A stretch of DNA of 38,058 bases from Candidatus Aminicenantota bacterium (GTDB lineage: Bacteria > Acidobacteriota > Aminicenantia > Aminicenantales > JAFGBC01), in assembly GCA_022867325.1 (NCBI GenBank), contig JALHUR010000013.1, forward strand, positions 1 to 38,058, given 5' to 3'. The notes beneath the pieces were generated by a model. That model saw nothing but the letters and a program-made list of their open reading frames with translations, had not been told where the DNA came from and did no database searches. This document shows positions 1 through 38,058 of the stretch, piece by piece. Made by a program: the position numbers and the translations under genes. Numbering within the stretch: position 1 is the stretch's first letter; each line of letters starts with the position of its first letter.

Positions 1-102
1 AATAAGACGGCGATATCGCTCCTCGCTCTCCCGCAGCGCCTCCTCCGCCCGTTTGCGCAGGTCGGCGGAGCTAGGGTGTCCGGTTTTCTTCTTTTCGGTC
101 AT
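1..102 (-). CDS. N-terminus of a PAS-domain sensor kinase/regulator, running off the left edge
   Basis: Reverse strand reads MTEKKKTGHPSSADLRKRAEEALRESEERYRRLI; 'EEALRESEERYRRLI' is the typical lead-in to a PAS domain. ATG at 102..100. Confidence 0.65.
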   Translation of the reverse strand, partial: MTEKKKTGHPSSADLRKRAEEALRESEERYRRLI

Positions 103-154
103 CTTGCGCCTCTTTTAATCATCATTGCCCCGGGGGGTCTCCGCAACCCGGACT

Positions 155-328
155 TCAGCCTCTTTCCTCTCGGCCGACTCGCCGCCTCGTCTTCGCCAGG
201 GTGAACCGGAACGTCGTGCCCTTGCCGGGGCCTTCCGATTCCACCCAGATCATGCCGCCGTGCAACTCTACGATCCGCCGCACCAGCGCCAGGCCGATGC
301 CCTCGCCCCCCGAGCCGAGATAACTCAC
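155..328 (-). pseudogene. C-terminal HATPase remnant of a sensor histidine kinase
   Basis: Reverse strand reads [46 protein letters not shown] (G-box region of the GHKL ATPase fold). The N-terminal remainder is missing; the abiEii stop lies immediately upstream. Confidence 0.75.
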
Positions 329-343
329 GCCCACACTCCACAC

Positions 344-1132
344 TCAAAGCCGCGGCACGATTTCGCGTTCGACAACCGCAAAGCCTGCTTCGAAATTGTA
401 ATCTGCTACGACGGGCAATAAATCCCCAAGATCGGCCGTGAATCCCGGATGCCGACGCTTCGCCGCCAGGTTCTCGACAAACTCCGCGCGACTCACCTGA
501 AGGCCCGCGAATTCCATGTATTTTCGAAATGCGCCGACGATCTGTTGTCCATCGGCCTTCCCCTCGGTCAGCCCGAGCCACAGATCGAACAGGTCCCGGC
601 CTTTCCGGCGTTGATACAGGGCGCGAAGCTTGGTCGCCAGAAGCTCGTTCAGGCTGAAGGTGGAAATGTCGCAATGCCCCGTGAACCAGGGCGATGTGAT
701 GGAGAACGGCTTCTTCTGCGCGCCCAGCACGGTAAAATGTTCCCTGGAGTTGATCTCCACTTTCAGCTTCAGGGGAATGACCGGAGGACTTTCGGACATC
801 ATGCGGTACGTCAGAGTGACCACACCCGGGCCTTGCTTCCTCTGCGGCGTCCCGAGGATGGGCGTCAGCGTATCTCTCAGCACATCAAAGATGGGTCCGA
901 TGGGCCCTCCTTCGATCTGCACGAGATCAATATCTTCCGAATAGCGGCGCGGCGGGCTGAAGAACAGCTTGTGCATCGCCGTGCCGCCGCGCAACACAAG
1001 ATGCTTCGACAAAACGGGATTTTTAAAGATTTCGACCATCGCGCGGCAGATGATCAAATCCTGCTCGACCTTTGCATCCGAACGCCAAGGGGCCTGCGCC
1101 CGCCACGCGTTGATGTAGGCCCTTGGAATCAC
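344..1132 (-). CDS. abiEii: AbiEii/AbiGii-family nucleotidyltransferase toxin
   Basis: 'LVLRGGTAMHKLFFSPPRRYSEDIDLVQ' is the AbiEii nucleotidyltransferase signature. GTG start (1132..1130) overlaps the upstream abiEi TGA as GTGA; the track start at 1174 is less likely. Confidence 0.8.
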   Translation of the reverse strand: MIPRAYINAWRAQAPWRSDAKVEQDLIICRAMVEIFKNPVLSKHLVLRGGTAMHKLFFSPPRRYSEDIDLVQIEGGPIGPIFDVLRDTLTPILGTPQRKQGPGVVTLTYRMMSESPPVIPLKLKVEINSREHFTVLGAQKKPFSITSPWFTGHCDISTFSLNELLATKLRALYQRRKGRDLFDLWLGLTEGKADGQQIVGAFRKYMEFAGLQVSRAEFVENLAAKRRHPGFTADLGDLLPVVADYNFEAGFAVVEREIVPRL

Positions 1133-1944
1133 GACAAATCCCCCTCGACCTCCGAGTTGATCCAGAGGTTCCATCGTTTATCGCGTATTGATCCCCGCAG
1201 CGGCAGGGAAGGTTCAAGCTTGGTCGGCAACGGCTTCTGCTTTGAAACCCAACAAGCCAACCGGCCGGCTTTTGCGCCGAAGGCGCTCTTATCCAACAGC
1301 CAACCCAATCGCTGCGCGGCGGCGACATGGCCGTCGATCTTCGCCGCCTCCACCAGCTTGATCGGGCTCAGAACTTCACCGAGTTCCTGCAGCACGGTCA
1401 GCACCTGGTCCAGCCCGCCAACCCGACGGCTGTATCGAATCAGGTCAATCGCGGTTGCCTCGGGGGTCGAAACGGGAATATAGCCGGTCACGCCCTTGAA
1501 CTGCTGAACCGGGGTTTCCTTGAGCTTGCTCTTGACCAGGAAACGTATGCCGACACCCCGGCATGCGATGTCACGCAGAGGACGGTCAGTAACCACTTGA
1601 TATCGCTGGGGACGCTGATGGGCGGCGCCGTGGTATTCCGCCGCGCTGAGCGCGCCAACGTAGAAAGGCCGCCCCAAGTGCTCCATGAGCTTCACGATGA
1701 ACCAGTCGGCGGGCACCACTCCCACGGCGGCATACTCCAGCGGCACGACGACATAGAACTTGCCATGGATTCGAGCAATCTTCTTCCTGGAGGACAGACG
1801 ACCGGCCGACCGATTGAAGGCCTTTCGGTTCAGCCCGAAAGCCTTCATGGCCTCGTCCCGAGTGAACGAGTACCGCCCCTGGGAGGGCAACGCCTCAACC
1901 CAAGCTTTAAAAGCTCCATTTTGCTTGCTTCCGGGCACTTTCAT
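1129..1944 (-). CDS. abiEi: AbiEi-family antitoxin (N-terminal winged-helix plus C-terminal domain)
   Basis: 271 aa with 'FYVGALSAAEYHGAAHQRPQRYQVVTDRPLR' and 'VSTPEATAIDLIRYSRRVGGLDQVLTVLQEL', typical of AbiEi; directly upstream of abiEii. Confidence 0.8.
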   Translation of the reverse strand: MKVPGSKQNGAFKAWVEALPSQGRYSFTRDEAMKAFGLNRKAFNRSAGRLSSRKKIARIHGKFYVVVPLEYAAVGVVPADWFIVKLMEHLGRPFYVGALSAAEYHGAAHQRPQRYQVVTDRPLRDIACRGVGIRFLVKSKLKETPVQQFKGVTGYIPVSTPEATAIDLIRYSRRVGGLDQVLTVLQELGEVLSPIKLVEAAKIDGHVAAAQRLGWLLDKSAFGAKAGRLACWVSKQKPLPTKLEPSLPLRGSIRDKRWNLWINSEVEGDLS

Positions 1945-1972
1945 TTAGTTACCAGCCTAAGTATCTGTTTGC

Positions 1973-1986
1973 ATATGTATACATAT
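1973..1986. promoter_or_regulatory. 14-bp perfect palindrome ATATGTATACATAT, candidate AbiEi operator
   Basis: Sequence is its own reverse complement and lies 29 bp upstream of the abiEi start. Confidence 0.4.
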
Positions 1987-2011
1987 AGCGTATCCAAATG
2001 TAAATATCAAC

Positions 2012-2143
2012 TTATTCGGCGACATCGAGCGCGTCTTTTGCCCGTTCGAGCGCGGCGATTTTGTGTCTGGCCGCGCGGAGTTCTTCGATGGGCCGGGCTT
2101 TGCTCTTGCGTTCATCCTCGCGGAGCACGGCTTTATTGTTCAC
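2012..2143 (-). pseudogene. N-terminal remnant of a PAS/histidine kinase
   Basis: Reverse strand from GTG reads VNNKAVLREDERKSKARPIEELRAARHKIAALERAKDALDVAE*, like the 'KTKAQLIEELxALRQRIAELE' leader of PAS sensor kinases; ends at TAA. Confidence 0.5.
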
Positions 2144-2363
2144 TTTCCCTCATGAAACGCCCCCGGCCGGAATTCCATCAATCCCAGCTATCATCGTTTA
2201 GATTAATCCCATCGGTGATAGAAAGCAAGTCTTTAAAAAGGGCGATCATCTTTTCAAGCCGGGGGTGGAATAAAAAGGCGGCTGGTGCATAATACTTATG
2301 CCGGGAAAAGCCCCTGCGGAAAGCGGTCGTATGATCGTCATTTCCGGTGAAAGAAGGAAACGC

Positions 2364-5300
2364 ATGAAACATCGGATGCTTTTCGGTCTGGCTCTCTTGG
2401 TTGCGGCGGGAATCGCGATCTCCGGCCATCCGGACGCCCGGCAGGATATCTCTAAGGAAAGCCTGAAGGCGCAATATAACCTGTCCGGTCCGCTCAAGGA
2501 TATCGAGAATAAGGAGCTGGTGGTCGTCTTTTCCGAGGACATGATCGCCCTTGGGACAAATCCCGATGGCGCCGCTTTTCTCGAGATCACGCCGGCTTGC
2601 GCGGGCAGGTATACCTGGCGCGGCACCAAGACCCTGGCCTTCAGGCCGGAAGGCCGCTTTCGCTATTCCACCCGCTACCAGGCCGTGATACCGGCTGCGG
2701 TGCGTTCCCTGAACGGCAAGAAGCCGGATAAAGCGGTCAGCTGGGATTTCACGACGCCGCTGGCGGAGCCCAAGGAGTTCCGGCCGTCCTCGAAGAAGTA
2801 TTTCGACGATATCAGTCCTGAGGAGCGCTATTCCGACCTGGTTTGGGTGACCGGTTCATGGTTTTTGAGATTCAACCAGGCCGTCACGGCGGACGAGGTG
2901 CTGCGGGTGCTGAAGGTGGCGGAAAAGAAGGGCGGACGGCCGGCGGTCTTTTCCGTTATCTCCGCCGACGAATCCGTGGTCGAGATTGTCTTCGCCGCGC
3001 CCTTTCGGCGCGAGATGGAATACGAACTCCGGCTGTCCCGGGGGCTGCGCGGGAAAGAAGGCAATACCGGGACAACCAAGGATTTCGCCTTTTTTATCTC
3101 CACCATCCCGCCTTTTCGGTTGGAGACAGACAAGGACATTTCGATAGGCTGCGATGAGCCGAACCTGCGCCTGGAGTTTTCCAACGATTTGGCCGCCGAG
3201 GAGCTGTATGAAAAAAAATGGCGGCAGAGCTTGCGGCTGGAGCTGGAGAGAAAAGGAAACACCCGTCCGCTTTCCTTCGATTTGGACGTTTCCGGCGAGG
3301 CTCTCATCATCTCCATCAAGGAGTCTCTTTATCCGGGCGATCTTTTGCTCCTGAAATTGCCCCCTGACCTATTCAATAAATACGGCGAAACGCTCGGCGC
3401 GACCCCGGAAATGAAGATTCCGGTCTGCTCGGCGGCCCGGCCGATTCTGATCGCCAACCTTGAGTCCGAGCCGGCGCAATTGAGGTATAAAAGCATCAGG
3501 CAGGCCGAAGTCTCCCTTTTTAAGTTTTCAGATGATTTGCTCTTCGAGTTGAACGATCAGGAAGGACGTTATTATGGCTACGGCCGGGATGATGGACAAC
3601 TGGGGTTTTTATCGCAAGTGGCGCTCCAGAAAAAGCTTGTGGAGCGTCACAAAGCGGTTTTCTTGGAGGGAAAAGACGCGAATGAAACCCTGACCCGGAA
3701 ACTGGACTTCGAGAAAGAGCTGGGCGATAAAAACGGCTTTTTCGGCGTCTTGACCAAGCGGGCGCTGCCGTTCAATTCCTGCGGCGATTGGAGGTTGTAT
3801 CATTATCCCCTGGCTGAACCTTTCACTCTGCAGGTTGTGCACCGCCGCAGCAGCGATTTCCTGGTCCGCAGCGGCCCCGGCCAAATGCTGCTTTGGGCTT
3901 ACGACAACCGCAGCGGCGCCGGGGTCGAGGGCGGCGACGTCAAGCTGAGAAGGGGCGGTCAGGACATCGCGATCGGATCGACGGGAAAAGACGGATTGCT
4001 GCGGAGCGACGAGGAGATCAAGCGGGGCGATATTATAGTCATGCGCCGAGGGGAAAAGTCGGACCTGGCCTTCAAACGCGTCACCTCCGAGCCTTGGGAC
4101 AGGCGCCCCGATTTCCGGGCCGAGCTCTTCACCGACCGCGACTTTTACAAGCCCGGAGACGAGGTCCATATCGGCGGCGTTGTCCGCGAGTACAGCCAAG
4201 GCGGATTGGTTCGCTCCAGCCTCAAGCAAGTGACCCAGGAGCTGGTTGACCCCGAAGGCCAAAGCGTCCACACCCGGATCCTGAACCTGGATGACTGGGG
4301 CGGCTTTTACGCTTCCTACAGGTCGACGGCGGATGCCAAAAAAGGGCGCTACTCGGTCATTATCAAAGGAAGCGGACTATACCACAGCCGGTCGATCCGC
4401 ATCGATTATTACCAGCCCAATGTCTTTGAAGTGACCATCGGAAAAACCGAGGCCGTCTACACCCGCGCCGATACGTTTGCCGCCGCGGTTTCCGGGGCCT
4501 ATTTTTCCGGCAATCCCATGGCCGGCGACAAGTTGGTCTACGGCTTATCGACCTCTGCCTGGCCCGACATGTCCGGACTGGGGTCCAAAGAGGACCTATC
4601 CGGTTACCGTTTCGATCTGCATGAGCACTTCCGCCGGACCGATCCCGAATATAAAAAGGAGGCCGTTTTTGACCGCGGCGGCGCAGTTGCCGTTTCCATC
4701 CCTCTGAAGCATTATGGCTTGCTCAACCACGCCGCCGGTCTCCAATTCGCCGCCACCGCGAAGTCGGCGGAGGGCAAGGAATACACCGCCTCCTCATCGG
4801 CATTGATTCTTCCCGGGAAGCGGATTTGCGGCCTGAAGACGCCCTTCTACGCCGATGCCAAGAACGAGATCAAGGCGAAGATGCTTCTGCTGGATGATAA
4901 GGGGAAGCCGGCATCGGGAATGGTGCTCGTTTCGCTTTACAAACAGCGTTGGGTATCGGGGGAATGGCAGTTCAAACTGATCCAGGAGGGGATGGCGCTG
5001 AAGGTGGCGGAGGGAAAAAAGGAATATGCTTTCCGCGTGCCCGAGCCCGGCTATTACACTCTGAAAGCTGACGCCCGGGATGACGACGGCGTCGTCACGT
5101 CTTCCTCCTCCGAGTTCATGGCCTGGGATTATAGTTGGAAAAGCGAGGCCGAGGATCTGGAATTGCGTTCCGAGAGCGAGATTTGCCGCATCGGCGATGC
5201 TTTGACATGCTACCTGCAGTCTCCCCAGGAGGGGCAAGCCCTGGTGACGATCGAAACCGATCGTATTCTCGAGGCCTGGACGATCGATGTCCGAAAAACC

Positions 5301-8150
5301 ACGCCCATCGAGTTCAAGGTTAAAAAGGAGTATTTCCCGCGCTTCACCGTTCATGTCGGCGCGTTCTTCGGCGGCAGCCGCTGGGCTGAGGCCGAGCGAG
5401 AGTTCCGGGTCGAAGACGCCGCCCGGCGCCTGCTGGTTCGGATCGAGGCGCCCGAAGAGGTCAAACCCGCAAGCCGTCAGAAAGTTACGGTGCGCGTCGT
5501 CGATAACCGGGAGCAAGCCAGGAAAGCCAAAGTTTTTATCTATGCCGTGGACGAGGGCAATCTCTCCCTGACCGGCTACCGCACCCCCGGGTGGCACGAT
5601 TCCCTCTATTATCGTTCGCCCGTTAACCGTACGCACAACTTGTTTTCAAAGGACAATGCGCGCTGGATCTTCAACCGGCCCTTGATGGATATCAGTCTCT
5701 CCGGTGCCGGCATCTTCGGCTGCGTGATGATGCCCGACGGAACTCCGGTCGCCGACGCCACGGTCACATTGCGCAAGGAAAAGTCGGACCAGGTCTTTAA
5801 GGCCCGGACATCGGCGGCCGGCTACTACTTCTTCCCGAATCTCAAGGCCGCGGATTACGAGATCCGGGCCCAAAAGGGCGATCTTGCAACGATCCTGTAC
5901 ATGGTAGATTACGGCGGTCATAGGGAAGCCCGCGACATGATTCTCGTCCCCCGCGCCCTGGCCGATGAATGGAATGCGACAATTATGGAGGGCGGTATTG
6001 AAGGGGGTGTCGTGGGAGGCGTATTGGGCGGCGTTGTACAAGCCGTGCCGACGGCTCCGGCGGAAGCCAGAATGAGTTCGATGACGAGATCAAGGGAAAA
6101 GGGCGCCGGGGAAGAAGCGGATGTTTCCGGAATCCGCGTACGCAGCGATTTCCGGGAGGTCCTCTTCTTCAAGCTGGTGGAAACCGACGAGAGGGGAGAG
6201 GCGGCTCTGGATATCGAGACGTCCGACCTCCTTTCGACTTATCGCCTCATGACGGTGGCCTATACCGAAGACGCATATGGCAGCGCGGAAAAAAGGTTGC
6301 TCGTCTCCAAGGACGTCCTGCTGGCCGAGGCCATGCCCGAGTTCGCCCGGAGCGGCGACGCTTTCGCCGCCGGCGTCCAAGTTTCCAACCGCACCAAGGC
6401 GGCGCTTGAGGTCCAGGTTGTCGCCGAGCCCGTCGGGATTTCGATCTCCGGGGAAAAACAAAAACGGCTGACGATGGATGCAGTCAGCAACCTGCTCGTT
6501 TCCTTTGCCTTCCGCGCTGCGGCGCCGGCCGACGCCGAGATACGTTTCTATGCGCTTTCGGCCGCCGACAAGGACGGGCTTCTTAAGAAGCTTCCCGTAT
6601 CGGACAACCTTATATCAGAGTCGCAGCTCGATTTCGACAGCGGCAGCCGATTGAACAAGCGCATTCATCCGCCCGAGCGGGCCGAACAGCCGTTGCTGAG
6701 GCTGACGGTGGCGCCTTCGATCCTGAGGCCTGTGGGCAAGATCGCCGAAAAGCTGATTTTCTATCCCTATGAATGCCTGGAACAGCGCACGTCCAAGCTG
6801 ATGCCCTATTTGCTGTTGACGCCGGATTTGATTGGCCGGATGGGTTTGAAGGTGGATGCCGTCCAAGTGCGCCAGGCGGTCGATGAGTATATCCGGGTGT
6901 TACCCGAGTTTCTATCCGCAGACGGCGGGCTGTCCTATTACCGCGGCTCTTCCTGGTCATCCGACTACCTGACCGCATACGCGATCTGGGCCCTCCAACT
7001 GGCGCGCCGGGCCGATTACCGAGTGGACCCTCAGCTGCTTTCAGGTCTGGAAAACCACCTGGCCAAGGCCCGGCTTTCTCCCTATTGCGGAGCCTTTTTT
7101 CAGTTTATTCTGAGCCAGGATAAAAGGGCGAACCCGAAAGAGCTCGCCCGGCTGTACGAGACCCGTGACAAGCTGTCGCTTCCCGGCCAAGTCTTCCTCT
7201 ACCGCGCCCTGGGCTTTCAGCTTCAGGACCGCGAGAAACAATCGGTCATGGCCCGGGAGTTCGCTAACGGCCTGCAGGTGGAGGCCGACTTCGCCTACTT
7301 CGATGCCAAGGAATTCGCCTACGACCGTGACCTGCCGTTCTATTCGTCGCGCTACGGCACGGCGCTGCTGCTGCAAGCGTTGCTGGAATGGCAGGACGAT
7401 TTCGTCCTGGCGCCGAGGGTGATGAACTGGCTGCTGGAAGCGCCGCCTTATGCTTGGCACACCACGCAGACCAATTTCTGGATCCTGTATGCCGCGAGCG
7501 AATACGTCAAAAAAATCGAGAAGGGCGGCGCGACCCAAGCCCGGGCCGAGCTTTTAGGGAAGGTCGAGGAGAAAAAATTCGCCGGTCCGCGCGATGCTTG
7601 GAAAATCGAGAAGGATATTTCGACCCAGAAGGACGATTTCGACGTCAAAGTGAGCGGCGACCAAATGGTCTACTTGACGAGCGAGCTCAATTACAAGCTG
7701 CGGCTGCCCGGCGCGGAGAGCCGGGGCATCAAGGTTGCGCGCAACGTTTACGGCGAGGACGGCAAACCGGCGGCGGGTTTTAAAAAAGGCGAAACCTATA
7801 TGGTGGAGCTGCTGCTGGACCTGGACAAGGAGGTGCCCTACGCGGTCGTCGACGAGCCGCTGGCCGCCGGGTTCGAGGTGCTGCGCCGGGATATCGCCAC
7901 GACGCGCGAGCTGAAAGAGTTCAACAGCGGCTACGCCAAGCAATACCGGGACGCCTGGCTGCGTCAGGAGAATGCCGCCGACCACACCGTGTTTTATACT
8001 TACGGCTTACAGGGGAAGATCCGGGTCGTCTATTTCATGAAGGCGATGTATGCCGGGGTGTTCACCTGGCTGCCGGCCGTGGTCCAAGGCATGTACCACC
8101 CGCAGTACTTCGGCCGCTGCCCCACGCGCTCGGTAACGGTTACGGACTGA
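2364..8150 (+). CDS. Alpha-2-macroglobulin family protein with thioester motif, secreted
   Basis: Signal peptide MKHRMLFGLALLVAAGIAIS; Ig-like N-terminal domain, MG domains, 'YECLEQRTSKLMPYLLL' thioester (CLEQ at 6774-6785) and C-terminal receptor-like domain. ATG at 2364 has a GAAGGA Shine-Dalgarno site. Confidence 0.9.
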   Translation: MKHRMLFGLALLVAAGIAISGHPDARQDISKESLKAQYNLSGPLKDIENKELVVVFSEDMIALGTNPDGAAFLEITPACAGRYTWRGTKTLAFRPEGRFRYSTRYQAVIPAAVRSLNGKKPDKAVSWDFTTPLAEPKEFRPSSKKYFDDISPEERYSDLVWVTGSWFLRFNQAVTADEVLRVLKVAEKKGGRPAVFSVISADESVVEIVFAAPFRREMEYELRLSRGLRGKEGNTGTTKDFAFFISTIPPFRLETDKDISIGCDEPNLRLEFSNDLAAEELYEKKWRQSLRLELERKGNTRPLSFDLDVSGEALIISIKESLYPGDLLLLKLPPDLFNKYGETLGATPEMKIPVCSAARPILIANLESEPAQLRYKSIRQAEVSLFKFSDDLLFELNDQEGRYYGYGRDDGQLGFLSQVALQKKLVERHKAVFLEGKDANETLTRKLDFEKELGDKNGFFGVLTKRALPFNSCGDWRLYHYPLAEPFTLQVVHRRSSDFLVRSGPGQMLLWAYDNRSGAGVEGGDVKLRRGGQDIAIGSTGKDGLLRSDEEIKRGDIIVMRRGEKSDLAFKRVTSEPWDRRPDFRAELFTDRDFYKPGDEVHIGGVVREYSQGGLVRSSLKQVTQELVDPEGQSVHTRILNLDDWGGFYASYRSTADAKKGRYSVIIKGSGLYHSRSIRIDYYQPNVFEVTIGKTEAVYTRADTFAAAVSGAYFSGNPMAGDKLVYGLSTSAWPDMSGLGSKEDLSGYRFDLHEHFRRTDPEYKKEAVFDRGGAVAVSIPLKHYGLLNHAAGLQFAATAKSAEGKEYTASSSALILPGKRICGLKTPFYADAKNEIKAKMLLLDDKGKPASGMVLVSLYKQRWVSGEWQFKLIQEGMALKVAEGKKEYAFRVPEPGYYTLKADARDDDGVVTSSSSEFMAWDYSWKSEAEDLELRSESEICRIGDALTCYLQSPQEGQALVTIETDRILEAWTIDVRKTTPIEFKVKKEYFPRFTVHVGAFFGGSRWAEAEREFRVEDAARRLLVRIEAPEEVKPASRQKVTVRVVDNREQARKAKVFIYAVDEGNLSLTGYRTPGWHDSLYYRSPVNRTHNLFSKDNARWIFNRPLMDISLSGAGIFGCVMMPDGTPVADATVTLRKEKSDQVFKARTSAAGYYFFPNLKAADYEIRAQKGDLATILYMVDYGGHREARDMILVPRALADEWNATIMEGGIEGGVVGGVLGGVVQAVPTAPAEARMSSMTRSREKGAGEEADVSGIRVRSDFREVLFFKLVETDERGEAALDIETSDLLSTYRLMTVAYTEDAYGSAEKRLLVSKDVLLAEAMPEFARSGDAFAAGVQVSNRTKAALEVQVVAEPVGISISGEKQKRLTMDAVSNLLVSFAFRAAAPADAEIRFYALSAADKDGLLKKLPVSDNLISESQLDFDSGSRLNKRIHPPERAEQPLLRLTVAPSILRPVGKIAEKLIFYPYECLEQRTSKLMPYLLLTPDLIGRMGLKVDAVQVRQAVDEYIRVLPEFLSADGGLSYYRGSSWSSDYLTAYAIWALQLARRADYRVDPQLLSGLENHLAKARLSPYCGAFFQFILSQDKRANPKELARLYETRDKLSLPGQVFLYRALGFQLQDREKQSVMAREFANGLQVEADFAYFDAKEFAYDRDLPFYSSRYGTALLLQALLEWQDDFVLAPRVMNWLLEAPPYAWHTTQTNFWILYAASEYVKKIEKGGATQARAELLGKVEEKKFAGPRDAWKIEKDISTQKDDFDVKVSGDQMVYLTSELNYKLRLPGAESRGIKVARNVYGEDGKPAAGFKKGETYMVELLLDLDKEVPYAVVDEPLAAGFEVLRRDIATTRELKEFNSGYAKQYRDAWLRQENAADHTVFYTYGLQGKIRVVYFMKAMYAGVFTWLPAVVQGMYHPQYFGRCPTRSVTVTD

Positions 8151-8197
8151 TAGCTTATTCTAATTCTAACCGCTTATAACGTCCGATTCGGCTTCGC

Positions 8198-8245
8198 CTA
8201 CAGCTGCGGGTAGAGGAGCGCGTTGAGCAGGAACTTGGCGGTTCC
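8198..8245 (-). pseudogene. Relic of an M14 peptidase 3' end
   Basis: Reverse strand reads GTAKFLLNALLYPQL*, nearly identical to the M14 gene terminus GTYKFLLNALLYPQI* at 10746; an in-frame TAG sits a few codons upstream. Confidence 0.6.
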
Positions 8246-8301
8246 CTTCCACGCCTAAACCCCGTTTTCGGCATGCACATACGTCGGCGCGAAGGGGTGC
8301 C

Positions 8302-9729
8302 TCAGTACTTGAATATGTACGCGCGCCCGCAGTCGGAGGGGCTCGAACCGGGGTCCTCGTACGGGGCGCCGACTAGGACGTAACCCTTGGCTTTTCTAAC
8401 CGAGCTGGGCAGGCCCACGACGCCGAACCCGAAGTTGCCGCCGCCCTCTTTACTCGGCGAGACCAACGTCTTGAACAGCGTGCCCGTCGCTCCGGAGAAG
8501 ATGTAGGCCCGCCCGGCGTCCGACAGACCGCCGGCGTTCTCGTAGACGGCGCCGATCACGATGTCGCCGCGGCCATCGCCCGTGACGTCTTGGACACCCG
8601 AGGCGGAGAAGCCGAACCAGCCGTTGATCTCCTTGTTGGGCGACACGAACTGACGCAGCAGGGCGCCGGTGGCGCCCGAGTAGAGATAGGCCATTCCCGA
8701 TGATTCAGGGAGGCTGCTCGCGGGGTCATGCCCGGGAGCTGTGATGAGGATGTCGCCGCGGCCGTCTCCGTCGACATCGGGGATGCCGGCGACGACCTCG
8801 CCGAAACCGCCGAGTTGGACCTGCTTGGGAGAGGTGAAGGTGCGGAGACGGACGCCGGTAGCGCCGGAAAAGAGATAAGCGCGGCCCTCGGTGTAGGAGA
8901 CGTTGGGGATGGTGCTCTCGTTCATGGCGCCGACGATGACATCGCCCCGGCCGTCGCCGTTGACGTCCTGCACTCCCGAGACGTAGTTGCCGAAGTGGCC
9001 AAACTGTACTGGAGTCGGCGACGCGAGCTTCCGGAGCAGAACGCCGGTGGCGCCGGAGTAGATGTAGGCCCGGCCGCAGTCCGTCGGGCTGTTGCCGGGA
9101 TTTTCGTACAACGCGCCCACGACGACATCGCCCCGGCCATCGCCGTTGACGTCCGGCACGCCCGCCACCGTGAGCCCGAAGTTTCCAAAGAGCTGATCGG
9201 CGGGGGACTTGAGGGTGCACAGCAGCGCGCCGGTCGCGCCCGAGTAGATGTACGCCCGCCCGGCGCCGGCCGGGCTGTTGCCGGGCGATTCCGACGGCGC
9301 GCCGACCACGATGTCGCCCTTGCCGTCGCCGTTGACGTCGGGAACGCCCGACACCGAGCTGCTCTGGAAGACGAGGGCAGCCTGGAATGTCCCCCACGCG
9401 ACGGGCAGGAGCGACCGGAGGAATTTGCCGCCGGCTCCGGAGTAAATGTGCACCCGCCCGCAGCTGCCGTTGTCGTTGGGGAAGTTGGGTTCCAGCACGG
9501 CGATGTCCGCGCGCCCGTCGCCGTTCACGTCCGGGACCGCGCCGACACTCAGCCCGAAGTACCCATAGATCAAGGGCGTGGGCGATCCGAGCCCCTGCAC
9601 CTGTGATTTCAGATTTTCCTTGAGATTCTTCAAATCAAAAATCTTCCCGCTTTGCCTTGTTTCACCCGACATGGAAACAATCAGAATGACGAAGGTCAAT
9701 AACCCTAAGCCTGCAATCATTTTCTTCAT
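8302..9729 (-). CDS. FG-GAP/VCBS repeat (integrin-alpha-like) secreted beta-propeller protein
   Basis: Seven repeats of about 60 aa with 'GVPDVNGDGRGDIVVGA' and 'GRAYIYSGATGALL'; N-terminal signal MKKMIAGLGLLTFVILIVSMSG. Confidence 0.9.
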   Translation of the reverse strand: MKKMIAGLGLLTFVILIVSMSGETRQSGKIFDLKNLKENLKSQVQGLGSPTPLIYGYFGLSVGAVPDVNGDGRADIAVLEPNFPNDNGSCGRVHIYSGAGGKFLRSLLPVAWGTFQAALVFQSSSVSGVPDVNGDGKGDIVVGAPSESPGNSPAGAGRAYIYSGATGALLCTLKSPADQLFGNFGLTVAGVPDVNGDGRGDVVVGALYENPGNSPTDCGRAYIYSGATGVLLRKLASPTPVQFGHFGNYVSGVQDVNGDGRGDVIVGAMNESTIPNVSYTEGRAYLFSGATGVRLRTFTSPKQVQLGGFGEVVAGIPDVDGDGRGDILITAPGHDPASSLPESSGMAYLYSGATGALLRQFVSPNKEINGWFGFSASGVQDVTGDGRGDIVIGAVYENAGGLSDAGRAYIFSGATGTLFKTLVSPSKEGGGNFGFGVVGLPSSVRKAKGYVLVGAPYEDPGSSPSDCGRAYIFKY

Positions 9730-9879
9730 GGGCCTCGCTTCCTTTGCTAAAAGCTTAATTCATCCTTCTCAATTAAGCTAATGAAATTTCCAGCCGAATA
9801 GTATTTCCGCAGGAAAGGGCGCCGGCAAAAAAAAGGGACACGGGCCGGGATGAACCGCCCGGCCTCCGCCGACCGCGGC

Positions 9880-9908
9880 TTGACAGATACATAACGCCCC
9901 CCTATCAT
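9880..9908 (+). promoter_or_regulatory. sigma70-like promoter TTGACA-N17-TATCAT
   Basis: TTGACA 9880-9885, 17-nt spacer, TATCAT 9903-9908, just upstream of the CDS at 9928. Confidence 0.55.
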
Positions 9909-9927
9909 TTCCGATGGGCGTGGGAGA

Positions 9928-10725
9928 ATGGCGCGCGGTCTCGCCGGAAAGGTCTTCATCCTGGTCGCGGCGGTCTGCGTGTCCTCCCTCCGGCTCACTC
10001 CCCATCCACCCGCCGACCAGCCGAGGCTGGCCGCGATCCTGAAAAAATCGGAAGATTACTGCCGGCGCCTGGATGGGGCCGCGCTCGACTTCGTCTGCCT
10101 TGAGGAAGTGACGGAGATGTCGCGCTATTTCTCCCCCCATACCGACGTCTATCTCTACGACTATCAATTCATCCGGAAGAATAGGGCGGCCCAGGAGAAA
10201 AGAAGCCTTTTAGCGGTCAACGGAAAGAAGGCGGATATCCGGGACTCCACCCTGAAAACGACCATGTTCCGGTACGAGAATGTCTTCTTCGGGCCGATCG
10301 GGCTGCTGAGCGAATCCTGGCAAGCTTATCTTGACTATCGAATTGTCGGGGAAGAGATCCTCAACAAGGAAAAGGCGGTGGTGATCGAGGCGATGCCGGG
10401 GCCTCGGCTTAATGAGCCGCATCCTTGGGGGAGGGTCTGGATTAAGGAGGACGACGGCAGCGTCCTGAAGATCGTTTGGGACCAAAAGTCGCTCGGGAAC
10501 TTCCAGAGCTTTGAAGAGTGGGCCAAGGCCCACAACGCCGTACCCCAGGTCACGGCTTTTTCCGAATACGACTTCGAGAAAAACGGGCTGCGTTTTCCCA
10601 GCCGGAATTTCAGCGAGCAGGCCTATGTCGATGAAGACGGACAAAAATTCGTAAACGCCCAAATCTCAGTCATCTATAAGAACTATAAATATTTCACGGT
10701 CGAAACCGAGATCAAGTACGAATAG
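9928..10725 (+). CDS. Secreted protein of unknown function
   Basis: 265 aa, N-terminal hydrophobic signal (GKVFILVAAVCVSSL); mixed beta content; promoter at 9880-9908. Confidence 0.6.
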   Translation: MARGLAGKVFILVAAVCVSSLRLTPHPPADQPRLAAILKKSEDYCRRLDGAALDFVCLEEVTEMSRYFSPHTDVYLYDYQFIRKNRAAQEKRSLLAVNGKKADIRDSTLKTTMFRYENVFFGPIGLLSESWQAYLDYRIVGEEILNKEKAVVIEAMPGPRLNEPHPWGRVWIKEDDGSVLKIVWDQKSLGNFQSFEEWAKAHNAVPQVTAFSEYDFEKNGLRFPSRNFSEQAYVDEDGQKFVNAQISVIYKNYKYFTVETEIKYE

Positions 10726-10745
10726 AAGACGAATTCCGGCCGCGT

Positions 10746-13346
10746 TCAGATCTGCGGATAGAGGAGTGCGTTGAGCAGGAACTTGTAGGTCCCGTGCGAC
10801 TGAGCCCGGCTCTGGGAGACGATCCCGATCAGGATGATGCGGCCCTTTTTGTATTGGAAGTCGACGACAGCCGCCTTGCGGGCGATGACGTCCTCTCCCA
10901 GCAGCCAGCCGCTCATCAGCACGCCCTCCTCCGGATAGCCGGCCACGACCTTGCGGTCCCACTCGTTGGGGGGGACCCGGGTCTCGTAGCCCGGGCTGTC
11001 CGAGAATACGGCCGGCGTCGTCTTGGGGAGCCCGTAGCCGATCGGCGTCGTGTTGTCGACTTCGAGCTTGAGGATCGACATCGGACAGAAGAACTTGGAG
11101 GATTCGACCTTGTCCAACCCGTCGCGGGCCGGGACCTGGAGCTCTTTGATGGCGAACTGGCCGGCCCCGTTGAGGGCCACCAGGATGCCGCCCTCTTCGA
11201 CGAAGGCTTTGAGGGCATCGACGCCGGCCTGCTCGATCCCGCCCTCGTACTCGGGGGGCATCGGGGTGATCCAGCGGGCGAACGGAGAGTTGGGGTCGGG
11301 TTTTCCGCTCTTGATGATGTCCGCGTTCTCATCGGGGAAAACGATGACGTCGTAGTTCGCCTTGAGGTCGAGCTTCTTTCCTTTCTCGACCTTGAAGTCC
11401 TTGTTGTGGATGGTTGTAAAGGGAATGCCCAGGTCATCGAAGACGAAGCGCGTCCAACCCTCGTCCATGTTGGACTTCCAGGACTGGTACAGGCCGACCC
11501 GGTTGAACTTGAGCGGGGCCTTGTCGATATCGGCCGTATCGTCGAGGTCGAGGACGGCCATGATGTATTTCGAGGCCAATCCGGGCAGGGCCTTTTTGAC
11601 CTCGGGCGTGTTCTTGACGATAAAGCTCCCGGCCGGGATGTCGATTCCTTTGCGGGTGACGACCGCCTTGGTCCGGTAAACCTCGGCTTTATCTTTGAGC
11701 AGGGCGAAAACCATCGGGTAGGCGGCGTTCGGCCGGCAGTCGAGGGCGAACCAGGCCGCGGCGCCCAGTTCGGGGGGCGGCTGGGGATATTCGACCTTGG
11801 CGATTTTCTCCAACTTGGCCTTGAAGGCGCCCTCGATCCGGTCGCAGGCGACGCCCATCTGGAGCGGCAGCGTCCAGCCCGCGTTGTCGTAGGGCGGAAC
11901 GGGCGGGCCGCCGGGATACTCCCGGAGGTCAGGGTATTTCTGCTTGTCGAGGAGGGCCCAGGCGTAAGGCTTGAAGGGTTGGGCCATCCTGACCACATAG
12001 GAGCCGGCCGGGTAGAGCTTGCCGTCGGCGAGGAAATCGGCCGCGGCCCGCTCGACCTCGACGCCGCCGAACATGAGGACGTCGATCATCTTGAGCATGG
12101 TCAGGTAATCGTGCTGGCGCGAGGGGATGACGAAGGCGTAGGGCTGGTTCTTGTCCTGGGTCTCGATGCTGGTCTTGGACATGAGGTAGGAATTGAACAG
12201 GAAGTCCTCTTTGCGGAGAAAGGCCGTGTTGACCAGGCTCATCGACAGGATGAGCTCGTACTCGACCAGGTCGCGGAGCCGCCACCAGCCGCCCGGCCAG
12301 GGGTCGGGGAACTCCATCCGCTTTTCGGCGTAGGATTTCTGCACCTCGCCCGGCTCGATGTTGATGGGTGTCGCGCCGCGGACCGAGGCCATCTCGCTCA
12401 GGAGCCCGACCGTGTTATGGAGCCAGCTCGTGTCGTCGCAAGCGCCGATCCACCAGCCCGTGAAGCTCCGGCCGTGGACGACCCCGCTCTTGCCGTTGGC
12501 CTGTAGGTCGTAGGCCATGGCGGCGCCGCACAGGTTGACGCCCCGCCAGAGAAGGGGCTGGACGTTGGGGATGGGCGGGTCCATGAAGGGCGGGATGAAC
12601 AGGCGCGCGCCGTTCGAGCCCATCTGGTGCTCGTCGATGTGGATCTGGGGGAACCAGTCGTGGTAGAGGACCTTGGTCACGGCCCGCGTCTCGGGGAGGT
12701 TGAACATGAACCAGTCGCGGTTGTTGTCGTGGCCGGCGTAGACATGGTAAAGCCAGGGCATGTTGCCGCCCTCGAACTTGGTCCCCAGGTACTTCCGGTA
12801 CCATTCGACGACCATCTGGTTGCCGTCCGGATTGTGGGTCGGGACGAGGAGGACGATGACGTCTTTGAGGACGGCGGCGGCGTCGAAGGGCGTTTTACCG
12901 ACGACGAGGTCGTAGGCGAACTCCATCGACATCTGGGAGGCCGCGACCTCGGAGGCGTGGAGGCTGCAGGTGATGAGGACGATGACCTTGCCCTCGCCGG
13001 CCAACTTGCGGGCGTCGTCGGCCGAGAGGCCGCGCGAGTCTTTAAGCTTGCGGGCGATTTCGCGATAGGCGTCGAGCTTGGCCATATTCTGTTCGGCCGT
13101 GATCACGGCCATGATGATAGGCCTTTTCTGGACGGATTCGCCGATCGTGAAAAGCGTGAGCTTGGGCGACTCCTGGTCCAGCTTCTCGAAGTAGGCTTTG
13201 ATCTGGTTGTAGTCGGCGAGCTTGCGGTCGGCGCCGACCTGGTGGCCCAAGAACTGGTCGGGAGGAGTCTGGGCGGATGCCGCGAAGGGCACGAGAAGCG
13301 ATAAAACAAGGATGAAGGCTTTCAGGGATGGGGAAGAAATTCTCAT
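10746..13346 (-). CDS. M14 family zinc carboxypeptidase-like metallopeptidase
   Basis: 866 aa, signal peptide, 'HASEVAASQMSMEFAYDL' (HxxE), 'LVPTHNPDGNQMV', 'NNRDWFMFNLPETRA', 'HIDEHQMGSNGARLFIPPF'. Confidence 0.88.
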   Translation of the reverse strand: MRISSPSLKAFILVLSLLVPFAASAQTPPDQFLGHQVGADRKLADYNQIKAYFEKLDQESPKLTLFTIGESVQKRPIIMAVITAEQNMAKLDAYREIARKLKDSRGLSADDARKLAGEGKVIVLITCSLHASEVAASQMSMEFAYDLVVGKTPFDAAAVLKDVIVLLVPTHNPDGNQMVVEWYRKYLGTKFEGGNMPWLYHVYAGHDNNRDWFMFNLPETRAVTKVLYHDWFPQIHIDEHQMGSNGARLFIPPFMDPPIPNVQPLLWRGVNLCGAAMAYDLQANGKSGVVHGRSFTGWWIGACDDTSWLHNTVGLLSEMASVRGATPINIEPGEVQKSYAEKRMEFPDPWPGGWWRLRDLVEYELILSMSLVNTAFLRKEDFLFNSYLMSKTSIETQDKNQPYAFVIPSRQHDYLTMLKMIDVLMFGGVEVERAAADFLADGKLYPAGSYVVRMAQPFKPYAWALLDKQKYPDLREYPGGPPVPPYDNAGWTLPLQMGVACDRIEGAFKAKLEKIAKVEYPQPPPELGAAAWFALDCRPNAAYPMVFALLKDKAEVYRTKAVVTRKGIDIPAGSFIVKNTPEVKKALPGLASKYIMAVLDLDDTADIDKAPLKFNRVGLYQSWKSNMDEGWTRFVFDDLGIPFTTIHNKDFKVEKGKKLDLKANYDVIVFPDENADIIKSGKPDPNSPFARWITPMPPEYEGGIEQAGVDALKAFVEEGGILVALNGAGQFAIKELQVPARDGLDKVESSKFFCPMSILKLEVDNTTPIGYGLPKTTPAVFSDSPGYETRVPPNEWDRKVVAGYPEEGVLMSGWLLGEDVIARKAAVVDFQYKKGRIILIGIVSQSRAQSHGTYKFLLNALLYPQI

Positions 13347-13434
13347 GAAGACCTCCTCGTGATCGAAAAGTCGGGGTTCATGCGCAAGACCTCTTTCTAC
13401 ACCCGGGAAGGCGCCCTGTCAAGGCCGGAAAGTC

Positions 13435-13477
13435 GGGGTCAAACCTGCACTTTGTGACAAAGTGCAGGTTTGACCCC
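13435..13477. repeat. REP-like perfect palindrome (20-bp arms, 3-nt loop)
   Basis: GGGGTCAAACCTGCACTTTG-TGA-CAAAGTGCAGGTTTGACCCC; a variant recurs at 13891-14081. Confidence 0.8.
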
Positions 13478-13624
13478 TTTGAGGTTGACTTTGATCATCG
13501 GCTGGAGTTATGGTTTTATTAGTGGAGGGCAATACAAATTCCGGGTTCAAGGGAAGTCCAACATGGCTTTCCCCGGGGTTTAACATGATCCGGAGGGCCG
13601 GAGCGCTTTTTTAAGGAGGGAACC

Positions 13625-13879
13625 ATGGACACTTGCATCGGTCAGGTAACCCACTTTTTTAATCACCTCGGCGTCGCCGTCTTGCAGCTCAGCGGCGAGC
13701 TGAAAGTCGGCGAGACCATTAAGATCGTAGGGCATTCCAAGGAATTCACACAGCCGGTCTCTTCCCTCGAGGTTGAACACCGGAAGGTCGAGTCGGCCGG
13801 GCCGGGGATGGAAGTGGCCATGAAAGTGGCCGAGCCCGTTCATAAAGGCGACAAGGTGTTCAAAGTCTCTCCGCAATAA
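13625..13879 (+). CDS. EF-Tu domain-2-like small protein (translation elongation factor-like)
   Basis: 84 aa 'GQVTHFFNHLGVAVLQLSGELKVGETIKIVGHSKEFTQPVSSLEVEHRKVESAGPGMEVAMKV...GDKVFKV', a beta-barrel like EF-Tu domain 2; AAGGAGGG Shine-Dalgarno site. Confidence 0.75.
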   Translation: MDTCIGQVTHFFNHLGVAVLQLSGELKVGETIKIVGHSKEFTQPVSSLEVEHRKVESAGPGMEVAMKVAEPVHKGDKVFKVSPQ

Positions 13880-13890
13880 AGATCGGTAAA

Positions 13891-14081
13891 GATCGGGGTC
13901 AAACCTACACTTTTGCCTTTAGTGCAAATTGACCCGTTCGCCGACGCTAAGCCCCGCCTTTAAAGGCGGGGACGAGAAGCGAGGCTCAGGGTTAACCCTG
14001 AGCAAGCCCCGGCATTCATGCCGGGGAGTCGATGGGTTGACTTTTTGCACTTTGTGACAAAGTGTAGGTTTGACCCCGATC
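13891..14081. repeat. REP-like element with perfect 23-bp outer inverted repeats, split by an insertion
   Basis: GATCGGGGTCAAACCTACACTTT (13891-13913) and AAAGTGTAGGTTTGACCCCGATC (14059-14081) are exact reverse complements. Confidence 0.8.
13934..14041 (+). mobile_element. 108-bp non-autonomous insertion with multi-stem RNA-like fold (HEARO/omega-RNA- or IS200/IS605-derived-like), copy 1
   Basis: CCGTTCGCCGACGCTAAGCCCCGCC...GGCGGGGACGAGAAGCGAGG CTCAGGGTTAACCCTGAG CAA GCCCCGGCATTCATGCCGGGG AGTCGATGGGTTGAC; flanked by TTGAC on the left and ending in TTGAC; homologous to 28699-28848. Confidence 0.7.
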
Positions 14082-14232
14082 GCTAGTGGGCGGCGATGCC
14101 GAGGGCGGCGATCGAGTTGCTGTCATGGACGCCGGCCGCGGGACTCCTCCCGTCTCCTCCTCCCGCATTTTGCCGCCGGTCGAATGAATTTCTCTTTTTT
14201 CAGGGCTTCTGCGGCACAGGGCTCCCGGGAAT

Positions 14233-14261
14233 TTGACAGGTATCGGCTATTCGCGTACCCT
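14233..14261 (+). promoter_or_regulatory. sigma70-like promoter TTGACA-N17-TACCCT
   Basis: TTGACA 14233-14238, 17-nt spacer, TACCCT 14256-14261, upstream of the CDS at 14291. Confidence 0.5.
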
Positions 14262-14290
14262 GTTTAAGGCGTTTTGAAAGGACGGAGATC

Positions 14291-15544
14291 ATGGACCGAC
14301 ATCGTCTCCCCAAGCCCGCGCTGGCCCTGATTGCGGCCGGATTCCTCTGCGCCGGGCTCGCCGGAGGGTTGGCCGGCCAGGAGCCGACGCAAGCCCAGGA
14401 TCGGGTGGGGCGGCTTTTCGCCGCGGCCGACGCGGCCTTCGATCAGGGCGATTTCGCGACCGCCCTCGAAAGCTACTTTGAAATCACGACCCTGGCCCTC
14501 GACCGCGCGGAGCTCGCCCGGGCCTCGGTCGGCCTGGCCATCAGCTATTTTTCGTTGAACGACCGCGTCGGCGCCTCCAAATGGCTCCGCCAGGCGCTTG
14601 TCTACGACCCCAAGAAAGAGCTTATCGACCGGATCTATCCCGAATCCTTCGTCCTTCTCTTCATGGAAATCCGCAAGGAAGGGACGGCCGCGGCCGAACC
14701 CGCCCCCCAGGAACCTCAGCCGGCGGCCCCGCCGGTCCAGGCCCCGGTCCGAGAGCCTCCCAAGCAGGAACCTCAGCCTCCCCCGCAAGAGCAACCGGCG
14801 GGCGGTTTCCGGCTGCTGGGCGAGACCGACTGGAAGGACAAATGGGAGATCGAAACCCATCTCTCCTCCTGGAACGTCAACCTGATCAAGGGTATCTTCG
14901 AATCCTTCGTCACCGACAACATGGCCGAGGAGATCCGGGACCAGGTCCTCGCTAAGCTCCGGAAATTCTACTCGCCTCTGTATCAAAGGGGGTATGAAGA
15001 AAACATCACCTTCGATTCGGACGGCTCAAACTACGGGTTCGGGGCCAGATACTATCCGAGAGGACGGGAAAGCGGTTTCAGCTTCGCCCTGTCCTTCGAG
15101 AAAACCCATATCAAGCTCATCATGGCCGGCCCGGTCAAGCAGACCTACGCTCCCGGCGGCTCCTCCCAGGTCAATTCGAACAGTACCATCGAGACGAGCC
15201 CGTTCTCGACGAACCTGAGCTTCCGCTGGGAGTTCATTCCCGCTTGGCGGGTGACGCCCTACTTTACCTGGGGCCTGGGGCTGGCCGCCCTGGACGGCGA
15301 GGTCAGCTACACCTGGCAGGGGACGGTCCAGTACTTGGGGCGGGAGGAGAGCATCGGGGACAGCATCGTCAAGACCTTTGCCGAAACCGAGGAAGAAAAC
15401 GACTTTAACATTCCCAACATCTTTGTCATCCTCCACTTTGGGTTCGGCGTCAAGGGCGAAATCGTCCCCGGGCTGTCCGGGATCGCCGAAGCGAGTTTCT
15501 GGGACGGGATCCTGTTACGGGCCGGAGTCGCCTATCGTTTTTAA
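14291..15544 (+). CDS. Predicted outer-membrane beta-barrel protein with N-terminal TPR-like region and Pro-rich linker
   Basis: Signal peptide; TPR-like helices; 'EPAPQEPQPAAPPVQAPVREPPKQEPQPPPQEQP' linker; C-terminal amphipathic strands ending in 'GVAYRF'. Confidence 0.6.
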   Translation: MDRHRLPKPALALIAAGFLCAGLAGGLAGQEPTQAQDRVGRLFAAADAAFDQGDFATALESYFEITTLALDRAELARASVGLAISYFSLNDRVGASKWLRQALVYDPKKELIDRIYPESFVLLFMEIRKEGTAAAEPAPQEPQPAAPPVQAPVREPPKQEPQPPPQEQPAGGFRLLGETDWKDKWEIETHLSSWNVNLIKGIFESFVTDNMAEEIRDQVLAKLRKFYSPLYQRGYEENITFDSDGSNYGFGARYYPRGRESGFSFALSFEKTHIKLIMAGPVKQTYAPGGSSQVNSNSTIETSPFSTNLSFRWEFIPAWRVTPYFTWGLGLAALDGEVSYTWQGTVQYLGREESIGDSIVKTFAETEEENDFNIPNIFVILHFGFGVKGEIVPGLSGIAEASFWDGILLRAGVAYRF

Positions 15545-15562
15545 GATAACCGAGGAATATAA

Positions 15563-15835
<273 letters not shown>

Positions 15836-15870
15836 TTTTTTAAGACTTTGGAGATTCTGAGGAGGATGTC

Positions 15871-19888
<4,018 letters not shown>

Positions 19889-20088
19889 TTATATTCTCAA
19901 GAATCGCCCGTTAAGTAAAGTCCATCCATCTTGCCCCGAGCGAGGCCGGTCTCAAACAGGATTCTGCTCGGCCGGACACCATGCCCACGATGCTCCGGGT
20001 CTTTTTCTAGGACAACCGCAAGCTCCTCCCTATTGTCGAGGATGAGTTCCCTAGCCTAATAGAGCGGACTTCCGGGCCGGCCGTCGCG

Positions 20089-20117
20089 TTGACAAGCCCT
20101 TTGCCCGGTGCTATGTT
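20089..20117 (+). promoter_or_regulatory. sigma70-like promoter TTGACA-N17-TATGTT
   Basis: TTGACA 20089-20094, 17-nt spacer, TATGTT 20112-20117, upstream of the kinase start at 20144. Confidence 0.55.
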
Positions 20118-20143
20118 TAAGGCCAACGGGGAGGAAGGGACTG

Positions 20144-22639
20144 ATGTCCATCGAATGTCCGAAGTGTCATTCCGAGAATATTGACACGTCAAGATTCTGC
20201 AGCAGTTGCGCCGCACCTTTGGGCCAGGCCGCCGCGCCCCTCGTCTCCCTGACGAAGACCCTGGCGATACCTCTTCCTGTTTTATCCAAGGACATCCTCA
20301 TCGCCGGGAAGTACCGCATCGTGGAAGAGATCGGTCGCGGCGGGATGGGCATTGTCTACAAGGCCGAGGACATCAAGCTTAAGCGCTGTATCGCCCTGAA
20401 ATTTCTCCCGCCTCATCTCATGAGCTCGCCCGAGTTCAAGGAGCGTTTTCTCATCGAAGCCCAGGCGGCCGCGGCTCTGTCCCATCCGAACATCTGCGTC
20501 ATCCATGAAGTCGGGGAGAGCGAAGAACGCCCCTACATCGCCATGGAATATGTGGAAGGGGAGACCCTCCGGGACAAGATCAAGAAAGGGCCGTTAAGGA
20601 CTGAAGAGGGTCTGGATATTACCATCCAGGTCGCCGCCGGTCTGGGCGAAGCCCACCACAAGGGCATCATCCACCGGGACATCAAGAGCGCGAACATCAT
20701 GGTCACGAATAAAGGCCAAGCCAAGGTCATGGACTTCGGGCTGGCCAAGCTTCGGAGTGGGAGCTCGCTGACAAAGAGCCAGACGACGCTGGGCACGGTC
20801 GCCTACATGTCCCCCGAGCAGGCGCGAGGCGGCGATTTGGATCAGCGGACGGACATCTGGTCGCTGGGCGTCGTTCTTTACGAAATGCTATCGGGAAAGC
20901 CGCCTTTCCGGGGAGATCACGACCAGGCCGTGATTTACTCTATCCTCCATGAGGAACCGGAGGCCCTGACCAAGGCCCGTTCCAACGCTCCGTCCGGGCT
21001 GGAGCAGATCGTCGGTCAGGCTTTGGTCAAGAACCCTGCCCATCGCTACCGGACCATGGAGGAATTCCGCGAAGACCTCGAGGCCGTCGCCGAAGGTCTC
21101 AAACCCCGCATAGCTAGGCCGCAGTGGATCAGGGCCAAGATACTCGGGATCAGAAAGGCTTATCTCTATGCCGCGGCCGCCGTGCTGGCGGTTCTTGTGG
21201 GTCTCAATGTGGGTGGGGTGCGCGACCTCCTCCTGGGGAATCCGAAGGGAACCATCATCCGTTCGCTGGCCGTTTTGCCCCTGGAGAATCTCTCGGGCGA
21301 CAAGGAACAAGAATATTTCGCCGATGGCATGACCGAAGAATTGATCACCACCCTGGCCAAGATGGGATCGCTCCGCCTGATCTCGCGGACCTCGATGATG
21401 CAGTACAAGGGTACCCAGAAGCCCTTGCCTCAGATCGCCAGGGAATTGAATGTCGAGGCTGTGATTGAAGGTTCGGTGATGCTCGAGGGCGGCCGGATGC
21501 GCATCACGGCGCAGCTCATCCAAGCCTCGTCGGACCGGCACCTTTGGGCCGAGAGCTACGAACGCGACTTGAGCAGCGTGCTAGCGTTGCAGAACGAAAT
21601 CGCGGGTGAGATTGCCGAGAAGGTCCATGCGGTGCTGACCCCAGCCGAGCAGGCCCGGCTGGCCGCGGCCCGGCCGGTCAATCCCGAGGCGTATGAAGCC
21701 TATCTGAAGGGAAAATTCTATTTGAACAAGATGACGCCGGAAGGATACGAGAAGGGCCTAGCCTACCTCAATCAGGCCATCGAAAAAGACCCGACCAACC
21801 CCATGCCTCATGCCGCGCTGGCGCTGGCGTACAGCATCATCGGCCACGAAAGGTTTCCCGATGCCCTTGCTCTGGCCAAAGCGGCCGCGCGCAAGGCAGA
21901 AGAGTTGGGCGGCGACCCTCCGGCGGAGATGTTACTGGCCTTCGGCATGACCAAACTCTATTCCGATTGGGATTACGAGGGGGCGGGCAAAGATCTGAAA
22001 CGCGCCATCGAACTGAACTCGAGTCTCGGCGAGGCCCATAGAGATTACTCGTGGTATCTCTTCCTCCCCGGCCGGCGGGATGAAGCCCTGGCGGAAATGA
22101 AACGGGCACAAGAGGTTGAGCCGCTCAATCCCCTGTTCTACGCCGATCGGGGCTGGCAATATTGGTGGGCGGGGCAGATTGACAAAGGGATAGAGGAGGC
22201 CCAAAAAGCGCTCGAGCTGGATCCTAATTTCAATGAGGCGCTCTGTCCCCTTGGATCGATGTATGCTGAAAAGGGGATGTTCGCCGAAGCCATTGCCACC
22301 CACCGGAAGCTCGCCGAGGTGGATCCTGCCTGGAGGTGGTCTCTGGTCACGACCCTTGCGCAGTCGGGCCCTGCTAGCGAGGCGCGCCAGACGCTGGCCA
22401 AGTTCTTCAAAGAGAAACCCGAGGCCACGGGCGCCTGGGCGGGATGGTTTCTGGCTGAAGCTTATGCAGCCCTCGGGGAAAAGGATGAAGCTTTTCGCTG
22501 GCTAGAAGCGGCTTACCAGGAGCGCCATAGCTTCCTTCCGTGGATCAATGACAATCCCGCTTACGCGCCTTTACGCTCGGACCCGCGTTTCCAGGACCTG
22601 CGGCGCCGGATGGGCCTCCCCGTAGAAGAAAGGAAATAG
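20144..22639 (+). CDS. Zinc-ribbon Ser/Thr protein kinase with FlgO/adenylyl-cyclase-like domain and TPR repeats
   Basis: 'CPKCHSENIDTSRFCSSCAAPLG'; kinase motifs GRGGMGIVYKAED, HRDIKSANIM, DFGLAK, SPEQ; then 'SLAVLPLENLSGDKEQEYFADGMTEELITTLAKMGSLRLISRTSMMQYKG' and TPRs. Confidence 0.9.
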   Translation: MSIECPKCHSENIDTSRFCSSCAAPLGQAAAPLVSLTKTLAIPLPVLSKDILIAGKYRIVEEIGRGGMGIVYKAEDIKLKRCIALKFLPPHLMSSPEFKERFLIEAQAAAALSHPNICVIHEVGESEERPYIAMEYVEGETLRDKIKKGPLRTEEGLDITIQVAAGLGEAHHKGIIHRDIKSANIMVTNKGQAKVMDFGLAKLRSGSSLTKSQTTLGTVAYMSPEQARGGDLDQRTDIWSLGVVLYEMLSGKPPFRGDHDQAVIYSILHEEPEALTKARSNAPSGLEQIVGQALVKNPAHRYRTMEEFREDLEAVAEGLKPRIARPQWIRAKILGIRKAYLYAAAAVLAVLVGLNVGGVRDLLLGNPKGTIIRSLAVLPLENLSGDKEQEYFADGMTEELITTLAKMGSLRLISRTSMMQYKGTQKPLPQIARELNVEAVIEGSVMLEGGRMRITAQLIQASSDRHLWAESYERDLSSVLALQNEIAGEIAEKVHAVLTPAEQARLAAARPVNPEAYEAYLKGKFYLNKMTPEGYEKGLAYLNQAIEKDPTNPMPHAALALAYSIIGHERFPDALALAKAAARKAEELGGDPPAEMLLAFGMTKLYSDWDYEGAGKDLKRAIELNSSLGEAHRDYSWYLFLPGRRDEALAEMKRAQEVEPLNPLFYADRGWQYWWAGQIDKGIEEAQKALELDPNFNEALCPLGSMYAEKGMFAEAIATHRKLAEVDPAWRWSLVTTLAQSGPASEARQTLAKFFKEKPEATGAWAGWFLAEAYAALGEKDEAFRWLEAAYQERHSFLPWINDNPAYAPLRSDPRFQDLRRRMGLPVEERK

Positions 22640-22924
22640 ACAGATCACGTTCGCCGTCGAGGGCAGATCCGCCCGGGTCGAAAAGCCTCCGTGAACCGAT
22701 TAGGGGGGCTTCTGCGGCGGAAAGGACCCGCCGCCTAAAGCCGCTTGTCTCGAATTTTTGTTGGCCGCTCGTCCGCCGGTCGAATATTTCTCCTAAAGCT
22801 CTCTCATGCCGGATGAGGAGGCCGCGATGAACGGCCGGATGAAATAATTTCCTCTCCTATAAAGCCGACGAAATCCCCACTTCGAGCTTTTAAAAGCGAA
22901 TAGTTGATCCCGAAAAGTTGCCGA

Positions 22925-22953
22925 TTGCGTGGGCCGCGATTGAGTGCTATAGT
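22925..22953 (+). promoter_or_regulatory. sigma70-like promoter TTGCGT-N17-TATAGT
   Basis: 17-nt spacer, extended TG motif before TATAGT, upstream of the M28 peptidase. Confidence 0.45.
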
Positions 22954-23012
22954 GCCCGAGAGTCGACTCCCTGCCTTTCCGAGGAAGGGTTCTGCCTGGT
23001 ATTGAGCTCGAC

Positions 23013-24599
23013 ATGAATAAGGAGGCAGCCTTGAACAAAAAGTCATCCCGGCGTTTACTTGCCGTCATCATCCTGGCCCTGATTTTTACCGTTCAGATCG
23101 TCGCCCAGGAAAAGGTCGATCTTCAAATCGTCCAACGCATCCGCAAAGAGGGGCTGGAAAATTCCAAGGTCATGGACTACTTGAGCTATCTCAGCGACGT
23201 CTGCGGCCCCCGCCTGTCGGAGTCTCCCCAATACCGCAAAGCGGGGGAGTGGGTGGTGGGCAAGCTCAAGGAACTCGGCCTGGCCAACGCGCAAATGGAG
23301 CCGTGGGGAACCTTCGGCCGCGGCTGGGAAATGCAGAAGATCTACGCCGCGATGACCGCTCCCCAGTACATGCCTTTGATCGCCTATCCCAAGGCGTGGA
23401 CCCCCGGCACCAATGGAATCGTCAAGGGCAATCCGGTCCTGATCGAAGTCACTAAGGCCGCCGACTTCGATAAATACAAGGGCAAGCTCAAGGGAGCCAT
23501 CGTCCTGACCCAGGCCGAAAAACCGCTCGAGATCTCCTTCGAACCGATGGCCGAACGACTGTCGGAGGATGGGCTGAAGAAGCTCGTCATTGCCCCCGAA
23601 CCGGGCGCCAGGCCGCCCTTCGGGCCAACGATGCAGGAGATGATGGCCCGTCAACAGTTGCAGGCGGCGATTAATAAATTCTTAAAGGACGAAGGAGCCG
23701 CCGTCCTGCTCGAGCCCAGCCGGGGAAAATACGGGACGGTCTTCGTCCAGGGCGGCGGATCCCAGATGAAGGGCGCCACCGAGCCTCCGCCCTCGGTCGT
23801 CGTCTCGGTCGAACAGTACAATCGGATCGTCCGCATCCTGAAGCTGAAAGTCCCGGTCGAGATCGAGGTCGAAGTCCAGGCCCGTTTCCTGGACGACGAT
23901 CCCCAGGGAACGAACGTCATCGCCGAAATCCCGGGCGTCGATAAGAAGCTGAAGGGGGAGGTCGTCATGCTGGGCGGACATTTCGATACCTGGCATGCGG
24001 GCACCGGGGCCACGGACGACGGTGCCGGCTGCGCCGTGGCCATGGAGGCGGTCAGGATCTTGAAGGCCCTGGGCGTCCGGCCCCGCCGCACCATCCGAGT
24101 GGCCATGTGGGACGCCGAGGAGCAAGGATTAATCGGCTCGCGGGAGTACGTCAAGAATCATTTCTTCGATCGGGTCAAGAAAGAGAAAAAGCCGGAATAC
24201 GACAGGCTGTCGGCCTATTTCAACTTCGACAACGGCAGCGGGAAGATCCGCGGCGTCCACGCCCAAGGCAACCTCGCGGCCGCCCCCATCCTTGAGGAAT
24301 GGCTGAAGCCTTTCCATGATCTCGGGGCGCAAACCGTGACGCTTCGCAACACGGGCGGCACCGACCACCTGTCCTTCGACGGGGTCGGCTTGCCGGGGTT
24401 CCAGTTCATTCAGGATGAATTGGAATACGACACTCTCACCCATCACTCGAACATGGACGTTTACGACCATATCTCGAAAGGGGACTTGATCCAGGCGGCG
24501 ACGATCATGGCCTCGTTCGTCTACAATGCGGCCATGCGGGACGCGAAGCTGCCCAGGAAATATTTCGACCCCAACGCCCCGCCGCGGGGCATGTTTTAG
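23013..24599 (+). CDS. M28 family peptidase with PA domain, secreted
   Basis: 'MLGGHFDTWHAGTGATDDGAGCAVAMEAVRIL', 'WDAEEQGLIGSREYVKNHF', 'GGTDHLSFDGVGLPGFQFIQD'; signal peptide. Confidence 0.9.
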   Translation: MNKEAALNKKSSRRLLAVIILALIFTVQIVAQEKVDLQIVQRIRKEGLENSKVMDYLSYLSDVCGPRLSESPQYRKAGEWVVGKLKELGLANAQMEPWGTFGRGWEMQKIYAAMTAPQYMPLIAYPKAWTPGTNGIVKGNPVLIEVTKAADFDKYKGKLKGAIVLTQAEKPLEISFEPMAERLSEDGLKKLVIAPEPGARPPFGPTMQEMMARQQLQAAINKFLKDEGAAVLLEPSRGKYGTVFVQGGGSQMKGATEPPPSVVVSVEQYNRIVRILKLKVPVEIEVEVQARFLDDDPQGTNVIAEIPGVDKKLKGEVVMLGGHFDTWHAGTGATDDGAGCAVAMEAVRILKALGVRPRRTIRVAMWDAEEQGLIGSREYVKNHFFDRVKKEKKPEYDRLSAYFNFDNGSGKIRGVHAQGNLAAAPILEEWLKPFHDLGAQTVTLRNTGGTDHLSFDGVGLPGFQFIQDELEYDTLTHHSNMDVYDHISKGDLIQAATIMASFVYNAAMRDAKLPRKYFDPNAPPRGMF

Positions 24600-24622
24600 G
24601 CCGACGCTCCGGGACCGCGGCC

Positions 24623-25513
24623 TCAGCGCAACAGCCCGAGCTTTTCGATGAGCCCGCGCAGCTCGGTCTTGCCTTTATCGGGCACATCGCCCAGCGGCAA
24701 CCGGCACGGCCCGCCGTGGAATCCCTGGAGGTCGAGGCAGTACTTGAGGCCCGGGATGCCGTACGTCTCCATCACGGCCCGGTTGAGGGGGATGAGGGCC
24801 TTCTGTATCTCGAAGGCCTGTTCCAGCTTCTTCTCCAGAAACAGGGTGTAGACTTCGGCGCAGAGACCCGGCGCCGCGTTGGCGACGGCCAGGATGGCGC
24901 CGCTCGCGCCCAAGGCCAGGCCCGGCAGGAAGACGTAGCCCGAGCCGAGGAGATAGCTGAAGTCGGATTTGACCTTGAGCAGGACCTCGGCGATCATGGC
25001 CAGGTTGCCGCCGCTCTCCTTGATCGCGACGATCTTGGGGTGGGCGGCCAGCTCGACGACGAGGGCCGTCTCGAGATTGATGCCCGTGTTCGGGGGGACG
25101 TTGTAGATGATGACCGGGACGCGGCTCTGATCGGCCACGGTCAGATAGTGGCGGCGGAGCGCCTCGCGATCCATCTTGGCCTTGTAGTAGGCGGGCGGCC
25201 GGACCAGGACGGCGTCGATACCGAGGCCGGCCAGGCGGTTGCCGAATTCGATCGTCTGCCGGGTCGATTCCCGGGCCGTGCCGGCGATGACCTTCATCCC
25301 GGCCGCGGCCGACTCGCGGGCCGTCCGGACCAAACGCTCCGATTCGCCGTCGTCGAGGTGGACGCATTCGCCGGTCGAACCCAGGACGACGAACCCGGAC
25401 AGGCCGTACTTGTTGTACATATGGATGTTGTCCCGGAATCGGTCGAAGGCCACGGCGTCCCCGGAGAAGGGCGTCGTCAGGGCCGGGAAGATGCCGAAGA
25501 GCGGGGTTTTCAT
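24623..25513 (-). CDS. Dihydrodipicolinate synthase (DapA)/N-acetylneuraminate lyase family protein
   Basis: 'FGIFPALTTPF', 'GFVVLGSTGECVHLDDGESERLV', 'PVIIYNVPPNTGINL', 'IVAIKESGGNLAMIAEV'. Confidence 0.85.
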   Translation of the reverse strand: MKTPLFGIFPALTTPFSGDAVAFDRFRDNIHMYNKYGLSGFVVLGSTGECVHLDDGESERLVRTARESAAAGMKVIAGTARESTRQTIEFGNRLAGLGIDAVLVRPPAYYKAKMDREALRRHYLTVADQSRVPVIIYNVPPNTGINLETALVVELAAHPKIVAIKESGGNLAMIAEVLLKVKSDFSYLLGSGYVFLPGLALGASGAILAVANAAPGLCAEVYTLFLEKKLEQAFEIQKALIPLNRAVMETYGIPGLKYCLDLQGFHGGPCRLPLGDVPDKGKTELRGLIEKLGLLR

Positions 25514-25542
25514 GTCGGGTATCCTCCTGGATTTTATCCGCG

Positions 25543-25920
25543 TCACCAGTCGTCGTCGCCTTCGATCTTCCGGAGCTCCCGGTCGCTCATGCCGAAGAAG
25601 TGGCCGACCTCGTGGAGGACGACCTCGCGGACCTTGGCCTTGATCGCCTCGTCGGTCCGGCAGAACTCCTCGATCGGCTCCTGATAGATGACGATGACGT
25701 CGGGCGGTATATTGCCGTAGTAGGGGCCTCGGTGGTGAAGGGGGACGCCGTGGTAGAGACCGAGAAGGGTCCGGCCGGGAGAGGCGCCCATGTCCCGCAG
25801 GGTCCGCGGCGAAGGCCGGGCTTCGACCATGACCGCGATGTTCTCGAGATGCTTCTTGAACTTGGGAGGGAGGTGGACCAGGGCCTCCTCAACGAGCTTC
25901 TCGAACTTCGCTCTGTCCAT
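25543..25920 (-). CDS. Zincin-like metallopeptidase family protein
   Basis: 125 aa, 'VREVVLHEVGHFFGMSDRELRKIE' (HExxHxxG-type site), 'LLGLYHGVPLHHRG', 'PDVIVIYQEPIEEFC'. Confidence 0.85.
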   Translation of the reverse strand: MDRAKFEKLVEEALVHLPPKFKKHLENIAVMVEARPSPRTLRDMGASPGRTLLGLYHGVPLHHRGPYYGNIPPDVIVIYQEPIEEFCRTDEAIKAKVREVVLHEVGHFFGMSDRELRKIEGDDDW

Positions 25921-25940
25921 GGCTCAGTCCCGTCGCATCG

Positions 25941-26480
25941 TCATTTCTCGATGCCTATCCGGGCGCGGACGCCTTTGTCCGAGTAGTGCTTGCGTTCCTT
26001 CATCTCGGTCACCAGGTCGGCCCGGCGCAGGATGGAGGGCCGGGCTGATCGGCCGGTCAGGACGACCTCGACATCGGCGGGTCTCCGGTCGAGGAAAGCG
26101 AGGACGTCCTTTTCCGGGATGAGGTCCAAGTCGACCGCGACGTTGACCTCGTCGAGGACGACGATCCGGTAGCGGCCGGAGAGCATGGCCTTGAGGCAGC
26201 GCGCCAGGCCGCGCCCGGCCCTGTCGATATCCTCGCGGTCGGGGTCTCCGTCAAGCCGGACGAATCCCCGGCGCCCGAACCGCTCGATCGCGATAAGAGG
26301 CGATAGACGACGGGCCGCCTTGAGCTCGCCCGTCGGCCGGCCCTTCAGGAACTGGCCGATATAGGTCGCGAAGCCGTGGCCGGCGGCGCGGAGGGCGAGG
26401 CCGAGCGCGGCCGTCGTCTTGCCCTTGCCGTCGCCGGTGTAGACCTGGACGCGGCCTTGGAACGACGAAGGAGCGGACAT
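25941..26480 (-). CDS. cobO: Cob(I)yrinic acid a,c-diamide adenosyltransferase
   Basis: 'RVQVYTGDGKGKTTAALGLALRAAGHGFATYIGQFLKG', 'YRIVVLDEVNVAVDLDLI', 'VVLTGRSARPSILRRADLVTEMKERKH'. Confidence 0.88.
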   Translation of the reverse strand: MSAPSSFQGRVQVYTGDGKGKTTAALGLALRAAGHGFATYIGQFLKGRPTGELKAARRLSPLIAIERFGRRGFVRLDGDPDREDIDRAGRGLARCLKAMLSGRYRIVVLDEVNVAVDLDLIPEKDVLAFLDRRPADVEVVLTGRSARPSILRRADLVTEMKERKHYSDKGVRARIGIEK

Positions 26481-26542
26481 AGTGAAATTTTAACATAAAA
26501 AACGGTGACGCCGCTGCCGTTTCCTTATGATATAATTTCGGC

Positions 26543-27814
26543 ATGCTGGATCCCAAATTCGTCCTGGAGAACAAGGACCTCGTCCTGGCCAAGACCGTCT
26601 CGCGCGGCCTCGCCATCAACCTCGACGAATTCGTCCGCCTGTCCGAGGTCAAGAAGGACACCCTGCGCAAGGCCGAGGAACTCCGGGCCAAGCGCAACTC
26701 GGCCTCCGAACAGGTCGCCAAGCTCAAACGCGAGAAAAATGACGCCTCGGCCATCATCGCCGAGATGAAGGGCGTCGGGGACGAGATCAAGGCCCTCGAT
26801 GACGATCTCCGCCGCCTCGAGGACGAGATCCGGCTGACCCTCCTCAACATTCCCAACCCGCCCCACGACTCGGTCCCGGTCGGCAAGGACGCTTCCGGGA
26901 ACGTCGAGGTCCGGCGCGCCGGCGAGCCGCCCCGCTTCGACTTCAAGCCGCTCGCCCATTGGGATATCGGTGCGAACTTGGGGATCCTCGACTTCGAGCG
27001 GGCCGCCAAGATCGCCGGCTCCCGTTTCGCCGTCTATCTCGGCCCGGGCGCGCGTCTCGAGCGGGCCCTGATCAATTTCATGCTCGACATCCACACCCGG
27101 GAACGGGGTTTCCTGGAAGTCCTGCCCCCGTTCATCGCCAACGCCGAGAGCTTGACCGGGACGGGCAATCTCCCCAAATTCGCCGCGGACCTTTTCAAGA
27201 TCGAGGGTGTTCCTTGGTATCTCGTCCCGACGGCCGAAGTGCCGCTCACGAATTATCACAGGGACGAGATCCTCGATGGCGCCATCCTGCCGCGGCGCCT
27301 GGCGGCCTATACGCCCTGTTTCCGGAGCGAGGCCGGGTCCTACGGCAAGGACATCCGCGGCCTCATCCGCCAGCATCAGTTCAACAAGGTCGAAATGATG
27401 ACCTTCAGCCTCCCCGAGGCGTCCTTCGACGAGCTCGAGTGGATGACAACCGGCGCCGAGGAGGTCCTGCGGCGTCTCGGGCTGGCCTACCGGGTCGTCC
27501 TCCTCTGCGCGGGCGACATGGGCTTCGCGAGCATGAAAACCTACGACCTCGAGGTCTGGATGCCGTCCCGGGACGGCTACCTGGAGATATCCTCCTGCTC
27601 GAACTGCGGCGACTTCCAAGCCCGGCGGGCCAACATCCGCTTCCGCCGCGAGCCCAAGGCCAAGCCTGAATTCGTCCATACCCTGAACGGATCGGGGCTG
27701 GCCGTGGGCCGGACGGTGAGCGCCATCCTCGAGAACTTCCAACGGCCCGACGGCTCGGTCGTTATTCCCGAGGCGCTCCGCCCCTACATGGATGGCCTGG
27801 AGCGGATCTCCTGA
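26543..27814 (+). CDS. serS: Seryl-tRNA synthetase
   Basis: '[22 protein letters not shown]' N-terminus, coiled-coil arm, motif 2 '[30 protein letters not shown]', motif 3 '[36 protein letters not shown]'. Confidence 0.96.
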
Positions 27815-27848
27815 AAATTCGGCGGCGCCTCATCAATGAGGCGGGCCC

Positions 27849-27911
27849 GACGTTAAGGACATCGTCGAGAAGTATCTGGGCTGCGGCAACCCGCGCGAGA
27901 TGGTTTTTGCG
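27849..27911 (+). pseudogene. Relic of IS91-type transposase zinc-binding region
   Basis: Reads DVKDIVEKYLGCGNPREMVFA, resembling the start of the IS91-type transposase zinc-binding domain; no full ORF around it. Confidence 0.45.
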
Positions 27912-28203
27912 CCCCAAGATGCTTTCCGGGCGTCGATTCACGCGATTTTCGTGGTGATTGACATCGCCGCGCGGCCGGCGATATATTACCGACATGGTTA
28001 GGAGGGGAGATTTAGTACGCGGAGCGAAAATCCGCCGCCCCGCGGAAAAAGCAAATTCTTAAACATCCCCATGACGTGAACTCATTTATTACCGGGAGCG
28101 ATAAATTGATTGCATGTTAGATTCTCAACAACCCAGAGTGGATCGGCATAATGCAGCAATCTATTTGATGCTTCCCTTAATAAGTCACTGCCGGGAGGTT
28201 TTC

Positions 28204-29511
28204 ATGAAAAAGATTTTTGTGATTTGTTGGTGTGTCATCAGTCTGTCAGCCATAGCAAGCGCTCAAACTCTGGTCACCAGGAGCGTTGTGAGCGATCAGA
28301 AGGGGAAAGACTATGCGCCAAATATCGTGCCGACGAGCGACGGCCAGTGGGCCGTCTTTTGGGCCCGGGACAAAGGTAGTGAAAACGTGATGATCCGAGG
28401 CCGAGGACTGCAGTCAGATGGGACGATCCTTACCGGCATTAGAAACCTGATCGGAGCGACACTCTATCGCCAGACGACTTTTGGAGGAGCGTCTCTCGGC
28501 AAGGGGCAGATCGTGGTGGGAGGGACACGTGAATCCGATCGCCAAATCGTGACGCGCGTCTATGACTCGAAATTGATAGCCAAGGCCAATCTTGTCGCTA
28601 CTGGGCAGACAGGGTTTAACACGACGTTTGCGCCATGCGCTTCGGGTGTGCTTTTGGCCTGGACAGACGCCATCGGCGCCCACATTGCTCCGCTCGACCC
28701 GTTCGCCGACGCTAAGCCCCGCCTTTCAAGGCGGGGACGAGAAGCGACACTTTTGTACTCAGCCCCTTGAGAGGAGATGGGGCTGAGTGGGCTCAGGGTT
28801 AACCCCGAACAAGCCCCGGCATTCATGCTGGGGGGTCGAGGGGTTGACTCGACGGGCCGATTCACCTCTTCCCCCCTTGAGCTGCCGACAGCCTCAAAGG
28901 CGCATTTTCTTCAACCAACCCGCATCGCCGCGACTCCCAATGGATACCTGGTCGTGGGCCTTGAGACGTACGCTGACTACAGTTTGAGACGTACGAGCGG
29001 CAATCTTGTAACCACCGATTTATCGAAGGCTAGCAAGGCCATCATCTACGAATCATCATTCAGCGAGCACGCCTTTGCAGCCGATGCCGCATGGGAGGGG
29101 AAGACCGGTTACACGCTGTTCGGACGGCGCGTCAACGACTCAAAAACCAGCGGTTATTTTCGAAAAATTAACGCCGCCGGAAAGCCGGCCGCGGCAGCGA
29201 AAAAGTTTCCGCCCAACAAAGCTCCTAACACCTGTAACTACCGAATCATCCCCCTCACGGGCACCGGCTGGTTTGCCACAACATGGTATGACTACAGCCA
29301 GGAGCTCATGTATCTGCAAATACTGTCCTCAAAGGGAACCTTCATGGGCAGCCCCGTCCCCATTTCGGAAAATGCCTATCGCATCCTGGACGACGTCGTC
29401 GACATGGCGTGGGACGCGGCATCGCAGAGGATCCTTGTCGCATACGCCGAGTACGCGGCAGCGCCGTCAACACCTGAGGACATTTGGGTCGCGATCTTCA
29501 GCCTGGAATAA
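28204..29511 (+). pseudogene. Secreted protein gene of unknown function interrupted by a 150-bp insertion
   Basis: MKKIFVICWCVISLSAIASAQ...IAPLD (28204-28698) and STGRFTSSPLELP...IFSLE (28849-29511) join in frame when 28699-28848 is removed, giving 385 aa; GGGAGG Shine-Dalgarno site before 28204. Confidence 0.75.
28699..28848 (+). mobile_element. 150-bp non-autonomous insertion with multi-stem RNA-like fold, copy 2
   Basis: Same 5' CCGTTCGCCGACGCTAAGCCCCGCCTTTnAAGGCGGGGACGAGAAGCGA and 3' GGCTCAGGGTTAACCC...AAGCCCCGGCATTCATGC...GTCGAnGGGTTGAC as copy 1, plus a 42-bp internal hairpin segment. Confidence 0.75.
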
Positions 29512-29639
29512 TCTCGGTGCCGCGGGCCGCCCAAAGAGGACAATATCACGTTGGCGGAACATACTGAAAGAACGGCCTTGACAACGCTTAAGAAATGGAT
29601 TTTTCTATTATGTAGAATTCGTTGGGAGGAGGTCCCGAC

Positions 29640-31385
29640 ATGAAAAGCCTCTTCGTCTCGCTTTTGCTGCTTCTGGTCAGTAATCCGGTCGCGGCGGCGG
29701 ATGAGCCGTTCTTCGCGCCCGTGAAATCTAGCGGGAACATCACCGCAAAGCTGTATCCGACCGAGGTCGTGAAAACGGGGTTCTCCGTTCTGGTCAGCTT
29801 CGGGATGCCTTTTTCTCGCGGTTCGATTACGACGGCGGCGCTGCGGACCGTCCGTGTCCTGATAAACGGCACGGAGATACCGGCCTATGTCGACCAGCTG
29901 ACGCCGTGGCGGCACGCGACGAAAAATTCAATCGATCGCAAGTCCGTGCGCGTCGCTCGCATCCAATTCAGCTACACCTTCTCGGCGGCCTATCCCGCCT
30001 TCGAGAGCCTGACGATCGAATGGGGACTTCATGATCGCGCCAAGAACATCGCGACCCTCCGGAAGCCGCGATCGGCCTGGCACCTTGTATCGAGCGGCAC
30101 GTTCGTGGCCGCGGACCTGGTCTATGAGCCCGACGTCTACGTGGTCCTACCCACGGCCGCGCTGACGCAGGGAGTCCTCCGACCGGGCCGCATGAATCCG
30201 TTTTCCAATTCGGTCGCCTCCAAGCGAGACTCGCCGACCGCCATGTGCAATAAATGGAATTGGCCCGGATACCAAGAGCTGGAGCACGCGGCGAAGAACA
30301 ACTTCTATGCGATCATCAACGAGGATGACCCGCATGTGACGAAGGAGAACCTCTGCGATTACAAGAACGCGTTGTCGGACACGAACGGCGAGCCGTGGCT
30401 CTATGATCGCTCGTCGGCGATGTTCGGACTCTATTTCCGGAGCGGGTTCTTCAGGGCCCTGCGGGAGGCCGTGCGGAGCGCGGAGTATTACCGAAACCAT
30501 CTTTCTCGTGCCGGGTTCTTCACGCTCAAGGATTACGATGATCCCAAGTACAGCTACAGTGAATGTCTCGCCTACCTATGCTGGACGACCGGCGATCAGC
30601 AATCGCTCGCGGGTACTTCGGCGGTTGTGTCGGCCTTCAAGGACGTCACGGCCAGATGGAACTCCAGCCTCAACTTCTGGACCGAGCGCCATGCCGGATT
30701 CAAGTTGCTGGCGAACGTCGTCGCCTACGAAGTCTATGGGACATCCGGCTATCGCGACGCCGTGTTGTCCGAAGCCAAGGACTTCATCTGGCATCAGAAC
30801 GGGGCCGGAGGATTGATCCCCGCGAATCACGTCGACGGCGGGCTCTACCACCTCGGCTCTCAGCACGATTGGGATTGGGACCAGGATTCCTACGGCGCCT
30901 CGCCCTGGATGACCGTGCTGCTCCTGGATGCCATGGTGCGCGCTTATGCGGTCACTGAAGATCCGCTGATCGCGAAATTCATCCAGCGAGTCGGCGCCTT
31001 CGAGAAGGCGGCGATGAACGTCACGAAGAATCATCTTTACGAATACGGTCCGTACGAAAACCAGGCTCTGGCCGTCCCGGTCTATGCGTTGCTTGCCGAC
31101 GGCACTTTCGGAGCCACCAGCTGGGAAGACTCCGAGCACGCGCTCGACGTCGCCTCGGCCCTTGCCTGGGCCTCCTATTTCGCAAATCTTCTCGGTTCGC
31201 CCGACCCCACCCTCCGGCAGGCCGCCGTTTCCTACTACAAAACTTATCAAATCGGCGTGAACTACTGGATCCGTCCCGACTCCCCGGTCCAGTACGGCAA
31301 GACGGCCTTTCGCGTCTCACCGTGGCGAAAGTACGGGTGGGAGCACCGCGTGAGCGCGAGCTTTTCCTGGATCATTAGCCCTTAG
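29640..31385 (+). CDS. Secreted protein, possibly polysaccharide-active (six-hairpin-like)
   Basis: 581 aa from MKSLFVSLLLLLVSNPVAAA with GGGAGGAGG upstream; Trp/Tyr-rich repeats such as 'GGLYHLGSQHDWDWDQDSYGASPWMTVLLLDAMVRAYAVTED'. Family not certain. Confidence 0.55.
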   Translation: MKSLFVSLLLLLVSNPVAAADEPFFAPVKSSGNITAKLYPTEVVKTGFSVLVSFGMPFSRGSITTAALRTVRVLINGTEIPAYVDQLTPWRHATKNSIDRKSVRVARIQFSYTFSAAYPAFESLTIEWGLHDRAKNIATLRKPRSAWHLVSSGTFVAADLVYEPDVYVVLPTAALTQGVLRPGRMNPFSNSVASKRDSPTAMCNKWNWPGYQELEHAAKNNFYAIINEDDPHVTKENLCDYKNALSDTNGEPWLYDRSSAMFGLYFRSGFFRALREAVRSAEYYRNHLSRAGFFTLKDYDDPKYSYSECLAYLCWTTGDQQSLAGTSAVVSAFKDVTARWNSSLNFWTERHAGFKLLANVVAYEVYGTSGYRDAVLSEAKDFIWHQNGAGGLIPANHVDGGLYHLGSQHDWDWDQDSYGASPWMTVLLLDAMVRAYAVTEDPLIAKFIQRVGAFEKAAMNVTKNHLYEYGPYENQALAVPVYALLADGTFGATSWEDSEHALDVASALAWASYFANLLGSPDPTLRQAAVSYYKTYQIGVNYWIRPDSPVQYGKTAFRVSPWRKYGWEHRVSASFSWIISP

Positions 31386-31407
31386 ACATTGAATATGAGG
31401 TCTGGGT

Positions 31408-32187
31408 ATGTCTGAATATCTCAAATTGCTGGCCACGCCCATGGTGTGTGTGATCGTTTTTCTTGCATCCGGCTTAGTCTTGACGCGCCGTGCGAAACAG
31501 AAGTCGTTACGGGCTGCAATCGGCTGGTATCTGGCAAGTGGGGCGCTTTTAATCCTGTTCCTGCTGAGTTTCAAGCCCGTTGCCAACATTCTGGTGAACA
31601 CGCTTGAATCGCCATATAAGCCGGTAACGCAGGCAGACCTGGAAAAAACGGATATTATCGTCATCCTGACAGGCGGGATAGCGCCGGTAGGCAGTTATCA
31701 AAGGACCGCGGAGGCAAGCGGCACGTCGTATTCCCGGATATTCAACGGAGTCGAGATGTTCAAAAAAAGTCACGCCCGGCTATTGGTTGTTGCGGGCCTG
31801 GGGCGTGAAGGAGAGGCAGTGTCGGAAGCGGCGGTCATGAAAGACCTGGCGATTAAGCTGGGCGTGGCGCCGGATATGATCATTACGGAAGAGCGATCGC
31901 ATACGACTATGGAGAGTATTATGGAACTGCGTAAGATGGGGCTGTTCGATAAGAATACCACAGTCGGGCTTGTTACGTCCGCGATCCATATGATGCGTTC
32001 GGTCTGGACGCTACAGAAGGCATTTCCTGATATTGAGATCGTTCCCCTGCCGGCCGAGTATCTGTCTGACCAGAAATTGTTTTCTTTTCATAAATTAGTC
32101 CCGTCAGGGGATGTCTTTGTGAATAGCACCAGCGTTATACATGAATGGAGCGGCCTTCTGTGGTACAAGCTTAAATTGAGGAAATAG
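31408..32187 (+). CDS. YdcF/ElyC/SanA family (DUF218) protein
   Basis: Two N-terminal TM helices then 'DIIVILTGGIAPVGSYQRT...SYSRIFNGVEMFKKSHARLLVVAGLG', 'ITEERSHTTMESIMELRKMG'. Confidence 0.82.
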   Translation: MSEYLKLLATPMVCVIVFLASGLVLTRRAKQKSLRAAIGWYLASGALLILFLLSFKPVANILVNTLESPYKPVTQADLEKTDIIVILTGGIAPVGSYQRTAEASGTSYSRIFNGVEMFKKSHARLLVVAGLGREGEAVSEAAVMKDLAIKLGVAPDMIITEERSHTTMESIMELRKMGLFDKNTTVGLVTSAIHMMRSVWTLQKAFPDIEIVPLPAEYLSDQKLFSFHKLVPSGDVFVNSTSVIHEWSGLLWYKLKLRK

Positions 32188-32358
32188 TGCAAATACAAAG
32201 ACACATATGTGAATTTCATAAAAATGGGATCACGGAATATTTTATCTATTCAACTTAGGCGCAAGTTACCAAAAATCAGGCCAATTCTGAATGACTTTCG
32301 CTTTTGCTCCGGTGTTTTAATCCTACGCCGTCATCCGGCTTACATCTGAGAAATACTC

Positions 32359-32523
32359 ATGGAAGAATTTCTCAAGTCTTTGGAAGTGAGCCGAGGATTC
32401 TGCCGCTCGTGCCATGCCAGGCGGCTGGAGGAGTGGGGCGAGTGGATGCGGGAGACGCTTAAGCGTCACCGATTATTTTCGCCTGGCATCTGCGATAATT
32501 TCAGCTTAATCCGGTCTGAATGA
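32359..32523 (+). pseudogene. Relic of IS91-type transposase zinc-binding region
   Basis: MEEFLKSLEVSRGFCRSCHARRLEEWGEWMRETLKRH...; 'GFCxSCHARRxxEWGEWMRE' is characteristic of IS91-type transposases; truncated at 54 aa. Confidence 0.6.
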
Positions 32524-32628
32524 TTCCTGTCATCCCTGTTTAAAGCTTGAAAGAGCTGCGGCCCCTCCGGCAAGGAATTCGGGCGTCAGGCTTGCGGCCG
32601 ATCCCGGCGGCAAGTACAATAGCGCTGC

Positions 32629-32718
32629 GGAGGGATGGCCGAGTGGTTTAAGGCGGCGGTCTTGAAAACCGCTTTCCGGTCTTCCGGAACGGGGGTTCGA
32701 ATCCCTCTCCCTCCGCCA
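32629..32718 (+). tRNA. tRNA-Ser (TGA), CCA encoded
   Basis: GGAGGGA...TCCCTCC acceptor stem, long variable arm, anticodon loop CTTGAAA, GGTTCGAATCC T-arm, GCCA end. Confidence 0.95.
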
Positions 32719-32777
32719 GACACCCCGGTTTGATTCCTCCCCGAAACGTGCTAAAATAACTCCGCTTTTCAGGCCGC

Positions 32778-32871
<94 letters not shown>

Positions 32872-32953
32872 GTTCTCCCCCCCGCGACGCAGTTTCGACC
32901 CTAGGCTTGTCTATTCCGGCCTTTTCCATTATCCTTTAAGCAAAGGAGCGATC

Positions 32954-34921
32954 ACGATCCGCCATCGAAACGCGTTGCGTTTTGTCTGCTGTGTCTGGGC
33001 TTATTTGCTGGCAGCGGCTCCCGCTCCCGGGCAGGATGAGGAAAGCCTCCAGGAACTCCAGAAGCTCCTCAAAACCCGTATCAGCACGGCCGCCAAATAC
33101 GAGCAGCTCGCCGGCGACGCCCCGGCCTCCGTCGCCATCGTCGGCTCGGAGGAGATCCGGCGATACGGATTCCGGACCCTGGACGAGGTCCTCCGGATCG
33201 TCCCCGGATTCGCCGCGAGCTACGACCGGAATTATGCTTACCTCGGCGTCCGGGGCTTCGGCCGTCCCACCGACTACAACGACCGGGTCCTTCTGCTCCT
33301 CAACGGGAACGCCCTGAACGAAGGGATGTACGGCAGCGCCGCGATCGGAACGGACCTGGGGCTGGACCTTGGGGCCGTCGAGCGGATCGAGATCGTGCGC
33401 GGTCCGGCCTCCGCCCTGTATGGGACCGGGGCGATGTTTTGCGTCATCAACATCGTTTCCAAGAAAGGGAGCGACCTCAACGGGTTTCGCATGTCGGCCG
33501 AGGTTGGGAGCTTCGGGCGGACCGGTATGTCGGCCGCGTTCGGAAAAAAGTTGGCGGATGGGACCGATATCCTGCTGGCAGCCCAGTTTTCCGACGTCAA
33601 GGGGCGGGACCTCTACTTCAAGGAATTCGACGATCCCGAAACCGACGGAGGATGGGCTCGGGGACTGGACTGGGACGTCAACTTCGGCCTTAACGCGAGG
33701 CTCGTCCGGGGCGGCTTGACGTTCCAGGCCATGGCCGCGTCACGCGGGAAGGGCATTCCGACCGCCCCCTGGGACACCGTCTTTGACGACCCTCGGGCCA
33801 AGACGCTGGACGTTAGGAGCGTGCTCGAACTCCGCTATGACCTCGATCTCGGGGCGGCCTGGATGGTCGGGCTGCGGAGCTATTACAATCATTGTCTATA
33901 TGAAGGCTATTATTCTTACGGATATCTCAACAGGGACGAGACAACCGCCGAAAAGCTGGGCGGGGAGATCCAACTTCGCTGGGACCCGAGCTCGGAGCAC
34001 CGTTTATTCGCCGGCGTCGAATATCAGAACCATCTCCGGGCCGATTATCGCAACTGGGATCCCCAGACGGTCAATTTCGACGGGAATTTTCCCTACCGGA
34101 TCTGGTCGCTGTACCTTCAGGATCAGATCAAGATCCGCTCGAACCTCTCCCTGACCCTGGGGCTGCGCCGGGACGAATATTCGACGGCCGGGAGTTCGAC
34201 GACGCCCCGGCTCGCTCTCGTCTATCATCCCTGGGCGGACGGCACCTTCAAGCTCCTCTACGGGGAGGCCTTCCGGGCGCCCAATCCCTACGAAGTTCAT
34301 TACGAGCTCCCGAGCGAAGGCTATAAGTCGAACCCGGGACTCCGGCCGGAAAAAATCAGATCCTTCGAGGCTATCTGGGAGCAGAAGTTGGGCCGCCCTC
34401 TGCTCGGCTTCGTCAACGTCTACCGCTACATCCTGTCCGGCCTGATCGACCAGGCGCCGGACCCTGCCGACGGGCTCCTCCAGTTCCGGAACTTGGGGAA
34501 GGTCCGGGCGGCCGGGGTCGAGCTGGGGCTGACCAGCCGTTGGGCGAGCGGCGTCTGGGCCCAAGCGTCCTATGCCTTTCAGTCGGCCGAAGACGCGGCG
34601 ACCGGAGCCAAGCTGACCAATGCCCTCACCCATGTCTTCAAGGCCGGCCTGTCCTGCCCCGTCTTTAAACTCGGTTTCGTCTCGATTCAGCTCCTGGCCG
34701 AATCGGAGCGGCTGACCGTGGCCCGGACCGCGACGAAACCCTTCCGGCTCGCCGACCTGGCGTTTGTCTCGGGCGATCGCCTGGAGCCGTTCAGGATCTC
34801 GGTCAGAATCCGCAATATTTTTAACGAGACCTACGCGCTGCCCGGAGGATTCGAGCACCGGATGCCCGCCATCGTCCAGGATCCCAGGAATTATTCCGTG
34901 AAGCTCGAATACCTCTTTTAG
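32954..34921 (+). CDS. TonB-dependent outer-membrane receptor
   Basis: Plug 'ASVAIVGSEEIRRYGFRTLDEVLRIVPGFAASYDRNYAYLGVRGFGRPTDYNDRVLLLLNGNALNEGMYG...VERIEIVRGPASALYGTGAMFCVINIVSKKG'; C-terminal 'NYSVKLEYLF'. Track start at 32792 lies inside a tRNA; the real start is uncertain. Confidence 0.88.
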   Translation, partial: TIRHRNALRFVCCVWAYLLAAAPAPGQDEESLQELQKLLKTRISTAAKYEQLAGDAPASVAIVGSEEIRRYGFRTLDEVLRIVPGFAASYDRNYAYLGVRGFGRPTDYNDRVLLLLNGNALNEGMYGSAAIGTDLGLDLGAVERIEIVRGPASALYGTGAMFCVINIVSKKGSDLNGFRMSAEVGSFGRTGMSAAFGKKLADGTDILLAAQFSDVKGRDLYFKEFDDPETDGGWARGLDWDVNFGLNARLVRGGLTFQAMAASRGKGIPTAPWDTVFDDPRAKTLDVRSVLELRYDLDLGAAWMVGLRSYYNHCLYEGYYSYGYLNRDETTAEKLGGEIQLRWDPSSEHRLFAGVEYQNHLRADYRNWDPQTVNFDGNFPYRIWSLYLQDQIKIRSNLSLTLGLRRDEYSTAGSSTTPRLALVYHPWADGTFKLLYGEAFRAPNPYEVHYELPSEGYKSNPGLRPEKIRSFEAIWEQKLGRPLLGFVNVYRYILSGLIDQAPDPADGLLQFRNLGKVRAAGVELGLTSRWASGVWAQASYAFQSAEDAATGAKLTNALTHVFKAGLSCPVFKLGFVSIQLLAESERLTVARTATKPFRLADLAFVSGDRLEPFRISVRIRNIFNETYALPGGFEHRMPAIVQDPRNYSVKLEYLF

Positions 34922-34928
34922 AGATCCG

Positions 34929-35498
34929 ATGAGGACCCTGCGGCCGGCCGCCCTGTTGTTGCTGGCGGTCGTGCTGTCCTCCGGCCAGGAGCCGGCCGTC
35001 CCGGTCGAGCTCCAGTATGACCTTATGATCAAGGTCTTGACCTTTGACCGCAACCTCAGAAGCCGGGTCGGCGCCGAGATCGTCATCGGGATTCCCTACC
35101 AGAAGTCCGTTCGCGAATCCGTCGCCGCCAAGGACGCCCTCCTCAAGGTCATCCGGACATCGGGCCCCTCGCCCTGGGACGACCTTTCCGTCCGCGCGGT
35201 CGCCTTCGAGCTCGACGATCCCAACGATTTGGACGAAATCTTCGGGCGGGAGGGGATCGACATCCTTTATATCCCGCCCCTCCGGGCGTTCGACGTCAGG
35301 GCCATCGTACCCGTCTGCAACGCCAGGCGGGTTCTAAGCTTCACGGGCCTCCCCGATTACCTTAAAGCGGGGGTCTCGATCGGATTCGACCTCAAGGAGG
35401 AAAGGCCCGAGATCCTGGTCAACCTGGTCAGCGCCCGTCTGGCCGGCGCCGACTTCAGTTCGAAGCTGCTGAGACTCGTCCGCGTGGTAGAGGAGTGA
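34929..35498 (+). CDS. YfiR-like (DUF4154) periplasmic protein
   Basis: 'VELQYDLMIKVLTFDRNL', 'DILYIPPL...ARRVLSFTGLPDYLKAGVSIGFDLKEERPEILVNLVSARLAGADFSSKLLRLVRVVEE' matches the YfiR layout. Confidence 0.7.
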   Translation: MRTLRPAALLLLAVVLSSGQEPAVPVELQYDLMIKVLTFDRNLRSRVGAEIVIGIPYQKSVRESVAAKDALLKVIRTSGPSPWDDLSVRAVAFELDDPNDLDEIFGREGIDILYIPPLRAFDVRAIVPVCNARRVLSFTGLPDYLKAGVSIGFDLKEERPEILVNLVSARLAGADFSSKLLRLVRVVEE

Positions 35499-37703
35499 AT
35501 GAAGATCATGGCCGCGCCGTCGTTCCTCGCCCCCCGCCGAATCAGCATCAAGCTCATCCTTGTCCTGATGCCCCTCGTTTTGGCCTTCAGTCTCTTGATC
35601 GTCCTGCTGGGCCCGCGCTACTTCCGGATCCAAGCTATCCACGAGCTCGAATACAAGTCGCTCAGCATCGCGGAGATGACTGCCTACAGCCTGGCCCCGG
35701 CCCTCTACCTCAACGACCGGCCGACGATCGACGAGGTCATCTCCAGCGTCCGGAAAAGCCCCGACCTGGACTACCTGGTCGTTTCAGACGGTTCTGCTAA
35801 GCCGCCGGCCTCCTACGGCCTCGAAGCCGCTGTCCGCTCCCGCTACCTGGAGATCGAGCGGGCCGGGATTTCGGCCGATGGCCTGGTCTACGGCGTCAAG
35901 GTCCCGGTCATCTACAACGACAGGAAGCTGGGCGATCTCCACCTCGGTTTCTCGATGAAGAGGGTTTATGAATTTATCGGAAACCTCAAGCGGACCCTCG
36001 CCCTGGTCGGGCTCGCTTTCTTCGTCATCGGGCTCGCCGCCGTTTTCCTGATCAGCAATGCCATTGCCGGGCCCTTGCGCCGCATGGCCCAGACGGCCGG
36101 CCGGATCGTCGAGGGAGATCTGACCCGGCGGGCCGACGTCTCCTCCCGGGACGAGACGGGCGATCTGGCCAGGTCCTTCAACACGATGGTCGATCACCTC
36201 GAAACGGCCCGCCGGACCCTCGAGCAGAGGGTCGAGGAGCGGACCCGTGAATTGAAAACGGTCGCCGACGCCCTCCGCGAAAGCGAGGAGCTGTTCCGGA
36301 GCATGGTCCAGTCGATGGGCGAAGGGGTCGGGATCGTGGACCCCGACGAGAAATTCATCTTCGCCAACGCCGCCGCCCACGCGATCTTCGGCCTGTCCGA
36401 AGGCCGGCTGATCGGCCTCGGTCTGGACGAGTTTATGACGGACGAACAGTTCGCGCTCATGCAGGAACAGACCCGGGCCCGCCGGCGCGGCCAGAAATCG
36501 GCCTACGAGGTCGAGATCAAATCGGCGGACGGGAAGAGCCGCACTCTTCATGTTTCGGCCATCACCCGCTTCGACCGGGACGGAACCTTCACCGGAACGC
36601 TGGGCGTTTTCTCCGACGTCAGCGAACGGAAATGGACCGAAATATCCTTGCGGGAAGCCAACGAGAGGCTCAGGCTGAGCGTCAAGGAACTGGAGGCCCG
36701 GACGGCCGAAATGACCTTCCTCAGCGAACTCTACGACTCCTTCCAAAGCTGCAAGAAAGAAGACGAGATCTATGAGTACTCAGCCCAGTTCGCCCGGAAG
36801 CTTTTCCCGGAGACCGGCGGAACCCTCTTCATTTTCAATGCCTCCCGGAATGTGCTCGAAGCGGTCGCCCGCTGGGGCGACGCCGCGCCGGTCCCGGAAT
36901 TCATGCTGGAGGACGATTGTTGGGGCCTGCGGCGGGGGAAAGCCTACGTCATGGATAATCCATCGACCCAACTCATCTGCCGGCACGTCGAACAATCCGG
37001 CCGGACGCCCGCGGCAACTATCTGCGAGCCCGTCGTCTCGGGCGGGCAGATGATGGGGCTTCTCTATTTAGAGGGATTGCCGGCCGCGTCCGGCGCCAGG
37101 ACCGATTTCGCCCGGAGGCTCTGGGCCCAGCTCGCGGCGAACTTTAGGGAGCGGATCTCGCTGGCCCTCAGCAACCTCCGCCTGAGCGAGAAGCTCCTCC
37201 AGCAGTCCATCCGGGATCCGCTGACGAACTTATTCAACCGGCGCTACATGGAGGAAACCCTCGAGCGCGAGATCTTCCGGGCAACGCGGTCCCAGCTTCC
37301 GCTCGGCGTCATCATGATCGACATCGATCATTTTAAAAGCTTCAACGACAGCTACGGCCATGAAGCCGGAGACGCCATGCTCAAGGCCATCGCCGCTTTC
37401 CTCCAGGATCAGGTCCGCAAAGAGGATGTCGCCTGCCGCTTCGGGGGGGAGGAGTTCACCCTGATCATGCCCGGCGCCGGCCTCCCGATCGTCCTGTCGC
37501 GAGCCCAATTCCTCCTGGAGCAGGCCCGCCTTGTTCATATTCCTTTCGCCGGGGGGGCGCTCGGTCCGGTGACGCTCTCCCTGGGCGTCGCCATGTTCCC
37601 GGAGCAGGGCCGGACGGGCGGCCTGGTCATTCATGCCGCGGACGAAGCCCTGCTCAAGGCCAAGCGTTCGGGTCGGAACCGGGTCGTCGTCAGCGACCGT
37701 TGA
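35499..37703 (+). CDS. Membrane diguanylate cyclase: periplasmic sensor, HAMP, PAS, GAF-like, GGDEF
   Basis: TM helices flank a periplasmic region; 'NAIAGPLRRMAQTAGRIVEGDLTRRADVSSRDETGDLARSFNTM' HAMP; PAS; 'DPLTNLFNRRYMEETLEREI...DIDHFKSFNDSYGHEAGD...CRFGGEEFTLIMPG'. Confidence 0.92.
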   Translation: MKIMAAPSFLAPRRISIKLILVLMPLVLAFSLLIVLLGPRYFRIQAIHELEYKSLSIAEMTAYSLAPALYLNDRPTIDEVISSVRKSPDLDYLVVSDGSAKPPASYGLEAAVRSRYLEIERAGISADGLVYGVKVPVIYNDRKLGDLHLGFSMKRVYEFIGNLKRTLALVGLAFFVIGLAAVFLISNAIAGPLRRMAQTAGRIVEGDLTRRADVSSRDETGDLARSFNTMVDHLETARRTLEQRVEERTRELKTVADALRESEELFRSMVQSMGEGVGIVDPDEKFIFANAAAHAIFGLSEGRLIGLGLDEFMTDEQFALMQEQTRARRRGQKSAYEVEIKSADGKSRTLHVSAITRFDRDGTFTGTLGVFSDVSERKWTEISLREANERLRLSVKELEARTAEMTFLSELYDSFQSCKKEDEIYEYSAQFARKLFPETGGTLFIFNASRNVLEAVARWGDAAPVPEFMLEDDCWGLRRGKAYVMDNPSTQLICRHVEQSGRTPAATICEPVVSGGQMMGLLYLEGLPAASGARTDFARRLWAQLAANFRERISLALSNLRLSEKLLQQSIRDPLTNLFNRRYMEETLEREIFRATRSQLPLGVIMIDIDHFKSFNDSYGHEAGDAMLKAIAAFLQDQVRKEDVACRFGGEEFTLIMPGAGLPIVLSRAQFLLEQARLVHIPFAGGALGPVTLSLGVAMFPEQGRTGGLVIHAADEALLKAKRSGRNRVVVSDR

Positions 37704-37830
37704 CCGTCTTTCGCCTTGCCTTGACTTTTAAGATGAGGTCTTTTACCATTCTTCCGGCCGTGATGCCCCCTACCATTGCTACTCAACTCAATCCCGGCTC
37801 CCATCCTTTTCTAGTGACAGGAGGACTCCG

Positions 37831-38058
37831 TTGAAGCTAAGCCCGTCCTGGAAGCTTTTCATTCTGGCCCTGGTCTCGATCGGCTCGGCCGGCTGTGCGC
37901 CCAAACCCTTGTCGACGGACGGCTATGCTGAAGTCCTGGCCGCCTTCCGGGAGCCGCCGTCCGAATACCGGAGCGCGCCGCTCTGGGTTTGGAATGAGCG
38001 GGTAACCGAGACGGCCATCGACGAGCAACTGGCCGACTTCAAGGCCAAGGGAATCGGC
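37831..38058 (+). CDS. Lipoprotein, possible GH106-like rhamnosidase N-terminus, off the right edge
   Basis: TTG start with AGGAGG 6 nt upstream: MKLSPSWKLFILALVSIGSAGCAPKPLSTDGYAEVLAAFREPPSEYRSAPLWVWNERVTETAIDEQLADFKAKGIG; lipobox SAGC. Missed by the ATG-only track. Confidence 0.6.
   Translation, partial: MKLSPSWKLFILALVSIGSAGCAPKPLSTDGYAEVLAAFREPPSEYRSAPLWVWNERVTETAIDEQLADFKAKGIG

Follow-up and report, generated by a model that had tools for sequence, protein, structure and literature searches.

A PATE of the IS200/IS605 type nested in the apical loop of an interrupted REPIN in an Aminicenantes genome

The window, a stretch of 38,058 nucleotides from Candidatus Aminicenantota bacterium, contains a 108-bp unit at 13934–14041 that interrupts a large palindrome. 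The locus raises the question of what this unit is, and of how it came to lie in what would be the loop of a hairpin. The first-pass annotation had taken it for one of two copies of an element, inserted in the loop of a REP-like palindrome, and had seen in this position both single-stranded (Y1) transposition and target choice.

The borders of the unit were read directly: the left flank ends in ...AGTGCAAATTGAC, the unit runs from CCGTTCGCC to GGGTTGAC, and the right flank continues with TTTTTGCACTTTG. The target, which is also the left cleavage site, is TTGAC at 13929–13933 (+), as given by direct reading and by the logo from 116 complete copies described below. The right cleavage site, again TTGAC, forms the 3′ end of the element (14037–14041, +; direct reading and family comparison). 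Folding of the 108-bp element by itself predicted three hairpins, which correspond in the sequence to a left-end hairpin CCCCGCC-TTTAAA-GGCGGGG (13952–13971, +), a central palindrome GCTCAGGGTTAACCCTGAGC (13984–14003, +) and a right-end hairpin CCCCGGCATTCATGCCGGGG (14007–14026, +). Putative guides lie directly 5′ of the two end hairpins, TAAG on the left (13948–13951, +) and CAAG on the right (14003–14006, +), and 18 nt separate the left cleavage point from the left hairpin. Subterminal palindromes are thus found near both ends (CCCCGCC/GGCGGGG and CCCCGGCA/TGCCGGGG), terminal inverted repeats are absent, and the unit contains no transposase gene and is too short to encode one. These are the features of a PATE, a non-autonomous element of the IS200/IS605 type, on the plus strand. 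An Rfam search returned no match at the element.

An identical (100%) copy on contig C9 and a 99% identical copy on C257 point to recent movement of this lineage. The window carries a second copy, a 150-bp form at 28699–28848 (+), which shares both ends and the core with the 108-bp element and has an additional 42-nt hairpin (ACTCA...TGAGT). Direct reading bore out the first-pass annotation on the shared ends and core and on the TTGAC at the left flank and right end of the 108-bp element; the left flank of the 150-bp copy is TCGAC instead. The 150-bp copy breaks a reading frame (window 28114–29511), leaving ORFs 28114–28770 and 28777–29511 on either side.

The nature of the host palindrome was examined by removing the element and joining 13933 to 14042. 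The rejoined flanks read AGTGCAAA-TTGACTT-TTTGCACT within the inverted repeat 13891–13928/14044–14081, the predicted junction being AGTGCAAATTGACTTTTTGCACT, and this core sits inside a 23-bp inverted repeat. The left half (13891–13933, −) comprises a REP arm (GTGTAGGTTTGACCCC, 13895–13910, −), the 5′ half of the apical stem and the target TTGAC. The right half (14042–14081, +) comprises the 3′ half of the apical stem followed by a second REP arm (GTGTAGGTTTGACCCC, 14062–14077, +). Both arms, located in a census of REPs, were left intact by the insertion that split the doublet. Folded as single-stranded DNA, the rejoined 83-nt site was predicted to form a single hairpin (-31.9 kcal mol-1; z = -12.9), and none of 200 shuffles was equally stable. 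TTGACTT makes up its 7-nt apical loop, with TTGAC as the first five bases, so the earlier placing of the target in the hairpin loop of a larger inverted repeat holds.

The genome contains 56 occurrences of the 16-nt REP arm (GTGYAGGTTTGACCCY), the control none; most form inverted pairs, spaced 27, 35, 50–59 or 71–75 from start to start. An uninterrupted short palindrome of the same REP family lies in the window at 13433–13477 (no strand assigned), with its arms 27 nt apart from start to start. The spacing of the interrupted pair is 167, which becomes 59 once the 108-bp element is subtracted, and 59 is also the spacing of three intact doublets (C220:11792/11851, C475:44/103 and C475:4207/4266). 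The reconstructed REP type therefore does occur elsewhere in the genome, as intact doublets of equal architecture and spacing. On C140, REP arms at 1430 (−) and 2476 (+) flank a Y1 gene whose top NCBIfam hit is REP_Tyr_transpos, with 71.5 bits, under the model's cut-off of 80. The arm census, the repeated spacings and this Y1 gene between REPs identify the host palindrome as a REPIN as defined in PMC3116915: a spacer separates two inverted REPs, which fold into a hairpin, the spacing classes recur, and a RAYT-like gene is flanked by REPs. Inverted doublets, long hairpins, dispersal and the REP-flanked RAYT-like gene are shared with known REPINs and RAYTs (PMC3116915, PMC2817692, PMC6006769), whereas the REPIN here, with the arm GTGYAGGTTTGACCCC, is the host of an insertion and not the element. 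A second PATE (C257:1304–1411), an independent insertion, lies within another REP, and the rejoined sequence TACACTTT-TTGAC-AAAGTGTA has TTGAC as exactly its 5-nt loop.

The history of the locus was sought in relatives. In five of them (G003, G019, G029, G022 and G009) the locus is occupied by a conserved reading frame, which we take to resemble a YugP-like zinc peptidase. The window retains only about 50 nt of this frame beside the REP, a remnant at 14083–14138 (−) that matches G003 and G019 at 92% identity across 52 nt and whose translation reads ...VHDSNSIAALGIAAH. Reduction of the frame to this remnant accounts for the failure to find an orthologous empty site, the comparison proposed by the first-pass annotation; no empty site and no REP was found at the locus in these five genomes.

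The element belongs to a large family. In the window's genome (G000; 3.73 Mb, 498 contigs, 92% complete), the left end gave 141 matches at up to 3 mismatches and 1 control match; a subfamily with the hairpin directly after GCTA gave 86 matches at up to 1 mismatch and no control match. With 56 arms against none in the control, and 141 left ends against 1, the observation at 13934–14041 is confirmed, neither the element nor the REP being a chance resemblance. The left end had no match in viral contigs. From the genome stretches, 152 distinct left ends running into the hairpin were recovered, 116 of them complete with both ends and flanks, and the copy number is put at about 150. Complete copies measure 51–271 nt, most frequently 108 and 150, and the length variants have common termini.

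The flanks of the other copies are not unrelated, the outcome that would have told against the first-pass annotation; the target logo drawn from the 116 complete copies reads TTGAC (-5 T 96, -4 T 110, -3 G 93, -2 A 111, -1 C 116), with an invariant C at -1. G is avoided at +1 (4/116), and outside -5 to +1 the flanks of these copies are random, with no base preference. Exactly TTGAC precedes 97 of the 152 left ends; the other pentamers include TTTAC (10), CTGAC (7), TTAAC (6), TTCAC (6) and ATGAC (6). The right end is TTGAC in 110/119, and copies with a different left pentamer keep TTGAC at the right, indicating that this right-hand pentamer is part of the element. The family thus has a fixed 5′ target of 4–5 nt and no target duplication. 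All four 105-nt copies had other flanks (ATGAC, TCTGC, ACGAC and TCGAC).

PATEs were defined in Haloquadratum, where nesting with other mobile elements is frequent (PMC3119063). Like those of Haloquadratum walsbyi, the family described here lacks a transposase and terminal inverted repeats, has IS605-type subterminal palindromes, makes no target duplication, reaches a high copy number and is nested with mobile elements (PMC3119063). The comparison is one of features, and the present element differs in being bacterial (Aminicenantes), in its TTGAC target, in the covariation of its guides and in its presence in REPIN loops.

The guides provide the connection with transposition. In IS608, guide base g1 pairs with target position -3, g2 with -4 and g4 with -1 (PMC5934647). 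Seven full-length IS200-type elements that bear TnpA, from this genome and its relatives, have the left guide–flank pairs CATG-TTGAC (two), AATG-TTTAC (two), AATC-TTTAG (two) and AATA-TTTAT (one); the pairs of two PATE families are TAAG-TTGAC and TAAA-TTGAT. The left ends of these nine follow the rule in 9/9 at g2/-4, 9/9 at g4/-1 and 7/9 at g1/-3, and the g4/-1 pairs include G-C, C-G and A-T states, i.e. compensatory changes. When the flank labels were shuffled 20000 times, the pairing score was matched once, in a test that ignores kinship among the elements. At the right ends, g4 followed the rule in 9/9 and g1 in 5/9. The TTGAT family, found in G018 and G024 (loci L097, L101 and L106), has this pentamer at both ends and guides that mostly end in A and not in G, and is a natural retargeting by one base.

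Guide pairing was found in AAG-type copies, to which the window copy at 13934–14041 belongs, and in the sister families. It was not found at the left ends of the ACC type (83 copies; GCTA/CCCCGCC), which make up about half of the family, have no rule-conforming left guide and keep the TTGAC flank. Either these arose in place from guide-bearing copies through loss of the DNA between CCCCGCC repeats, a course made plausible by the 30–31 nt module copies, or they are served by another pairing.

Within the same order, IS200 elements that carry TnpA share the design of the PATE, with a GC-rich CCCCG...CGGGG hairpin and a left tail of 18–19 nt, and two of them (in G024 and G083) use TTGAC. From cut to hairpin, the IS200 elements measure 18–19 nt and the PATE 18. 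This agreement and the covariation of guide and target tie the PATE to IS200/IS605 transposition; as read from the sequences, the covariation lends real support to a probable Y1, single-stranded mechanism. The PATE resembles IS608 and ISDra2 (PMC5934647) in its hairpin ends, each hairpin having a guide tetramer at its 5′ foot, in the pairing rule, in cleavage outside the left end and at the right-end terminus, and in insertion 3′ of the target. It differs from them in having neither tnpA nor tnpB, in its TTGAC target and in a partner transposase that is only presumed. No match to PF07282 (tnpB) was obtained in the genome (92% complete), and control genomes did match. A lagging-strand bias received no support, the GC skew of the element strand not differing from zero (n = 40, p = 0.29).

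The favoured reading, to which a probability of roughly 0.86 is given, is that the 108-bp unit is a PATE that a Y1 (HUH) TnpA moved in trans, in single-stranded form, and inserted at the TTGAC of the REPIN apical loop. The PATE would represent an IS200/IS605-type element that lacks its gene and consists of the two ends only. Its guide would pair with TTGAC, TnpA would cut out the PATE strand as a circle, and the circle would be inserted 3′ of a single-stranded TTGAC. At this locus that TTGAC would have been exposed in a REPIN's apical loop, and the REPIN in turn is a non-autonomous repeat belonging to a second Y1 system. The most likely mover is the IS200-type TnpA on C497 (NF033573, E 1.2e-42), identical 3′ ends of which lie on C253 and C396. 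The C497 element differs from the PATE in its hairpin loop, in the spacing at the right end (8 nt, where the PATE has 15) and in its targets (TTTAT and TTTAC), so we only infer the role of its TnpA as partner.

Whether the hairpin itself contributed to the choice of site is a separate matter. It is on balance probable that any single-stranded TTGAC serves as target, that a REP loop was struck twice by chance and that the hairpin is irrelevant. The remainder of the roughly 150 copies occupy ordinary TTGAC sites that have no special hairpin, only 2 being in REP loops, and closing (bridging) stems around the targets were not significantly enriched over shuffles (p = 0.36–0.57). The idea that all copies target hairpins is therefore unsupported. 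REPs are moreover rich in TTGAC, which occurs in every arm, so about 2 REP insertions are expected by chance, a density-based estimate from some 4,000 genomic TTGACH sites. The unexpected part is that both lie in loops: 2 of the 4 TTGAC[ACT] sites in REP loops were occupied (the window and C257; the two free sites are both on C363), and none of the 53 in REP arms (Fisher p = 0.0038 for loop against arm, a post hoc test on two events). Beyond REPs, the unpaired fraction of TTGAC at complete insertion sites, with REP sites excluded, was slightly raised (0.600, against 0.563 in composition-matched shuffles; p = 0.009), and TTGACs at these sites were also slightly more unpaired than control TTGACs (p = 0.03).

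A preference of the PATE for hairpin loops is, from a post hoc test with n = 2, only suggestive. Bases in a loop stay free when the arms snap into a hairpin, which would leave loop TTGACs available and arm TTGACs paired. The loop landings are read as a sign that unpaired bases of a single-stranded target are accessible, and not of a dedicated hairpin-targeting function. Of the earlier proposal, single-stranded Y1 transposition gains from guide–target covariation, and the hairpin loop as a general target does not stand, at 2 in about 150 copies. REPs are known targets of insertion sequences, some of them inserted at the axis of symmetry (PMC1525189). The REP-selecting IS1397, IS621, ISPsy8, ISRm22 and ISPpu9 belong to five other families (IS3, IS110, IS4, IS256 and IS5), so that insertion in a loop is compatible with single-stranded transposition and no proof of it. 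In contrast to these, the IS200/IS605-type PATE has only a pentamer as target and few of its copies in REPs. A limited literature search found no published report of IS200/IS605-type elements in REP loops.

Small hairpin modules of the ACTCA...TGAGT kind (consensus ACTCATRARCCKKWWMCGGYYYATGAGT) were found at about 95 places in the genome and at none in the control. They sit in the loops and arms of PATE hairpins (e.g. L072, L075, L181 and L337), and the PATEs that bear them are nested hairpin mosaics from 92 nt to more than 300 nt long. A lone module at C57:7202–7229 (L340/L366) splits a frame resembling an IS91-type transposase (LHPHLHFLVTEGGTDEA/GVFHN), and modules thus seem to move independently of PATEs. 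It is conceivable, though doubtful, that hairpin loops are a preferred landing of mobile hairpins in this genome, with PATEs entering REPIN loops, modules entering the loops and arms of PATE hairpins and repeats being built by successive single-stranded loop invasion; the modules would then be a new kind of mobile hairpin.

A RAYT (REP) transposase could have moved the PATE in place of an IS200-type TnpA, which would explain the presence of PATEs in REPs and at C140. There, between both REPs, the RAYT-like gene has a copy at its 3′ end (C140:2309; L033, L364), into which the reading frame of the gene continues. The Y1 inventory of the genome, three RAYT-like genes and one full IS200-type TnpA (C497), agrees with such a mover, as do the relatives G006 and G012, in which the PATE was found and an IS200-type TnpA was not. 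The ends of the PATE, however, are of IS200/IS605 design, with two hairpins, 5′ guides and cleavage pentamers at both ends; their geometry matches that of full IS200 elements, and no sequence is common to PATE ends and REPs. A RAYT mover is therefore considered improbable, and movement by an IS200-type TnpA is preferred.

Strong hairpins and many intergenic copies might also be expected of a structural repeat with a cellular role, such as a terminator or attenuator. The sharp insertion target, the length variants with common termini, and insertions both inside a reading frame (28699–28848) and inside another repeat make this very unlikely. That the palindrome is no REP and arose with the element, its flanks being copied or duplicated on insertion, has in its favour that the arms are mutual inverted copies around the element, and is scarcely credible and refuted by the REP census, since most of the 56 arms occur without the element, in same-spacing pairs and also around the RAYT-like gene, and most PATE copies have no such palindrome.

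The type of element is already known, and the interest of the locus is in its nesting in REPIN loops and in the nested-hairpin modules. Two separate Y1 systems, IS200-type and RAYT/REP, are here nested one in another. A family of about 150 copies in several length classes, with two insertions in REP loops, makes a preference of single-stranded-DNA transposons for loop-exposed bases directly testable. Within one bacterial class, IS200-type elements and PATEs use several target pentamers, and the final bases of pentamer and guide co-vary, which confirms in natural elements the DNA-guided choice of target known from IS608.

Follow-up and report, generated by a model that had tools for sequence, protein, structure and literature searches.

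A gene for a secreted protein in the analyzed window, a stretch of 38,058 nucleotides from a Candidatus Aminicenantota bacterium, is interrupted by 150 bases, and the question raised by this locus is what the insert is and how it came to lie there. The insert (28699-28848) starts with CCGTTCGCC and ends with GGGGTTGAC, and both ends were identical to those of other copies of the same family. The two ORFs described in an earlier note on this DNA (28204-28770 and 28777-29511) were both present, and its proposal that they are halves of one gene with an insert of exactly these limits was confirmed. Joining of the flanks, 28698 to 28849, resulted in a single open frame (IAPLD/STGRF), and the alignment to a paralogue (G000:C147, 36% identity) spanned the joint and was without the 50 extra codons. 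No Pfam match was obtained for either half of the gene, which was seen only in the host genome, together with distant paralogues. The stem-forming ability claimed for the insert was borne out for DNA as well as RNA. Folded as single-stranded DNA the insert had a z-score of -4.68 and as opposite-strand RNA a z-score of -4.75, and in both cases 0 of 200 shuffles were equally good. Features of the insert and of a second copy in the window are collected in Table 1. The window also holds a bacterial large SRP RNA and two tRNA genes (15565-15833 and 32629-32868), which were found to be ordinary.

Table 1. Coordinates of the split gene, the insert and the second copy in the window
Feature	Position	Strand	Remark
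Split secreted-protein gene	28204-29511	+	halves 28204-28698 and 28849-29511
Host target pentanucleotide TCGAC	28694-28698	+	directly 5' of insertion; family consensus TTGAC
Fixed left end CCGTTCGCC	28699-28707	+	common to copies
Left hairpin	28710-28746	+	outer stem CGCT/AGCG enclosing CCCCGCC/GGCGGGG
Middle hairpin module, CACTTTTGTACTCAGCCCC...GGGGCTGAGTG	28748-28789	+	42 bp
Internal motif GGCTCAGGGTTAACCCCG	28790-28807	+	most conserved; candidate guide
GTTAACCCC	28798-28806	+	able to pair with terminal GGGGTTGAC
Right near-terminal hairpin CCCCGGCAT/ATGCTGGGG	28814-28833	+	
Fixed right end GGGGTTGAC	28840-28848	+	TTGAC belongs to element
Second copy, same window	13934-14041	+	108-bp form without middle module
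Target TTGAC of second copy	13929-13933	+	

Copies, ends and target sites

A DNA search of the host genome (3.73 Mb in 498 contigs) gave at least 40 homologous places with long matches. The exact 14-mer TTGACCCGTTCGCC, consisting of target and left end, occurred at least 110 times in this genome, compared to 0 times for the reversed-pattern control. It was found 17 times in genome G006 and 12 times in G012, and in none of the remaining 139 genomes of this class more than twice. In a scan of 85,462 named genomes, real elements were observed in Candidatus Aminicenantes/Acidobacteria MAGs, and the matches in other organisms were without the right end. Copies are thus abundant, and the lack of any others, which the earlier note had named as evidence against its reading, was not observed. 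A total of 122 distinct elements of 37-398 bp was collected from Aminicenantes genomes, all beginning with CCGTTCGCC (one mismatch permitted) and nearly all ending in TTGAC. Spurious antisense ORFs are frequent at the G+C content of the host. The copies are probably recent, because they are near-identical; the second copy in the window is identical to a copy on contig C9. This second copy sits on the edge of another repeat family. It is directly followed (14042-14085) by TTTTTGCACTTTGTGACAAAGTGTAGGTTTGACCCCGATCG, the inverted-repeat sequence that flanks a Y1 gene at locus L033.

The ends of the element are fixed, CCGTTCGCC...GGGGTTGAC, and the interior is a changing set of hairpins, some of them nested. 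Base frequencies in the left flank of 78 copies were T83 T93 G84 A98 C98 percent, giving the consensus TTGAC; the left flank TCGAC had been read correctly at the window copy, though it departs from this consensus. TTGAC was present on both sides of 82 of the 122 distinct elements, as expected if a DDE transposase moved a conventional MITE and duplicated a 5-bp TTGAC target. However, 38 distinct elements had another left pentamer (among them TTCAC, TTAAC, CTGAC and the TCGAC of the window copy) and an unchanged TTGAC at the right end. Because these 38 elements keep the right TTGAC, a 5-bp target duplication is excluded for the sequences compared, in agreement with the earlier note. A MITE of the duplicating type is thereby ruled out by the mismatched flanks, unless all of them are later mutations of the left side only. 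The ends are furthermore not mutual inverted repeats and the target is almost fixed; a DDE-type MITE is highly improbable. At one G006 locus (L151) the left pentamer is TTCAC and the right TTTAC, and the empty site in G079 has TTCAC.

Empty sites were looked for by joining the 90-bp flanks of 14 G006 copies and searching 13 relatives. A sequence across the junction was found in other genomes of the genus for 13 of the 14 filled sites queried. The occurrence of empty sites in relatives, suggested earlier as a check, was established for these copies: the sites are precise and carry a single TTGAC. Clean examples (slash, insertion point) are CGCATTGAC/AGGCC and CAGATTGAC/AGGAG in G079, GGCCTTGAC/AGGC in G081 and G052, and CATTTGAC/TTCCGGCGGG in G012. 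The G012 site lies upstream of a gene whose start we take to be that of ribosomal protein L21. Some matched G012 sites keep a scar resembling the right end, e.g. GGGGAGTCCAGGGGTTGAC, and are, with this right-end piece, decayed copies and not virgin sites.

At one orthologous site two identical 82-bp units were arranged head-to-tail in G006 and a single one was present in G012. At another, a 187-bp element in G006 was matched by tandem 83-bp units in G012. Head-to-tail arrays are to be expected if the terminal TTGAC can itself be a target. At two further G012 loci (L164 and L085), tandem arrays consisted of very short units (48 and 54 bp) in which neither fixed end was missing.

Hairpin modules, internal motif and the question of the mobilizer

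The 108-bp form consists of the left hairpin, the motif GGCTCAGGGTYAACCC and the right hairpin. Of the collected copies, 31 contained the 42-bp middle module and 32 lacked it precisely; its termini, YACTCA/TGAGTR, recur in other modules. Other modules sit, likewise precisely inserted, in the loop of either the left or the right hairpin, and longer copies carry extra hairpins at the right near-terminal hairpin; a 340-bp copy folded with a z-score of -12.5. Modules in the host genome often share the termini YACTCA...TGAGTR around 34 distinct interiors. One such hairpin occurred 42 times, and nearly all of the 15 places read were within an element. A hairpin of the same type without recognizable element ends nearby (L325:202-223 in G000:C212) is possibly a free-standing module. 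In an alignment of 31 copies the drawn structure was paired in 94.6% of cells, compared to 38-53% when the partner was slid, and helices 1-2, which form the left hairpin, were paired in 91-92%. Two-sided, compensatory changes were found at five pairs, with shuffles that do not control for relatedness, and the covariation support for the stems is modest.

The most conserved part of the interior is GGCTCAGGGT-AA-CC. GTYAACCCC is able to pair with the terminal GGGGTTGAC and also with TTGACCC at the left junction. When the internal GTYAANNNN was compared with the right end, the four variable positions were fully paired in 65 of 90 elements; no count as high was obtained in 2000 shuffles, in which the relatedness of the elements was uncontrolled. 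The motif was not found in 32 of the 122 elements. In IS200/IS605 elements, guides pair with the cut sites (PMC6006769, PMC8266576), and by analogy the internal motif may be a guide of this kind.

The earlier note had interpreted the insert as a protein-less HEARO/omega-RNA-like unit, i.e. an expressed guide-RNA scaffold loading a flanking guide onto IscB, IsrB or TnpB. Much of this description stood, as the element is structured, protein-less, present in multiple copies and located 3' of a short motif without duplication, and GNRA-type loops (GAAA, GTAA) are seen in some modules when read as RNA. The HEARO/omega-RNA identity itself was not supported. At the gathering score the window element and 14 loci with longer copies were without a match in Rfam, and a relaxed threshold gave weak, unrelated matches only. 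TnpB (PF07282) was absent in five genomes of the order, in a search where the positive controls matched. A search for the IscB domain (PF14239) gave no match and its control set was also silent. Furthermore, the interior, with its range of lengths and its swapped modules, is too variable for one conserved guide-RNA scaffold, and both orientations are seen among the hairpin loops (TTTC and GAAA). A guide-RNA unit of this type is therefore highly improbable.

The closest described kind of element are the PATEs, palindrome-associated transposable elements of Haloquadratum walsbyi (PMC3119063). PATEs are short, gene-less, present in many copies and without terminal inverted repeats; they have palindromes near both ends and an adjoining short conserved target oligonucleotide without duplication, and other small repeats insert into their near-terminal palindromes (PMC3119063). 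The present element is likewise, at 37-398 bp, too short for a transposase gene, has palindromes near both ends and no terminal inverted repeats, and follows a fixed short target on its 5' side without target duplication. The end palindromes of PATEs have their relatives in a host transposon of the IS605 type. No such parent transposon with matching ends was found here, a provisional result in a draft genome, and since it was looked for and not found, the element is filed as PATE-like and not as a member. It also differs in its TTGAC target and its own terminal TTGAC, in its enrichment at -35 boxes, in its far more modular hairpins and in its host, a bacterial phylum. The modules resemble SMR-A of Haloquadratum, which are short, have terminal inverted repeats (YACTCA/TGAGTR here) and lie inside PATE palindromes (PMC3119063). 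SMR-A are about 110 bp, whereas the modules here are about 25-45 bp and occur almost only inside elements, and their independent mobility is putative.

Insertion 3' of a T-rich tetra- or pentanucleotide without duplication, together with subterminal hairpins, is shared with IS200/IS605 elements such as IS608 and ISDra2; the target of group A IStrons is TTGAT (PMC4227781). Unlike these, the present element has no tnpA or tnpB inside, the same pentamer serves as left target and as right terminus, and a single internal motif, which matches the right end and possibly the left junction by complementarity, is the candidate guide. The anatomy of the element points to a Y1/HUH enzyme as the probable mobilizer. 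Four Y1 genes are present in the host genome, three of them TnpA_REP-like. Element ends were not found to border these four loci (provisional, as the genome is a draft), nor were they present in the flanks of 30 Y1 loci examined. A Y1 (TIRYT-like) transposase gene at L033:1372-2441 lies between 43-bp inverted repeats; Pfam identified Y1_Tnp only and no helix-turn-helix domain, and a truncated copy of the element lies in the 3' end of the gene. It is similar in general type to TnpA_REP subclass 2.1/TIRYT (PMC6006769) by its inverted repeats, which contain GGGGTCAAACC and from which the ends of the present element differ. An IS200 copy (L031) was rejected as parent because its hairpins differ (CCCCGCGGC).

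The elements could instead be REP/BIME-type repeats of the resident TnpA_REP transposases, in particular of the L033 enzyme. Their copy number is REP-like, and the three TnpA_REP-like genes would provide the enzymes. The L033-type flanking repeats, which end in GGTTTGACCCC and have similar counterparts around Y1 genes in G050, G052 and G058, share a short TTTGACCCC with the TTGAC/CC junction of the element, a faint likeness that is also seen in those three genomes. However, no TnpA_REP-like gene was bordered by element ends. The elements have a direction, the left end being distinct from the right, and are not inverted pairs, and the consensus of 31 copies is without the GTAG tag of classical REPs. 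In addition, G001 and G012, both draft MAGs, hold copies, and a Y1 gene was not detected in either. A REP/BIME origin is accordingly unlikely. No autonomous copy, or transposase with element ends, was found among the elements read, which covered all but about 35 of the left ends in the host genome. Left ends without a nearby right end were contig ends, truncated copies or chance matches, and none was recognized as carrying a transposase.

Insertion at predicted -35 boxes

To the right of the element a recurrent pattern, TTGAC(A/T)-N17-TANNNT, was observed, with A or T directly after TTGAC in 62 of 78 copies. A -10 box was defined as a hexamer identical to TATAAT in at least four of six positions and was counted at each distance. 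A sharp peak was found at a spacer of 17 bp, both in the host genome (17 of 78 copies, p = 8e-12, with a background of 2.5% per offset) and in G006 (7 of 14, p = 5e-8). With spacers of 16-19 bp, 32 of 78 host copies had a -10 box, compared to 3-9 at shifted offsets, and in G006 it was 12 of 14 copies compared to 0-4. Among unoccupied TTGAC sites only 52 of 359 (14.5%) had a -10 box, significantly fewer than the 32 of 78 occupied ones (Fisher p = 7e-7). The same -35/-10 spacing was seen in empty sites of other species, e.g. TTGACACTCCCGCCGAATCCGGCTTTACT. Two G006 insertions are located upstream of reading frames starting MKRTFQPNNRRRK and MYAVIVTGGKQYRVKEGD, presumably ribosomal proteins L34 and L21.

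Judged from these motif matches, which are not mapped transcription starts, insertions are frequently at sigma-70 -35 boxes. Insertion splits the predicted promoter after the -35 core, which is replaced by the last five bases of the element, and the terminal TTGAC is thereby predicted to rebuild a -35 box with the proper spacing to the -10 box, which is left untouched. The window copy at 28699 is an exception, as its imperfect target, CTCGAC, lies inside a coding gene and not in a promoter, and the gene is consequently disrupted. Correia and other promoter-carrying prokaryotic MITEs are also gene-less, lie upstream of genes and contribute promoter parts (PMC10969869). They are, however, inverted-repeat elements that bring their own promoter sequences (PMC10969869), whereas the present element appears to split and rebuild an existing -35 box. 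A literature search of limited reach gave no description of such an element inserting at and rebuilding -35 boxes; frequent sigma-70 -35 targeting with restoration by the TTGAC of the element thus seems, as far as found, to be unreported.

The enrichment at promoters could be due to survivor bias, any TTGAC being picked and gene-damaging copies being purged. Many host copies are at TTGAC without a recognizable -10 box and some are inside genes. Between preference of the enzyme and survival of the copies, survival is the simpler and more economical account and is moderately favored for this part of the finding; it leaves the anatomy of the rebuilt promoter uncontradicted.

The preferred reading, with a probability of roughly 0.7, is that the family is non-autonomous mobile DNA that moves as single-stranded DNA via a Y1/HUH transposase supplied in trans, similar to the IS200/IS605-derived PATEs, and that rebuilds -35 boxes on insertion. 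Sequence comparison shows insertion behind TTGAC, or a close variant of it, with no duplication, a 3' terminus that is again TTGAC, and near-terminal hairpins on either side of an interior in which hairpin modules come and go. Pairing of the internal GTYAACCCC with the terminal GGGGTTGAC, and possibly with the target TTGACCC, may act as the guide fixing the cut sites. Promoter insertions would be tolerated even upstream of essential genes because the -35 boxes are rebuilt, and enrichment at promoters would follow from this. The TTGAC end of an inserted element could in turn serve as a new target, giving rise to the head-to-tail arrays. A more far-reaching version is tentative and rather doubtful, namely that the system recognizes the sigma-70 -35 hexamer as such for integration and rebuilds it from its own terminus, that the hairpins are second, smaller mobile modules, and that the mobilizer is an unrecognized enzyme. 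If this were true, promoters of essential genes would be occupied harmlessly and their upstream regions replaced by a modular hairpin block.

The family is real, abundant and mobile, and has an unusual, promoter-restoring insertion logic. Choosing TTGAC and ending in TTGAC would explain in a simple way how promoters can be filled by a parasite that leaves its host alive. More than 100 copies are present in a single genome, and sister species of a relative carry empty sites, so that one insertion can be directly compared with its empty counterpart for effects on regulation. Like the SMR-A repeats in PATEs, the hairpin modules nested in other hairpins suggest that very small mobile DNA may generally settle in palindrome loops.
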